From Ditibartonella apis (GTDB lineage: Bacteria; Pseudomonadota; Alphaproteobacteria; Rhizobiales; Rhizobiaceae): DNA of 64,000 bases. The notes under the pieces are model-generated. The model was not told the DNA's origin. It saw only the letters and a list, made by a program, of their open reading frames with translations, and did not search any database. The position numbers and the translations under genes are program-made. Positions 1 to 64,000 of the stretch are shown in pieces. Position 1 is the first letter of the stretch; the number at the start of each line of letters is the position of its first letter. Location of the stretch: contig NZ_LXYU01000004.1 of assembly GCF_001952075.1 (NCBI RefSeq), positions 248,001 through 312,000 on the forward strand. Direction: 5' to 3'.

Positions 1-1
1 G

Positions 2-1546
2 GAAGCTGAAATACAGTCACTTTATGGCACGAGAGCACAAAAACGCGGTTCTCTGATGGCTTCCGGCCCGATTACGCAGGAACTCGCAGGACGTGTTGCA
101 TTGGATTACAGTGGGCGCGATACGTTTATCAAATACACCAATCCGCAGTTTCTGGATTCGGATATGGATAACGATCCAAGAAATGTTAATGGTCGCGTAA
201 AACTGCTATGGCAACCTTCTGAATTACCGGGTTTTGAAGGAAAACTTACCTATTCCCATATGGATGTCAAACGTCCCGCTTTCGAAATTGCGTCTCACCC
301 CTATGATCAACTCCACGATACGCGTAATAGTACTGATAACATACAGACCAAGACCGATGCCGGCATACTCGACACGAAATATGATCTCGGAAATACGGTT
401 ATATTGTTTAACCAATTGCAATATTCAAATGGCACTTATGATTATAATTTTGGTCGTTCGTTTAATGGCACTGCCTCGAAAGATTACGACAATGTGTCGA
501 ATGAGTTCCGCGTCAATTTCGGCGACGAAACAACGACATTTAGCGGCCTTGGCGGTGTGTTTTATTCAAAAAGCAATTCAGAAAACCACATGTTGCATGA
601 TTTTGCATCGACCGATTTTACGGTTGATCAGGATAGTGTCGGTGTTTTCAGTGAATTGACCTATAGGTTTGCTGAAAAATGGGCTTTGACGGGTGGTTTG
701 CGTTATCAATATGACGGAATTCGGCATGACGGAGTCGCAAGCTACGTTCCCGGGGTCCGTCACATCTATGACGAGAGTTTTGATGCTGTTCTTCCGAAAG
801 TTTCTCTTTCTTACGATATTCGAGACGACATAACAGTTGGCGTCATGGCATCTCGCGGTTACCTTCCAGGTGGCACAGGTCTGAACTTTTCGGGCAAACG
901 CTACTACAATTTTGACGCTGAAAAGGCATGGAATTACGAAATCTTCTCCCGTATCACAGTGCTTGATAGCAAGCTTTCATTGACGCCGAATATTTTCTAC
1001 ACGCGTTACACAGATTCGCAGCGTTCTGTTACCGATTACATGAATGGCAAACAATTCGGTTCAATCATTGTTAATGCCGACGAAGCAAAAACCTATGGTG
1101 CAGAATTGGGAGCTGATTATCAGGTTCTGGATAATGTGTTATTGCGGGGTGGGTTAGGGCTTCTCCACACTGATACAAGTGAATTTGGTGACACACGCGG
1201 CAATGTGTTTAATGGGAAGAAATTTGCCAAAGCACCGGGTTATATGTTCAATGTCGGTGCCGATTGGGACATAATCGAGAATTTGAGGCTGAGCGGAGAT
1301 GTTCGCTATACGGACGATTATTACTCGACAGACGAAAATGATCCCGATTTACGGGTAGGGTCCTACGCTATCGCAAACATGCAGCTTTCTTATAAGCCCA
1401 ACGACCATATGGAAATATTCGGCTACGCGAAAAATTTGTTTGACGAACGTGTACCGACAGAAAAGAATCGTGATCGCATCGCTGGAATTCAAGCCTATAT
1501 GACAGAGCCGCGCGAATTCGGTGTAGGACTAAGGATGAAGTTCTAA
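2..1546 (+). CDS. TonB-dependent outer-membrane receptor, C-terminal part (5' end outside window)
   Basis: The reading frame is open from base 2, with no stop before the first in-frame ATG at 56, so the gene starts upstream of the window and the true start is not visible. What is seen is about 514 residues of alternating amphipathic strands rich in Tyr, Asn, Asp and Gly, ending in Phe (GVGLRMKF). This is the usual C-terminal signature of a TonB-dependent receptor beta-barrel recognised by the BAM complex. The plug domain and TonB box are missing, so the ligand (siderophore, heme or other) cannot be read. A motif near the end (YAKNLFDERVPTEKNRD) matches the conserved 'xxNLFD' strand of the family. 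A TetR-type regulator lies downstream on the same strand; a functional link is only a guess. Confidence 0.85.
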   Translation, partial: EAEIQSLYGTRAQKRGSLMASGPITQELAGRVALDYSGRDTFIKYTNPQFLDSDMDNDPRNVNGRVKLLWQPSELPGFEGKLTYSHMDVKRPAFEIASHPYDQLHDTRNSTDNIQTKTDAGILDTKYDLGNTVILFNQLQYSNGTYDYNFGRSFNGTASKDYDNVSNEFRVNFGDETTTFSGLGGVFYSKSNSENHMLHDFASTDFTVDQDSVGVFSELTYRFAEKWALTGGLRYQYDGIRHDGVASYVPGVRHIYDESFDAVLPKVSLSYDIRDDITVGVMASRGYLPGGTGLNFSGKRYYNFDAEKAWNYEIFSRITVLDSKLSLTPNIFYTRYTDSQRSVTDYMNGKQFGSIIVNADEAKTYGAELGADYQVLDNVLLRGGLGLLHTDTSEFGDTRGNVFNGKKFAKAPGYMFNVGADWDIIENLRLSGDVRYTDDYYSTDENDPDLRVGSYAIANMQLSYKPNDHMEIFGYAKNLFDERVPTEKNRDRIAGIQAYMTEPREFGVGLRMKF

Positions 1547-1585
1547 TCGGGTTGTGACAAAAGTCATGATCTAATCGATATGGAG

Positions 1586-1619
1586 AAAGCTATATAGCGC
1601 TGTGGCTATATGGCTTTTT
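1586..1619 (+). terminator. Rho-independent terminator of the TonB receptor gene
   Basis: The arms AAAGCTATATAGC (1586-1598) and GCTATATGGCTTT (1605-1617) pair over 13 positions, with one G-T wobble, around a 6-nt loop. A T-run follows, about 40 bases after the receptor stop codon. Confidence 0.7.
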
Positions 1620-1795
1620 CGCGTTTTTTGAAAAATTCTTGCAATTTGTGTTGCGAAGAAATTGATTCAATAGAATTCGTGAGATAACGAAGTCAGGCGG
1701 GGCTAGAAAACCGCGCTTCAAAAAACGGTATGAGTTAGTTGTTCCAAAAAATGCATAAAAGACAAAGGGAAAAAATTAACCGATAGAACATTTGA

Positions 1796-1978
1796 CGTTG
1801 TTTTAGCTGCTACAATCGTGGGCTGGAGCTTTACAACCAATTCCGCAACCAATCGGGTAAGCAATCTGAAGTGCTGAAGATTGCCGCCGCGCTAACCGAT
1901 AGAAACATTAACGGGATTTTGAAAAAAGAAATATGCGTTGATTGTGTCACTCAATTATTCGTGATAGATTTAAACTAG
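1796..1978 (+). pseudogene. Possible coding remnant between receptor and regulator
   Basis: A 60-codon open frame with no ATG start runs from a stop at 1793-1795 to a TAG at 1976-1978. Its middle part reads like ordinary protein (for example LYNQFRNQSGKQSEVLKIAA) and is locally richer in GC than the surrounding spacer, suggesting the 3' remnant of a lost gene. I do not recognise the family. It could equally be a chance open frame or untranslated leader of the downstream regulator. Confidence 0.2.
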
Positions 1979-2014
1979 ATATTATTGTTCAACCTTCGAA
2001 ACTTCTCTTCTCTA

Positions 2015-2635
2015 ATGACTGAACCAGCCAAAAAACTTTCACGGGGAAGACCTCCCACAATCAGTCGGGATAGAATAATAAAAGCGGCAATAGAAATAGG
2101 GCTTCCTAAAATCACATTCGTCGGCGTGGCCGAAAAATTGGGCGTAAGTCACATGGCGCTTTACAATCACGTTGACGGGTTGGAAGTGCTAAAGAAGTTG
2201 GTTGCAGAAACGATTTTTCTAGAATGGAAATTGCCTCAGTTTCAATCCGGCATTTCGTTACATGACTATCTGGTGAGCCTTGCATCATCAATGTGGAAGT
2301 TGGTCGAAACATACCAAGGGATTACGCCCTACCTTTTACGTCGGGATATGATTACGCCAGCGATTGAACAAAAAATTACCGAGCACCAGCATAAACTTGC
2401 AACTGCTTACCAGCTTCCATTTATTCAAGCGCATTGGCTGGCATTCACTATTTCCTACCATACGCTATCTATTGCCGACAGCGTTTTACCTGATAACAAA
2501 GATGAAGACGACTTGACCCGTTATCGTTCAAGCTTGGGAATCCCGAACATCGACGATGAATATGCAGTCGGATTACATGCACTCATTATTGGCAGTCTTT
2601 CCATTCTCGACCGGATATCCGAAAAGAGCAGGTGA
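2015..2635 (+). CDS. TetR-family transcriptional regulator
   Basis: A protein of about 206 residues with an N-terminal TetR DNA-binding domain. A basic arm (KKLSRGRPP) precedes a helical segment, and the helix-turn-helix reads VAEKLGVSHMALYNHVDG, the classic 'xxGVSxxxLYxHxxxK' pattern. The C-terminal two thirds is helical and variable, as expected for the ligand-binding and dimerisation domain, so the inducer cannot be read. I chose the ATG at 2015; a TTG at 1985 would add ten residues, and neither has a clear Shine-Dalgarno sequence. It follows the TonB receptor on the same strand after a terminator. TetR proteins often regulate an adjacent gene, but no exporter or enzyme is adjacent downstream, so the target is unknown. 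Confidence 0.85.
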   Translation: MTEPAKKLSRGRPPTISRDRIIKAAIEIGLPKITFVGVAEKLGVSHMALYNHVDGLEVLKKLVAETIFLEWKLPQFQSGISLHDYLVSLASSMWKLVETYQGITPYLLRRDMITPAIEQKITEHQHKLATAYQLPFIQAHWLAFTISYHTLSIADSVLPDNKDEDDLTRYRSSLGIPNIDDEYAVGLHALIIGSLSILDRISEKSR

Positions 2636-3231
2636 CAGAGTTAAGATTGCGCTATCAGTTTTTGCAACTTGCCAAAGCAGATTAAGCCAATTCAAAATTC
2701 ATGTTTATTAAAGCTGCGGCAGATTGAGGTTGTGTGCCAAAAATAACGTATTCGAGTTCTGATTTTCAATTAATCATCAGACTTAAGGATAAGTTGAAAA
2801 ATCGGTGCTTATGGCAGATACACAACAACCAGGCGGCGTTTCCCTACGACGCTTGTCATCAATAGGTTTAACGAATCCGTTTTTGATAATTTTCAGGATG
2901 TGTTGCGGCTCTTAGAAAATTGTATTTTTCGTTAGGTACATTTGTGGCGAGTGGGTAAGCAGCACCTGTTGTTTATAACTCTGGCATGTCGATATCCATA
3001 TAAGGAAGCGTATCATCATTAATTGCATAAGATATATTATGGAACTTTTTATTATTATGGCGAGGTTGAGCAGGCGATTTATGCTCTCACACCAAAATCG
3101 CAGTATATTGGCCAATGCCGCAATGTTGTGTATTGGTTTTCAATCAAACTGAAAAGCTCGCACTTTTGATAATCTCATTTTTAAAATCTGGCCTAACCTG
3201 CGACCTGATTCAGCAATAGCTTTATTGCACA
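2636..3231. other. AT-rich intergenic stretch, nothing convincing
   Basis: Nearly 600 bases follow the TetR gene without a convincing gene. A 67-codon frame on the minus strand (2912-3115) has atypical composition, no ribosome binding site and no recognisable domain. No tRNA, terminator or repeat was found. Confidence 0.5.
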
Positions 3232-3411
3232 ATGAAAATTGATTTTGCGTCGCAGTTTTCTAAAGTCGCCTACAATAATAGTTCGGACTCGGCCTATATA
3301 ACGTCGCTTCCGGTTGAAATTGAACCTGAATTGAATTGTTCATTGCATCTTCTGGTGGGCTTCGCGCAGAAAATCGAACAAGAGACAAACAGTCTTACCA
3401 ATAAACGATAA
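3232..3411 (+). CDS. Possible small protein of 59 residues, unknown function
   Basis: ATG at 3232 opens a 59-residue frame beginning MKIDFASQFSKVAYNN and ending in TNKR before TAA. Composition is unremarkable and there is no signal peptide or membrane segment. No clear Shine-Dalgarno is seen. A small hairpin (GCAATA, 4-nt loop, TATTGC at 3213-3228) ends three bases before the ATG, which could hide or expose the start. It may be a short gene, a gene remnant or chance; I do not recognise a family. Confidence 0.22.
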   Translation: MKIDFASQFSKVAYNNSSDSAYITSLPVEIEPELNCSLHLLVGFAQKIEQETNSLTNKR

Positions 3412-3626
3412 TTTCTAGCGTTCTCAAAAAAACAAGGATTAAGGTTCGAAGAACGGTTTCAAGTTATGTTCGTCTGTCAATTTTATTTGGATGGTGATTT
3501 ACTGAACATAAGTATTCCGACGTTGAAGAAATTATGTTGATGTTTCATTTTTGTTTCAAAACTCTAATACAAAAAGCTCCTGTCTCGACGAAAAACTCCA
3601 AGCTTCAAAAAACAATTTAGCTTGTG

Positions 3627-3641
3627 GAACAATAACGGAAC
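3627..3641 (-). promoter_or_regulatory. LexA box 1 upstream of lexA
   Basis: GAAC (3627-3630), seven bases, GAAC (3638-3641). On the minus strand this is GTTC-N7-GTTC, the direct-repeat LexA operator of alphaproteobacteria. It lies 56 bases before the lexA start codon, as expected for autorepression. Confidence 0.8.
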
Positions 3642-3652
3642 ATATAGTGTAC

Positions 3653-3667
3653 GTTCTGGTTTTGTTT
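3653..3667 (+). promoter_or_regulatory. LexA box 2 (imperfect) upstream of lexA
   Basis: GTTC (3653-3656), seven bases, GTTT (3664-3667): the same GTTC-N7-GTTC operator with one mismatch, opposite in orientation to box 1 and 11 bases away. A paired arrangement suggests cooperative or graded autorepression; this is inference. Confidence 0.55.
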
Positions 3668-3697
3668 TCATGTTGATTCGTATCACGGGAGAATTTT

Positions 3698-4417
3698 ATG
3701 CTAACCCGCAAGCAGTATGAATTGCTTCTTTTCATTCACAACCGGCTTAAAGAAACCGGTATTCCGCCTTCTTACGACGAGATGAAAGAAGCACTCGATC
3801 TTGCGTCAAAGTCCGGCATCCACAGGCTGATAACGGCTCTGGAAGAACGTGGCTTTATTCGTCGGCTTCCTAATCGTGCGCGGGCATTAGAAGTGCTGAA
3901 GCTTCCAGAAACAATGAATCCTTCTGCGAACACGGTGCGGAAATTTTCTCCTAATGTTATTGAAGGTTCCAAGAGCAGACCGATAAAAAATGTCATTCCC
4001 GTTGACTTGTCTAGTGGTGAAGCCGGTCAGGCTGCAAATGTAAATGTTCCGGTTATGGGCAGGATTGCAGCAGGCGTTCCTATTTCGGCGATTCAGAACC
4101 AGACAAATATGTTGTCCCTACCCTCGGATATGGTGGGAAGTGGTGAACATTACGCACTTGAGGTCAAAGGCGATTCAATGATTAATGCCGGCATTTTTGA
4201 CGGCGATACCGTCATCATCAAACGCGGTGACACTGCAAATCCCGGCGAAATTATCGTTGCACTTGTTGATGACGAGGAAGCAACGTTGAAACGTTATCGG
4301 CGCAAAGGCGCTTCTATTGCTCTCGAAGCCGCCAATCCGGCCTATGAAACAAGAATATTCGGCCCAAATCGGATAAAAATACAAGGAAAACTGGTCGGCT
4401 TGATCCGCCGCTATTAA
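3698..4417 (+). CDS. lexA: LexA repressor (SOS response)
   Basis: A 239-residue protein, the usual length for alphaproteobacterial LexA. The N-terminal winged helix domain (residues 1-65) starts [17 protein letters not shown]. The C-terminal S24 peptidase domain shows the Ala125-Gly126 self-cleavage site in GRIAAGVP, the nucleophile Ser160 in [10 protein letters not shown] and the general base Lys198 in EEATLKRY. When RecA filaments form on damaged DNA, LexA cleaves itself and SOS genes are released. The start has a good ribosome site (GGGAG) and follows two LexA boxes, so the gene should repress itself. It stands alone: rimO begins 308 bases later and has its own ribosome site. Confidence 0.97.
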
Positions 4418-4725
4418 ATTTAGCTGGCGACTGTTTTTCCTGATTTAGGTGCATCTAGTGAACAGAGTTCCCGAAACTGCATCGGGATGCTCATGGCAAT
4501 CTTTCGTTTCTAAAGCCAACTTGTTTTTCATTGATCCGGAATAAAACATAGATGTTTCAGGACTTTTATTATTAGATGATGAGAATAAAAGTGACATCAA
4601 AAATAATAATGATCGCGCCACTACAATGGTATGATTTTTTGCAAAACAGCCTTGTATTTTCATTAAAATAGATTAGGTCAACAGCCGAACGTTTTTCAAA
4701 AAATTGCATATCTGCAGGAAATAAT
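4418..4725. other. Intergenic spacer between lexA and rimO
   Basis: About 308 bases with no convincing gene and no clear terminator hairpin. A 31-codon frame at about 4576-4671 is too short and featureless to support. It presumably carries the rimO promoter, which I could not define. Confidence 0.4.
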
Positions 4726-6039
4726 ATGTCAGCCCCTCGTGTTAGTTTCGTATCTTTAGGTTGCCCCAAGGCGCTCGTTGATTCTGAACGCATCATTACA
4801 AAATTGCGTTCGGAAGGTTATGAAATCGCGCCCAAGCACGATGGTGCCGATCTTGTTATCGTGAATACATGCGCTTTTATTGATTCCGCACGGAATGAAT
4901 CGCTTGCCAATATCGGCGACGCGTTAAAGAAAAACGGCAAAGTCATTGTAACTGGTTGTCTTGGTGCAGAACCCGAAGTCGTAACAAAAACCTACCCCAA
5001 CGTTTTGGCTGTAACGGGGCCACAGGCTTATGAAAGCGTTATGGATGCTGTCCATAAAGTAGCGCCGCCGGTTCATGATCCCTTTGTTGATCTTGTTCCG
5101 CCACAAGGTATACGTTTGACGCCGCGGCATTATGCTTATTTGAAGATTTCAGAAGGCTGTTCAAACCACTGCAGTTTTTGCATCATCCCGCAATTGCGGG
5201 GAAATCTGGTCTCGCGTCCGGCTTCCGATGTCTTACGAGAAGCCGAAAGGTTGGTGAAAGCAGGGGTCAAAGAGCTTTTAGTAATATCTCAGGATACCAG
5301 TGCTTACGGACTTGATCTCAAATATAGTGAAAGTCAATGGAAAGACCATTCGGTGCGTGCCCGCTTTTATGATCTGGCAAAAGAATTGGGCGATATGGGC
5401 GTATGGGTGCGCATGCATTACGTATATCCCTACCCTCATGTAGACGACGTAATCGAGCTGATGGCTGAAGGAAAAATTCTGCCCTATCTGGATATTCCAT
5501 TTCAACATGCGTCTCCAACGGTACTCCGCAATATGAAGCGTCCGGCACATTTGGAGAAGATCAATCAACGCATTGAAAAATGGCGTTCTATCTGTCCGGA
5601 TATCGCTTTGCGATCAACATTCATTGTTGGATTTCCGGGTGAAACGGAAGACGATTTCCAAATGCTTCTTGATTGGATGAGCGAAGTCAAAATAGACCGG
5701 GCAGGATGTTTCAAATATGAACCCGTTAAAGGTGCGACCGCAAATGATATGGGGTTGGAAGTGGTTCCTGATGACGTTAAAGAAAGTCGTTGGAACCGTT
5801 TTATGGCACATCAAAAATCCATTTCCTCCAGACTTTTAAAGAAAAAAGTCGGTAAACGTCTGCAGGTGCTTGTCGATCAAGCCAATGGTCATACCGGCAT
5901 TGGACGCACAAGATACGATGCACCGGAGGTTGATGGCGTTGTGCATTTGTCCTCACGCAGACCAATTCGGGTTGGTGAGCTGGTTACTGTGAAGATTGAG
6001 CAATCGGATGATTACGACCTTTATGGCATAATCGTCTAA
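4726..6039 (+). CDS. rimO: Ribosomal protein S12 methylthiotransferase RimO
   Basis: This radical-SAM enzyme adds a methylthio group to the conserved aspartate of ribosomal protein S12. At 437 residues it has full family length. The N-terminal UPF0004 domain carries the three cluster cysteines Cys13 (SLGCPKA), Cys49 (VNTCAF) and Cys78 (VTGCLG). The radical-SAM cluster is Cys145-x3-Cys149-x2-Cys152 (CSNHCSFC), and a C-terminal TRAM-like domain ends in YDLYGIIV. The [12 protein letters not shown] start and the [18 protein letters not shown] segment are typical of RimO rather than MiaB. AGGA lies eight bases before the ATG. bpt follows 109 bases downstream on the same strand and may be co-transcribed. 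Confidence 0.95.
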
Positions 6040-6148
6040 AGTATTAGTTGCAGTTTTACTATTGTACCCTTGAAGGTTTAGCTTCTGCGCTATAGTTGTA
6101 ATACTATGAGTTTTTTTGTTTCATGGTATTATTACAAATGCGCGAAAT

Positions 6149-6898
6149 ATGACAAACAGTAACGACGATGAACCGCAATTTTTTCTGACTGCTCCGGCTC
6201 CCTGCCCTTATCTTGCCGAGCGTTGGGAAAGAAAAGTGTTTACCTATCTTACTGGTCAATCTGCAAACAGCAAGAATAGTGTTTTGACACAATTAGGTTT
6301 TCGACGGTCCCAAAACATAGGTTATCGTCCTGTTTGCGACGGCTGTAACGCGTGTATATCGGTCCGCATTGTTGTTGACGATTTTACCCCCGACCGCACG
6401 ATGAAGCGTATCATCAAGAAAAATTCCGGCCTCTCTTGCGAAGTTTGTCCACCAAGAGTGACAAATGAACAATACGCACTTTTTAAACGATATCTGGATG
6501 CGCGTCATTCTGGTGCCGGAATGAGCGATATGAAATTTGATGATTATAAGACGATGGTGGAAGAAACAGTTGTCGACACATCCCTTGTCGAATATCGCAG
6601 AACACCATTGGACAAGAGTTCTTGCGAAGATAATAAATCACCTCTGATAGCGGCCGCGCTCACGGACAAAGTGGATGACGGTCTGTCAATGGTTTATTCA
6701 TTCTATTCCCCTGATGAAAGTCATGCCTCGCTTGGTGTTTTTATGATTTTGGATCACATCCGGCAGGCTCGCCAGTTGGGGCTCCCTTACGTCTATCTTG
6801 GTTATTGGGTTAAGGGGTGCAGAAAAATGAACTATAAATCGCGTTATAGCCCCCAAGAACATTTGACATCTCGCGGCTGGAAGTTAACAAAAGAGTAG
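6149..6898 (+). CDS. bpt: Aspartate/glutamate leucyltransferase (N-end rule)
   Basis: Transfers Leu from Leu-tRNA to N-terminal Asp or Glu of proteins, marking them for ClpS/ClpAP degradation. The protein is about 249 residues with the ATE family features: the N-terminal cysteine region (APCPYL near residue 18), GFRRSQNIGYRPVCDGCNAC, the RYLDARHSGAGM segment, and the C-terminal motif LPYVYLGYWVKGCRKMNYK. I chose ATG 6149 because the protein then begins MTNSNDDEPQFFLTAPAPC, as in relatives; a TTG at 6116 would add 11 residues that look untranslated. No strong Shine-Dalgarno is seen. It lies between rimO and the YrbL-like gene, all on the same strand. Confidence 0.93.
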   Translation: MTNSNDDEPQFFLTAPAPCPYLAERWERKVFTYLTGQSANSKNSVLTQLGFRRSQNIGYRPVCDGCNACISVRIVVDDFTPDRTMKRIIKKNSGLSCEVCPPRVTNEQYALFKRYLDARHSGAGMSDMKFDDYKTMVEETVVDTSLVEYRRTPLDKSSCEDNKSPLIAAALTDKVDDGLSMVYSFYSPDESHASLGVFMILDHIRQARQLGLPYVYLGYWVKGCRKMNYKSRYSPQEHLTSRGWKLTKE

Positions 6899-6930
6899 GA
6901 GCAAAAAGTTAATCCTGCGAGGAAATCCAT

Positions 6931-7554
6931 ATGCTGAACGAGATGATTGAACTGAAGGGGCGTGAACCGCAATTCAAGGGGAATGCACGTTTAGTCTTCA
7001 TTCATCCTGATAACCCTGATTTGTTGGTGAAGGTTCTTCGACCGGAATGGATAGACAAAACAAAGCAGGTACCGGAATGGAAAAAACGGTTCAAGCCTTT
7101 GGGCGCTAACTCTGTCAACATGCATGAATTGTTTGAAATTGTGCGCGTTAATCCCCATGCGGAAAGCATCCAACCGCATATGTTTACCGTCGTTGCTCTC
7201 CAGCAAACCGATCTTGGTTGGGGACTGGTTGTTAAAGCGGAAAAGGACAAGAACAACAACTACGCTAAACCGCTTGCAGCTTTTGCTAAAAATATGGACG
7301 AAATTCGCACAGCTTTAGATGAATTCGAGAATTGGGTGAAAGAAACCAATGTCGTTCTATATGACCTCAATCCTTGGAATTTGGTTCTTGCTTATCGCGG
7401 CGAAAAAGAAGAGGTCGTTATCATAGACGGTATATCGGAAAAATCGGCGTTAAAGGTCAGGACCTACTTTCCTTCGGTCAATAAGAAGAAAAATCTTAAA
7501 GTTTATGCGCGTTTTGAACGTTTTATGGATAGAATAAAAAACGGAAAAAACTGA
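6931..7554 (+). CDS. YrbL-like (PhoP-regulated YrbL family) kinase-fold protein
   Basis: A 207-residue cytoplasmic protein resembling the YrbL family named for the PhoP-regulated E. coli gene. The fold looks kinase-like: a Gly-containing strand and Lys34 (LLVKVLRP), a catalytic-loop-like Asp145-x4-Asn150 (LYDLNPWNLVL), and Asp166 in VVIIDGI where protein kinases have DFG. Whether it phosphorylates anything is not known to me. GAGGA lies eight bases before the ATG. It starts 32 bases after bpt and ends 40 bases before a preQ1 riboswitch, so it probably shares a transcript with its neighbours, but nothing in the sequence links its job to bpt or queuosine synthesis. Confidence 0.75.
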   Translation: MLNEMIELKGREPQFKGNARLVFIHPDNPDLLVKVLRPEWIDKTKQVPEWKKRFKPLGANSVNMHELFEIVRVNPHAESIQPHMFTVVALQQTDLGWGLVVKAEKDKNNNYAKPLAAFAKNMDEIRTALDEFENWVKETNVVLYDLNPWNLVLAYRGEKEEVVIIDGISEKSALKVRTYFPSVNKKKNLKVYARFERFMDRIKNGKN

Positions 7555-7594
7555 TGGGCTTTACAGTCATCAGCGCCTTTGGTAGCAAGGGCAT

Positions 7595-7630
7595 ACCGGT
7601 CGCAGCCCACCCGGTTTTTTAAAACAAGGG
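7595..7630 (+). promoter_or_regulatory. preQ1-I riboswitch controlling queC-queF
   Basis: Stem P1 is ACCGG (7595-7599) with CCGGT (7611-7615). The loop starts UCGCAG, as in the well-studied Thermoanaerobacter tengcongensis preQ1-I aptamer, and continues CCCAC. The A-rich tail ends AAAACAAGGG (7621-7630), also as in that aptamer. Loop C residues can pair with the tail G residues to form the pseudoknot. The tail is the queC ribosome binding site (AAGGG, five bases before ATG 7636), so preQ1 binding should block translation initiation. No T-run hairpin is present, which argues against transcription attenuation. Confidence 0.85.
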
Positions 7631-7635
7631 ATAAA

Positions 7636-8340
7636 ATGAAAACCTATCTTATCTGTTCAGGCGGACTGGATTCCGTCACACTTGCCTATCGCCTTGCCCA
7701 CGAACAAAGCCTCAAAGGAATAATCTCCTTTGATTATGGCCAGCGTCATAAAAAAGAGCTCGTTTTTGCTCAAAAATGTGCTTCAAAGCTTAGGGTCGAC
7801 TATTATCCGATTGATATATCCGCAATTGGAAAAAATCTTTCGGGGTCTTCACTTACCGATAATATTGCTGTTCCTGACGGCTATTATTCCGAAGACAACA
7901 TGAAATCGACCGTTGTTCCCAATCGAAATGCCGTCTTTTTATCGATAGCCTTCGCTATTGCCGCAGCAAAACATGGCGATAGCGTCGCTATTGCTGTGCA
8001 TGGCGGCGACCATTTTATTTACGCCGATTGCCGTGCAGATTTTATTGATACATTCAACAAGATGGAACAATTATCCTTGGAAGGACAATGTAAGCTTTTA
8101 ACGCCTTATCGTGATCAGGATAAATCGGAAATTGTAAAAGATGGTGTGAAATACAATGTTCCTTTTGGAGATACTTGGTCATGCTACAAAGGAGGCGAAC
8201 ACCATTGCGGCCGCTGCGGAACATGCGTTGAACGCCGGGAGGCTTTTGCAATAGCGGGTGTAGAGGACCCCACAATATACGACGACAATTCATTTTGGAT
8301 CGAGGCGGTCAACCGTAACAAAGGAAAAAAGCTCGGGTAG
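7636..8340 (+). CDS. queC: 7-cyano-7-deazaguanine synthase QueC
   Basis: Converts 7-carboxy-7-deazaguanine to preQ0 with ATP and ammonia in the queuosine tRNA pathway. The protein is 234 residues. The PP-loop is SGGLDS (residues 8-13), followed by [10 protein letters not shown] and [13 protein letters not shown]. The C-terminal zinc site comprises the cysteines in [21 protein letters not shown] chose ATG 7636, five bases after AAGGG. A GTG at 7579 in the same frame would add 19 residues translated from the riboswitch and is an artefact. queF follows 40 bases later, so the riboswitch probably governs both by translational coupling or shared mRNA. Confidence 0.96.
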
Positions 8341-8380
8341 CATTCCCTACAAAATCAACATTTTTTCAAGGTTCAATTCA

Positions 8381-8851
8381 ATGGCATCCGATCATTCAAT
8401 TTATGAAAATTTAAAGCAATTGGGAAAAAAGACTCCTTTTCCGGAATCCCCCGAGAAAGCGGTGCTTGAGCGTGTTCCTAACCCGCAGGCAGATGTAAAA
8501 TATTGTGTCCGCTTTACAGCGCCGGAGTTCACATCATTGTGCCCAATCACGAGCCAGCCGGATTTTGCTTATCTGATGATTGACTATGTGCCGGATAAAT
8601 GGCTGGTTGAGAGCAAGTCTCTTAAACTTTATCTGGGATCCTTCCGCAATCATGGCGCTTTTCACGAGGATTGTACGGTCACCATTGCACGTCGGCTTGT
8701 AGAACTTTTGTCACCTCATTGGTTGCGCATCGGTGGGTATTGGTATCCGCGAGGAGGTATCCCTATTGATGTCTTCTGGCAAACAGGAAAAATGCCTGAT
8801 GATGTATGGATTCCCGACCAGAATGTTTCCAATTATCGCGGACGCGGCTGA
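8381..8851 (+). CDS. queF: NADPH-dependent 7-cyano-7-deazaguanine reductase QueF
   Basis: Reduces preQ0 to preQ1, the molecule sensed by the riboswitch upstream, so the operon product feeds back on its own expression. At 156 residues it is the short, single-domain (YkvM-like) QueF type. It carries the catalytic Cys54 and Asp61 ([13 protein letters not shown]) and the family motif [20 protein letters not shown] around residues 77-96. It lies 40 bases after queC on the same strand and ends 91 bases before the convergent end of parC. queD and queE are not in this window. Confidence 0.96.
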
Positions 8852-8942
8852 TAAAACACTTTAAAAAATTTTTCTAACACACCGGAATATATCGTTTTTC
8901 TATCACTTCGTACCGGATCGGGCGCTTGGAATAATATCCGGA

Positions 8943-11192
8943 TTAGCCCGAAAATTTGCCGGATCTCGGAAAGCCCTTTGGTACCATCCGCCCTGCTCCG
9001 GCGCGTGTTCCTTGCCATTCAATCAATTCTGATGCGCTACGGCTATATGTTCGATCAGCCGTATCATGCCAAGTGAGTCCTTCTTCCAATTTAAAGGTAA
9101 CCGCATCGCTCACTCCACCATCCTTGTAGCGTTGCAAACGAACTCCCTTGCCACGTGTCATTTCCGATATCTGTTCGAGAGGGAAGATAAGCATTTTTCT
9201 ATTCTCGCCAACTATGGCGAGATGATCTCCTTCAACCGGCAGGCATAATTTTGCTTCGTCGGGCAATTTCACATTCATCACCTGCTTGCCCTTGCGCGTC
9301 GTTCCAATGACATCGTTCTCAGAGACGATAAAACCGTTCGCGTGGTAAGAAATAAGCAATAACTTTCGATCCGGCACATGAACAAATGCCGTCAAAATAT
9401 CTTCGTCATTACCCATATCGACCAAAATACGGATCGGTTCACCATGTCCCCTCCCACCTGGTAATGAATTGGCGGCTATGGTAAAAAATTTCCCACCAGT
9501 GGTCAGGACAATGATTTTATCCGTTGTCATCGCAGGAAATGCGATTTTTAACCTGTCATCTTCCTTGAATGTAAGGGTGGAATAATCTGTCAGATGCCCC
9601 TTTAATGCTCTTAGCCAGCCTTTTTCGGAAATAACAATCGTTACCGGCTCTTTCTCGATCATTGCCTGTTCTATATCTTTAATGTCATGATCGGGAGCAT
9701 CCTCGAATGTGGTGCGCCGTTTACCTAAAGGTGTGTCAGGACCAAAGATTTTTTTGACCTTGGCAATTTCGCCGGCTATCGCTTTCCATTGCTTTGTATT
9801 CGATTGCAAAAGAGCATCAAGCTCGGCTTCTTCGGCTTTCAACGCATCAAATTCTTTTCGGATTTCCATTTCTTCAAGCCGACGTAACGAGCGCAATCTC
9901 ATATTGAGGATTGCTTCGGCCTGATTTTCCGTTAGCGAGAAGCTCGTCATCAATTGGTTCTTCGGTTCATCCTCTTCCCGAATAATCCGGATAACTTCAT
10001 CCAGATTGAGATATGCAATGAGATACCCCTCTAAAATTTCGAGACGGCGTGTTATTTCCCCGAGTCGATATTTTGAACGGCGTACGAGAACGTCTTTGCG
10101 ATGATCCAGCCATTGCTGTAATGCCTGCCCCAAAGAGAGGACATTTGGAATTTTCCCGAGAGTTAGAACATTCAGATTGAGTGGCACGCGCACTTCGAAA
10201 TCTGTCAACTTGAAGATCGATTCCATCAACAATTCCGGGTCGACAGTTCTTGTTTTCGGCTCCAAAACAATGCGGATATCTTTTGTCGATTCGTCACGTA
10301 TGTCGTCGAGCATTGGTAGGCGACGGGCAAGCAACAGCTCTGCAGTCTTTTCGATAAGCCGCGATTTTTGTACCTGATACGGAATTTCGGTAACAACGAT
10401 AGAATATGTGCCGCGGCTCCCCTCTTCTTTGTGCCAGCGCGCCCGCAAGCGAAATGTACCCCGTCCGGTCCGGTATGATTCACGAATGCTTTCAGCTGGC
10501 TCGACGAGAATTCCTCCCGTAGGAAAATCGGGACCCCGTACATATTTGACGAGATCATCATTTGTCGCATCGGGATGCGCAATCAAATATGTCGCAGCGT
10601 CGCAAAGCTCGGCAACATTATGGGGTGGAATGGACGTGGCCATTCCGACAGCTATGCCCGATGAACCGTTAGCAAGAAGATTTGGAAAAGCGGATGGTAA
10701 TACGACCGGTTCCTCATCCTCTTCATTATAAGTAGGACGGAAATCCACTGCATTTTCGTTTATACCATCAAGCAGCAACGTTGCGACCGCTGTCATGCGC
10801 GCTTCTGTGTAACGCATTGCAGCCGCATTATCGCCATCGATATTTCCGAAATTACCCTGCCCGTCTACTAGAGGATAGCGAACTGCAAAATCCTGAGCCA
10901 AGCGCACAAGTGCGTCATAAATAGACGAATCACCATGCGGGTGGAACTTGCCCATGACATCGCCGACAATACGCGCGCATTTTGCATAAGCTTGATCCGG
11001 ATTGAGCTTCAACAATCGCATTGCATGAAGGATGCGCCGATGCACCGGTTTTAATCCATCACGAACGTCGGGGAGCGCACGATCCATAATCGTCGACAGT
11101 GCATAAGCCAAGTAGCGCTCTTGCAAAGCAGAACGCAGTTCTATCGGCTCAACATGATCTTTTTCGGATAATCGAATCACTTTACTTGGCAT
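8943..11192 (-). CDS. parC: DNA topoisomerase IV subunit A
   Basis: Decatenates daughter chromosomes together with ParE. At 749 residues it has normal length for an alphaproteobacterial ParC. The N-terminal breakage-reunion domain holds the active-site Tyr128 ([11 protein letters not shown]) and the quinolone-resistance region [10 protein letters not shown] at residues 84-93, with the usual Ser and no visible resistance change. GyrA-box-like beta-pinwheel repeats follow after residue 500, with less regular motifs than GyrA, which favours ParC. parE is not nearby. The gene is divergent from the secreted-protein gene at 11324; the 131-base spacer holds a short inverted repeat (CAAGTC-ATG-GACTTG at 11225-11239). 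Confidence 0.95.
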
Positions 11193-11224
11193 GATTATCG
11201 AATAGCAATTCGTTGAATCTACCG

Positions 11225-11239
11225 CAAGTCATGGACTTG
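11225..11239. promoter_or_regulatory. Short inverted repeat in the divergent parC spacer
   Basis: CAAGTC, three bases, GACTTG: a perfect 6-bp dyad, 33 bases before the parC start codon (minus strand) and 85 bases before the plus-strand gene. It could be an operator for either gene; a 6-bp dyad can also occur by chance. Confidence 0.25.
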
Positions 11240-11323
11240 TTTTCGCTTTTATTTAACTGTGATAGCAATTAAACTCAGACAGGGCTAATCCTCAAGGCGT
11301 CCGACGAGAGAAGGTATCTTCCA

Positions 11324-12598
11324 ATGAGACAATTCAAAAGAGCATTAATACTTACAACTTGCACTTTTTTTGCTGCAACAACGGTTCACCTAAACTCGTG
11401 GGCAGTTGATCCGAATGCATTCAATTCTCGTTTACAAGACCGTATAAAGACCACCGAATTTTCAATTTCTGCCTCTCGCAGCGAAGCTGACGGCAATGAC
11501 ATTTTGTTGCGAGATGTAACGATAAAAATTCAAGGCTTGAGCAGCACCGGAAAGCGGGCAAAACAGTCTTCTTCAGATGAACCATCTCAAGAACAGGAGG
11601 ACGATAATAAGCCTGACGAAACGTTGGTTTTTGACAAAATTGACAACCTTCGTTTTAAAAATGTAACGGAAGGTCAGGATGGCACTTATTTTGCGGAAAA
11701 AGTTTCCATCCCTCTGCTTAAAAGCACGAATTCAGGTGTTACGACGAATTTTCAAGACATCTCTATAGATAAAATCAGGCTTGCACCGAATAAAGATGCT
11801 AACCCCCTATTTGTTCATTTTCCCTATGAGAGTGCAACAATAGATCGGGTTTATTTGACGGGCATTGACCAGACATTCTTCAATGCTGAAGGTCTAAAGA
11901 TGGTGTATCTTTTAAAAGCCGGCACAAAAAGCGTAGACATCACAGGCAGCATAAAATCTGTCAGTTACGAGCCAAATAAGACCGGCATTCCTGCGGCGTC
12001 GAAATGGCTAACCGATATTGGCTATGACAAACTGTCCGGTTCTTTGAATTTTCATGCCAACTGGGATATCGAAAGCGGTAAATATGTTGGCGACCGCAAC
12101 GAAATTACTATTGATAACGGCGGAAAACTTGCGATCAGCACAAATGTTGATGGACTTACGGAAGATTTAGTCAATAATCTCGGCGTTTTGAAGCAATTGA
12201 ATGGCTCGAACAACACTGACGAGACGACAGCCGAAATGTTGAGTGTTTTGGGAATTGTCCAACAGTTAAAATTTGGCGATGTTTCTATACGTTATGATGA
12301 TAATTCCCTGACCGATAGAATCCTCGACTATTATGCAAAACAAAATGGTGTAACGCGCGAAGACTTTATAACCCAACTCAAGGCTACGCTGCCGTTGATC
12401 GGCGCTAAAATTGAGGATCCGGAATTCGTCAAAAACACCTCTGAACAAATAGGAAATTTCCTTGATAATCCAAAATCGCTAACCGTTAGTGCAACACCGG
12501 GAAAAACAATTCCTATAACTGTGCTTTATGCCACAGGAAGCATTTCTGCCGCAAAATTGATCGACTTGTTAAAAGTCAAAGTAGAAGCAAATAAATAA
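11324..12598 (+). CDS. Secreted protein of unknown function, paralogue of the gene at 56999-58216
   Basis: A 424-residue protein with a Sec signal peptide (positive start MRQFKR, hydrophobic core, cleavage near NSWA-VD at residue 28), so probably periplasmic. The mature part has many short beta-like segments with the pattern LRDVTIKI...LRFKNV and ends with FLDNPKSLTVSATPGKTIPI and ISAAKLIDLL. A Ser/Gln/Glu/Asp-rich insert lies near residues 80-105. The same order of elements is found in the minus-strand protein at 56999-58216, so the two are paralogues. I do not recognise the family; the strand pattern loosely recalls AsmA-like or DUF945-like periplasmic proteins. GAGAAGG lies about ten bases before the ATG. 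It stands alone and ends at a strong terminator. Confidence 0.8.
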   Translation: MRQFKRALILTTCTFFAATTVHLNSWAVDPNAFNSRLQDRIKTTEFSISASRSEADGNDILLRDVTIKIQGLSSTGKRAKQSSSDEPSQEQEDDNKPDETLVFDKIDNLRFKNVTEGQDGTYFAEKVSIPLLKSTNSGVTTNFQDISIDKIRLAPNKDANPLFVHFPYESATIDRVYLTGIDQTFFNAEGLKMVYLLKAGTKSVDITGSIKSVSYEPNKTGIPAASKWLTDIGYDKLSGSLNFHANWDIESGKYVGDRNEITIDNGGKLAISTNVDGLTEDLVNNLGVLKQLNGSNNTDETTAEMLSVLGIVQQLKFGDVSIRYDDNSLTDRILDYYAKQNGVTREDFITQLKATLPLIGAKIEDPEFVKNTSEQIGNFLDNPKSLTVSATPGKTIPITVLYATGSISAAKLIDLLKVKVEANK

Positions 12599-12612
12599 TA
12601 ACGCTCGTTATG

Positions 12613-12639
12613 AAAAACCCGGCCGTAGCCGGGTTTTTT
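12613..12639. terminator. Rho-independent terminator between convergent genes
   Basis: AAAAACCCGGC (12613-12623), loop CGTA, GCCGGGTTTTT. This perfect GC-rich stem has a T-run on one side and an A-run on the other, so it can serve both the plus-strand gene ending at 12598 and the minus-strand aspS ending at 12656. Confidence 0.93.
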
Positions 12640-12655
12640 GTTTATCTGCTTTTAT

Positions 12656-14446
12656 TCAATTGTTCTTTTTTAACGGTGCAATACGAAGTGATAGTTCGCT
12701 TAGTTGTGCTGCAGTCACTTCCGATGGGGCTCCCATCAGAAGATCAAGAGCCTGTTGATTCATCGGGAAAAGCGAAATTTCGCGCAGGTTCTTCACACCA
12801 AGAAGCAACATGACCATACGATCAATCCCGCAAGCCATACCACCGTGCGGCGGTGCGCCATAGTGGAAAGCCCGATAGAGTGCACCAAAACGCTCTTCAA
12901 CAGTTTCTTTCGACAAACCGGCAATCTCGAAAGCCCGTACCATAGTCTCGGGTGAATGGTTACGGATGCCGCCTGATCCAAGCTCGAAACCGTTGCAGAC
13001 GACATCATATTGATAAGCTTTGATATTTAACGGCTCTTCACTATCCAAAGCTTTTTTGCCACCCTGAGGCATAGAGAAAGGATTATGAGAAAATTCGATG
13101 TGCTTTTCGTCCTCGTTCCATTCAAAAAACGGGAAGTCAACAATCCAGGCCAGCGAAAATTGATCGCGGTCGACAAGATTAAGTTCTTCGCCTGCCCGCG
13201 TCCTCGCGGCTCCTGCAAAAAGTGCAAATTTACGCGGGTCGCCAGCTACGAAGAAACAGGCGTCACCATCAGCAAGTTTTAGTTGGTTGCGTACTGCTTC
13301 GGTGCGCTCGGGTCCGATATTTTTTGCAATCGGGCCAGCTCCTTGAATTTTGTCACCTTCTTTACGCCAGAAGATATAACCCAGTCCCGGTTGGCCTTCG
13401 CCTTGAGCCCATGAATTCATACGGTCGCAGAACGCACGACTACCACCGGTTTTGACAGGTATACCCCAGACTTCTGCTTTGGCATCACTCTCCAATATAT
13501 TTGCGAATACCTTGAATCCTGAACCGCGGAAATGGTCGCTTACCTCTTCCATGACAATGGGATTGCGTAAGTCCGGTTTATCCGAACCGTATTTTCTCAT
13601 TGCTTCGTTATATGGAATACGCGGAAATTTTTGTGTTACCGGTTTACCATTGGAAAACTCTTCGAAGATACCACGGATGATCGGTTCCATAATTTGCAAG
13701 ATGTCTTCCTGCTCGACGAAGCTCATTTCCATATCGAGTTGATAGAATTCCCCCGGAAGCCGGTCGGCACGAGGATCTTCATCGCGAAAACATGGGGCAA
13801 TCTGAAAATAACGATCGAAACCCGACATCATCAAAAGCTGTTTATATTGCTGAGGCGCTTGCGGCAAAGCGTAGAACTTTCCTGGATGGATGCGACTCGG
13901 CACCAAAAAGTCTCGCGCACCTTCCGGTGATGAAGCTGTCAGAATTGGCGTCGAAAACTCGGTGAATGCGGCTTCTTGCATACGACGGCGGATAGCCGCA
14001 ATAATCTTCGTTCTCTGCAAAATATTTTTGTGCAAAGTTTCGCGACGCAAATCCAGAAAACGATATTTCAAGCGAATATCTTCAGGGTAATCGGGCTCAC
14101 CAAAAACAGGCAAAGGCAACTCGTCCGATTTCGATAGGATTTCGATTTCGTTGGCGAATACCTCGACTTCTCCGGTCGGAAGATTGGTATTGATCGTGTC
14201 ATCGGAACGTGCCCGGACTTCACCATCAACCCGCAAAACCCATTCACTTCTCACCATTTCGGCAATTTTGAAAGCCGGCGAATCCGGGTCGGCGACGATT
14301 TGTGTTATGCCGTAATTATCACGCAAATCGATGAACAATATTCCACCATGGTCACGGACGCGATTAACCCATCCGGAGAGCCGAACTTTTGATTTAACAT
14401 CGCTCTTACGAAGAGCGGCACAGTTATGACTGCGATAACGATGCAT
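12656..14446 (-). CDS. aspS: Aspartyl-tRNA synthetase
   Basis: Charges tRNA-Asp, and in many alphaproteobacteria also tRNA-Asn. The protein is 596 residues, the long bacterial form. It has an N-terminal OB-fold anticodon domain ([15 protein letters not shown]), class II motif 2 in [19 protein letters not shown], the bacterial GAD insertion domain in the middle, and motif 3 [13 protein letters not shown] near the C terminus. I chose ATG 14446: AAGGCA stands just before it and the protein begins [13 protein letters not shown] like its relatives. An upstream start at 14485 would add 13 residues without homologous look. The gene stands alone, divergent from rnd and convergent with the secreted-protein gene. 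Confidence 0.96.
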
Positions 14447-14594
14447 AGTCTTGCCTTTTTGTTTCATGCATTCTGAAATAATCAACTTGTGGGCAAAAGC
14501 GCATTTTGCCGCACATTTGTCAAGCTATGGAAGGATTGTGTATGAAAAAATATAGCAAAAGACAAATCATATATAATAAGTTATAGCCTTGGAT

Positions 14595-15746
14595 ATGAAA
14601 GTTATTACCACTACCTCTGTTCTCGAAGACGTTATTTCAACGCTTGTTAAATCGGATTTCGTAACGGTTGATACCGAATTTATGCGTGAATCAACTTACT
14701 GGCCACAGCTATGCCTGATTCAGTTGGCTTCACCTGATATCGCCGTAGTCGTTGACCCGCTTTCCAACGATATCGATTTAACTTCGTTGTTCGAATTGAT
14801 GAAAAATGAAAACGTCGTCAAAGTTTTCCATGCTGCAAGACAAGACGTCGAAATCATATATAAACTCGGAAAAGTTATTCCTGTGCCGTTGTTTGACACC
14901 CAAGTTGCCGGTTCTGTTTGCGGTTTTGGTGAAAGCGTTTCTTATGAACAAATTGTGGAACGCATTACGGGTGAGCATATTGATAAATCCTCCCGTTATA
15001 CCGATTGGAGCCGCCGGCCACTTAACGACAAACAATTGTCATATGCATTGGCTGATGTAACCCACTTACGGGATGTTTATAAATATCTTAAGAAACAACT
15101 TGAGAAAAACGGTAGAACCCATTGGATTGATGACGAGATGTCAGTTCTCACATCACCAAAAACCTACATTATGCCCAATGACGAAGCCTGGAAAAGGATC
15201 AAAGGACGTATTCGTAAGCCACGCGAACTCGCAGTTCTTCAACAGATAGCAGCTTGGCGAGAACAGGAAGCAAAGAATCGCAATGTTCCACGCGGGCGCG
15301 TTCTGAAGGATGAATGCCTTATCGAAATTGCAACTCAACAACCGAAGAATGAAATGGCGCTTGCGCGATTGCGCAGTATTCCCAAAGGTTGGGAGCGTTC
15401 CAGCAGCGCTAGTGAATTGTTGAACGCGGTGCAGGTAGGTCTTTCAGTGGATACAAACAATTTACCACCGATACATAAACATGTAGCGCTCGCTAACGGA
15501 ACCGCAGCAGCAATCGAACTCTTACGTGTTCTTTTGAAACTTGTTGCCGATGAAGAAAATATTGCACCCCGTATTATAGCAAATAACGATGATCTGGAAA
15601 AAATTGCGAAGCAGGAAAATTTGGTCGCCCTTCCGGCAATGGAAGGATGGCGGTATGATATATTCGGGAAGAAAGCTCAAAAGATGTTGGATGGCCATTT
15701 GGGTTTTTACTTTCAGAACGGTAAGATATTGACAAAAGAAATCTAG
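14595..15746 (+). CDS. rnd: Ribonuclease D
   Basis: A 3'-5' exoribonuclease that trims tRNA precursors and other small RNAs. The protein is about 383 residues. The DEDD exonuclease domain shows Asp26 and Glu28 (VDTEFMRE), a middle Asp in HAARQDVEI, and the last motif in YALADVTHLRDVY. An HRDC domain follows around residues 205-285 (RKPRELAVLQQIAAWREQEA), the usual RNase D arrangement. I chose ATG 14595; a TTG two codons earlier is possible. No strong ribosome site is seen. The gene is divergent from aspS and stands 71 bases ahead of the pfkB start. Confidence 0.93.
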   Translation: MKVITTTSVLEDVISTLVKSDFVTVDTEFMRESTYWPQLCLIQLASPDIAVVVDPLSNDIDLTSLFELMKNENVVKVFHAARQDVEIIYKLGKVIPVPLFDTQVAGSVCGFGESVSYEQIVERITGEHIDKSSRYTDWSRRPLNDKQLSYALADVTHLRDVYKYLKKQLEKNGRTHWIDDEMSVLTSPKTYIMPNDEAWKRIKGRIRKPRELAVLQQIAAWREQEAKNRNVPRGRVLKDECLIEIATQQPKNEMALARLRSIPKGWERSSSASELLNAVQVGLSVDTNNLPPIHKHVALANGTAAAIELLRVLLKLVADEENIAPRIIANNDDLEKIAKQENLVALPAMEGWRYDIFGKKAQKMLDGHLGFYFQNGKILTKEI

Positions 15747-15817
15747 CCATAAAGAAATAATCAACTTAACCTGTCTATATTTTTAAAACATATACGCTTT
15801 ATATGCAGAGGCAGATG

Positions 15818-16783
15818 ATGGAAAAAGTCCTTACAGTAACATTCAATCCCACTGTTGATGCAGCCAGTGAAGCAGAGGTGGTGCGTCCAACCCACAAAAT
15901 TAGAACATCTGATGAAAGCTTTCATCCTGGTGGCGGCGGCATCAACGTCGCCCGTGTTATTCATCGCCTCGGTGGAGATGTTAAAGCGCTTTACGCGAGC
16001 GGCGGCATTATGGGTAATGTTCTAAATCATCTTATGGATGATCGCGGCATTCAGTGCATTAAAATTGCTATTTCCGGAAACACCCGCGTCAATAACGTTA
16101 TTCACGAAAGAGCTTCCGGCATGGAATATCGCTTCATCGCCGAAGGGCCGATCATGCAAGAGACGGAATGGAAAGCCGTCGTCAAAGAAACTGAAAAACT
16201 CGAATGGGATTGGGTTGTTGTAAGCGGCAGTCTTCCACGAAACGTTCCAATCGATGTATACGATTTATTGATTGACATTGCCAAAAAGCGAAATGCACGT
16301 ATCGTCATTGACACATCGGGTGATGCCCTCAAGCACGTCCTCGATAAAGGCGGTTTGACACTGGTAAAGCCAAGTCAGGGTGAATTTGAGGCCGTTACCG
16401 GAAAAACATACAATCTGACTGACGATATTGCCAAAGCTGCACAAGAATATTGCATCAAAGGTGCGTCTGAAATCATTACCGTTACGCTAGGACATCAGGG
16501 AGCAGTTTTGGCTACCAAGGATAAGACACTTTATCTTCCCTCCCCCCATGTGCGTGTTATCAGTGCGTCCGGTGCGGGCGACAGCTTTGTAGCTGGTATG
16601 GTTCATGGCTTGGCTTCCGGATGGGAAGCTGAAGACGCTTTCCGATTGGCTACCGCCTGTGGAACAGCAGCCGTAGCTGAAAAAGGCAATGGTCTTTGTC
16701 AATTGCCGAATATCAAGCGGCTCTATAATTATCTCGCTCGCAAAGGTAAAAATATCAGTTCTGCATCACTATCAGACGATTAA
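15818..16783 (+). CDS. pfkB: PfkB-family sugar kinase, probably 6-phosphofructokinase-2 type
   Basis: A ribokinase-family kinase of 321 residues. It has the PfkB signature GGGGINVAR (residues 38-46), the phosphate-anchoring VSGSLPRNVP, the VKPSQGEFEAVTG helix and the second signature ending in GAGDSF with catalytic Asp255. The start (LTVTFNPTVDAASEAEVV) and GASEIITVTLGHQGA region resemble E. coli PfkB more than FruK, so fructose 6-phosphate is the likely substrate, with 1-phosphofructokinase or tagatose-6-phosphate kinase as alternatives. Start 15818 has AGAGG six bases upstream; ATGs at 15803 and 15815 are in frame. There is no phosphotransferase-system gene beside it, which argues against FruK. 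Confidence 0.85.
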   Translation: MEKVLTVTFNPTVDAASEAEVVRPTHKIRTSDESFHPGGGGINVARVIHRLGGDVKALYASGGIMGNVLNHLMDDRGIQCIKIAISGNTRVNNVIHERASGMEYRFIAEGPIMQETEWKAVVKETEKLEWDWVVVSGSLPRNVPIDVYDLLIDIAKKRNARIVIDTSGDALKHVLDKGGLTLVKPSQGEFEAVTGKTYNLTDDIAKAAQEYCIKGASEIITVTLGHQGAVLATKDKTLYLPSPHVRVISASGAGDSFVAGMVHGLASGWEAEDAFRLATACGTAAVAEKGNGLCQLPNIKRLYNYLARKGKNISSASLSDD

Positions 16784-17250
16784 GGGGGGACTCGAGCGGA
16801 TACCTTTCAACCACGTGACCGATGCCAAGCGACACGCTGCTATTATTTTTAATAATTAATAATTGTCTTGTTCACCAGTTCAACTTTGGCTCGGAGAAGT
16901 TCGGTAAGAATTACCCGGTTTCAAGTTATCTATAAATATTATTTATAAAAAACAAATTGTAGATCACAGTCACATTTTAAAAAATTGCATTATAAATTTA
17001 ATTATTGTAAACATTCATTAACCGTATTTCTATTTTAATATCTGGATAATATTTATTATACCAATAATCTAAATAATTATTATATAATTTTTCTTATAAA
17101 GGGGACAATTTTTAAATAAAAACAGTTGCGTAAACCGCTTATCGAAACGGAATTTCACGAAATATTCCTCTACACCTGCAACAATAATTAATTTGTCCAG
17201 AAAAATGAACCTATCATTGGCAATCGGAATTAAACAGCTAACAGTTATTA
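16784..17250. other. AT-rich intergenic stretch
   Basis: About 470 bases between convergent pfkB and ppx, very rich in A and T from about 16830 to 17110. There is no convincing reading frame, terminator or RNA gene. Confidence 0.5.
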
Positions 17251-18765
17251 TCAAATGATAAGATAGCTCAAATCTTTATTTGTGGCTTTTCCAAGTTGTT
17301 GCAAACGTCCTATCGGCCGCTCGGCAATAAGATCAGCGTGGCGTGCAGGTACAGTCAAAACTATTTTCTTATCCTGAGTTTTCCATATCAAATCAGGCAG
17401 GATACCGGCAGTGGACGCAGAAAAAAGATTTGCAACCCGCATAAGACCACCTAAAAAGCGCGCCCGTTCGATTGTTTCTTTGTCAGCCAATTTTATGATT
17501 TCCGGCGCATCATCGTCTACAAAGAGTCCCTCGTTACGGTAGAACACTGACAATGCTACGTAAACGCGCCCTTCATGTGATATTCCAGGATAAGGTCCGA
17601 ACGCTACCTGATTAGCAGATTGATCACCGCGATAATCAGGGTGGAAACGCCAACCTATGTCGGCAAGCAGGCAGGCTGCCTCGCGATATCGCCTCTGCTC
17701 TTCAGTTTCCTGAATGCCGAAGGTGTCAAAAGCATTTTTTGTAAAACCGATCAGGTCATAAGCCTGTGCCGGAGAGCGGGCACGCAATGTTGCCATTTCT
17801 TGACATGCTGCAATCAGGGGATCTTCATCACGCAATTTCGGTGTTAGTTCAGAAAACAAAAAACCTTCACGCACTCCGGCGCCGGAAAATATGATTTTCT
17901 TCGGCGTCAAGCACCGCAACACTTCGATCATCACAGTTGCGCCGTAAGAGAGAAGCTGACGACGATTCTTGGAGATGGCTGAAATAGTTTTAAGCTGCTC
18001 AACTTCGCCTTTGGTAATACGGTGAAGAAAGGATTCCATATCCGAGCCCTTCACTTCATATCCGTGCATCACGGGGAGAGGATAGTGCTTGAATGCTATA
18101 TGGAGTTTTGCAATGTTGCGCCACGTACCGCCAACAGCGTAAAAATTTCTACCTTTGTTTTTACTCAGAATTTCGCTGTTTTTAAGATATTTCCGAGCGA
18201 TTTTCGTGGCTTCTGAAAGGTTGTTATCAGACATATCCTGAAGGCGTAAACCGCCAAGCGGCAAAGTAATGCCATCATTACCAACAGTCGTTTCGTGGAT
18301 GTCAACCAATTCGAGACTGCCTCCACCAAGGTCGCCCGCCACCCCATCGGGGTGATGAAAGGTCGAGATAATCCCGTAAGCCGAATATGTGGCTTCTTCT
18401 TTACCGGTTAAAACCCTCACCTCGTTCTTAAGGATTTTTTCAGCTTCATCAATGAAGGCAGGACCATTTTTTGCTTCGCGCGATGCGGCCGTTGCTAATG
18501 TATGAACCGCCGAAACGCCGATTTGATCACAAATTGCATGAAACCGACGCAACGTCCTTAATGCCATGTCAACCGACTCGGTTTCAAGGCAGCCCGTTTT
18601 TGCTACGCCTTTGCCAAGGCCGCAAAGTATCTTCTCGTTAAATAGCACAGTGGGCGAGCGAACCAATCCCTCATAGACAACCAAACGAACCGAATTTGAG
18701 CCGATGTCGATAACAGCAACCGGTTTTCTGCCCTTCAAGCGGCCTTGAGCCAAAGAGTTATCCAT
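17251..18765 (-). CDS. ppx: Exopolyphosphatase (Ppx/GppA family)
   Basis: Releases phosphate from the end of polyphosphate chains. At 504 residues it has an actin-like ASKHA fold: phosphate-1 loop VAVIDIGSNSVRLVVYE (residues 16-32), the middle loop with ATAASREAKNG, and phosphate-2 GDLGGGSLEL. The C-terminal HD-like helical domain (PAQAYDLIGFTKNAF onward) is as in longer alphaproteobacterial Ppx proteins. GppA activity on pppGpp cannot be excluded from sequence. The ppk stop is only seven bases upstream on the same strand, so the two form an operon that makes and degrades polyphosphate. Confidence 0.93.
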   Translation of the reverse strand: MDNSLAQGRLKGRKPVAVIDIGSNSVRLVVYEGLVRSPTVLFNEKILCGLGKGVAKTGCLETESVDMALRTLRRFHAICDQIGVSAVHTLATAASREAKNGPAFIDEAEKILKNEVRVLTGKEEATYSAYGIISTFHHPDGVAGDLGGGSLELVDIHETTVGNDGITLPLGGLRLQDMSDNNLSEATKIARKYLKNSEILSKNKGRNFYAVGGTWRNIAKLHIAFKHYPLPVMHGYEVKGSDMESFLHRITKGEVEQLKTISAISKNRRQLLSYGATVMIEVLRCLTPKKIIFSGAGVREGFLFSELTPKLRDEDPLIAACQEMATLRARSPAQAYDLIGFTKNAFDTFGIQETEEQRRYREAACLLADIGWRFHPDYRGDQSANQVAFGPYPGISHEGRVYVALSVFYRNEGLFVDDDAPEIIKLADKETIERARFLGGLMRVANLFSASTAGILPDLIWKTQDKKIVLTVPARHADLIAERPIGRLQQLGKATNKDLSYLII

Positions 18766-18772
18766 TTATGTG

Positions 18773-20992
18773 TCAGTCTTTTTTCGTTGTTTCGGTGCTT
18801 GTTGTATCAGTCTTTTGGCGGCGTAATGCAATAATACGAGGAGCTGATGACCGCAGCGATTTTCCACGCCCTGAAAGACTGGGGTTAGTCATAAAATATT
18901 CCTGCGCATTGAAAGGCTTCTCGCCTTTAAGCGGTACGATGCGGCGCGAGGTCCCGTCGCTCAATATCTCGAAACTTTGTTGGTTATCAATGATATTTGC
19001 CAACATGATTTGGGAAAGTATCTGCTGGTGGACGGTTTTATTGAATACCGGTACCAATGTCTCGACACGTCGGTCGAGATTTCTCGTCATCATATCGGCA
19101 GAGCCAAAATAAACGATAGCATTTTCATTCGGTAGATCTTCCCCATTGCCGAAACAGAAAATACGGCTGTGTTCCAGAAAACGGCCAACGATAGATTTTG
19201 CACGTATATTTTCTGAAAAACCGGGAATACCTGGACGCAAGCAGCAAATGCCGCGAACCACAAGATCAACCTGAACACCGGCTTGCCCTGCCCGATACAA
19301 TGCATCGATAATTTGTGGATCCACCAGAGAATTCATCTTCATCCAGATTGCTGCAGGTTTTCCTTCTCTTGCATGCGCAATTTCATCCTCGATATGTCCG
19401 AGAATACGCCGTCGCAAAGTCAAAGGAGAAAATGCGAGTTTCATCGGTTCATCCGGCTGTGCATAACCGGTAATAAAATTGAAAATAAGTTGAACGTCGT
19501 GTCCGATATCATCATCTGTTGTGAAGAAAGAGAGGTCCGTATAAATCTTGGCAGTAATCGGATGATAATTTCCTGTTCCAAGATGGACATAGGAACGCAA
19601 TCTGTTTTCCTCGCGACGCACAACCAGAGACATCTTGGCATGTGTTTTTAACTCGATAAAGCCAAAAACAACTTGCACCCCTGCCCGTTCCAGATCCCTT
19701 GCCCAACGAATATTCGCTTCTTCATCAAAACGGGCTTTAAGTTCGACCAAAGCCGTAACCGATTTTCCTGCTTCGGATGCGTCAATTAACGCGCGAACAA
19801 TCGGACTATCATTCGATGTTCTGTAAAGCGTCTGTTTTATCGCCAACACATCCGGATCAGCAGCTGCTTGTCTTAAAAACTGTACGACTACATCAAACGA
19901 TTCGTAAGGATGATGAACAACAATATCTTTTTCCCTGATTGCTGCGAAACAGTCTCCGGCGTGCTCCCTTATCCTTTCTGGAAAACGAGGATTATAAGGA
20001 ACAAATTTCAAATCCTCACGAGGTATCGAAACAATCTCGGAAATCATATTGAGTGCAAGCAATCCATCAAGGACGCTTACCCGATTATCGGGCACGCCAA
20101 GCTCCGTTGTAACAAATTGACGTAAATCATCGGGCATTTCCGCATCAAACTCAATGCGGATCACCTGCCCGCGGCGCCTCCGTTTCAGAGCTGTTTCAAA
20201 GAGGCGAACGAGGTCTTCCGCTTCTTCTTCAACTTCAATGTCACTATCGCGAATAATGCGAAATGTACCGGCGCCATTAATTTCATAACCCGGAAAAAGC
20301 TTGCCGATAAAGAGACTGACGATATCCTCAAGCGAAATGAAGCGATAGCCGTGCCCTTCGTCCGGTAACAATGTGAAACGTTTCAAAGCTGTTGGCAGCC
20401 TCAATAGTGCCGTCATCGGCTGACGGTCGGCGCGGCGCAACAGATGAAGAGCGATCGAAAATCCTAAGTTGGGAATGAAAGGAAATGGATGGGCAGGATC
20501 AATTGAAAGCGGTGTGAGTACAGGAAAAATTGTTTCCAGAAAGTGGTTTTCGAGCCAAGTCTTTTCATTTTCACTCAAACGGTCAGGGCGAATGATCGTA
20601 ATCTTTTCCTGTTCGAGTTCATGTCGCAAAGCCCTGAGTTCCGTTTGCTGATTAGCTTGTAATCGCGCGACCTCGGCAAGCACAAAATCAAGCTGTTCCT
20701 GTGGGGTACGTCCGTCAGCACTACGAGTCACGATTCCTGCACGGACTTGTCCAGCAAGACCAGCGATACGAACCATAAAAAATTCGTCAAGATTGGTGGC
20801 TGATATTGATAGGAAGCGCAAACGTTCCAGAAGTGGATGTTTTTTATTAGCGGCTTCCATGAGTACACGATTGTTGAATTGCAACCACGAGAATTCCCGA
20901 TTAACAAAACGTTCCGGCGTTTCCATATTGATTGTATCAGCATTAGGCTGCTTAACCTCTGAATTCGACGAACTTTTTGTGCGTAAAGCCAT
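18773..20992 (-). CDS. ppk: Polyphosphate kinase 1
   Basis: Polymerises the terminal phosphate of ATP into polyphosphate. At about 739 residues it has the normal PPK1 four-domain layout: N domain ([19 protein letters not shown]), head domain, and two phospholipase-D-like catalytic domains. The phosphorylated His is in [15 protein letters not shown], followed by the conserved [17 protein letters not shown] chose ATG 20992 because AAGGG stands about nine bases upstream and the protein begins MALRTKSSS; a TTG at 21034 would add 14 residues. It leads the ppk-ppx operon. No convincing Pho box was found in the upstream 1-kb spacer. Confidence 0.96.
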
Positions 20993-22070
20993 ATTGCTTT
21001 TCCCTTCATTCTCATGTCTTGATGCTGCAATCAACTTGACCGCATCACCCCGCTGTGAACGGAATAATTTTGAATCATATCATTCTATAATTATCGAAAG
21101 TCTACAACGACGAAACAACAATGACAAATTCTATATCCGCATTCGGATTGCTGATATGTCCATGTTTCTTACATTAAAGCCTAAGGTTTTACGACGTCTG
21201 ACTATATTCAAAAAATATTATCAAGAGGGTAAGTAAAATAGGTTTTTCATAAAAAATCATTTTAAACGTTTTTAATTGGTAATTATTATATAAATAAAAC
21301 ACGAAATATTTTTCATAAATATAAAAATACATTTTATGGGATATTTTTTAAAAAATTAATTTAAATACAATTAAAATTGTTATATTAATATTTATTAATT
21401 TTTAATTCCAATCGCAATTGTGGTTATTCATCTCCGCTGTTATAAGTGCTTTAATTTTTCATGATTGCCATAAGTGCAATTTTGGTTCGAAATCCGGACT
21501 GACACAAATGTCGCATTAAATGATACGGGCTACAAAACTCGAAAAATTCCGAGATTCTCAAACGAGCAAGAAGAACGTTGACGTTATCTTTGTCTCAAAC
21601 CACTTGCAGTTCTTATGGTTCCGACAATAATAGATCAAATAACAATTTATCGATAAGCGTTGCGTGCCATCGGGCCTGATTTTCTCGCTCGTAGTGAAGA
21701 TTTGTAGCTATCTGTATTGCTTATTATTTTCTGCTTACCAAGTTTCCCGCTCCCCCAATACATTTTCACTAATGCAAACGAAATTGCTCTCGATAAATAG
21801 TTGGGTAGGAAGATCGACAATATCTTTTAATAATACGTAGATTAATAGCGCGAATGCGATGCAGCGATATGAGATGGAAAGCATCAAAAACAGATGAAAG
21901 ACATAATTATACAACTTTTAGTAGATCGGGTTATGTTAAAGTGATCGAAACGCGCAGACATTTGACACAAAATGTTGGCTATCAGGCATCAATTAGGCTA
22001 TAGAAAAGAACGTTATCAATGGTAGTGCAATATTGCGCTTCGACAACTTATTTTGACACGGAGTTTTGAC
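20993..22070. other. AT-rich spacer between divergent ppk and the zinc-finger gene
   Basis: Just over 1 kb without a supported gene. Bases 21240-21420 are almost pure A and T. A plus-strand frame at 20793-21236 overlaps ppk and has no homologous look. A 36-codon frame near 21521 is featureless. No tRNA or terminator was seen. Confidence 0.5.
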
Positions 22071-22334
22071 ATGGCTGATCATCACATTCCTCATTTTCAA
22101 AATGACGGCGGATATAAAATGATTGAAATCGGCGTGAAGAAGTTCATGTGCGTTGGAGCCAATCCGCCTTTTGACCATCCTCATATATTTATTGATATGG
22201 GTGCAGATAACGAGAAGATTTGCTCTTATTGTTCAACGTTGTATCGGTATAACCCGTCACTTTCGGAGATGGAAACAAATCCGGCCAATTGCAGTTTTGA
22301 CCCTGAGCAAAGCGCGATCAAGATCGCTAGTTAA
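22071..22334 (+). CDS. CHCC zinc-finger domain protein
   Basis: A small 87-residue protein with the zf-CHCC zinc site: Cys27 (KKFMCVGA), His at 36/38 (FDHPHIF), and Cys51-x2-Cys54 (ICSYCSTLYRY). The family includes mitochondrial NDUFS6, the zinc subunit of complex I, and is common in alphaproteobacteria as a stand-alone protein. A role with complex I is known for the eukaryotic relative and only inferred here. ATG 22071 has GGAG nine bases upstream; an in-frame TTG at 22053 is unlikely. The FAD monooxygenase gene follows 26 bases later, so they are probably co-transcribed. Confidence 0.9.
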   Translation: MADHHIPHFQNDGGYKMIEIGVKKFMCVGANPPFDHPHIFIDMGADNEKICSYCSTLYRYNPSLSEMETNPANCSFDPEQSAIKIAS

Positions 22335-22360
22335 TCAACATTGAAATACGAGGAATAGCT

Positions 22361-23593
22361 ATGGATTGGCAAAAACACGAAAAACCAATCATAGTGGGGG
22401 CTGGAATTGCCGGATTAAGCTCGGCGTTAGCATTATCCGATAAGGGTATAAGTAATCTTGTTCTGGAAAGTCGGGATCATCTCGAAGAAGTAGGCGCCGG
22501 TATTCAATTGGCGCCGAATGCTACCCGATTGTTAAAAAAATGGGGTGTTCTTGATCGCCTTATAGAGGTGGGAGTAAAGACGCATTTCCTCGAATTGAGA
22601 GATGGACTTTCTGCCAAAACGCGGATGCAGGTTGATCTTCAGGATGTGTCGGAACGCCGCTGGCATGCACCATATATCACGATCCACCGTGCCGATCTTC
22701 AAAATGTGCTTTATGAAAAAGCAAAACAAAACTCTCTTATCAATATACGATTTGATGAAAAAGTAATTGCTGTTTCGAAAGAAACACCGGAACTGGCTGA
22801 AGTTCATACCGACCATCAGGGCTCGGAACATGGCTTTGTCACACCGCTCATCATCGGATGTGATGGTGTTTGGTCGAAATTGAGACAATTTCCGCCGCTT
22901 GACGATCACGCGAGTTTCAGTGGTTATATTGCTTGGCGTGCCACAATCGATGTTGACGCACTTCCGAAGGAATTTATTCGGACTTTTACCGATATAAAAA
23001 CCGTCGTTGCATGGATGGGACCAAACAATCATCTCGTTGCCTATCCACTGAAAGCAGGCAAATCTTTCAACTTCGTTGCTATTACGCACGGAAACAATCC
23101 GGGCGAAATCTGGTCGCGCGAGGGGAATAAAGCAGATCTTTTAAAACATTTTAAAGATTGGCATCCCGCTATACGAAATATTTTTAATCTCATCAAGAAA
23201 TGGACATTTTGGCCGTTATTTCAAATGCTTCCGCAGCGTTTTTCAGATAATGGTTTACGTGTTTTTGTGGGCGACGCTTCGCATGGATTTCTACCTTTTG
23301 CAGCACAGGGAGCGGCGATGGCAATCGAGGATTCAGCCGCCCTTTCCGAACTGTTGGCAGACAAGGATATGAACCTTTCTGAAGCCATGAGCCGATATAG
23401 CAATATTCGTGCGCCGCGTGTCGCTGCTGTGAACAAAAGAGGCGTGTTTAACAGTTTTGTCTATCACGCAACCGGTCCCGTTGCTGTTGCCAGAAATCTG
23501 GTCATGAAGGTGCGTTCGTCAGAAAGCTTTATGGCAAGCCTTGATTGGCTTTACGGGTATGATGCAGCGGGTGCGGTACATAACCTTAAGTAG
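22361..23593 (+). CDS. FAD-dependent monooxygenase (class A, salicylate-hydroxylase-like)
   Basis: A 410-residue flavoprotein hydroxylase. It has the FAD Rossmann motif at residues 10-28 (IIVGAGIAGLSSALALSDK), the GAGIQLAPNATRLLKKWGV segment typical of 3-hydroxybenzoate or salicylate hydroxylases, the DG motif in IIGCDGVWSKLR, and the second FAD motif VGDASHGFLPFAAQGAAMAI. The aromatic substrate cannot be read. In relatives this gene sits beside the CHCC zinc-finger gene, as here. It ends only two bases from the convergent end of aapP, with no terminator between, so the 3' ends of the two messages probably overlap. Confidence 0.88.
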   Translation: MDWQKHEKPIIVGAGIAGLSSALALSDKGISNLVLESRDHLEEVGAGIQLAPNATRLLKKWGVLDRLIEVGVKTHFLELRDGLSAKTRMQVDLQDVSERRWHAPYITIHRADLQNVLYEKAKQNSLINIRFDEKVIAVSKETPELAEVHTDHQGSEHGFVTPLIIGCDGVWSKLRQFPPLDDHASFSGYIAWRATIDVDALPKEFIRTFTDIKTVVAWMGPNNHLVAYPLKAGKSFNFVAITHGNNPGEIWSREGNKADLLKHFKDWHPAIRNIFNLIKKWTFWPLFQMLPQRFSDNGLRVFVGDASHGFLPFAAQGAAMAIEDSAALSELLADKDMNLSEAMSRYSNIRAPRVAAVNKRGVFNSFVYHATGPVAVARNLVMKVRSSESFMASLDWLYGYDAAGAVHNLK

Positions 23594-23595
23594 CA

Positions 23596-24375
23596 TCATA
23601 AAATCTGGCTTAAAAATGCCTTTGCTCTTTCATGCACCGGATGATCAAAAAATTCATCCGGTGGTGCTACCTCGAGAATTTGTCCCTCATCCATAAAAAT
23701 AACCCTATCGGCAACTTGTCTCGCGAAACCCATTTCGTGGGTAACGCAGAGCATTGTCATGCCATTCTCGGCAAGATCAATCATTGTATCCAGCACCTCT
23801 TTGATCATCTCTGGATCCAATGCTGAGGTTGGCTCGTCAAACAACATGACGCGCGGCTCCATACAGAGTGAACGGGCAATTGCAACACGTTGTTGCTGCC
23901 CTCCTGAAAGCTGCCCCGGATACTTATGGGCCTGATCGGGAATCTTCACGCGTTCCAGATAATGCATTGCCTGTTCTTCTGCCTTGCGACGGCCAATATG
24001 TTTTACCCAGATAGGTGCCAGCACACAGTTTTCGAGTACCGTCAGATGCGGAAACAGATTGAAGTGTTGAAAAACCATGCCGACGTTCCGGCGAATTTTA
24101 TTCAAGCTCCACATTCCGTGTCTAAGTGGAATGCCTGTTACTGTTATTTCGCCTTCTTCTGCCCTTTCCAAACCATTGATGCATCGTATCAATGTGGATT
24201 TTCCCGAGCCGGATGGGCCGGATATAATGATTTTTTCTTTAGGTCTTACTTCGAGTTCGATGTTGCGCAACACGTGCAATCCGCCATACCATTTATTGAC
24301 ATGGTGCATTGAGACTTCCAATTGGTCATCAAACTTATCCGAATGCATTTTCAAATATTCATCCTTCCGCACCAT
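23596..24375 (-). CDS. aapP: General L-amino acid ABC transporter, ATPase
   Basis: The energy subunit of the Aap system. It is 259 residues with Walker [12 protein letters not shown]-loop [13 protein letters not shown], signature [15 protein letters not shown], Walker [14 protein letters not shown] and the His switch VTHEMGFA, a complete polar-amino-acid-type ATPase. The frame opens 17 bases inside aapM. A second ATG at 24348 is preceded by GGAAGGA 13 bases upstream and could be the real start, which would leave 250 residues. It is the last gene of aapJ-aapQ-aapM-aapP and converges with the FAD monooxygenase gene. Confidence 0.95.
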
Positions 24376-25519
24376 TGGTTTTTGGAGAATTCAAGCGCCT
24401 CTCTATGAAATGCGCATAACGCGACATGCCAAAACAAAATACCCAGAAAACAATACCAATAAAGACCATGCCTGTCAGGGGTGTTTGCGGTGTGCTCCAT
24501 TGGGCTTGCTGGATTGCTTGTCGAACAATTCCCAAAAGATCGAACATGCCGATAATGTAAACAAGACTGGTTTCTTTAAACATACCGATAAGCACATTGA
24601 TAATGCCCGGTATAACAAGGCTATAGGCTTGAGGCAGAATGACAAGAAACATTGTTTTTAAATATCCAAGGCCGAGTGCTTCCGCGGCTTCGTATTGGCC
24701 GCGGGGTATTGCCTGTAAACCGCCACGGACAACTTCTGCAATATAAGCCGACGTAAACAGGGCAACACCGATCAACGCACGTAGAAATTTATCAAATGTC
24801 ATGTCCTGAGGCAAAAATAGCGGAAGCATGACACTCGCGATGAACAACACCGCAACAAGCGGTATGCCGCGAACGGTTTCGATAAAAATCATTGATATGA
24901 GGTGAATAACCGGCATTCGGGAACGTCGCCCAAGTGCAAGCAAGCTGCCCAGAGGAAGGGATATCGTCGTGCTACAATAGGCGATTGTCAAAGTGACAAG
25001 CAATCCGCCCCATAATTGGGTTTCAACGAGCGGCAAACCGAAATGCCCGCCAAAAAGAAAAAAATAGCCGATAACTGGAACCACAAACAGAGATATCAGA
25101 GCATTGATAATTTTAAATGGACAAGCTGGAATAAGGAGCGGCAGATTTATCACAATCACAATTAGCGCCGTCACGTTAACGCGCCAACGTTCACTGTCAG
25201 GATACCGACCATAAATGAATTGCCAAAAATTCGCTTTGACAAAAGCCCAACACGCACCGTTCCATCCGTCCGGCATATATCCGCCTTGCGTATTTGTGGT
25301 ACATGCCTTGCGGTCACTTCCACTCCATACGGCGTTGATAATCAACCAATTAACGAGAGGGATAGCAAAGTATACAATTGCGAGTGCGAGCGTGACACTC
25401 ACCACACAATTTACAGGGGTAGAGAAGAGATTCTGACGCAACCAATGCCATACCCCCCTGTCAAACACAGGTGGGGGTGATGGCGGAATAAACTTGGTCT
25501 GGACATAACGCTCAATCAT
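24359..25519 (-). CDS. aapM: General L-amino acid ABC transporter, permease AapM
   Basis: A 386-residue inner-membrane protein, the long Aap/Bzt permease type. An N-terminal extension carries extra membrane segments (residues about 30-180), followed by the conserved HisM-type core. The core includes the EAA-loop region ([20 protein letters not shown]) that contacts AapP. It forms the pore with AapQ. Its start codon is one base after the aapQ stop, and its 3' end overlaps aapP by 17 bases, showing translational coupling. Confidence 0.95.
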
Positions 25520-25520
25520 T

Positions 25521-26717
25521 CTAGCGCTCCACCAAGGCCATATGCCGGTTGAACCAGTTCATGAACAACGACACGACGATGCTTAAGCCGAGATAAACTT
25601 CGATCCAGATAACCGCAAGTTCAACGGATTGCCCGGTTCTTTCCATAATGGTGCTTGAAACCATCATCAGTTCCGAATAACCGACGGCCGCGCCCAGAGA
25701 TGTATTTTTTACAAGATTCATATATTGACTGGCCAGTGGGGGAATAATAATGCGTAAGGCCAATGGCAAAACGATTAACCGCATAATCAAACTGTTTGAA
25801 AAGCCCAAAGAGGCTCCTGCTTCAAACATGCCTTTATCTACACCTTGAATTCCGGCGCGGATTGTCTCGGCAATCAATGCACCTGTATAGATTGACAAGG
25901 CAAGATAAAGTGACAAAAATTCAGGCGATATGTAATATCCGCCGCTGAAGTTGAAGCCTTTCAAAGTGGGGATTTCCCAGGAATGGGGATAGGCAAGAAT
26001 AAAAAAAAGAACAAGCGGGCACAACAAACCGATTACGGCGCAATGCCACCATTTGACACGTGTACGACCGGTCTCTTTAATCATCCTTTGCGCATAGACA
26101 TATAAAAATCCGGCTATTGCTACCAAGATGATCGCGGATACGACGAATAATCCCACATGTTCGCCCCAGACAGGACGGGGAAGATAAATTCCTCTTATAT
26201 TAATTGCAATCGTACCCCAATGGAGACTTTGTCTTGCTGGCGGCAAAACTTGCATAACGCCGATAGACCAGAAAAACAGAAGAACAAGCGGAGGAATATT
26301 CCGGAAAAACTCGACATAGCAAAGCGATAGTTTGGCAATGAGCCAATTGTTCGATAGCCTCCCTATTCCGATAAAAAGCCCGATTAAGGTAGCTGTTACA
26401 AGGCTGATAACAGAGATAAAAACCAGATTGACAAGGCTTGCCTGAATGACCTCACCGTTGGTGGCATTGTCATCATATTGAATAATACTCGAAGGCTGGT
26501 TAAATCCCGCACGTTTATCCAGAAAATCAAAACCGGAAGCGATTCCCGACGCACGCAGGTTGATTATCGTATTATGGGTAATCCACCGAATAAAAAGAAA
26601 AAGTGCTATAATAACAAGACATTGAACTGCTAATGATAAAACCGAACGCACGTTGAAAAAGGCAGCCATTTCTGCCTTTAACGAACGTTCAGCGATACCA
26701 ATCTTGTGTTTTACCAT
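25521..26717 (-). CDS. aapQ: General L-amino acid ABC transporter, permease AapQ
   Basis: A 398-residue membrane protein that pairs with AapM. Hydrophobic segments begin near residue 25 (SLAVQCLVIIALFLFIRW). The family-specific region after the second segment includes GFDFLDKRAGFNQ, and the EAA loop reads GVDKGMFEAGASLGFSN. No Shine-Dalgarno is obvious before its ATG. The gene starts 27 bases after the aapJ stop, consistent with one aapJQMP transcript in which the binding protein gene comes first. Confidence 0.95.
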   Translation of the reverse strand: MVKHKIGIAERSLKAEMAAFFNVRSVLSLAVQCLVIIALFLFIRWITHNTIINLRASGIASGFDFLDKRAGFNQPSSIIQYDDNATNGEVIQASLVNLVFISVISLVTATLIGLFIGIGRLSNNWLIAKLSLCYVEFFRNIPPLVLLFFWSIGVMQVLPPARQSLHWGTIAINIRGIYLPRPVWGEHVGLFVVSAIILVAIAGFLYVYAQRMIKETGRTRVKWWHCAVIGLLCPLVLFFILAYPHSWEIPTLKGFNFSGGYYISPEFLSLYLALSIYTGALIAETIRAGIQGVDKGMFEAGASLGFSNSLIMRLIVLPLALRIIIPPLASQYMNLVKNTSLGAAVGYSELMMVSSTIMERTGQSVELAVIWIEVYLGLSIVVSLFMNWFNRHMALVER

Positions 26718-26744
26718 CGGGAGAAATGCGGCGACGAACAGTTA

Positions 26745-27776
26745 TCAGCGAATTGGCAAGCCATATTGCAGGCCACCTTTTGTCCAAAGAGCATTAATGC
26801 CACGCGAAATTTTCAACGGCGTATTCTGACCGATATTACGCTCGAAAATTTCGCCATAATTGCCGGTCGCTTTAATAATTTTTACGACCCAGTCATTATC
26901 AAGCCCCAAGTCTTTACCAATAGTATTTCCTTGCTCTACTCCAAGAAGACGGCGGATATCCTGATTGTCGGATTTCAGCATATCATCGACATTGGTTTGC
27001 GTAATGCCGAATTCTTCGGCGTTCAAGAGTGCATTATGTGTCCAACGTACGACATCAGCCCATTGTGGGTCACCCTGTCTAACAGCCGGTCCAAAAGGTT
27101 CTTTCGAAATGATTTGAGGTAAAACGACGTGGTCTTCAGGATTCTTTAGCTGCAAACGCAAACCATAAAGCGAAGACTGGTCAGTTGTATAGACGTCACA
27201 ACGCCCCGCGTCATAGGCCTGATTGACTTCGGTGAATTTGTCAAAAACAACGGGTGTATATTCCATTTTATTGTTGCGGAAATAATCGGCGAGTGTGAGT
27301 TCCGTCGAAGTACCGGATTGGACACAAATCGAAGCCCCCGATAATTGAAGAGCCGACGTTACTCCTTCAAGGTTCTTTTTATTGATCATGAAGCCCTGTC
27401 CGTCATAATAATTGACACCGACAAAATCCAACCCCAATGCTGTTTCCCGATTGATCGTCCAGGTGGTATTGCGGATTAAAACGTCTATTTCACCCGATTG
27501 CAGCGCAGTGAAACGCTCTTTGGAGCTTAACGGAACAAACTTGACCTTATCTCCACTTCCGAAGATAGCGGCAGCAACAGCACGACAATAGTCGACATCG
27601 AACCCCGTCCAATTACCCTTTTCATCGGGAATACTGAAGCCGGCCAGTCCGGTACTTACGCCGCATTGCAAATATCCGCGTGCCTTAACGTCATCCAATG
27701 TTCCTGCCGATGCGGTAACAGTACCAAACGCTGTAAGCGCAACACCAATCGCGGCGATGTAAGTTTTAAAAAACAT
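26745..27776 (-). CDS. aapJ: General L-amino acid ABC transporter, periplasmic binding protein
   Basis: A 343-residue soluble receptor with a Sec signal peptide (cleavage near VTASAGTLDDV, residue 24). The mature start GTLDDVKARGYLQCGVSTGL, the WTGFDVDYCRAVAAAIFG segment and the ligand-site IRNTTWT are typical of AapJ/BztA proteins, which bind a wide range of L-amino acids. GGAGAGGA precedes the ATG. The upstream 182-base spacer, shared with divergent metC, holds a perfect 11-bp inverted repeat at 27841-27897, a likely control site. Confidence 0.95.
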   Translation of the reverse strand: MFFKTYIAAIGVALTAFGTVTASAGTLDDVKARGYLQCGVSTGLAGFSIPDEKGNWTGFDVDYCRAVAAAIFGSGDKVKFVPLSSKERFTALQSGEIDVLIRNTTWTINRETALGLDFVGVNYYDGQGFMINKKNLEGVTSALQLSGASICVQSGTSTELTLADYFRNNKMEYTPVVFDKFTEVNQAYDAGRCDVYTTDQSSLYGLRLQLKNPEDHVVLPQIISKEPFGPAVRQGDPQWADVVRWTHNALLNAEEFGITQTNVDDMLKSDNQDIRRLLGVEQGNTIGKDLGLDNDWVVKIIKATGNYGEIFERNIGQNTPLKISRGINALWTKGGLQYGLPIR

Positions 27777-27840
27777 AAAGTCCTCTCCTGCGTTTGCAAA
27801 AACTTGTCCTGACAGCTATCGAAAAGCATTATCCATATCA

Positions 27841-27897
27841 GGTCAAGCAAATAGCGTGCTATAATAACCGTGAAAAGCAAACAGATTTTGCTTGACC
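27841..27897. promoter_or_regulatory. Perfect 11-bp inverted repeat between aapJ and metC
   Basis: GGTCAAGCAAA (27841-27851) and TTTGCTTGACC (27887-27897) are exact reverse complements, 35 bases apart, in the divergent promoter region. Each arm reads CTTGAC outward, the alphaproteobacterial -35 consensus, so the two arms may be the -35 elements of back-to-back promoters. They may instead be a regulator site for both operons. Clear -10 boxes at the ideal spacing are not seen. Confidence 0.6.
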
Positions 27898-27958
27898 ACC
27901 GATATATTTTATCAATGCTAAAATATAACGTGGCTTAAAAAATTGGAAAGTACACTCG

Positions 27959-29128
27959 ATGACGTCAAATAATTTTTCTGGAAAATCTGGTGTAAACACA
28001 AAACTTGCTCATTGTGGAAATGATCCGGCCGACTATTTCGGCTTTGTTAATCCACCTGTTGTTCATGCTTCGACTGTATTGTTTCCTGATGCCGAAACCC
28101 TGAAGAGCGAAAATCAGCGCTATACATATGGAACTCATGGTACGCCGACAACCGATGCTTTGTGCGACGCGATAAATTCTCTGGAAGGTGCTAAAAAAAC
28201 AGTGTTGGTACCATCCGGCCTTGCGGCCATCACAGTCCCGCTTTTGGGCGTTTTGTCGCAAGGTGATCATGTATTGATAACTGATTCCGTTTATGGTCCG
28301 ACGCGTCGTTTTGCAGATAATATGTTAAAAAAAATGGGCGTCGAAGTCGAATATTTCGAGCCAACAATCGGTGCCGCAATCGAACGTTTGATGAAGCCTC
28401 AAACCAAGGCGGTTTTCACTGAATCACCCGGATCAAATACGTTTGAAATTCAGGACATACCGGCGATTTCCTCAGTTGCACACGCACATGGTGCAGTTGT
28501 GTTGATGGATAATACATGGGCAACCCCGCTCAATTTCAAGCCGCTCGATTACGGTGTCGACATTTCAATTACCGCCGGAACGAAATATCCTGCCGGCCAT
28601 TCCGATATTCTGATCGGTTTCATTTCTGCGAATGACCGGACGAAAAGAATTGTCGAAGATGCACATAAATTCCTGGGAATGAGTGTCTCGGGTGATGACG
28701 CCTATAACACGTTACGGTCTATGCGCACGATGGGCATTCGTTTAGCCCATCAAAGCAAAACCGCTTTTGCTTTGGCACAATGGTTGGAAACCATGCCGCA
28801 AGTAGCGGAAGTGCTTCATCCTGCATTGGAAAGCCATAAAGGCCATGAAATATGGAAGCGCGATTTCAAGGGTGCCTCGTCACTATTTTCTATTGTCCTG
28901 AAAGGAGGACGCGAAAAAGAAGCCTACGCTTTTTTGAATGCACTTAAAATCTTCAAACTTGGATATTCATGGGGTGGATATGAAAGTCTAGCTGTCGAAG
29001 TCCACCTTGATGATCGTGTTTTCAAACATCAATATTTGGGTTCACTTCTGAGGCTTCAAATCGGCATTGAAGATTTTGATGATCTAAAAGCCGATTTGGA
29101 GCAGGCTTTAATCGCGACAAAACTCTGA
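27959..29128 (+). CDS. metC: Cystathionine beta-lyase
   Basis: A PLP enzyme that splits cystathionine into homocysteine, pyruvate and ammonia in methionine synthesis. It is 389 residues of the Cys/Met metabolism family: YTYGTHGTPTTDAL near the start, PLP-binding region LMDNTWATP, and the Schiff-base Lys209 in TAGTKYPAGHSD. The YSWGGYESLAVEV segment near the C terminus is typical of MetC rather than MetB or MetZ. It is divergent from aapJ, with a large inverted repeat between them. A SAM-II riboswitch was looked for in the leader and not found. Confidence 0.93.
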   Translation: MTSNNFSGKSGVNTKLAHCGNDPADYFGFVNPPVVHASTVLFPDAETLKSENQRYTYGTHGTPTTDALCDAINSLEGAKKTVLVPSGLAAITVPLLGVLSQGDHVLITDSVYGPTRRFADNMLKKMGVEVEYFEPTIGAAIERLMKPQTKAVFTESPGSNTFEIQDIPAISSVAHAHGAVVLMDNTWATPLNFKPLDYGVDISITAGTKYPAGHSDILIGFISANDRTKRIVEDAHKFLGMSVSGDDAYNTLRSMRTMGIRLAHQSKTAFALAQWLETMPQVAEVLHPALESHKGHEIWKRDFKGASSLFSIVLKGGREKEAYAFLNALKIFKLGYSWGGYESLAVEVHLDDRVFKHQYLGSLLRLQIGIEDFDDLKADLEQALIATKL

Positions 29129-29161
29129 AGGAAATCTCGAAAAATAATGGAAGCGCAATCT

Positions 29162-29189
29162 GAGGCAGGCGACAAATTCGCCCGCCCTC
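29162..29189. terminator. Weak hairpin between convergent metC and dnaE
   Basis: GAGGCAGGCG, 7-nt loop, CGCCCGCCCTC: a GC-rich stem with an A/C mismatch and one extra base. The T-rich tract lies about 10 bases further on, so this is only a possible terminator for metC. Confidence 0.35.
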
Positions 29190-29256
29190 GTTTGCCCTAG
29201 ATATTTTTATTTTAAATCAAAGCGATGTCTATTTTTGTTAAACCGGTTTTATAAAA

Positions 29257-32200
29257 TTAGACAAGTTCGACATCAACGACGCCTTGAATGGCTTTCATAG
29301 CACCGGCCACCTGCGGCGTTACCCGATATTTGTGCGGGAGCGAAACTTCTATCTCGCGTGCCCCATTATCCTTGATGATAATAAAGCCTACATCTCCGTC
29401 GCCACCACGTTCGAGGCTACCGCCGATTTCTTCTATCATATCCGCATTACGTACGAATATACGCATTGTTTTATGGATACGTTCTGCTTCATGTTCCAAT
29501 GACTGGACTGTTTCTATGCGTAAACTGATCCCTTCGGGACGGTTTTCGGCATTGACTGTTATGACAACAGATTGCCCCGGTTCCAGCATGTCTCCATAAG
29601 CGCTTAATCCTTCCGAAAAAAGAATTGCTTCGAATTGTCCGGTCGGGTCGGAAAACTGGATAATGCCCATTTTCTTTCCCGATTTTGTCTTTCTTACCTG
29701 TTTTACACTGACAGTACCGGCAAGACGGCCGGCATTAGCCCCTCGCCGCACAGCATTGGAAAAATCAATCCAGCTTTGAACGCGCAGTTTCTGCAAAACG
29801 TCCTCATATTCATCCAATGGATGAGCCGATAGATAAAAACCGATGGCTTGAAACTCGTGATGAAGCTTTTCAGCCGGTAACCACGGCTTCGCCTGCGGCA
29901 ATAGAAGCGGTTCTTTCGGTCCGTCGCTCATTCCGAAAATATCGGTTTGACCGCTCCGGTTATCGTCGAGTACGCGCATTGAACGGGCATTGATAACGTC
30001 GATTCCTGCAACCAGTACTTCACGAGGAATATGGAAGCAGTCAAACGCACCGGCATGGATAAGACTTTCCATCACCCTTTTATTGACAATACGAGGATCC
30101 GTGCGTTCGCAAAAATCTTCAAGATCTTTAAAAGGTTTGTTGCCCCGTCTCTCCACAATATGATTGACTGCCGGGTCTCCAACCCCCTTGATTGCAGCAA
30201 GCGAATAATAAATGCGATTTTCGCCGACTTCGAACGCCCGATAGGATGTCTGGACGGAAGGAGCGACAACTTCAATTCCGAGCCTTTGGGCTTCACGCCG
30301 AAAATCGTTAAGCTTTTCGGTGTTGCCCATTTCATAAGTCATGGAAGCCGCTAAAAATTCAACCGGATAATGAGCTTTCAAATAGGCAGTTTGATAAGAA
30401 ACAAAGGCATAGGCCGCCGCGTGAGATTTATTAAAACCATAATCGGCAAATTTTGCCAGCAAATCAAAAATTGAATTTGCCTGATTTTTATCAACCCCCC
30501 GTTCAACGGCTCCGGCGACGAAATGGACACGCTGACGTTCCATTTCTTCGTGAATTTTCTTACCCATTGCGCGGCGCAAAAGATCAGCTTGTCCCAGTGA
30601 ATATCCCGCAAGTACCTGAGCAATCTGCATCACCTGTTCCTGATAGATGATAACACCTTGGGTTTCCTTCACGAGATAATCTATTTTCGGGTGAATGGAA
30701 GCAATCTCTTCTTCACCGTGCTTACGCGCAATATAGGTCGGAATATTCTCCATAGGCCCCGGTCGATAAAGTGCAACAAGGGCGGTAATATCCTCGATAC
30801 GGTCAGGCTTCATCCCGATAAGCGCTTTGCGCATACCTGTACTTTCAACCTGAAACACAGCAACTGTTTCACCGCGCGTCAGCATGTCATAAGTCGGTTT
30901 GTCATCAAGCGGAATGTGAGAAAGATCGATCTTTATCCCCTTACGGGCGACAAAATCGACAGCCGTCTTCAAAACCGTGAGGGTTTTCAACCCCAGAAAG
31001 TCGAACTTGACCAGCCCCGCTTTTTCAACAAATTTCATATTGAATTGCGTAACCGGCATGTTCGAGCGCGGATCACGATACATTGGTACCAATTGCCACA
31101 ACGGCCGGTCACCGATAACAATGCCGGCCGCGTGTGTCGAAGTATGACGATAAAGTCCCTCGAGCTGAAGTGCGATATCAAGCAGGTGCCCCACCAATGG
31201 ATCTTTTTTCTTTTCTTCCTCGAATTTCGGCTCATCCTTGATGGCTTTCGCAAGCTCCACATTATTTCCGGGAGTTTGCGGCACCAATTTGGAAAGATAG
31301 TCTACCTGACGATAAGGCATTTCGAGAACACGGCCGACATCGCGAATAACTGCTCGAGCCTGCAATTTACCGAGTGCAATAATTTGTGCGACTTGTTCAC
31401 TGCCATATTTTGATTGCACATAATGGATAACTTCTTCGCGTCGATCCTGACAGAAATCCACGTCAAAGTCCGGCATAGATACACGTTCCGGATTAAGAAA
31501 ACGTTCAAACAGCAATGAAAAACGCAACGGGTCTATATCGGTAATTGTCAAAGCATAAGCAACAAGCGAACCCGCACCTGATCCACGCCCCGGTCCTACA
31601 GGAATATCATGCGCTTTTGCCCATTTGATGAAGTCGGAAACGATCAGGAAGTAGCCAGGAAACTGCATTTTGGTAATAATGGATATTTCATATTCCAGCC
31701 GTTCTTCGTAATCCTTGGGCGTATAGCCTTCCGATGGACCGGCTGTTTCAAGGCGCATTTTCAGCCCTTCTCTTGCCTGACGTATCATTTCGTCAGCTTC
31801 GGCTTTGACGGCTGCTGCAGGATCATCCGATTGACCGGTAAAACGTGGCAAAATCGGTTTTCTGGTCGGCGTATAAGCATGACACCGCATTGCAATTTCG
31901 ACGGTATTGTCGATTGCCTCCGGAAGATCGGAAAACAGTTTGACCATTTCATCCTGAGACTTCAGATAATGGTCGGGCGTGACACGTCTCCTGTCCGGAT
32001 TGGATACAATTTGTCCTTCTGCAATCGCCAACAACGCATCATGTGCTTCATAGCCGCTTTTATCTTTGAAGAAAGCTTCATTTGTCGCAACAAGGGGAAT
32101 GCCATATTTATAGGCGAGTTCGACAATTTCCGCTTCTGTTGCGCGATCGTAATTGCCGTGCCGCTGTAGCTCCATATATAGTCGATCACCGAATGCTTTT

Positions 32201-32745
32201 TGCAGACGTTGCAAACGTTCTATGGCGCGATCTTTTTTATCATCAACAATCGAACTATTTATCGGACCGTTCGGTCCACCGGTTAAGGCAATAATGCCGT
32301 CACTTAATTCCTCGACCCATTCAATTCTCGCATTTGCGGGGTCAGTCTCGCTTTTATCAAGATAGGCACGGCTTACGAGATGTACCAGATTCTTGTAACC
32401 CGTTTCTGTGGCTGCGAGCAGAACGATTGACGTGAAGTCTGAAGGATTACGCCATTTTGAAACACGCGGGTCGTAACCGACATCTTCAAAGTCGATAGCC
32501 AATTGGCAACCGATAATCGGTTGAATGCCGTCGGCAAAACAATATTGGGTAAATTCGAGCGCACCGAAAAGATTATTCGTATCGGTAATCGCGATAGCCG
32601 GAGCGTGGTCATGAAGGGCATATTTTATGACTTCTTTGACCTTTATTGCGCCTTCCAACAATGAATAGGCCGAGTGAATCCTCAAATGGATAAACCGTGG
32701 ACGTTCAATTTCCTCTTTTTGTTTTTCAGTATTACCGTCAGACAC
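29257..32745 (-). CDS. dnaE: DNA polymerase III alpha subunit (replicative)
   Basis: The main chromosomal DNA polymerase, of about 1162 residues. It has an N-terminal PHP domain (FIHLRIHSAYSLLEGAI), the C-family polymerase palm with catalytic aspartates in MPDFDVDFCQDRREE, the GPGRGSGAGSLVAYAL motif, a helix-hairpin-helix region and a C-terminal OB fold (GRLAGTVSVKQVRKTKSGKK). Length and PHP domain fit DnaE1, not the shorter error-prone DnaE2. I prefer the GTG start at 32745, which has GGAAG seven bases upstream; a TTG at 32760 would add five residues. It stands alone, convergent with metC. Confidence 0.96.
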   Translation of the reverse strand: MSDGNTEKQKEEIERPRFIHLRIHSAYSLLEGAIKVKEVIKYALHDHAPAIAITDTNNLFGALEFTQYCFADGIQPIIGCQLAIDFEDVGYDPRVSKWRNPSDFTSIVLLAATETGYKNLVHLVSRAYLDKSETDPANARIEWVEELSDGIIALTGGPNGPINSSIVDDKKDRAIERLQRLQKAFGDRLYMELQRHGNYDRATEAEIVELAYKYGIPLVATNEAFFKDKSGYEAHDALLAIAEGQIVSNPDRRRVTPDHYLKSQDEMVKLFSDLPEAIDNTVEIAMRCHAYTPTRKPILPRFTGQSDDPAAAVKAEADEMIRQAREGLKMRLETAGPSEGYTPKDYEERLEYEISIITKMQFPGYFLIVSDFIKWAKAHDIPVGPGRGSGAGSLVAYALTITDIDPLRFSLLFERFLNPERVSMPDFDVDFCQDRREEVIHYVQSKYGSEQVAQIIALGKLQARAVIRDVGRVLEMPYRQVDYLSKLVPQTPGNNVELAKAIKDEPKFEEEKKKDPLVGHLLDIALQLEGLYRHTSTHAAGIVIGDRPLWQLVPMYRDPRSNMPVTQFNMKFVEKAGLVKFDFLGLKTLTVLKTAVDFVARKGIKIDLSHIPLDDKPTYDMLTRGETVAVFQVESTGMRKALIGMKPDRIEDITALVALYRPGPMENIPTYIARKHGEEEIASIHPKIDYLVKETQGVIIYQEQVMQIAQVLAGYSLGQADLLRRAMGKKIHEEMERQRVHFVAGAVERGVDKNQANSIFDLLAKFADYGFNKSHAAAYAFVSYQTAYLKAHYPVEFLAASMTYEMGNTEKLNDFRREAQRLGIEVVAPSVQTSYRAFEVGENRIYYSLAAIKGVGDPAVNHIVERRGNKPFKDLEDFCERTDPRIVNKRVMESLIHAGAFDCFHIPREVLVAGIDVINARSMRVLDDNRSGQTDIFGMSDGPKEPLLLPQAKPWLPAEKLHHEFQAIGFYLSAHPLDEYEDVLQKLRVQSWIDFSNAVRRGANAGRLAGTVSVKQVRKTKSGKKMGIIQFSDPTGQFEAILFSEGLSAYGDMLEPGQSVVITVNAENRPEGISLRIETVQSLEHEAERIHKTMRIFVRNADMIEEIGGSLERGGDGDVGFIIIKDNGAREIEVSLPHKYRVTPQVAGAMKAIQGVVDVELV

Positions 32746-33773
32746 GTTCCGTCTTCCCAATAATTGTTCTCGATTGCTGTGACAAAAATATAAGTGATTC
32801 TGCCAGACGTTATCATGATCACTGCACGTCTAAATCATCTGCACGATCGCCACTTAACAGCTTTCACAAGCTTTCAACAAAAGCCACAGTGAGCAAAATT
32901 ACATCTTAATTTTAGAACGTTATTAACCAGATTCCTACCGTTGTCACGAACAAACTTACAGAAACAAATGACAACACGTCATATAAAATATCCGACATCA
33001 GCTTTTCCTTTCTTGTTATGTATTCTTTATGTTCTCGTTTTGTTCTTTTTTCAAGTTATAATTTTCGCCATACTCTTCATGGTTAACGATTCATTTCCAT
33101 GATTGACAGTTCTTCCTCAATTTCAGTGCAGGGAAACATTCTAAGTCAGGACCTAGTTGTAATGATTTGGGTTCAATCACATATCAAATTTAGAAATCAT
33201 CGAAAGATACGATCTTCCCGGTCTCGCCTAATCCTGAATTGACAAACGAAAAGTTCCGCTAAAGCGGTTTTCGTTTGCATTCATTGCAATGATCAGCGGA
33301 ACGTTTTGTGCCTAAAAATATCCAGTGTGTGCAAAACCGTAAACGAGTGTTTCAAACTTCCGGTGTAGTAAAAACAGGCTCCGATCGGACCCAAAAATTT
33401 CATCAGCAATCTGAATAAATGACAGTGTTTTTGCGTAATCGTCAATTCGAATTTATAATTCTCAAAATTTCGGTCGGCTGTGAGCCGATTGAAAACTTCA
33501 CCTAATAGCTCTCCAAACCGGTTTCAGGTTTTAAACTGCTGCATCACACTTTCGATTGCAAAAATGACCAAACGACCAGTTAATCCGACATAAGCTGTTT
33601 CACATGCATATCGAGCATCATAATCTCAAGAAGAATTAAATTTGTACGTTTGTCCGGCTAGCTGTAAAATTCTGTGAGCTATTATTGGGACCGCTTCAAT
33701 ATCAAAAGGTTTTAGCTGATGAAACGGATTTTGATACTGGTAAAAATGATTTCTCGCCGTTAAATTCATAGTC
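32746..33773. other. 1-kb spacer between divergent dnaE and recG
   Basis: No supported gene. A minus-strand frame at 33626-33901 overlaps recG and has no homologous look. The notable content is the strong inverted repeat at 33244-33276 and its alternative partner at 33295-33307. Promoters for dnaE and recG must lie here but could not be fixed. Confidence 0.5.
33244..33307. repeat. Two mutually exclusive hairpins sharing one arm
   Basis: Hairpin A pairs AAACGAAAA plus CCGCT (33244-33260, with a 3-base GTT bulge) with AGCGGTTTTCGTTT (33263-33276). Hairpin B pairs AAAAGTTCCGCT (33249-33260) with AGCGGAACGTTTT (33295-33307), with one extra G. Both use the same CCGCT arm, so only one can form at a time. 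This is typical of an attenuator or switch, but could also be a palindromic intergenic repeat or a small RNA. No gene starts close by: recG begins 466 bases downstream. Confidence 0.5.
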
Positions 33774-35882
33774 ATGCGACCGACATTACTTGACCCATTT
33801 TTTGCGACGATACGAAGCCTTTCCGGCATAGGGCCCAAGGTCGGTTTAACGATATCCAAACTTCTTGATATTGATCCGACACAAGGCGAACCGAGACTCA
33901 TCGATCTTATCCAGTTAATGCCATATTCTGTTATCGACCGGAGGCAACGCCCCGGTGTCGCTTTTGCAATAGATGGTGCTGTGACGACTGCCGAGATAGT
34001 CGTTGACTATCATCAGGCGCCCCCAAACAACAATAAACGTCTTCCCTATCGCGTATTTGGTCATGACGAGACAGGCGAAATGACTTTGGTGTTCTTTCAT
34101 GCCCAAGCAAACTGGTTGCAAGGCCAATTGCCTGAAGGCGAAAAAGTTATCGTTTCAGGGAAAGTGGAGAGATTTAACGGTCATGTTACCATGGTTCATC
34201 CGGATTATATTGTTCCGGCTGGACACAGCGAAAAACTACCACTTATTGAACCTGTTTACCCACTAACGGCAGGCTTATCGGGAAAAACGCTGGGACGCGC
34301 AATAGGCGAAGCACTTGACCGAATTCCCGTGTTACCGGAATGGATTGATCACACAATGATGAAACAATCCGGTTTTCCTTCCTTCGGCATTGCTTTACGT
34401 AGAATTCACCTGCCGGTGGATCCCGCCGATGTCAATGTCGATAGTTTATCCAGAAAGCGCCTCGCCTATGATGAATTTCTGGCTGGTCAATTAGCGCTTG
34501 GGTTGGTACGGCACAAAACCAAGAAATTGGCTGGCAAAGCCAGTCCTCCAAAAGGCACCTACACAAAAAAACTCCTGCACGCCCTGCCCTTCACCTTGAC
34601 GAAAGGTCAAGAAGTTGCAATTGGCGAAATATCGCGAGACCTTGCTTCCAACGAGGCTATGTTGAGGCTGCTGCAGGGGGATGTGGGATCAGGTAAAACT
34701 GTGGTTGCCTTTATGGCAATGGCGCAGATTGCCGAAAATGGCGGTCAATCTGCGCTCATGGCTCCGACTGAGGTTTTGGCACAGCAACATTTTGCAACAA
34801 TTGCGCCTTTGGCTGAAAAAATAGGCCTAAAAACGGTTTTGCTGACAGGCCGCGAAAAAGGTAAAAGCCGCGAAAAAATTATTGACGACATCAAAACCGG
34901 TAAAACTGCGATTATCATCGGAACGCATGCACTTATTCAGGACAGTGTCGATTATCATAACCTTTCGCTTGCAATTATTGACGAACAGCATCGTTTTGGT
35001 GTCCATCAACGTCTTGATCTTTTAGCCAAGGGCGTTCGTCCCGACATGCTTGTCATGACTGCGACACCGATTCCACGAACATTGGTCATGACCGCATTCG
35101 GCGACATGGATGTTTCACAACTGAAAGAAAAGCCATCGGGTCGAAAACCTGTAACCACAGCTATTTTACCGGAAGAGCGATTGGGCGAGCTTCTCGAACG
35201 GGTAAGTGTCGCGCTTAAACGTGGTGACAAGATTTACTGGATATGCCCCTTGGTCGAGGAGTCCGAAAGTCTGGAGCTCACGTCGGTTGAAAAACGATTT
35301 GAATTTCTTCATAACCGGTTCGACAGCATTGTCGGAATTGTTCATGGCAAAATGGCTCCCACCGAAAAAGACAAGGCAATGCTGGATTTTAAGGAAGGCA
35401 AAACGCGTTTGCTTGTTGCCACTACCGTTGTGGAAGTAGGTGTGGATGTCCCTGACGCATCAATCATGATTATCGAACACGCGGAACGCTTCGGCCTTTC
35501 CCAACTTCACCAGTTACGTGGAAGAGTAGGAAGAGGTGACAAACAATCATCTTGTATTTTACTCTATAAGGCACCGATTGGCAAAATTGCCGAGGCAAGA
35601 CTGAATATCATGCGTGAAACGCAAGACGGTTTTCGTATAGCCGAAGAAGATTTGCGACTTCGTGGCGAAGGTGAAGTATTGGGAACCCGACAATCCGGAG
35701 TTCCCGAATTTCATATGGCGGATCTTGAGGCGCACAGCGATTTGTTGGCAATTGCCAGAAAGGATGCGCGCCTCATTCTGGAAAAAGACCCGCAACTTGT
35801 TTCGGAACGTGGTCAGGCATTGCGACTGTTGCTTTATCTTTTCCGTCAAGACGGGGCAATAAAATTACTGCGAGCCGGTTAA
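33774..35882 (+). CDS. recG: ATP-dependent DNA helicase RecG
   Basis: Reverses stalled replication forks and branch-migrates Holliday junctions. It is 702 residues with an N-terminal helix-hairpin-helix-like region (SLSGIGPKVG), the wedge OB domain (residues about 60-160), and a superfamily 2 helicase core. Walker A is GDVGSGKT near residue 302, the DExH box is IIDEQHRFGV near 403, and motif VI lies in QLRGRVGRG. The RecG C-terminal TRG-like region follows (EDLRLRGEGEVLGTRQSG). No good ribosome site precedes ATG 33774. The glycosidase-like gene begins three bases after the stop and must be co-transcribed. Confidence 0.96.
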   Translation: MRPTLLDPFFATIRSLSGIGPKVGLTISKLLDIDPTQGEPRLIDLIQLMPYSVIDRRQRPGVAFAIDGAVTTAEIVVDYHQAPPNNNKRLPYRVFGHDETGEMTLVFFHAQANWLQGQLPEGEKVIVSGKVERFNGHVTMVHPDYIVPAGHSEKLPLIEPVYPLTAGLSGKTLGRAIGEALDRIPVLPEWIDHTMMKQSGFPSFGIALRRIHLPVDPADVNVDSLSRKRLAYDEFLAGQLALGLVRHKTKKLAGKASPPKGTYTKKLLHALPFTLTKGQEVAIGEISRDLASNEAMLRLLQGDVGSGKTVVAFMAMAQIAENGGQSALMAPTEVLAQQHFATIAPLAEKIGLKTVLLTGREKGKSREKIIDDIKTGKTAIIIGTHALIQDSVDYHNLSLAIIDEQHRFGVHQRLDLLAKGVRPDMLVMTATPIPRTLVMTAFGDMDVSQLKEKPSGRKPVTTAILPEERLGELLERVSVALKRGDKIYWICPLVEESESLELTSVEKRFEFLHNRFDSIVGIVHGKMAPTEKDKAMLDFKEGKTRLLVATTVVEVGVDVPDASIMIIEHAERFGLSQLHQLRGRVGRGDKQSSCILLYKAPIGKIAEARLNIMRETQDGFRIAEEDLRLRGEGEVLGTRQSGVPEFHMADLEAHSDLLAIARKDARLILEKDPQLVSERGQALRLLLYLFRQDGAIKLLRAG

Positions 35883-35885
35883 ATT

Positions 35886-36800
35886 ATGAAAAAGAACCAT
35901 ATCATCACGCCGCTGTTGATAACGCTGACCGGAATATTGGTAACAGTAGGAAGTTTTATGTTTTTCAGGCAAATACCAACGTTAGAAAAGCCTGATAGCA
36001 CCACCCCACATGGTTCCAATCCACCCATTATAATCGAACCACAACAACACGGCCAAAAGACCGAAGAAGCACAAGAACAAACTGCTAAACACAATTTCTG
36101 CTACCACCAGAAATTCGAAAACAAGTCTTATATTGTCTGCGAGGTCGATCCGGAAAAATATAATATTTCGCTTTTCCTTGATGACTCAAACGGTCAACCT
36201 TTCAAGTATTTTCGCAACGTTGAAAAATATTTACGTGAACAAGGAAAAACGATTGCGTTCGCTGTCAATGGCGGCATGTACCACAAGGATTTTTCGGCGG
36301 TCGGACTTTATGTTGAAAACGGCAAAACTATTCATCCCGTTTCGACAAAAGATGGACCCGGAAATTTTCATATGAAGCCTAACGGAATTTTCTTTATCGA
36401 AAGGCAAAAAGCCGGTGTTCTGGATACAGACAGATTTCTGAAATCAGAAATCAAACCCGATATCGCAACTCAATCAGGACCAATGCTCGTCATCGAAAAT
36501 AAGATTCATCCGCGTTTTATTGTCAACTCGCCTTATCTCGAATATCGAAACGGCGTTGGCGTCAGAACAGATGGAACAGTTGTTTTTGTCAACTCTGAAG
36601 GACGAGTGAACTTTGATGAATTCGCACGATTTTTTCGTGATGAAATGAAAACCCCGAACGCACTTTTCCTTGATGGATCAATATCAAGCCTATATGCACC
36701 CGAACTGAAACGTTATGACTGGTGGTACGGACTTGGTCCTATTATCGCTGTCACTATCCCCTTTAAACCACAGAAACAGGTTTTAAAATCAGGAAACTGA
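35886..36800 (+). CDS. Phosphodiester glycosidase domain protein (NAGPA/DUF2233 family)
   Basis: A 304-residue protein with an N-terminal membrane anchor or uncleaved signal (LLITLTGILVTVGSFMF), a Pro/Gln/Glu-rich linker to residue 65, and a periplasmic domain of the phosphodiester glycosidase family. Motifs are AFAVNGGMYHKDFSAVGLYV, the TQSGPMLVI strand, NGVGVRTDGTVVFV and the C-terminal FLDGSISSLYAPEL; acidic and Asn residues in these are typical of the active site. Relatives cleave sugar-phosphodiester bonds (human uncovering enzyme) or act in cell envelope metabolism. The substrate here is unknown. The ATG is three bases after the recG stop, a tight pairing with no obvious functional logic. 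Confidence 0.85.
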   Translation: MKKNHIITPLLITLTGILVTVGSFMFFRQIPTLEKPDSTTPHGSNPPIIIEPQQHGQKTEEAQEQTAKHNFCYHQKFENKSYIVCEVDPEKYNISLFLDDSNGQPFKYFRNVEKYLREQGKTIAFAVNGGMYHKDFSAVGLYVENGKTIHPVSTKDGPGNFHMKPNGIFFIERQKAGVLDTDRFLKSEIKPDIATQSGPMLVIENKIHPRFIVNSPYLEYRNGVGVRTDGTVVFVNSEGRVNFDEFARFFRDEMKTPNALFLDGSISSLYAPELKRYDWWYGLGPIIAVTIPFKPQKQVLKSGN

Positions 36801-36803
36801 TAT

Positions 36804-36831
36804 CATTTCTCCTCATAACCGGGGAGAAATG
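36804..36831. terminator. Hairpin between convergent glycosidase-like gene and glmS
   Basis: CATTTCTCC (36804-36812), 10-nt loop, GGAGAAATG (36823-36831): a perfect 9-bp stem four bases after the stop codon. Neither strand has a full T-run after it, so it may be a weak terminator or an mRNA-stabilising hairpin. Confidence 0.45.
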
Positions 36832-36860
36832 ACTGTTTGTACGTAAATTGAATTCAGGCC

Positions 36861-38684
36861 TTATTCAACGGTTACCGATTTAGCAAGATTGCGCGGCTGA
36901 TCGACATCTGTGCCAAGCAACACTGCTGTATGATAAGCAATCAATTGCACCGGAACTGCATAGACAATAGGAGCAATGAATTCCGGAACATCTGGCATAA
37001 CAATCGTCGACAGACTACTTACTCCAGCTTTAGTGGCACCATCCTTATCCGTAATCAGAATGATCCGGCCACCACGGGCAGCCACTTCCTGCAAATTGGA
37101 AACAGTCTTGTCGAACCAACGATCATGTGGTGCAACGACAATAACAGGCATCGTTTCATCAATAAGTGCTATTGGGCCATGTTTCAATTCGCCAGCTGCA
37201 TAACCTTCAGCATGGATATAGGAAAGCTCTTTAAGCTTGAGCGCACCTTCCAACGCGATTGGATAGGACGTACCGCGACCGATATAAAGGATGTTTTTCA
37301 CCGTCATTAACTCACGGCATATTTCCTCGATATCACCATCAAGTTTCAGAACATCGGTCACAATCCTTGGAAGTTCTGCAAGTTGCTGAACCATTTTTTG
37401 TTCTGTTTTCCGGTCGAGCATTCCACGGTGTTTGGCCGCCGTCAGAACGACCGATGCCAGAGCAGACAACTGACAGGTAAATGCCTTTGTAGAGGCAACA
37501 CCGATTTCAGGTCCGGCTAGTGTAGGAAACATAAAATCTGCTTCCCTTGCCATGGTCGATTGCAAAACATTGACCACGGTTGCCGTTTTTATTCCCTTCG
37601 CATGACAATATCGCAAAGATGCAAGCGTATCTGCTGTTTCCCCTGACTGCGACACAAACATTGCTAAGGTTTTGTCGGTCATCGGTGGTTCACGATATCT
37701 GAATTCGGAAGCGACATCGTTTTCTACAATCAGCCCGCATAATTTTTCAAACCAGTAACGCGCGACCAATGTCGAATAAAAAGCTGTTCCACAACTTGCG
37801 AAGATCAAACGGTCAATATTGGCCCAATCTATCGGATTGGCAGCTTCGTTGACCTTGCCAGCACCCAAATCCACATAATGAGCCAAAGTATGTGAAATGA
37901 CTTCCGGCTGCTCGAACATTTCCTTGTGCATGAAATGGCGATGATTACTTTTCGAAACGAGAAACGCGTTCCCCGAAGATGTCGAAATCTCACGTTCAAC
38001 AATCTGATCATCCGCATCATAGATTGTCGCACTGTTGTGGGTGAGAACAACCCAATCACCGTCTTCAAGATAGCAAATCCGATCAGTAAATGGGGCAAGT
38101 GCGATAGCGTCCGAGCCAACAAACATCTCGCCTTTACCGTAACCGATAGCAAGTGGAGGACCGAAGCGCGCCGCAATCATCAGGTCTTCTTCGCCTTCAA
38201 AAATAAGGGCAACGGCATAAGCACCGCGCAGCCGCTTGAGACTGACGCGCATCGCCTCGACAGGGGTCAATCCACCGTTTATTTCTCTCGTTACCAGATG
38301 AGCCAATACCTCAGTATCTGTATCAGATTCAAAAACGCAACCATCAGCGACAAGCTCGTCACGCAATTCTGCAAAATTTTCGATGATGCCGTTATGGACC
38401 ACAGCTACCTTGTTAGTCATTTGCGGATGAGCATTACGTTCAACCGGTGCACCATGAGTAGCCCAACGTGTATGGCCGATGCCAATTTCGCCCTTTAATG
38501 GGTTTTTTTGTAACTTTTCTTCAAGATTAACGAGTTTTCCGGGGGCTCTCAGACGCCCTAGACGTCCTTGGTAAACGGTAGCGATTCCAGCCGAGTCGTA
38601 CCCCCGATATTCAAGCCTTTTTAACCCGTCGAGCAACAGAGGTGCCACGTCTCTATGACCAAGGATTCCAATAATTCCACACAT
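36861..38684 (-). CDS. glmS: Glutamine--fructose-6-phosphate aminotransferase
   Basis: Makes glucosamine 6-phosphate, the first step to UDP-GlcNAc for peptidoglycan and LPS. It is 607 residues with an N-terminal class II glutaminase (nucleophile Cys after the initiator Met, MCGIIGILGHRD; GHTRWATHG; HNGIIENF) and two SIS isomerase domains (SQSGETADTL; GRGTSYPIALEGALKLKE). The C terminus ends NLAKSVTVE as in relatives. glmU, which acts two steps later, lies upstream on the same strand, with a terminator between, so glmS probably has its own promoter in the 155-base spacer. No glmS ribozyme features were seen, as expected outside Firmicutes. Confidence 0.97.
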   Translation of the reverse strand: MCGIIGILGHRDVAPLLLDGLKRLEYRGYDSAGIATVYQGRLGRLRAPGKLVNLEEKLQKNPLKGEIGIGHTRWATHGAPVERNAHPQMTNKVAVVHNGIIENFAELRDELVADGCVFESDTDTEVLAHLVTREINGGLTPVEAMRVSLKRLRGAYAVALIFEGEEDLMIAARFGPPLAIGYGKGEMFVGSDAIALAPFTDRICYLEDGDWVVLTHNSATIYDADDQIVEREISTSSGNAFLVSKSNHRHFMHKEMFEQPEVISHTLAHYVDLGAGKVNEAANPIDWANIDRLIFASCGTAFYSTLVARYWFEKLCGLIVENDVASEFRYREPPMTDKTLAMFVSQSGETADTLASLRYCHAKGIKTATVVNVLQSTMAREADFMFPTLAGPEIGVASTKAFTCQLSALASVVLTAAKHRGMLDRKTEQKMVQQLAELPRIVTDVLKLDGDIEEICRELMTVKNILYIGRGTSYPIALEGALKLKELSYIHAEGYAAGELKHGPIALIDETMPVIVVAPHDRWFDKTVSNLQEVAARGGRIILITDKDGATKAGVSSLSTIVMPDVPEFIAPIVYAVPVQLIAYHTAVLLGTDVDQPRNLAKSVTVE

Positions 38685-38819
38685 ATAAAACTTCGCTCCG
38701 GGTTAATATTAATTCGATGACTTATAACAAGCTGATTAATAATTTATCAGCATCTTTGTTCCCAGCAGTTTCAGTCTCGAATATTTTAGAACGCAAAATC
38801 ATTCCAAGTTTTTAAATCT

Positions 38820-38841
38820 TAAAAATGGCATTTTTGCCATT
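38820..38841 (-). terminator. Rho-independent terminator overlapping the glmU stop codon
   Basis: Read on the minus strand: AATGGC, loop of six A/T bases, GCCATT, then a T-run. The first arm overlaps the TAA of glmU. It should limit read-through from glmU into glmS, allowing the two genes to be expressed at different levels. Confidence 0.6.
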
Positions 38842-40195
38842 ACTCTTTTTTATTTTTTAATGCGGAAAAACGATCTCTCAAAGCATTCGCGCGTCCTTCC
38901 TTGTTTATCTGTCGTGCACGACCGAATGCAACACTGTTTTCGGGAACCTGATCGGTTATTACACTGCCGGAAGCAACGTAAGCCCCGTCGCCAATTTCGA
39001 CAGGTGCAACTAATGCCGAGTTGGATCCGATAAATGCATTTTCGCCGATAATCGTTTTCCATTTATTGAAGCCATCATAATTACAGGTTATTGTCCCTGC
39101 TCCTATATTGGTATGCCCACCAACGACAGCGTCACCGATATAAGTAAGGTGGTTGACTTTCGCACCTTCGCCAATTCTTGCGTTTTTGATTTCACAGAAA
39201 TTGCCAACCTTTGAAGAATTTTCAAGAATCGCTCCGGGACGCAATCGTGCGTAAGGCCCGATCTCTGATTGCGCTTTGACAATTGCTCCTTCCAAATGGC
39301 TGAAACCATGGATGACAACACCTGTCTCCACTTTCACATTAAGGCCAAAAAATACGTTCGGTTCAATAACAACATCCCCTTCGATTGCGGTATCATATGA
39401 AAAATACACTGTCTCGGGTCTCAACATAGTCACTCCGGATAGCATAAGCTCTCTTGCTCTGCGTTTTTGCCACAATGCTTCAGCTTCAGAAAGCTCAACA
39501 CGTGTATTTACGCCTATGACATTCTCAAAGGGGATGGAAATTGCTTTCACTTCAAGCTTGCGGGATACTCCGATCTTCACAATGTCGGTGAGGTAATATT
39601 CTTTTTTTGCGTTTTCATTTTTGATTTGCTCAAGCAATGAAAGAGCAAGTTTGCCATTCAACGCCATAACACCACCATTACAGAATTTTATCTTTCTCTG
39701 TTCGGTAGTTGCATCTTTTTCTTCAACAATTGCTTGAAGCTTTCCGTCTTTTTCGATCAAACGCCCATAACCTGACGGATTTTCGGTTATAAACCCCATG
39801 ACAACAATATCGGCACCGTGCGCCAGCTCGTCTCTCGCGCGTTCCAACGACTTAGCTTCGATAAGCGGTGTATCGCCAAAAACAATCAACACATCATCAT
39901 AATTCTCGCCCAACATCTGACGTGCCGAGAGAACCGCATGTGCTGTTCCAAGACGTTCTTTTTGCAGATAGATATTTGCAGTTTTCGAAAATTCTTTTAC
40001 AGCCGATGATACGTCATCTGCACCGCGTCCAACGACAACAGCAATATCACTCTTCCCGATCAATTGAACCTGTCGAACAACATGACAAACGAGCGGTAAG
40101 CCCGCTATTTTATGAAGCACTTTTGGCAAAGACGATTTCATCCGTGTGCCTTCACCCGCTGCTAAAATTATTGAAAGACAACTGCGGTCCATCAT
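38840..40195 (-). CDS. glmU: Bifunctional GlcNAc-1-P uridyltransferase / GlcN-1-P acetyltransferase
   Basis: Makes UDP-GlcNAc from glucosamine 1-phosphate. It is 451 residues with an N-terminal nucleotidyltransferase ([18 protein letters not shown], residues 11-28) and a C-terminal left-handed beta-helix of hexapeptide repeats (from about residue 255). The acetyltransferase signature is [21 protein letters not shown] lies just upstream; the first two codons are both ATG and the second has the better seven-base spacing. ccdA ends 15 bases upstream on the same strand. Confidence 0.97.
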
Positions 40196-40210
40196 TTACC
40201 TCGTTAATGA

Positions 40211-40999
40211 TTAGAAGAGATTTCGGAAAAAAGACACGATATCCGACCAGCTTAATGCTTCTATACTGCTTAGCGACGGATATTTTTCCAGAAGCCAGAA
40301 TGAAACATTCTGCATTTCTCCGGTTAAGAACAGAATGCCGGCGATAATAAGCAAAATTCCGATGATTTTTTCGACTTTCCCCAAATGCATTCTGAATGAG
40401 CTTAAAAACCACATAAAGAAGTTCGAAAACAACGCAGCCAAAATGAAAGGTATAGCCAATCCGAGCGAATATATGCCTAGAAGAAAAGCTCCTTCACCAA
40501 CTGATTCTTTTGTACCGGCGAAAGTTAGAATAGGACCAAGGACAGGCCCCACACAGGGTGTCCATCCGAAAGCGAAAGCCAACCCGATAATATAGGCCCC
40601 TAAGGGGCCAGCAGGTGTTTTTCGAGTCTGAAAACGGACTTCGCGTGCAAGCAATCCAATTCTGAATACACCTAAGAAATTGAGACCGAAGATTATAATG
40701 ATAACGCCGGCAATCATCGCCAATATATCTCGATATTGTCCGATAAAATGCCCGACTGTACTTGCGGTGGCACCAAGTGCGATAAAAACTGTTGAAAAGC
40801 CTAATGAAAAGGCGATTGCGGCAATAAACAATGCTAGACGGACAGGCTGTTTTTTCCGGGTGTCGCTGTTGCGAAAATCTTCAACACTAACACCGGCCAT
40901 ATAACACAGATAAGGAGGTACGAGTGGCAAGACACAAGGCGACAGAAATGAAAGTGCACCACCTAAAAATACCCCGAATGTCGATAATTCTGAAAACAA
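40211..40999 (-). CDS. ccdA: Cytochrome c biogenesis protein CcdA (DsbD-like thiol transporter)
   Basis: An inner-membrane protein of 262 residues with six hydrophobic segments that passes reducing power from cytoplasmic thioredoxin to the periplasm. The two active cysteines are in LSPCVLPLVPPYL and FGWTPCVGPVLGP, each in a membrane segment as in CcdA. It supports heme attachment to c-type cytochromes, relevant to the tri-heme cytochrome at 51486-53108. The start is TTG with a weak GAACGAG ribosome site. It leads the ccdA-glmU pair, though the functions differ. Confidence 0.92.
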   Translation of the reverse strand: MFSELSTFGVFLGGALSFLSPCVLPLVPPYLCYMAGVSVEDFRNSDTRKKQPVRLALFIAAIAFSLGFSTVFIALGATASTVGHFIGQYRDILAMIAGVIIIIFGLNFLGVFRIGLLAREVRFQTRKTPAGPLGAYIIGLAFAFGWTPCVGPVLGPILTFAGTKESVGEGAFLLGIYSLGLAIPFILAALFSNFFMWFLSSFRMHLGKVEKIIGILLIIAGILFLTGEMQNVSFWLLEKYPSLSSIEALSWSDIVSFFRNLF

Positions 41000-41192
41000 T
41001 TGTCTCGTTCCGTAACGTTTGCATCGGTATTATCTTATATTAAGCTCTGTGAAAACCTTCAAGCGTACGAAACTTGCAGTTTTAAAAACCGGTTCATCCA
41101 CATAAAGATGACAAATTCAATTCGTAAAATTTCACAGATAGTGGTTTAAGTCTGCGACATAACAAACTGATCAATGGTCTAAAAGGATTCAC

Positions 41193-43817
41193 ATGACGAG
41201 CGAGAATAAACTGGATGAAAATGCGGCTGGTACCACTCCACCAAAAGAGCCGTCGCGTCTTCTACATCTGGCCAAAACTTCTATTGTTCCCTTGTTCGGC
41301 CTGTTAATCGCAGCCATTTCCTTCTTTGTTCTATGGGAACTTTTAAAGACCACTTCCAGACATGACACAATTGAAGCTTTCAAAAGCTATACGACTCCCA
41401 CTTTACTAACCGCGCTATTTTTTACCGCACTGAGTTTTTGCGGCATCGCGCTTTATGACGTTGTGGCCGCGCGCACCATTGCTCCGGGCAAAATTACTAT
41501 GCCTGTCGCAGCACTCGCAGGATCTGCCGGTTATGCTGTTTCCAATGCCCTCGGTTTTTCTTTCCTTACGGGGGGAGCATTACGTTACCGCGTTTATGCT
41601 GGTGAAGGTGTCGGACTTGCCGATATCGGACGTATCATAAGCATGTCGTGGTTTTCGATGTGGTTTGCTTTACTCACAGTCATCGGATTTGCACTTGCCT
41701 TCGAGCCCGAAAACCTCCCCTTCCTTGGTACGCTCAATTTAACCGGCGACCGAATTGCCGGCTTCGCCATCATCATCCTTTTGGTTGCTCTCATTTTATG
41801 GCTTTACGGTGGCGCAAGAGAATTGAAAGTCGGCCCGCTGTCATTGAAACTCCCCGGCTCCCGCGGTGCTTTGATGCAGATTTTTGCAGGCCTCGTTGAT
41901 ATTACCTCGGCATCTGCCACACTTTATGTGCTGATGCCTGCCGATTTGCAAACCGGTTTTCTTGCTTTCAATCTCGTCTTTGCAGTTGCTATTGTTATCG
42001 GCGTCGTAAGCCATTCTCCGGGCGGTCTTGGTGCTTTTGAAGCCATTCTGATTGGTGGACTTGGACTTGCCGGAAATGCACAAGGTGTGGCTGCTCTTCT
42101 GACTTACCGGTTGATTTACACAATATTGCCACTCGTTATTGCAATTGTCGGCATTGCATTCTGGGAAATGTTCAGGCAACGCAAGCGCGTCTCGGCACGC
42201 GCGGCCCAGGTATCGCGCATTATCGAACCGATGATACCTTTTATTTCTGCCGGCCTTACTTTTCTTGCCGGTGTTGTGATGTTGATATCGGTTGTTACAC
42301 CGGGGCGCCGGATAAGGCTTGATGTCCTTTCCGATATATTGCCTTTGATATTTATAGAGACATCGAATCTTGCTGCCAGTCTCATCGGTGTGACACTTCT
42401 CGTTGTTTCCTACGGATTGGCGCGACGCCTCGTCAATGCATGGTTTGTTACCATTTTTCTATTGCTGGCAGGTGCGGTTTTTTGTCTGACCAAAGGACTC
42501 GATTGGGAAGAAGCAACTATTCTGTGCGTGTTTGCTTTGATTCTATGGGGGTTCAAGCGCTCGTTTTATCGTCGGCCATTAAATAATGGTTTGACTATCA
42601 GTTGGGGCTGGCTTGCCAGTATTGCAGCTTTTGTATGTGCTGTCATATGGCTCGGCTTTTTTGTTTACCGCCACGTCGAATATTCAAATGAATTATGGTG
42701 GAGCTTTGCATGGAACGCCAATGCGCCGCGTTTCCTAAGAGCAAGCGTAGTTATATTTTCGGTTGTATTTATCGTAGCGCTCTACAACATTATCCATAGG
42801 CCGCTGCGCAAGCGCTCGAAACGCGAAACGGCAATTCCCGAATGCATACCGGAACTTGTTGCCCGATCTCCTTTGTCGGATACGGCTTTGGCTCTTTTGG
42901 GCGACAAACAATTTCTGATTTCGCCAAATAAAGATGGTTTCATTATGTACAGCAAATCAGGTGGTAGCCTGATTGCTTTAGGCGAACCGGTCAGCAACGA
43001 CGAGAAAGTTTTTAGCGATCTTGCCTGGGAGTTTCGAAAACACGCAGATGATGCGGCATTACGGACCGTTTTTTATGGCGTGGGGCCAAGTCACTTACCG
43101 CTCTATCTTGATATGGGGTTGACAGCTATCAAACTGGGTGAGGTGGCAAAAGTTCGCCTACCGGATTTTTCGCTTGAAGGACCGAAACGTCAACCTTTCC
43201 GTTATGCCGAACGTAAAGCTGCGCGTGAAGGTCTCGTGTTTTCCATTATTCCGGCAAACGAGGTGGGCAATCATCTGGTCGCACTTCGCCATGTGTCTGA
43301 CACCTGGCTTGCTTCCAAATCGGGTGCCGAAAAACGCTTTTCTATTGGTTATTTCAATGAAGAATTTTTGAAGCGTTATGATGTTGCAGTAATGACAAAA
43401 GATAATCAGATCGTCGCATTTGCAAATGTTTGGAAAAGCGGGAATCATAACGAAATAACTGTCGATATGATGCGTTATCTTCCTAATGTATCCAAAGTGA
43501 TGATGGACGCATTATTCGCTAACCTGTTGCTTTACGGAAAGGAACAGGGTTTTCAATGGTTCAATCTGGGCGCGGCCCCCTTAGCCGGCCTATCGACAAA
43601 TAGGCTTGCTGCCCGTTGGCAACGCATAGGATCGTTCATTTATCGCAGGGGGCGCGATCTTTATCATTTCGACGGCTTGAAAGCTTTCAAAGATAAATTC
43701 GATCCTGTCTGGTCTCCACATTACCTCATTTGCCCGGGAGGATTCGAAACGGCCAAAGTTCTTTTTGATGTTACAACACTGATAAACGGCAACCCTCTGG
43801 AGTTCTTACGCAAATGA
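41193..43817 (+). CDS. mprF: Phosphatidylglycerol aminoacyltransferase (MprF/LpiA)
   Basis: Transfers an amino acid, usually Lys, from aminoacyl-tRNA to phosphatidylglycerol and flips the product outward, giving resistance to cationic peptides and acid. It is 874 residues: about 14 membrane segments (residues 30-530; flippase part with SHSPGGLGAFEAILIGGLGL) and a C-terminal GNAT-like synthase domain (DUF2156; from about residue 550, with GKEQGFQWFNLGAAPLAGL). Which amino acid is used cannot be read. AAGGA precedes the ATG. It overlaps acvB by four bases (ATGA), the lpiA-acvB operon known from Rhizobium and Agrobacterium. Confidence 0.93.
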   Translation: MTSENKLDENAAGTTPPKEPSRLLHLAKTSIVPLFGLLIAAISFFVLWELLKTTSRHDTIEAFKSYTTPTLLTALFFTALSFCGIALYDVVAARTIAPGKITMPVAALAGSAGYAVSNALGFSFLTGGALRYRVYAGEGVGLADIGRIISMSWFSMWFALLTVIGFALAFEPENLPFLGTLNLTGDRIAGFAIIILLVALILWLYGGARELKVGPLSLKLPGSRGALMQIFAGLVDITSASATLYVLMPADLQTGFLAFNLVFAVAIVIGVVSHSPGGLGAFEAILIGGLGLAGNAQGVAALLTYRLIYTILPLVIAIVGIAFWEMFRQRKRVSARAAQVSRIIEPMIPFISAGLTFLAGVVMLISVVTPGRRIRLDVLSDILPLIFIETSNLAASLIGVTLLVVSYGLARRLVNAWFVTIFLLLAGAVFCLTKGLDWEEATILCVFALILWGFKRSFYRRPLNNGLTISWGWLASIAAFVCAVIWLGFFVYRHVEYSNELWWSFAWNANAPRFLRASVVIFSVVFIVALYNIIHRPLRKRSKRETAIPECIPELVARSPLSDTALALLGDKQFLISPNKDGFIMYSKSGGSLIALGEPVSNDEKVFSDLAWEFRKHADDAALRTVFYGVGPSHLPLYLDMGLTAIKLGEVAKVRLPDFSLEGPKRQPFRYAERKAAREGLVFSIIPANEVGNHLVALRHVSDTWLASKSGAEKRFSIGYFNEEFLKRYDVAVMTKDNQIVAFANVWKSGNHNEITVDMMRYLPNVSKVMMDALFANLLLYGKEQGFQWFNLGAAPLAGLSTNRLAARWQRIGSFIYRRGRDLYHFDGLKAFKDKFDPVWSPHYLICPGGFETAKVLFDVTTLINGNPLEFLRK

Positions 43818-45241
43818 CAATCAGACGTATACTTTTACTGGTCTTGGCGGTTATAGTCGTTGCAGCAGCAACATATGGCATTCTTCACCGTGGAAAAATC
43901 AACCGTTTATGGGCAAGTTTCATTGGCTCCACAGCACCGGTTGTTTACGCTGAAGGTGAACGCTTTACCGATATTCCGGTATATCTTCCGCAAGGAGAAA
44001 TCAGGGGACTTGCTATCGTCGTTTCGGATGCAGGAGGTCCAAAAACCCGTGAAGCCGATATAACGGCTGCACTTTTGAAGAGAAATCTCATCGTCGCATC
44101 TGTCAATTTTGACCGCTGGCGGGAAGAACTTGATAAAGAAGATGGCGATTGCGTCTACCTCGTGTCCGATTTGGAAGCATTATCGAAAGACATCCTTCGT
44201 CGTTTGGATCTCGACGTGTATTTTCACCCCGTCGTCGTAGGAATCGGTGAAGGGGGAATAGTATCATACGCTGCCGCCGCTGACTCTCCGGAAAATACGT
44301 TGGCCGGAACGGTTGTCATTGATCCCTCTCAATCTTCGCACACACGTTTACCTTCCTGCACGGAAGCCGCAGACGCCACCAAGATGCCCGACGGAGGTTA
44401 CAGTTACGAAATTGGGGCGAAAGTCCCCTCGCCTGTGACAATAATAACAAACAAGCTCGAAGCAAACGATGTAAAGCAAGCAGCACGCGATAAAATCGCC
44501 GCTATTGTCAATGATCCTGCTTTTGAAACGAGAGTTAAGATCACTGTCGATACAGCACTCGACTATGCTATTCGTGATGCGGCAAACGCTGATTTGCCTA
44601 TTGTCGACATGCCTTCCAAAAATCCCGCAAAAGCTCTCGTTATTTTCTTTTCCGGCGATGGCGGCTGGCGCGATATCGATATGGAAATCGGCGACTTGTT
44701 ACAAAGTGAAGACATCCATGTCATCGGCATTGATTCACTGCGTTATTTTTGGAGTACACGCACTCCTGAAGAAATCGCCAAGGATATCGAACAACTTGTT
44801 CAGGAGGCGGATCCTCAACAACGCTTGCCTGTTGCGCTTTTTGGCTATTCTTTTGGTGCCGATGTATTGCCTTTCGCATGGGAAGTCCTTGATAACTCGG
44901 TGAAAGATCAAACTGTCATGATCGCCTTGATGGGACTATCCAAAACTGCAGATTTCCAAATCTCGATTGATGGATGGCTTGGTGGGGCTGGTGACACGCC
45001 GGTCCTTGATCAGATGCAATATGTACCTGCAGAGAGAACAGTGTGCGTTTACGGCGAAGACGAAGATGATACGGCCTGTACCGATGAAGCTTTGGACGGC
45101 ATGCAACGTCTCAAACTTCCTGGTGGACACCATTTTGATGAAGACTATAAAAGTCTCGCGAGATCTCTCCATACAATTTTGATCAATAAAATAAAATCGA
45201 ACAAAAACGCTACAAAGTCGCCGGATGAAGCGAAGGAATAG
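43814..45241 (+). CDS. acvB: AcvB/VirJ-family serine hydrolase, probable aminoacyl-PG hydrolase
   Basis: A 475-residue periplasmic protein with an N-terminal hydrophobic signal or anchor (ILLLVLAVIVVAAATYG). It has two VirJ-like alpha/beta-hydrolase halves. The second half keeps a nucleophile, Ser346 in FGYSFGAD, and a His in GGHHFDEDY. The equivalent turn in the first half reads GIGEGG, with Glu where Ser would be, so that half is probably non-catalytic. In Agrobacterium, AcvB removes Lys from lysyl-phosphatidylglycerol made by LpiA. The four-base overlap with mprF here supports the same make-and-break pair. Homology to VirJ does not imply a VirB secretion system here. Confidence 0.9.
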   Translation: MTIRRILLLVLAVIVVAAATYGILHRGKINRLWASFIGSTAPVVYAEGERFTDIPVYLPQGEIRGLAIVVSDAGGPKTREADITAALLKRNLIVASVNFDRWREELDKEDGDCVYLVSDLEALSKDILRRLDLDVYFHPVVVGIGEGGIVSYAAAADSPENTLAGTVVIDPSQSSHTRLPSCTEAADATKMPDGGYSYEIGAKVPSPVTIITNKLEANDVKQAARDKIAAIVNDPAFETRVKITVDTALDYAIRDAANADLPIVDMPSKNPAKALVIFFSGDGGWRDIDMEIGDLLQSEDIHVIGIDSLRYFWSTRTPEEIAKDIEQLVQEADPQQRLPVALFGYSFGADVLPFAWEVLDNSVKDQTVMIALMGLSKTADFQISIDGWLGGAGDTPVLDQMQYVPAERTVCVYGEDEDDTACTDEALDGMQRLKLPGGHHFDEDYKSLARSLHTILINKIKSNKNATKSPDEAKE

Positions 45242-45949
45242 TATCGGCATAAAAATTTAAAATGCGACTATGCTTATGACCACTTATGAGATGTCAGTTG
45301 CAGCATTTTCGCTGGTTTCGTTTATGACTTTCGGGAGCCTGTTTTTTGATTGATGATTGAGAAGCGACTTCCGAAACCTCATGCGATTGAAACGTTGTTC
45401 TAGTACGCCGATGAACCGTCAGATTACCGGCATTGATATGGTATCGGCTTCTTTGAGTTTTTCGATATTTACAATCAGGCTATTCGCAATGATTATTACA
45501 GCAATTTAAAAAGCCTTTGAAGTTCTTCTAGACTGCCGTTAGCAACGTTAACCTGGTATTCCAATTGAAAGAACGACGGAGGGTTGTTCGTCTCAAAAAC
45601 GACAGCATAGGCTTCTCATTTCGGGCAGCTCTATAATGCAGACAAACGCCTGTGAACACCCGATTTTTGATCGTTTTTTAATGCGCCCCTTCAGGTGCAT
45701 TCCGTTACCAGCATATTCCTCGTCATTGATCAAATATGAACGCTAAAGCAATTCCCAATTTTATTGTCTAATTTTATTGATTAATATCAATTTCAACGCA
45801 GAGTTTTTTTGATAGATACAGAGGGAACAATTAAACTAACTGTCTTTTTCGTATGTACAATCGTCGACATTTTTAAACCGAACGGACTTCAAAAACAATA
45901 CAACAAGCAAATGCCATATTCATATAAAGGCCGGAAGAGGCGGGTTCCT
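45242..45949. other. Intergenic stretch after acvB
   Basis: About 700 bases with no supported gene. Frames near 45271-45354 (27 codons) and 45409-45507 (32 codons) are hydrophobic but lack ribosome sites. A consensus FNR box stands at 45777-45790. No terminator for acvB was recognised. Confidence 0.45.
45777..45790. promoter_or_regulatory. Consensus FNR/FixK-type box
   Basis: TTGAT-TAAT-ATCAA matches the FNR/FnrL/FixK consensus TTGAT-N4-ATCAA in all ten defined positions. It lies beyond the 3' end of the small lipoprotein gene (minus strand) and 536 bases past acvB, so the controlled transcript is unclear. Confidence 0.4.
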
Positions 45950-46204
45950 TTACCGGCAATGATACGGGCTTTCACTCTTCAATTCCTGATTGGTATTGCT
46001 GTCGCGGATACGAATGACTGCACCGGGGTAAACCGAACACATGCTATTTCTTACAGTGTATATCCCTGATCCCTCGGCATATAAGTCAAGTTTTGTATTG
46101 ATCGGCTTGCCATCTTTGTCTTCAACTGTAATCCGATAGGAACCATGTAATGTCAAACATCCTGTGAGCATTACCAGGCTCGTCAACAAAACTTTCTTCC
46201 ACAT
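45950..46204 (-). CDS. Small lipoprotein of unknown function
   Basis: An 84-residue protein with a clear lipoprotein signal: positive start MWKK, hydrophobic core, and lipobox Leu13-Thr-Gly-Cys16 (VMLTGCLTLHG). The mature part looks like a single small beta domain (YRITVEDKDGKPINTKLDLY) with two more cysteines (in NSMCSVYPG and near the C terminus, SPYHC) that could form a disulfide. ATG 46204 has a strong GGAGG five bases upstream; an in-frame start four codons earlier is less likely. I recognise no family. It lies 61 bases downstream of ybdD on the same strand and may be the last gene of the cstA-ybdD transcript. Confidence 0.75.
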   Translation of the reverse strand: MWKKVLLTSLVMLTGCLTLHGSYRITVEDKDGKPINTKLDLYAEGSGIYTVRNSMCSVYPGAVIRIRDSNTNQELKSESPYHCR

Positions 46205-46265
46205 ATCATCCTCCACGCGGATAAAACTGATTACACTTACCCAATTATTCTACAATTTCGTTCAG

Positions 46266-46463
46266 TCAACAGCATTTAAAGCCCCCCTTCCCTCCATATC
46301 TTGCTTCCTGACGTTCACGAAAAAATTCGTTATAAGACATCGGTCGTTGATCCGGATGAACCGATTTCATATGGCAAACGTAAGTATCATAATCCGGCAC
46401 CCCGACCATGAGCTTGGCTGTTTTGCCGAGAAATTTCCCGACATTTAAAAAATTCAAGCACAT
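46266..46463 (-). CDS. ybdD: YbdD/YjiX family small protein (CstA partner)
   Basis: A 65-residue protein almost identical in layout to E. coli Ybd[41 protein letters not shown] and the C-terminal [10 protein letters not shown]. These proteins always accompany CstA/BtsT transporters and probably assist them, though the mechanism is not known to me. ATG 46463 has AAGGA eight bases upstream; a GTG two codons earlier is less well placed. It follows cstA by 74 bases on the same strand. Confidence 0.92.
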
Positions 46464-46537
46464 AACCACATTCCTTCACGTTGACTATTAACCGTTTCCT
46501 AAAATCCCTTAGACTTTTACTTTCCGAAGCGTTCCAA

Positions 46538-48583
46538 TCACTTGATTTCGACCGGTTTTGTTGGAAATGGTTCATAGGGCAATTCATTGACGTTAGGTTT
46601 ATCGGATTTTAGCGCGTTTAACGCTGATCTAATGGCAAAGAACGTTAAAGCCAGAACGACGAGCATGAATAAAGCCGTTAAAACACCATTTATGTAATTA
46701 CCAAGTGCTAACTGGCTATTTGGTGCTTTGCTCGCGGCAACAAAAAAGCTGAGTTTTGCATCAAATACCTTTTGCCAACCGGCTGTCATTGTACAAACAA
46801 ATAACCATGCGGAGGGCAGAATTGCTACCCACGCATAACGTTGTTGTTTCATCTTGAACAAGACAACCGTACATAGAAGTAAAGCCACAGCCGCGAGCAT
46901 CTGGTTTGCTATGCCAAACAACGGCCAAAGCGAATATATGCCGCCTTTCGGATCAACAGCTCCCTGATATACGAAATACCCCCACATCAAGACAACGAGC
47001 GCCGTAGCAACAAGGTTGGCAAAAAGATTATCGGTTTTGCGCATATGCGGAAACGCAATGCCCATAAGGTCTTGAAGCATAAAACGAGCTGAACGCGTAC
47101 CGGCATCGACAGCTGTAAGAATGAACAATGCTTCGAACAAAATGGCAAAATGGTACCAGAAGGACATACTCATCCAGCCACCTAATGCATTGTGCAAAAT
47201 ATGCGCCATTCCAACTGCCAGCGTTGGTGCGCCGCCCGTTTTTGCAACAATAGATTTTTCGCCGACTTCATGAGCAATATTGGTGAGCATGTCCGGAGTT
47301 ACTTGAAAGCCCCATCCGGAGACAACCGTTGCAGCAGATTGAACAAGGTCTCCCGTTCCTGATGGAAGAAGGACACTCAACGGTGCGTTCATCGAAAAAT
47401 ATACACCCGGATTGATCACACTTGCCGCGATCAACGCCATAATGGCGACAAAGGATTCCATCAGCATGCCACCATAACCAATGAAGCAGGCTTGGTCTTC
47501 ATTGGCTAACATTTTGGGGGTGGTTCCCGAGGAAATAAGTGCATGAAAACCCGAAACAGCACCGCAGGCAATGGTAATGAACAAAAATGGAAAGAGGTTT
47601 CCACCCCATACGGGTCCGCTACCATCCACATATTTGGTGAGAGCCGGCATTTCCAACATCGGTCGTACCGCTATTATTCCCACTGCCAAGGCAACAATCG
47701 TTCCGATTTTAAGAAAAGTAGACAAATAATCACGCGGAGCAAGCAATAGCCAGACCGGCAAAACCGCCGCAATAAACCCGTAAATTATTATGAAGAGGGT
47801 TAATGTTGTTGCTTCATACGTAAACCAGCTTGCATAGGTACTATCTTTTATCCAACCGCCTGAAACGATTCCGAACAATAAAAGCACCAAGCCGATTATT
47901 GACACTTCGCCAATTCGTCCCGGACGAAAATAGCGTAAATAGACCCCCATAAAAAAAGCCAGCGGGATTGTAAAACCAACGGTATAAGTGCCCCAAGGGC
48001 TTCCCGCCAACGCCTTGACAACAACCATTGCCAAAACGCCGAGAATGATAATCATAATCATGAAACAGGCAATCAGAGCAATCACACCAGCGACGTTACC
48101 CATCTCTTCACGAACAAGTTCACCAAGTGAACGCCCGTCATGGCGTGTCGATATAAACAACACCATAAAATCTTGTACGGCTCCGGCAAGAACGCAGCCG
48201 GCTAAAATCCATAAGAGCCCCGGTAAATAGCCCATTTGTGCGGCAAGTACCGGACCAACGAGTGGTCCGGCACCGGCAATAGCGGCAAAATGATGCCCAA
48301 AAAGAATTTTTTCGTCCGTTGGTACATAATCAAGACCGTCGTTACGACGGTAAGCCGGCGTCATCCGCGTATTATCGGCTTTCAGCACAATATTGGAAAT
48401 AAAAAGCCCGTAAATGCGATAAGAAACAAGATAGACGCAGACCGCTGCAACGACGATCCACATCGCGTTAATCGTTTCGCCTCGCTCGAGTGCTATATAT
48501 CCTAATGAAAAAGCACCCAATATCGCTAACGAAATTAATATGATTGTCTGTCTGAACGTCAACGGAATTCTTTTGGTGGCCAT
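46538..48583 (-). CDS. cstA: Carbon starvation protein CstA (pyruvate/peptide transporter family)
   Basis: A 681-residue inner-membrane transporter with about 16-18 hydrophobic segments. Family motifs include FGHHFAAIAGAGPLVGPVLA (residues 95-114), VQDFMVLFISTRHDGRSLGE, and GFHALISSGTTPK near residue 350. CstA and its relative BtsT take up pyruvate, and CstA was first linked to peptide use under starvation. The match cannot separate these. A strong GGAGGAGGGG ribosome site precedes the ATG. It leads cstA-ybdD, with the small lipoprotein gene possibly third. Confidence 0.94.
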   Translation of the reverse strand: MATKRIPLTFRQTIILISLAILGAFSLGYIALERGETINAMWIVVAAVCVYLVSYRIYGLFISNIVLKADNTRMTPAYRRNDGLDYVPTDEKILFGHHFAAIAGAGPLVGPVLAAQMGYLPGLLWILAGCVLAGAVQDFMVLFISTRHDGRSLGELVREEMGNVAGVIALIACFMIMIIILGVLAMVVVKALAGSPWGTYTVGFTIPLAFFMGVYLRYFRPGRIGEVSIIGLVLLLFGIVSGGWIKDSTYASWFTYEATTLTLFIIIYGFIAAVLPVWLLLAPRDYLSTFLKIGTIVALAVGIIAVRPMLEMPALTKYVDGSGPVWGGNLFPFLFITIACGAVSGFHALISSGTTPKMLANEDQACFIGYGGMLMESFVAIMALIAASVINPGVYFSMNAPLSVLLPSGTGDLVQSAATVVSGWGFQVTPDMLTNIAHEVGEKSIVAKTGGAPTLAVGMAHILHNALGGWMSMSFWYHFAILFEALFILTAVDAGTRSARFMLQDLMGIAFPHMRKTDNLFANLVATALVVLMWGYFVYQGAVDPKGGIYSLWPLFGIANQMLAAVALLLCTVVLFKMKQQRYAWVAILPSAWLFVCTMTAGWQKVFDAKLSFFVAASKAPNSQLALGNYINGVLTALFMLVVLALTFFAIRSALNALKSDKPNVNELPYEPFPTKPVEIK

Positions 48584-49153
48584 ATTCCCCTCCTCCGGTA
48601 AATATTCCTGCCAGAAATAAGCTGCTCTTTGCTACCTCCACTGCAAACAAAAAGCGTCCGATTATTTATTATTAACCGGATAGATTTGTCTACAGTATTG
48701 ACGAAAACAAAAATTTTACCTGTGAATAATATCAAAAGGCCAGTTATACTTTCGGTTATTATCTATCACCCGGTTAAGCCTGATTTTCCGTGCCCGATAC
48801 GATAATGACTAATGGCAAATCGTATTTTCAAAACGTCATTCATCGGGAAATTATCTCTGATAAGCCGTTTTAAATTCTGCCGAAATTCATTCCGAATTAG
48901 AGGTCGTGGGACATCTAGCCCTGACATGAAACTCTTGAAGATAAATAAAAATCGCGATTTCGGATGTTGAAACTATTTTACCGGTTAGATGCTACGGTTT
49001 TAATTAACGAGCGAAATATAGTATGCATCACTAAAATGGACGGTGCCAGCATCGCTCTACCCGCTTCTTCAGCGGTTATAAATCTTTATAATCGAACGGG
49101 AAAATCCGGAGAGTTCGTCGGTACCAACAATTTTTTAAACCAACGAGAGTTTT
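48584..49153. other. Spacer upstream of cstA
   Basis: About 570 bases with no supported gene. A 76-codon plus-strand frame at 48964-49194 runs into the adhP terminator and has no homologous look. It should contain the cstA promoter, not identified. Confidence 0.45.
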
Positions 49154-49184
49154 TAAAAAAACGGGCCCAAAAAATCAGGCCCGT
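49154..49184 (-). terminator. Rho-independent terminator of adhP
   Basis: On the minus strand, ACGGGCC, a 10-nt loop, GGCCCGT and then a run of T. It stands 30 bases after the adhP stop codon. Confidence 0.9.
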
Positions 49185-49213
49185 GAAATTTTGATATCAA
49201 AATTTTTTAAGTT

Positions 49214-50248
49214 TTATTTTGTCATATCAAGGACCACACGTCCCTCGATCTTTCCTGCCATCATATCATCAAAGATATGATTGATGTCAGAAAGTTTATC
49301 AGTCGAAATATGCGATTTGACCTTACCCGCAGCTGCGAAATCCAGAGCTTCCTGTAAATCAAGTCGGGTGCCGACGATTGACCCGCGAAGGGTTACACCA
49401 TTGAGCACCATATTGAAAATCGAGACGGGGAAACTACCAGCCGGAAGGCCGTTCATCGCCAGTGTTCCGCCACGTCGGACCATACCCAAAGCTTGTTCAA
49501 ATGCCTTTGGTGATGCAGCCGTAACAACCATACCGTGAACGCCGCCGTCGGTCAGTTTACGCAATTCGGTAGTCGGATCACTATATTTTGTCACATTGAT
49601 GCCGATATCGGCACCCAGCTCTTTGGCAAGTTCTATCTTGTCATCGGCTACGTCGATTGCTGCAACGTTGAATCCCATAGCTTTGGCATATTGGACAGCT
49701 AAATGTCCAAGGCCACCAATTCCCGAAATTCCTACCCAATTGCCAGCCTTGGCATCGGTAACTTTCAAACCTTTATATACAGTGACGCCGGCACACAGGA
49801 TCGGGGCAATTTCATTAAACCCGATATCCTTCGGCAAATGTCCGACGTAATTCGGATCGGCAACGACGTAATCGGCAAAAGCACCATTAACCGAATAACC
49901 TGTATTTAGCTGATTTTCACAAAGGGTTTCCCAACCGGCAAGGCAGTGTGAACAACATCCACATGCCGTATAAAGCCATGGCACGCCAACCCTGTCGCCT
50001 TCTTTTACATGTTTGACTCCTCGGCCAACTGCAGAAACATAGCCTACCCCCTCATGCCCCGGAATAAACGGAGGATTCGGTTTTACGGGCCAGTCGCCAT
50101 GTGCGGCATGTAGATCTGTGTGACATACGCCGCATGCCTGGACACTGACCTGGATCATTCCATCCCCGGGTTCGGGAATCGGTACTTCATCAATGGTAAG
50201 GGGCTTTCCAAATTCACGCACAACCGCGGCTTGCATCGTCTTTGCCAT
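49214..50248 (-). CDS. adhP: Zinc-dependent alcohol dehydrogenase, AdhP type
   Basis: NAD-dependent medium-chain dehydrogenase of 344 residues, interconverting ethanol-like alcohols and aldehydes. The catalytic zinc site lies in GVCHTDLHAAHGDW and PGHEGVG. The structural zinc cysteines are in ACGCCSHCLAGWETLC, and the NAD-binding motif is GISGIGGLGHLAVQYAKAMG (residues about 170-189). Overall it resembles E. coli AdhP. ATG 50248 has AAGGAG eight bases upstream; an in-frame start five codons earlier is unlikely. It stands alone with its own terminator. The AT-rich 1.2-kb spacer upstream holds its promoter and that of the Tor-like operon. Confidence 0.95.
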   Translation of the reverse strand: MAKTMQAAVVREFGKPLTIDEVPIPEPGDGMIQVSVQACGVCHTDLHAAHGDWPVKPNPPFIPGHEGVGYVSAVGRGVKHVKEGDRVGVPWLYTACGCCSHCLAGWETLCENQLNTGYSVNGAFADYVVADPNYVGHLPKDIGFNEIAPILCAGVTVYKGLKVTDAKAGNWVGISGIGGLGHLAVQYAKAMGFNVAAIDVADDKIELAKELGADIGINVTKYSDPTTELRKLTDGGVHGMVVTAASPKAFEQALGMVRRGGTLAMNGLPAGSFPVSIFNMVLNGVTLRGSIVGTRLDLQEALDFAAAGKVKSHISTDKLSDINHIFDDMMAGKIEGRVVLDMTK

Positions 50249-51485
50249 GATGGTCTCCTTCATTGGCTAGGAACACATGAATATTTTCCGAACTCGTTCA
50301 GTTGGTCCACGCATTCCAACAGTGGTTTTTTGACGAATTTTACAGTGGGCGCCCGAAAGCGCACCCTTCGAGATATGGATTGTTTTTGTAATCAAACAAG
50401 TTGTTTTTTGATTATTTCGAACTTATTATCAAAAATATATATTGGATTTTGTATTGATAAAAATAAAACTTCCACCTCAATCGTACTGTTATATTTTTAA
50501 CTTTTCTATATTGTTTCGTTTATGGAAAAAAAGGCGAATGCATACCTAAAATTATTGAATTTTCAAAATTTATCAATTGTTGAAAATAAATTTTTTAATA
50601 ATCCGGACAACTTATGTTCCGGATCATGATCCAAAGTATTTTTTTGGTCAAAATAGTCTTTGGCTGACTTTCATACACTCTACGGTTGATTGACTGATAC
50701 TTTCAAACAGCCAGCTATTTTAATTATTTCCTCTTTTCATGAAATCAAAAAACCCGAGGTTACCAACAAAATGTTCCCTCACACTCAGCGTAGCTTGACC
50801 AAATTTTTGAAGGTTTTTTTGTAGATGTTTACATCCGGATGATCGCGTATCCGACCGTATGAACGGGATTATCAGATGAGAGGGCGCTGTTGAACAAACC
50901 TTAAATTGGTGATTAGCCATAATTTCTCCACCATTACCGAAGTTTTATGCAAAAGTGATGAGAATAATTACGGCACCGAATTAAAAACAGATAGACCGGT
51001 CACTTCTCATAAGCATTCCAAGCAAATGACGGACAATAAACATGACAGTATAATTTAGAAAACAAACCATGCTGAGCATAACTGATTGATATACGCTATG
51101 CAGATTTTACTGATAGAAAAATTATGAGGTCGGAATCAGCGAAAATAAATGATGTTAAAAACTTGTGCTTAAAAATCCGCTTTTACAATTTTTCTCATTG
51201 TGAAAATTATTAATGTACCAAAATTGGATACCTTCGTGACACATTTTTTGGTAATTGATAAATGTTAACTCACAACTTGCTGTTTTTTCAGCGCATTTTA
51301 ATTTTTTTTATTTTTTTGGGAAAATTTTTTTCTGTCACGAAATAGTGATATTTTGCAACTATGAATAGTTCGTTGCGTTTATGTAACGCAAACCGGAGTG
51401 CTTGCCTGTTTTGGAGGTAGAAACAGGTTTAAAGGTTACGAAGAGAGAAATTGAATATAATGTTGTATAGAAGGATGCCAAAAAT
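50249..51485. other. 1.2-kb AT-rich divergent spacer between adhP and the Tor-like operon
   Basis: No supported gene. It contains a 12-bp palindrome GGATCATGATCC (50621-50632) next to a 7-bp inverted repeat ATCCGGA/TCCGGAT, a weak FNR-like site TTGAT-N4-GTTAA (51255-51268), a TCAC-N6-GTGA dyad (51335-51348) and a 7-bp inverted repeat at 51373-51391. Two such sites near the operon start suggest regulated transcription. Confidence 0.5.
51373..51391. promoter_or_regulatory. Candidate operator before the Tor-like operon
   Basis: TTGCGTT, five bases, AACGCAA: a perfect 7-bp dyad whose end lies 95 bases before the cytochrome start codon. It may be a regulator site or a leader hairpin. No regulator gene of the TorR/DorR type is present in this window. 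Confidence 0.4.
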
Positions 51486-53108
51486 ATGAAACGGCTAACC
51501 CGATGGTTTTTGGTCCTTGTTGTAATAGGGATCGTAGGTTTTTTTGTCCTTACCTCCCCGATCACTTGGTCACTTACTCATCCCACACGAGACGTTGCTG
51601 ACAATTCTGCGCCGGATTTGGAAAATGGGCGCATTGTGTTTGTCGCCAGTGACTGCTCGACTTGCCATGCTTCGCCCAATCAGGATAACCCGTTAAAACT
51701 CGGTGGCGGGCGTGCATTGGACACAGAATTCGGGCGTTTTTATATGCCTAATATTTCGTCGGATAAAAAGGACGGCATTGGTAACTGGACACTTGAACAG
51801 TTCACTAAAGCGGTCCGTGAAGGTGTAGGGCCGAATGGCATCATGCCCGATGGACAAAACCTTTATCCGGCATTTCCATACACGTCATATCAGCGTTTGA
51901 CAGCAAATGACGTTCGCGATCTTTTTGCCTACATCAAGTCGCTCGAACCTGTGCAAGGTGTTGCACCTGATCATGATTTGAAATTCCCGTTCAATATGCG
52001 TCGCGGCGTTGGTGTTTGGCGCTTGGCTTTTCTTGATGGCAAACCGTTGTCACCAATGAAAGTTACTCCGACCACTGACACAAAAGACACTAAAGATGAA
52101 CAGGCTCTTCTTGAGCGTGGACGTTATCTTGTTGAAGGTGCCGGACACTGTGCAGAATGCCATTCGACACGTAATTTTATGGGCGTGATAAAGAGCAATC
52201 TACGTTATGGCGGCGGTTCTACTCCTGATGGTAAAGGGCATTTCCCGAACATCAGTCAGGATGATACAGGCATTAAATTCTGGGCTGAAAATTCGATTTT
52301 CAACTATTTGAAAACCGGTCAAAGCCCGATTAACAAAATCGCCGGTGGTGATATGGCGGAAGTTATCAAAAATACGAAGCAACTTCCTGACGGGGATCTT
52401 CGTGCTATGGCTGCCTATATCAAAACATTGCCAGGTGTTGATCTGCCGGCTCCCGGACAGCCTGAATCCAACCATACTTCAAAGCTTGTTATGCTACCCA
52501 CGACAAACAAACTTGATGTTACTTTGCCGACATCGACAGATAGCGCGGTTAAAGGTGCAGACACACTATATGCAGTCTACACAAAACCGTTCTATATTGA
52601 CGAAAATGGTTCAGGGGACGAGGACGGTAAACTTCTGGCCGCAGCAAAACTTGCCGTGCTCGACCACAAAGGCGATAAGCTGAAAGTTCGCCTTGACGGT
52701 TGGCAAATGGCTGGCGCCCCCTCGGTTGTCTATGCTTTACAGGGCCAACGAATTATGTATGCGGTGTTGGGTGACAAAGCGATGGCGTCCTACAAGCTTG
52801 GAAAAGCCGTTGTAGATCCCGAGACAAAGCAAACGTGGTACCCTGTCAGTGTCGAACTGTGGACAAGTGACAAGGATGTCAACGTTTCGATCGGTGATAT
52901 GTGGTCGTACACGTCGGATCTTTTCAGTGCGACGTGTAGCGTTTGCCATTCACTACCTGAACCCGGGCATTTGCTTGCCAACCAGTGGATCGGTAATCTC
53001 AATGCAATGAAGCGCTATACTTCATTGACTCCCGATCAATACCGGTTGCTCCTGAGCTATCTTCAGAACCATTCAAAAGATGTGAATGAAGATCAAGAGG
53101 TACACTAA
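51486..53108 (+). CDS. Tri-heme cytochrome c: AdhB-like di-heme module fused to a TorC-like C-terminal heme domain
   Basis: A 540-residue membrane-anchored periplasmic cytochrome. One hydrophobic segment (residues 7-23) is the anchor. Three CxxCH heme sites are seen: CSTCH 57-61, CAECH 222-226 and CSVCH 484-488. Residues 45-320 look like two domains of alcohol dehydrogenase cytochrome subunits (FGRFYMPNISSDKKDGIGNW; RGRYLVEGAGHCAECHSTRN). Residues 355-532 look like the C-terminal domain of TorC (DTLYAVYTKPFY; GHLLANQWIGNLNAMKRYTS). The tetraheme NapC/NirT half of a normal TorC is absent. Its place before torD and the TorA-like reductase makes it the likely electron donor to that enzyme. AAGGA precedes the ATG. 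Donor and redox partner are inferred. Confidence 0.88.
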   Translation: MKRLTRWFLVLVVIGIVGFFVLTSPITWSLTHPTRDVADNSAPDLENGRIVFVASDCSTCHASPNQDNPLKLGGGRALDTEFGRFYMPNISSDKKDGIGNWTLEQFTKAVREGVGPNGIMPDGQNLYPAFPYTSYQRLTANDVRDLFAYIKSLEPVQGVAPDHDLKFPFNMRRGVGVWRLAFLDGKPLSPMKVTPTTDTKDTKDEQALLERGRYLVEGAGHCAECHSTRNFMGVIKSNLRYGGGSTPDGKGHFPNISQDDTGIKFWAENSIFNYLKTGQSPINKIAGGDMAEVIKNTKQLPDGDLRAMAAYIKTLPGVDLPAPGQPESNHTSKLVMLPTTNKLDVTLPTSTDSAVKGADTLYAVYTKPFYIDENGSGDEDGKLLAAAKLAVLDHKGDKLKVRLDGWQMAGAPSVVYALQGQRIMYAVLGDKAMASYKLGKAVVDPETKQTWYPVSVELWTSDKDVNVSIGDMWSYTSDLFSATCSVCHSLPEPGHLLANQWIGNLNAMKRYTSLTPDQYRLLLSYLQNHSKDVNEDQEVH

Positions 53109-53773
53109 TGGCTGTTGCTCAATCAGAAACGTCGTCGGTCGAAAATCGACAAATATCCACTCAAGAAGATCAGGCTCAGGCCACAATTATCGACTGGTTT
53201 GCCCAGTTGTTTATTGCACCGCCCGGCATCGAAACAGTTGAGAAATGTCGTTCACTTCCCGTTATGACTTTTCTGGGCGAATTTGGTGAAGAGCTTCAAG
53301 CTGTTGAATTGACAACAATGATTGCGGATTTTTTCCGCAATCATTCGGTCGAAGAGCTCAACCACCTTCTTTCGCAACAATACATAAGTTTGTTTGATGG
53401 CGCTTCCGGACCTCTTTCGGTTCCTCCCTATGAAAGCTATTATCGGGATGAAAATGGAAGATTGTTTCAAGCGCCTTATGTTGAAATGTTGGATGTGCTG
53501 ACGAAACTTGACGTTTCGGTAAAGTCTTCCTGCAAGGAACCGGCCGATCATATAGCTTTGGAATTGGCCGCTTTGGCCGAAGCTTTTCGCCAACATGACA
53601 CGGATGCCATTGCCGACATGATAGCACGTCTGGCTTTATGGCTACCTGAAATGAATGCAGCGCTGGGTAAAGTGGCCAGTCACAGTCTCTATGCCCATTT
53701 GGTCGAGTTGCTTATTATTTATCTTTCGTCTTTTAGTCGCCTCTTTGGCAACCAAGACAACATTAAACACTAG
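53108..53773 (+). CDS. torD: TorD/DmsD-family molybdoenzyme chaperone
   Basis: A 221-residue cytoplasmic chaperone that binds the Tat signal of the reductase and helps molybdenum cofactor insertion. The family signature is visible as PPYESYYRDENGRLFQAP, followed by the conserved EPADHIALELAALAEA (the 'E-x-DH' motif). The protein is otherwise helical. Its ATG overlaps the cytochrome stop by one base (TAATG) and the TorA-like gene follows nine bases later, so all three are translated together. The order cytochrome-chaperone-reductase is that of the Rhodobacter dor operon. Confidence 0.9.
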   Translation: MAVAQSETSSVENRQISTQEDQAQATIIDWFAQLFIAPPGIETVEKCRSLPVMTFLGEFGEELQAVELTTMIADFFRNHSVEELNHLLSQQYISLFDGASGPLSVPPYESYYRDENGRLFQAPYVEMLDVLTKLDVSVKSSCKEPADHIALELAALAEAFRQHDTDAIADMIARLALWLPEMNAALGKVASHSLYAHLVELLIIYLSSFSRLFGNQDNIKH

Positions 53774-53782
53774 GAGAATGCG

Positions 53783-56287
53783 ATGTCATTCGACAAAACA
53801 AAAATTACCCTACCGGAAATGAACCGCCGTTCATTTCTTAAAAGTAGTGCTATGTTGACCATGGTCGGTGCCGCGAGCGGTTCACTTCTCAGTCGCGGTG
53901 CACAGGCTCAACCCGCCTCCAAATTGACTATGTCGGGCAGTCACTGGGGTGTTTTCCGCGGCCGTGTTGACCATGGCCGTCTGGTTGAAGTTATACCTTG
54001 GGAACATGACCCGCATCCAACGCCGATGTTGGAAGGCATGATGGATTCAATTTATTCGCCTTCGCGTATTAAATATCCGATGGTTCGTCGTGCCTGGCTC
54101 GAAAAAGGTCCAGGTGCCGATCCTGAAGGGCGTGGAACAGGTGACTTCGTTCGCGTAAGCTGGGATAAGGCTATTGACCTTGTTGCCGGCGAATTGACAC
54201 GCGTTCGCAAGAAATATGGTTCGAACGGACTTTTCGGTGGTTCATATGGCTGGAAAAGCGTTGGCAAATTCCACAATTGCCGGACATTGTTGCGCAGAAT
54301 GTTGAAGACAACCGGTGGTTTCGTAAACTCGCTTGGCGATTATTCTACCGGCGCCGCTCAGGTTATTCTGCCGCACGTTGTCGGGTCTCTTGAAGTCTAT
54401 GAGCAATGCACATCATGGGACGTTGTAAGAGATAATACCAAGACGCTCGTATTCTGGGGATGTAATCCCGTGAATACAGACCAGATCGGCTGGTTGATCG
54501 CTGATCACGGTGCATTTGTAGGCCTCGAAGAAGTTAAGAAAGCCGGTATCCGCGTTATCTGTATAGATCCTATCAAAACAGAAACCTGCCAGTACCTTAA
54601 CGGTGAATGGCTGGCACCTCGCCCGCAAACCGACGTTGCCATGATGCTTGGTATTGCCCATACACTCTACGCGGAAAAACTTCATGACGAAGAATTTCTG
54701 AAAAAATATACCGTCGGCTTCGATAAATTCCTTGCCTATCTGATTGGCAAAGAAGATGGAACACCGAAAACTGCCGAATGGGCTTCGAAAATTTGCGGCA
54801 TTGATGCCGATATCATCAAACAGCTCGCTCGCGATTTTGCTAAAAACCGCACAATGATTGCGGCCGGTTGGTCTATCCAGCGTCAGCATCACGGCGAACA
54901 AGCCCACTGGATGTTGGTCACTCTCTGCTCGATGCTGGGACAAATCGGTTTGCCAGGTGGCGGATTTGGCTTCTCCTACCACTATTGCAGTGGTGGCGCG
55001 CCGACTGCAACGAGTCCTATTCTCGGTGGTATCACTGATGGACCTGCAGCTCCCGTAACGGATTTGCCCGCTGGTTGTCATCCCGGTTCGACTGAATCCG
55101 CCTGTCAGCCAAAATCGAACTCGATTCCTGTTTGCCGCCTTGTCGAAGCCCTTCTCCATCCGGGCAGAACCATAAAGTATAACGGGTCCGACATTGTCTT
55201 GCCTGAAATTCATATGGTTTATTGGGCTGGCGGTAATCCGTTCTCGCACCAGCAGAACCGTAACGAAATGGTTGAGGCCTGGAAAAAACTCGACACATTT
55301 GTTGTCCACGACTTCCAATGGACTGCATCGGCACGTCATGCAGATATTGTCTTACCTGTAACAACCTCTTACGAGCGCAATGATATCGAGCAATTGGGCG
55401 ACTACGCATTGAGCCACATCGTTCCGATGAAGAAACTCGTTGAACCAATGTATGAAGCACGTTCCGATTTCGACATTTTCAGCGATATCTGTGAACGTCT
55501 TGGTAAACGTGACGAATACACTGATGGCATGAATGAAATGGACTGGATCAAGAGTTTCTATGAATCAGCCCGTCTTGAATCTCGTGCCAAAGGCATGGAG
55601 ATGCCGGTTTTTGACACTTTCTGGGAGAGTGAAGAAGCACTCGGTTTCCCTGTCAAGGAAGCGCAAAAACAGTTTGTCCGTTACGCAGATTTCCGCGAAG
55701 ACCCGCTGCTCAATGCTTTGGGTACACCTTCCGGGAAAATCGAAATCTACTCGCTCAACATCGAGAAGATGCATTATGACGATTGCCCTCCCCACCCCAC
55801 ATGGATGGAGCCGATCGAACGTCTCGACGGGCCGACAACAAAATATCCACTTCACATTGCATCCAATCACCCGATTTATCGTCTGCACTCACAATTGTGC
55901 GGTACTAAATTGAGAGAGAAATATGCAATCGGCGGACGTGAACCATGCTGGATTAACCCGAAAGATGCAGAAGCACGTGGTTTGAAAGATGGTGACATTG
56001 CTCGCGCTTATAACGATCGTGGACAGATTCTTGTCGGTATCAAAGTAACCGACGTTATCCGCCCGGGCGTTATTCGTATCAACGAAGGTGGTTGGTATGA
56101 TCCGGTTAACCCGAGAGAGCCGAATTCACTTTGCCGCTATGGCGATGTCAACAACTTGACGACCAGTGTTTCTACGTCAAAATTGGCTCAGGCTAATTGT
56201 GGACAGACAGCGGTCGTGGAAATCGAAAAATTCACTGGCACACTTCCACCGGTTGAAGTCTTCGATGAACCACGTAAAGCTGGTTGA
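53783..56287 (+). CDS. torA: Periplasmic molybdopterin S-/N-oxide reductase (TorA/DorA/TorZ family)
   Basis: An 834-residue enzyme exported by the Tat system: Arg15-Arg16 in MNRRSFLKSSA, cleavage near residue 43 (AQAQP). The family features are clear: GGSYGWKSVGKFHNCRTLLR, the molybdenum ligand Ser188 in GDYSTGAAQ, the cofactor region AGWSIQRQHHGEQAHWM and the C-terminal LHIASNHPIYRLHSQL. There is no N-terminal cysteine cluster for an iron-sulfur centre, as in TMAO, DMSO and biotin-sulfoxide reductases. A Tyr in SYGWKS matches the DorA Tyr114 position. The natural substrate (TMAO, DMSO, methionine sulfoxide or other) cannot be read. AGGAG precedes the ATG. It ends the operon at a strong terminator. 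Confidence 0.93.
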   Translation: MSFDKTKITLPEMNRRSFLKSSAMLTMVGAASGSLLSRGAQAQPASKLTMSGSHWGVFRGRVDHGRLVEVIPWEHDPHPTPMLEGMMDSIYSPSRIKYPMVRRAWLEKGPGADPEGRGTGDFVRVSWDKAIDLVAGELTRVRKKYGSNGLFGGSYGWKSVGKFHNCRTLLRRMLKTTGGFVNSLGDYSTGAAQVILPHVVGSLEVYEQCTSWDVVRDNTKTLVFWGCNPVNTDQIGWLIADHGAFVGLEEVKKAGIRVICIDPIKTETCQYLNGEWLAPRPQTDVAMMLGIAHTLYAEKLHDEEFLKKYTVGFDKFLAYLIGKEDGTPKTAEWASKICGIDADIIKQLARDFAKNRTMIAAGWSIQRQHHGEQAHWMLVTLCSMLGQIGLPGGGFGFSYHYCSGGAPTATSPILGGITDGPAAPVTDLPAGCHPGSTESACQPKSNSIPVCRLVEALLHPGRTIKYNGSDIVLPEIHMVYWAGGNPFSHQQNRNEMVEAWKKLDTFVVHDFQWTASARHADIVLPVTTSYERNDIEQLGDYALSHIVPMKKLVEPMYEARSDFDIFSDICERLGKRDEYTDGMNEMDWIKSFYESARLESRAKGMEMPVFDTFWESEEALGFPVKEAQKQFVRYADFREDPLLNALGTPSGKIEIYSLNIEKMHYDDCPPHPTWMEPIERLDGPTTKYPLHIASNHPIYRLHSQLCGTKLREKYAIGGREPCWINPKDAEARGLKDGDIARAYNDRGQILVGIKVTDVIRPGVIRINEGGWYDPVNPREPNSLCRYGDVNNLTTSVSTSKLAQANCGQTAVVEIEKFTGTLPPVEVFDEPRKAG

Positions 56288-56301
56288 ATGCAGTAAAAAT
56301 A

Positions 56302-56331
56302 AAAGGAGGCGGGTTTTCGCCTCCTTTTTTT
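56302..56331 (+). terminator. Rho-independent terminator of the Tor-like operon
   Basis: AAAGGAGGC (56302-56310), 8-nt loop, GCCTCCTTT (56319-56327) and more T: a perfect 9-bp stem 14 bases after the stop codon. Confidence 0.93.
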
Positions 56332-56433
56332 GTTTCTTTTTTAATGATTTAACGCGATAATTCACTTGAATTGAAAATCGCACTTGATCTTCTAGGCATT
56401 GCACTTTAATACCGCCTAAAGTTATTTCTTAAC

Positions 56434-56509
56434 GGGGCTATAGCTCAGCTGGGAGAGCGCTTGCATCGCACGCAAGAGGCCAGCGGTTCGATTCCGCTTA
56501 GCTCCACCA
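56434..56509 (+). tRNA. tRNA-Ala (anticodon CGC)
   Basis: A complete 76-base cloverleaf. Acceptor GGGGCTA pairs with TAGCTCC (one G-T), D arm GCTC/GAGC, anticodon arm CTTGC/GCAAG with loop ATCGCAC (anticodon CGC, reads GCG), T arm AGCGG/CCGCT with loop TTCGATT, and CCA is encoded. It stands alone between the Tor-like terminator and a minus-strand gene. Confidence 0.97.
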
Positions 56510-56998
56510 AATTTCGCATTTCTTGGTAAATATTTCTGTTCAAACTGTGCTTTAGCTATGCAGGTTCACTTCTCACTTTCGTGGGGATACTTTTGATGTC
56601 TGAATACAATTGAAAAGATTTAGCTTACGAATTGGACGACGACAATTTACTTTAAAAAAGCACAAAAAACAGGAAGAAGAGTTATAAATTTATATTTAGT
56701 TCTCGTCGTGGCTTGATTGGTAAAACCAATCAATTGCTTTTAATCACTGTTCATCCATTTCGTTATTTGTCAGCGATGAGCGTGAGCATTACCATGATTG
56801 TTGACGACGAAATCAGCTATAAACGCCGGTGAACATTCTACCTCTTCCAATACGCCAATCAGAGTGCAAAATTTCTGCATAATTCGTGCTTATACTCCTC
56901 CTTGATAAACATGCATTAGCTCATAGATAAAGTTTTTCTTTGCCGTTATGCCGCCAAAAATCGATTTCCGAACTAATAGGAAAGAGTACGTTATCTAT
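56510..56998. other. Spacer downstream of tRNA-Ala
   Basis: About 490 bases without a supported gene. There is no sign of an integrase or of a repeated tRNA 3' end, so no integrated element at this tRNA. The one clear structure is the inverted repeat at 56714-56734. Confidence 0.5.
56714..56734. repeat. Perfect 9-bp inverted repeat
   Basis: TTGATTGGT, three bases, ACCAATCAA. The stem is AT-rich and is followed by only a short T-run (plus strand), so it is a poor terminator. It may be an operator or a small palindromic repeat. Confidence 0.4.
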
Positions 56999-58216
56999 TT
57001 ATCGGTTGGAGGTAATTTCCAGATTGAGCTCCCGAACGAGTTCTTTCGGGTTGAGCTTTCCGGAAATTGCAAGCATAATGACTGGCAATCGATCCATCGG
57101 TGTCGATGAAATTGCAAGCGAATGCGGAGCGTCGAGATAAGACGTTATGGCTTTTTGTGCGTCGGCCTCGAAGTTTGTACCTTTTGCAAAATCCAACCAG
57201 CCGGGCAGACTTGTCTTCCATTTTGTCTTCAGTGTATTCGCATCTATTCCCATTCGCTTGGCTTCGGTACTGACCAATTTTCCGGTAAGCGAATGATCCT
57301 CGAAACGCAGCTTTCCACCGTAAAAGTTATAACGTTGAACTTGAGCGAGCATGCCGAGCCACATCTGACTAGACTTTATATGACCATGCTGGTTTTCGCG
57401 TTGAAGCGTCACAACGGTCAAGAGTGAATCAAGTGTCATACCGTCCATTTTCATACCGACGTCCAATATTCCACCTTTATCCAGCACCAGATGGAAGCGT
57501 TCTAATCCCATCATGGACAGATAGCCACCATATGCACCAGCGAGATCCAACTGTCCGGTCGCATTTTTATATCCCATTGCAATAAAGTCTTTTTTAGTCG
57601 AACCATCCGGAAAATTATCGACAAAAACAGTTATTTTCTTGATATTGATTGTAAAATCTATAGGGTTTTCACGAATAGAGGGATGAAGAGAAACCGAGCC
57701 TTTTTCCAGCATAGCCAAACGTTTTTTGGCGTTGTCCTGCAATTCCAACTTGTTGAATTGACCATTCTGATACCGGAAACCGATATTCTGGTTATAAAGG
57801 CCTTTGTTCGGAGGTAGTGTCACATTGCTAAAGGTGACATTGGCAACTTTGATCGTGTTTCCTTCGTAAACATAGGAAATTTGGGGTATTGCTACTTTTT
57901 CGACGGAATAACCGCCATGGTCTTCTTCCTTGATACCAGAAAATTCCACTTTACCCAATGACGTATCGGGTGAAATCGGTGTACCTGTTATCCGGACATC
58001 ATCAAGTGTAAGATGATCACCGTCGCCAAGCACGTTGCCATAGGAAACAGTAACAGATTTTCCGAAAGCTTCCGAAAAACGTTTAACAAAAGCATCTCGG
58101 TCAATTGCATAAGCCGATGGAGCAGCAATTGAGGTGGCGACTATAAGCACGAGCGTAAGTGGAAGTAGCCGGTATAGTCTTGAAAACACTTTATTAATGA
58201 AACAGACCAATTGCAA
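56999..58216 (-). CDS. Secreted protein of unknown function, paralogue of the gene at 11324-12598
   Basis: A 405-residue protein with a Sec signal peptide (LLPLTLVLIVATSIAAPSAYA, cleavage near residue 37), so probably periplasmic. The mature part starts IDRDAFVKRF, has repeated short beta strands (LDDVRITGTPI; VANVTFSNVTL), and ends with SYLDAPHSLAISSTPMDRL and LNPKELVREL. The same elements occur in the same order in the protein at 11324-12598 (start VDPNAFNSRL; end DNPKSLTVSATPGKTIP), though overall identity looks low. I do not recognise the family. The start appears to be TTG with AAGAGG ten bases upstream. It lies 62 bases downstream of the lipoprotein hydrolase gene on the same strand and may belong to that operon. 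Confidence 0.78.
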   Translation of the reverse strand: MQLVCFINKVFSRLYRLLPLTLVLIVATSIAAPSAYAIDRDAFVKRFSEAFGKSVTVSYGNVLGDGDHLTLDDVRITGTPISPDTSLGKVEFSGIKEEDHGGYSVEKVAIPQISYVYEGNTIKVANVTFSNVTLPPNKGLYNQNIGFRYQNGQFNKLELQDNAKKRLAMLEKGSVSLHPSIRENPIDFTINIKKITVFVDNFPDGSTKKDFIAMGYKNATGQLDLAGAYGGYLSMMGLERFHLVLDKGGILDVGMKMDGMTLDSLLTVVTLQRENQHGHIKSSQMWLGMLAQVQRYNFYGGKLRFEDHSLTGKLVSTEAKRMGIDANTLKTKWKTSLPGWLDFAKGTNFEADAQKAITSYLDAPHSLAISSTPMDRLPVIMLAISGKLNPKELVRELNLEITSNR

Positions 58217-58278
58217 AGAAACGAAACCTCTTGCATTTATTTTTGATCATTGTACGGCGTTTTCAACTCTGTCAGACA

Positions 58279-59463
58279 TCAATTCTGGCTAACAGCTGAA
58301 ATTATTCTGGCCGGAGTGTAGAAAATGAGATTGGTTGTGCCGCGCAATATATTCCCACTATCGTCAATCATTTGCTGACCGCCCGTCTCGCTTGTTTCTT
58401 TCATCATAGAAGTCGAAAGTGACCCGTCATGGGCAAGAGCCATCAAAGTCGGCGACGAAGCAAAGACATTATGTGCACCGCCATCAACATCGGACAAATC
58501 CAGAACCGCAATGCCATTTTTTTGTAACAACGGTATGCTTGAACCGTCTCCAACACGAGCGTGCCCACCGACCAAACGGCCGGACACTGCTAAGGCCTTG
58601 TCTTTGCGGGAAACAAGCACTGCAGTCGGTTGTGGCATTTTTTTGACGTCTTTGAGCTGGCGCTCGAACACGTCAACGTCAATATCCGGTGCTGCCATAA
58701 GGAAACTTGATATTCTGTCGATCGGATAACGTTTACCCTGAAGCGAGAGGCTACGTAACGCTTCCATTGTTACGTAATTTCCCATGGAATGGGCGACGAC
58801 GGTAATTTCGTTAGCTTCCGTTTCACTCAACAATGTCAGAAGATCAGCAAGCCCGTCGCGCGCAAAATCCGCGCTGTCACGGTCATAGACATAAAGCGGG
58901 ATTGATCCACCCGAAGGCCATGAATAATGAACAGTAACGGCGTTCAGCGAATAATCATAAGAAAACTGCGCTGCGCGGAATGTGCTATCGGCAAAATTGT
59001 TGTTGTAGCCGTGTATGAAGAGAAATATTTCTCTTTTCCCTTTCGGCTTTTGGTCAAGCGCTTTATTAAGCTGCTTTTTGAATTCGTCGCGGCCACTATA
59101 CCTGACCATATTGACAGCCGAAAAATATTTCTTCAGGTCGGGCCGATAGCCGTTCGTTTCTACCAGTCCCTTTTTATGCTGTTGCGGTATTCCGACATCA
59201 ACGCGTGCATAGTTCAAAGTGGTCGATCTTTTTGTACCAAAAGGTTCCGAATAATCATTCTGCGCTTGCCTGCTCGTTGCGACGTAGACAGGAATCACCG
59301 CCTTCGGTTTCCCCGGCTTCTCGATTGCAGCATTACGAGCACCAACAGTGGCAGGGGTTGCATTCTTCCCATGCCACAATACAGCGCGTGCCCCGCCGCA
59401 GCTTGCGAGAAAAAGAACACAGACCAAAAGGCCGAAATAGCGAGCCAGAATGTTTTTTATCAT
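58279..59463 (-). CDS. Lipoprotein alpha/beta hydrolase (DUF900 type)
   Basis: A 394-residue protein with a lipobox (Leu19-Ala-Ser-Cys22 in LFLASCGG), so anchored in a membrane facing the periplasm. The hydrolase domain has IFLFIHGYNNNF (residues 146-157) as the oxyanion-side strand, nucleophile Ser226 in VVAHSMGNY, the APDID acid region and a His in GGAHNVF. DUF900 proteins are esterase or lipase-like with unknown substrates. The ATG overlaps the stop of the ABC permease gene by four bases (ATGA), so it is translationally coupled to an exporter, which suggests action on the exported molecule or on envelope lipids. This last point is inference. Confidence 0.85.
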   Translation of the reverse strand: MIKNILARYFGLLVCVLFLASCGGARAVLWHGKNATPATVGARNAAIEKPGKPKAVIPVYVATSRQAQNDYSEPFGTKRSTTLNYARVDVGIPQQHKKGLVETNGYRPDLKKYFSAVNMVRYSGRDEFKKQLNKALDQKPKGKREIFLFIHGYNNNFADSTFRAAQFSYDYSLNAVTVHYSWPSGGSIPLYVYDRDSADFARDGLADLLTLLSETEANEITVVAHSMGNYVTMEALRSLSLQGKRYPIDRISSFLMAAPDIDVDVFERQLKDVKKMPQPTAVLVSRKDKALAVSGRLVGGHARVGDGSSIPLLQKNGIAVLDLSDVDGGAHNVFASSPTLMALAHDGSLSTSMMKETSETGGQQMIDDSGNILRGTTNLIFYTPARIISAVSQN

Positions 59464-60572
59464 TTAAGCGTAGCCCTGAAACGATTGAGCGAGAAGGCAA
59501 ATAGCACAGATCCTATCACTGCTAAAGCCGCAAAATTTTCCCAAACAACCGTAAATCCGGCTCCACGATAGAGAATTGATTGAGCCATCATAATAAAATG
59601 CGTGTTTGGTGCCGCAAGCATTATGTTCTGAATAAATTCAGGCATACTTTCACGCGGAGTTATGCCACCTGACAAGATTTGTAACGGCATCAGAACCAGC
59701 ATAAGCAACAGGCCAAACTGGGGCATAGAGCCGGCAACAGTTGCGAGAGCAATGCCCATTGATGTTGTGGCGAAGAGATGTAACACGGTACCGGCGAGAA
59801 ACAACATTACAGAGCCCTCTATCGGCACTTTCAACAATCCTTCGACAATAACAACCAAAGAAAATGTCGCCGCGACGAGCACAATAAGCCCCATTGACCA
59901 CACTTTTGATATCATAATTTCCGTCGGCGTCACCGGCATTACCAGAAGGTGCTCCACAGTTCCGTGTTCGCGTTCACGAATAAGAGCAGTCCCCGTCAAA
60001 ATTATGGATAACATCGTCACATTATCAATCACATTGATAATCGAGCCAAACCATGATTTTTCCAATTCGGGATTGAACCGTGCGCGCAAAGTCAACGAAA
60101 CTTGCTGTGGCTCTTTCGAGCGATAGTGCGAGACAAACTCGTTGACTTCCGAGTCGACAATTTGCTGTATGTATTGCGAGCCCGTCAACGCCTGTGTTGT
60201 GCGTGTTGCATCAACATCCAATTGGATGGCCGGTGAGCGGCCCGCGAGTACATCGCGCTGGAAGTTAGGCGGAATATCGACGGCAAATGTATCAATCCCC
60301 TGATCCATACGCGAATCAAGCTCGGATTGATTGATGTCTTCCGGAGTAATGAAATAAGGCGGCAAAAACGCAGTAGCAATGCGTGTTGATAAAGGTGAAC
60401 TATCTTCATCAACAATAGCGATAGGCGTTTTGTTCAGTGTTTCGGGTGTCGCATTTGCAGCAATATAAATCGATATTGTGAAAGCGTAAATGATCAAGAC
60501 CAGCAACATCGGATCGCGAAAAACGCCGAGTAATTCTTTGATTCCGAGATCAAGTATATGATTGAGCTTCAT
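59460..60572 (-). CDS. ABC-2 type permease (YhhJ-like)
   Basis: A 370-residue exporter subunit: one N-terminal membrane segment (PMLLVLIIYAFTISIYIAA), a large periplasmic domain (residues 45-175), then five membrane segments with the ABC-2 motif LIREREHGTVEHLLVMPVTP near residue 200. It resembles E. coli YhhJ, the partner of RbbA/YhiH. It starts four bases after the RbbA-like stop and overlaps the hydrolase gene by four bases. It probably pairs with the fused permease domain of the RbbA-like protein. Confidence 0.9.
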   Translation of the reverse strand: MKLNHILDLGIKELLGVFRDPMLLVLIIYAFTISIYIAANATPETLNKTPIAIVDEDSSPLSTRIATAFLPPYFITPEDINQSELDSRMDQGIDTFAVDIPPNFQRDVLAGRSPAIQLDVDATRTTQALTGSQYIQQIVDSEVNEFVSHYRSKEPQQVSLTLRARFNPELEKSWFGSIINVIDNVTMLSIILTGTALIREREHGTVEHLLVMPVTPTEIMISKVWSMGLIVLVAATFSLVVIVEGLLKVPIEGSVMLFLAGTVLHLFATTSMGIALATVAGSMPQFGLLLMLVLMPLQILSGGITPRESMPEFIQNIMLAAPNTHFIMMAQSILYRGAGFTVVWENFAALAVIGSVLFAFSLNRFRATLK

Positions 60573-60576
60573 GACT

Positions 60577-63426
60577 TTACTTCGCCTGTTTCTTTGTAAG
60601 CCACGAGGCTATTATGACCAGAATTGGTCCGGCAAGGAAAAGCGGGATGAATGAGCTGACCAGATCGTGGAACTGGAGTGCTTTCGCAAAAGTACCACGC
60701 GAAATCAGAATAAAATAGGTTGTCGGATAAATATCTCCGATCAAACGACCCGTTCCCTGAAGCGAGCTGACCGGATCCATCAAACCACAAAACTGTGTTG
60801 CCGGTAAAATAGTGAGAACTGCGGCGCCAAAAATTGCGGCAATCTGGCTGTTCATGAATGTTGAAATCAACAGTCCGAAAGCCGTCGAGAAAGCCACATA
60901 GAGAAGCCCCGCCAACATGAAGGTTAAAATCCCGCCTGTGAAATGCACGCGGAATATGAACACAGCAAATAACCACAGCAATATACAGTTGATGAGACCA
61001 AGTCCGATATAAGGAAGTTGTTTACCAACCAGAAATTCGAGCCTTGTTACAGGCGTCACATAGAGATTGATAATCGAGCCCATTTCCTTTTCGCGCACGA
61101 CAGACAAAGCTGCAAGCATAGCGGGAATGATAAGAAGCAAAATAGGTATAACAGCCGGAACCATAGCTGTAAGACTTTCGATACCCGGATTATAGAGATA
61201 TCGAACCTCGAGTCTGTAGTCCCCCATTGTTGCGGCTTTTCCGTTCAACGTCCTGGCTTTGTTCTGCAGCCATAGGGCGTGCATCCCCTGCACGTAACCG
61301 CGAACGGTTTCCGCACGAAGCGGCATAGCGCCATCAATCCATGCTCCGACTTCGACATTGCGTCCCCTCTCCATATTCTTCCCGAATTCGGGAGGAATTT
61401 CGATCGCCAGACTTATCTCGCCCGAACGCATCCGTTCATCAAGGTCATCGTAATCAACAATGTCTTTTTTTTGAATAAAATAACGCGAACCCGAGATTTG
61501 TTGGACATAGTCACGACTGATAACCGACTGGTCATGGTCAAGCACAGCAAAAGTCAAATTCTCGACTTCGGTGTTTATGCCGTAACCTATCACGAACATC
61601 AAAATGACGCTGCCGAGCAACGCCATTGTTGCCCGGATCGGATCGCGGCGCAATTCGAGTGCCTCGCGATTGGCATAACTCATCATCCGCATAAAATCGA
61701 AGCGTCGTTTAAAGCGTTTTCCATGCGATTGAGTGACATCAACCGGTTTGTTGCTATTTTTACCGTCCGTTTTATCTTCAACTGCTTCAACTTTTTTAAG
61801 TGCGCCAGCGTCTTCCTTTTTGGCGGAAGCATTTTCCTTTGCTTTCTTTTCGGCATTTTGCTTATCGATTGCGTCTTGCAAATATTCAATAAATGCCTCT
61901 TCGAGCGAATCGGCATTTTTGGATTTGACAATCGCCGAAGGCTTGTCGGTAATCAGCACTTTACCCGCATGCATGAGCGAAATACGGTCACAACGCTCCG
62001 CTTCGTTCATAAAGTGTGTTGTAATGAAAATCGTTACATTATCGTTGCGTGACAATTCACCGAGTTGTTGCCACAGCTGATCGCGTGCAATCGGATCCAC
62101 ACCCGATGTCGGTTCGTCAAGTATCAGAATTTCCGGTTCATGCAGTAATGCAACGGCGAGCGACATGCGTTGCCGGATACCAAGCGGCAATGAATCCGGC
62201 ATCGCATCGAGCACATCCTTAAGCTCGAAGCGGTCAATCATTGCCTGCATACGCGCCTTGACTTTATCAGCCGGAATTTCAAAAAGCTTTGCGTGCAGCT
62301 CCAGATTCTCGAGCACAGTTAATTCGGCATAAAGCGAAAAGGCCTGACTCATGTAACCGACATGGCGACGCGTCTCCATGTCGTTGGCGTTAATCTGTCT
62401 GCCAAACAGTTTTGCGGTACCTTCTGTTGCTGGTAACAGCCCTGTCAACATTTTCATCGTGGTGCTTTTACCGCACCCGTTCGACCCCAAAAATCCGAAA
62501 ATTTCACCTTTTTTAATACGAAAGCTGACATGATCGACGGCAGTAAAATCACCAAAACGCTGTGTTAATCCATCTGCCTCGATAGCTATATCCTCGTTGC
62601 CGGATTCTTTTCGCGGAGGAATAATAACTTCTACATGCCCTTTTTGTTCTTCAGCGGGCATCAGAGCAATGAATGCTTCATCGAGATTAGGCGTTCCGGT
62701 TTTTTTAAGCAGCTCGTCCGGTGTACCAGTTGCAAGAATTTTGCCATTATACATGGCGATCAACCAATCAAACCGCGCAGCTTCCTCCATATAGGCTGTA
62801 GCAACCATCACGCTCATATCTGAGCGCTCTTTCCGGATATCATCTATCAGATCCCAGAATTGTCTTCTGGAAAGCGGATCAACACCCGTCGTTGGTTCAT
62901 CAAGTACAAGAAGCTTCGGGTCGTGGATAAGGGAGCAAATAAGGCCGAGCTTCTGTTTCATGCCACCCGAAAGCTTTCCCGCAGGGCGACTTTCAAAACC
63001 GTTGAGACCGGTCCTTTCGCAAAGCTCCGCAATCCGTGCCTCACGTTCTCTTTTATCTTGCCCGAAAAGCCTTGCAAAGAAATCGGCATTTTCCTGAACA
63101 GACAGGGTTGGATACAGATTTTTTCCCAGTCCTTGCGGCATATAGGCAATATCCGGACAGACATCGAGCCTATGTTGTTTGTCCCGCATATCGCCGTCCA
63201 AAACGCGGACAGTCCCTTCCTGTATCTCGCGTGCGCCGGTAATCAGCGATAGAAGACTTGATTTACCAACACCATCAGGGCCGATCATACCAATCATTTT
63301 GCCGGACGGTACGTCGAGATCAATCCCGTCAAGCGCAACTTTTTCACCATAAACCAAGCGGACACCGCTCAGTTTTACAACTGGTGCATTAGTTGGCTGG
63401 ATTTTCGTTTCGGTTGAGTCTGTCAT
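60577..63426 (-). CDS. RbbA-type fused ABC transporter (ATPase-ATPase-permease)
   Basis: A 949-residue fusion. ATPase 1 (residues 17-250) has Walker [10 protein letters not shown], signature [10 protein letters not shown] and Walker [14 protein letters not shown]. ATPase 2 (about 285-510) has Walker [10 protein letters not shown] and Walker [14 protein letters not shown] but a degenerate signature, [11 protein letters not shown] Lys/Glu/Ala-rich linker (about 525-585) joins an ABC-2 membrane domain (600-949) with [21 protein letters not shown]. coli RbbA has been reported as ribosome-associated, but the gene setting here, with HlyD and a second permease, points to drug or metabolite export. 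The ATG overlaps the HlyD stop by four bases. Confidence 0.93.
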
Positions 63427-64000
63427 TTAACCACAGGTGTGCTAACAATCTTCGGCCATTTTGCATTGGGATCAGTTTTGACATAAGCCACGCCGGGCAA
63501 ACCGGTCTTGACCTGTTTGATATATTTTTCCAGCAAATCTTGCGGGATTTGTGCACGAACACGGAACATCAGCTTTGCACGTTCTTCAGCTGTTTCAACC
63601 GTTTTCGGCGTAAATTGCGCGACATCGGACACAAATGAAATATTAGCTGGAATGACGTACTGCGGTGCTGCATCAAGCACAATTCTCGCTTCGGTGCCGA
63701 TAGCAATTTTCCCAACTGTTTTTGTGGGCAAGAAAAACGTCATGTAAACATCACCGAGATCGACGAGGTTAAGCACCCGACCACCTGCTGCCACGACTTC
63801 TCCCGGTTGAGCAATACGGTATTGTATGCGACCGGATCTCGTCGCCTTAAGCTCGCTATCATTAATATCCGATTGAATGCGTTCAATCGTTGCCTTGGCT
63901 GCATCAACAGCCGCTTCGGCATTTACAACATTCGCTTTTGCCGTTGAAACGGCAACTTTCGCTGCAGCAAATTGAGCCTTTGACGCTGCAACTGCAGCAA
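63423..64000 (-). CDS. HlyD-family periplasmic adaptor (YhiI-like), C-terminal part; 5' end outside window
   Basis: The reading frame is open to the right edge of the window, so the N-terminal part is missing; a GTG at 63794 is internal. The visible 192 residues contain an Ala-rich coiled-coil ([20 protein letters not shown]), the lipoyl-like return strand [20 protein letters not shown], and the beta-barrel segment [18 protein letters not shown]. This is the standard membrane-fusion-protein order. It bridges the inner-membrane exporter to an outer-membrane channel. It is the first gene seen of the HlyD, RbbA-like, permease, hydrolase operon; a regulator or outer-membrane factor may lie beyond the window. 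Confidence 0.9.

Follow-up and report, generated by a model that had tools for sequence, protein, structure and literature searches.

The gene at positions 51486-53108 of the window (the whole stretch of 64,000 nucleotides analyzed here) encodes a two-part cytochrome, here called torC*, in which a diheme head is joined to a TorC-type tail and which is followed by torD and torA in one operon. We favor, with a probability of about 0.55, a reading in which this hybrid is a membrane-anchored triheme donor for the periplasmic TorA. The head would draw electrons from ubiquinol at the periplasmic face of the membrane, without proton pumping, and pass them to the TorC-type monoheme domain, carried on an SH3-like hinge, which would in turn deliver them to the Mo center of TorA. 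This last transfer would follow by homology from E. coli TorC, and the substrates are presumably S-/N-oxides. The features of the unit are listed below.

51486..53108, plus strand: hybrid triheme cytochrome (torC*), an ORF of 540 aa with an ATG start
51498..51560, plus strand: N-terminal membrane anchor, judged by eye to cover about residues 5-25, predicted helix 2-22 in the model
51615..52445, plus strand: diheme head, residues 44-320, with two CXXCH motifs, from sequence and fold matches
51744..51746, plus strand: codon of Met87, from the alignment of heads
51873..51875, plus strand: codon of Phe130, a position occupied by Met (PAMPY) in FdhC, AdhB and 4 of the 5 triheme relatives
52545..53096, plus strand: TorC-type C-terminal part, residues 354-537, from the TIGR02162 match, the model and a fold search
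53108..53773, plus strand: torD, TorD-type chaperone (PF02613, E 6e-21; NF003442, E 3e-20, below cut-off)
53783..56287, plus strand: torA/dorA, molybdopterin guanine dinucleotide S-/N-oxide reductase of 834 aa, from profile matches
56301..56328, plus strand: terminator-like hairpin 3' of torA, the end of the unit, from a hairpin search

The three CXXCH motifs (residues 57-61, 222-226 and 484-488) and the single N-terminal anchor described in an earlier note on this DNA are indeed present. On the opposite strand, frame 1 is interrupted by many stops across the gene, and the longest minus-strand ORF within it, among ORFs of at least 90 aa, spans 91 aa. Residues 31-329 show matches to the cytochrome subunit of fructose dehydrogenase (7w2j_C, E 5e-55), to AdhB (8gy2_B, E 1.9e-44) and to the cytochrome of aldehyde dehydrogenase (8gy3_A, E 5.6e-39); the AdhB-type match stops at residue 329, and the remainder is TorC-type. 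Residues 354-537 align with positions 202-386 of the 387 in NCBIfam TIGR02162 (torC; E 1.2e-46), in agreement with the TorC-like C-terminal half that the note had placed at 355-532. With 159.8 bits, the full-length protein remains below the family's cut-off of 478.2, which is to be expected given that the tetraheme half is absent. By the predicted model and the fold search, the tail would consist of an SH3-like stretch at about residues 356-467 followed by helices that bear the third CXXCH. A profile search found no match to the NapC/NirT domain PF03264 in the protein, so that, with a tail of TorC type, the proposal of a replaced quinol-oxidizing half holds; NapC-type matches are likewise missing among the best 50 Foldseek matches listed, which carries no weight as proof. 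Chance or artefact was rejected as an explanation, since the two-part ORF recurs within the genus, where 12 of the 61 genomes have it, and is also found in many other genera.

The hybrid resembles the pentaheme TorC/DorC family (TIGR02162) in its C-terminal part, its N-terminal anchor and its torD and torA partners, but those proteins have a NapC/NirT tetraheme half and five CXXCH motifs, whereas the hybrid has three and no tetraheme half. With the triheme subunits of FdhC, AdhB and aldehyde-dehydrogenase type it shares the first two heme domains in fold and sequence; their third heme domain is replaced by the TorC part, their PAMPY Met by Phe, and their genes adjoin a dehydrogenase subunit, whereas torD-torA adjoins the hybrid gene. 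The start of torD overlaps the stop codon of the cytochrome gene by one base (TAATG). TorA exceeds the cut-offs of TIGR00509 and NF011682 and falls below that of TIGR02164; a twin-arginine leader is hinted at by a weak match to PF10518 (E 6e-4, below cut-off), and the closest solved relative is the DMSO reductase 1e18_A, which we take to be of Rhodobacter origin.

This two-part architecture is widespread and no peculiarity of the locus. Genome surveys with the tail as query, in which one best match per genome was judged, returned matches for 12 of the 61 genomes in the genus, every one a hybrid. Matches were found in 4 of 199 genomes at the level of the family (two hybrids and two classical proteins), 25 of 397 in the order (two hybrids, 22 classical five-CXXCH TorCs and one odd protein of 328 aa with two CXXCH), 6 of 385 in the class (the hybrid of this genome and five classical proteins) and 30 of 398 in the phylum (two hybrids, 21 classical, one tail-only and six weak fragments), the family, order and phylum counts likewise including this genome's own hybrid. 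Outside the genus, hybrids are a minority among TorC-tail proteins. Named records, metagenome bins included, were scanned with an alignment of 13 hybrid rows and two short head peptides; the scan is a sample and no census, in which at least 285 matches were confirmed and 79 loci kept, 47 matching over both halves and 32 over the head only. An ORF with three CXXCH motifs is present in 45 of the 47 two-part loci. The neighborhood that the earlier note had thought worth looking for elsewhere recurs almost throughout them: torA lies 3' of the hybrid in all 47 (truncated at the edge of the contig in L090 and L091), and torD is present in 46, the exception being a Cereibacter locus (L070). In this locus and in L203, also from Cereibacter, torA comes immediately after the hybrid, and torD was not found between them. 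The hybrid ORF of L066 runs past the 5' contig end; that of Cupriavidus pauculus (L099) is broken across two frames, as is its torA; and that of Commensalibacter intestini A911 (L062, 5983-7605) has an in-frame stop ahead of its last part, either real or a sequencing error.

The nearest protein among named records, at 99% identity, is from an uncultured Bartonella, followed by those of B. apihabitans (95%) and B. choladocola (93%), both described from the honey-bee gut to judge by a reference title in PMC10149009; the present genome is accordingly taken as that of a Bartonella from the bee-gut group. Among 608 matching plasmid records, 8 span at least 80% of the query; the three inspected all carry an annotated torA, torZ or dmsA downstream, and the Cereibacter record among the plasmids has no annotated torD. 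The plasmid copy of Rhodovulum sulfidophilum is annotated cycG, diheme cytochrome c-type, a gene name for which no paper was found in the open literature, and public records carry such genes under labels like cytochrome c. The neighbors of the operon differ between two Bartonella groups and Commensalibacter (nine loci, L055-L057 and L059-L064, compared with the window), which suggests that the cytochrome gene, torD and torA move as a three-gene unit among insect-gut bacteria.

The AdhB-like head proposed earlier proved right in part: the match to FdhC and AdhB stands, but the closest kin are N-anchored diheme cytochromes and not the triheme AdhB proteins. Judged by the homology of head and anchor and by Phe130, the head belongs to this diheme class, apart from the triheme AdhB type. 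The nearest relatives are the stand-alone dihemes of Microvirga, Chelatococcus and Alsobacter (48% identity to L101, anchor included), with whose N-terminus the anchor aligns (GF..LTSP). Unlike the hybrid, they have no TorC tail, and neither torA nor torD was found in any of the 32 head-only loci. Their neighbors are the large subunit of a xanthine-dehydrogenase-type Mo hydroxylase in 8 of 32 loci and urate genes in 21 of 32, which suggests that the stand-alone proteins accept electrons from enzymes.

In a tree of heads from 40 hybrids, 28 stand-alone dihemes and 5 trihemes, with near-identical rows thinned and the long-branch dihemes L158 and L159 left out, the hybrids form a single clade (100/100) within the diheme class and the trihemes stand separate (100/99); a second, similarly thinned tree (46, 31 and 5 rows) gives the same picture. 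Direct descent from a triheme AdhB is not favored by these trees, which hold only five triheme rows. When all rows are used, the tail tree places L039, a classical long-branch row, among the hybrid tails, and an AU test does not reject a single hybrid group (p 0.339); after removal of L028, L029, L038, L039 and L040, 44 hybrid tails are set against 32 others with a branch support of 100. The TorA tree, built on the N-terminal 235 aa from 48 rows linked to hybrids and 28 classical ones (no usable row came from ten loci), separates the two kinds apart from L039. It does not reject one hybrid group (p 0.573), and the free quick version needs two changes (starred branches) because of L039. These trees are consistent with a single fusion, short of proof.

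Met occupies position 87 in all 51 hybrid heads, in none of 50 stand-alone dihemes (mostly Val, Ala or Thr) and in none of 5 trihemes. At position 130, where the PAMPY Met is presumably the heme-1 ligand of FdhC/AdhB-type subunits, all 51 hybrids and 49 of the 50 dihemes have Phe. Position 125 is Asn in 49 of 51 hybrids and His in 45 of 50 dihemes, and His163 is shared by all 51 hybrids and 43 of the 50 dihemes and is found in none of the 5 trihemes. Since many hybrid rows are closely related, these counts do not represent independent events. The sixth ligand of the first heme may have changed, to Met87 or His163. The predicted model has a pLDDT below 50 at residues 118-128. Two stand-alone dihemes of Microvirga (L119 and L127) also have Asn125 and lie outside urate or Mo-hydroxylase contexts.

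As to where the electrons come from, gene content was compared across 37 distinct hybrid-bearing genomes, namely this one, 11 others and those that carry 27 of the 47 named loci, with duplicates (3 of 39 entries, recognized by matching coordinates) removed. A profile search that matches in the E. coli control found no PF03264 protein in this 2.6-Mb genome, which answers the earlier note's question about a separate NapC and leads us to reject such a supply here. The domain is absent from 23 of the 37 genomes, 11 of these being of the window's genus, and from 12 of the 26 outside it, Rhodopseudomonas sp. AAP120 and Rhodovulum kholense among them; a separate NapC thus cannot be required. MenD and the MqnA family are both under their cut-offs in 35 of 37 genomes, MenD being above it only in Afifella (weaker, thiamine-enzyme-type matches occur in all) and MqnA only in G026, by a partial match of 27.8 bits against 26. 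Most hybrid genomes therefore seem to be without menaquinone and are taken as ubiquinone-only.

Several lines converge on ubiquinol as the likely donor: the homologies of head and tail, the association with torA and torD, the missing NapC and the low menaquinone markers, together with the separation of hybrid tails and TorAs from the classical ones. Against it stand the enzyme-linked stand-alone dihemes and the opposite direction of the triheme kin, a family known for ubiquinone reduction, of which quinol oxidation is the reverse. The available text of PMC9171043 has the triheme relatives of acetic acid bacteria exchanging electrons with ubiquinone, which also counts in favor. As given in PMC11727998, the tetraheme half of E. 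coli TorC accepts electrons from menaquinol and hands them on to the C-terminal domain, which is regarded as the part that feeds TorA; the same source assigns tight binding of TorA to the tetraheme half, and the absence of that half from the hybrid counts against the proposed reading.

The rival that survives best, though we hold it to be rather unlikely, is that cytochrome bc1 feeds the hybrid, directly or via a soluble cytochrome c. Gene content is compatible with this route, as bc1 cytochrome b is present in 37 of 37 hybrid genomes, and the head is recognized by PF00034, a cytochrome c family. Yet bc1 is common in these classes, so that the former count may weigh little. A precedent exists in C. 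jejuni, where, according to the available portion of PMC6195509, TMAO reduction runs from menaquinol through Qcr, with TorB (Cj0265) as the proposed link. Like the hybrid, TorB is there a homologue of the TorC C-terminal part without a NapC-type half and is paired with TorA; unlike it, TorB is small, soluble and monoheme, whereas the hybrid retains a membrane anchor. The same portion of that paper calls a ubiquinol equivalent of the Qcr-TorB route unfavorable against a typical proton-motive force, which, with the low MenD and MqnA scores, argues for ubiquinol oxidation without bc1. Short frames of 216-285 aa that match the tail (L194 of G1334, with one CXXCH, and G212, G257, G293 and G449), some in this order, look too small for a NapC-type half and are reminiscent of TorB.

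It is improbable, in our estimate, that a periplasmic dehydrogenase feeds the head in a quinone-free short circuit to TorA. The idea draws on the FdhC/AdhB relatives, which are dehydrogenase subunits, on the stand-alone dihemes that adjoin Mo hydroxylases or urate genes, and on this genome itself, where a triheme AdhB-type cytochrome gene (L053, G000:C6:534111) lies just 3' of a GMC dehydrogenase gene, the two probably forming a sugar or sugar-acid oxidizing complex. However, relatives of this GMC dehydrogenase or of the xanthine-dehydrogenase-type large subunit, the two families searched for, were found in none of the 47 hybrid loci (38 of which span at least 13 kb), and the TorC part stands where the triheme subunit has its third domain. 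The 5' neighbor of the hybrid gene is a divergent, opposite-strand gene for a zinc-type alcohol dehydrogenase, of a sort that is usually cytosolic. That another membrane quinol dehydrogenase (NapC or classical TorC) is the entry point, with the head merely relaying, is very improbable, given that a PF03264 protein occurs in 14 of the 37 hybrid genomes but in none of the other 23, this one among them (several being draft assemblies).

Returning to ubiquinol as the donor, we propose tentatively, at somewhat below even odds, that a diheme module of AdhB/FdhC type, working backwards as a ubiquinol dehydrogenase, is a third electron supply for periplasmic S-/N-oxide reductases besides NapC/TorC and bc1-fed TorB. 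On this view the hybrid would stem from a single fusion and would have spread as a compact cassette among alpha-, beta- and gammaproteobacteria, and its first heme may be re-tuned, with the invariant Met87 serving for the lost Met130 ligand. If so, periplasmic TMAO/DMSO respiration would have a third, modular electron entry point, a cytochrome family of oxidative dehydrogenases could serve as quinol oxidase for a reductase, and oxide respiration by ubiquinone-only bacteria without NapC or TorC would be explained. The hybrid is also a natural domain swap that separates the roles of the quinol-facing and reductase-facing halves of TorC, of value because the tight binding of E. coli TorA is assigned, in the available part of PMC11727998, to the half that is absent here. 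In keeping with the earlier note, which knew of no described system of this kind, we found no description of the head-and-tail architecture in the open literature (subscription papers lying outside this scope); the accessible parts of PMC6134056, PMC4464133 and the Commensalibacter paper PMC10149009 contain nothing on it, and no structural paper on the UQ site of FdhC/AdhB was found in the same literature.

Between the zinc-type alcohol dehydrogenase gene and the operon lie 1.2 kb of AT-rich sequence in which no clear gene is seen (50264-51485 of the window). A site that differs from the FNR-type box (TTGATNNNNATCAA) by a single mismatch is found there at 50454, about 1 kb 5' of the start of the hybrid gene, and two further sites, at 50577 and 51255, have two mismatches each. 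A perfect TTGATTAATATCAA palindrome is found at 45777-45790, and near-matches to it number 82 in the window, against a mean of 60.6 and a maximum of 77 in 100 shuffles.
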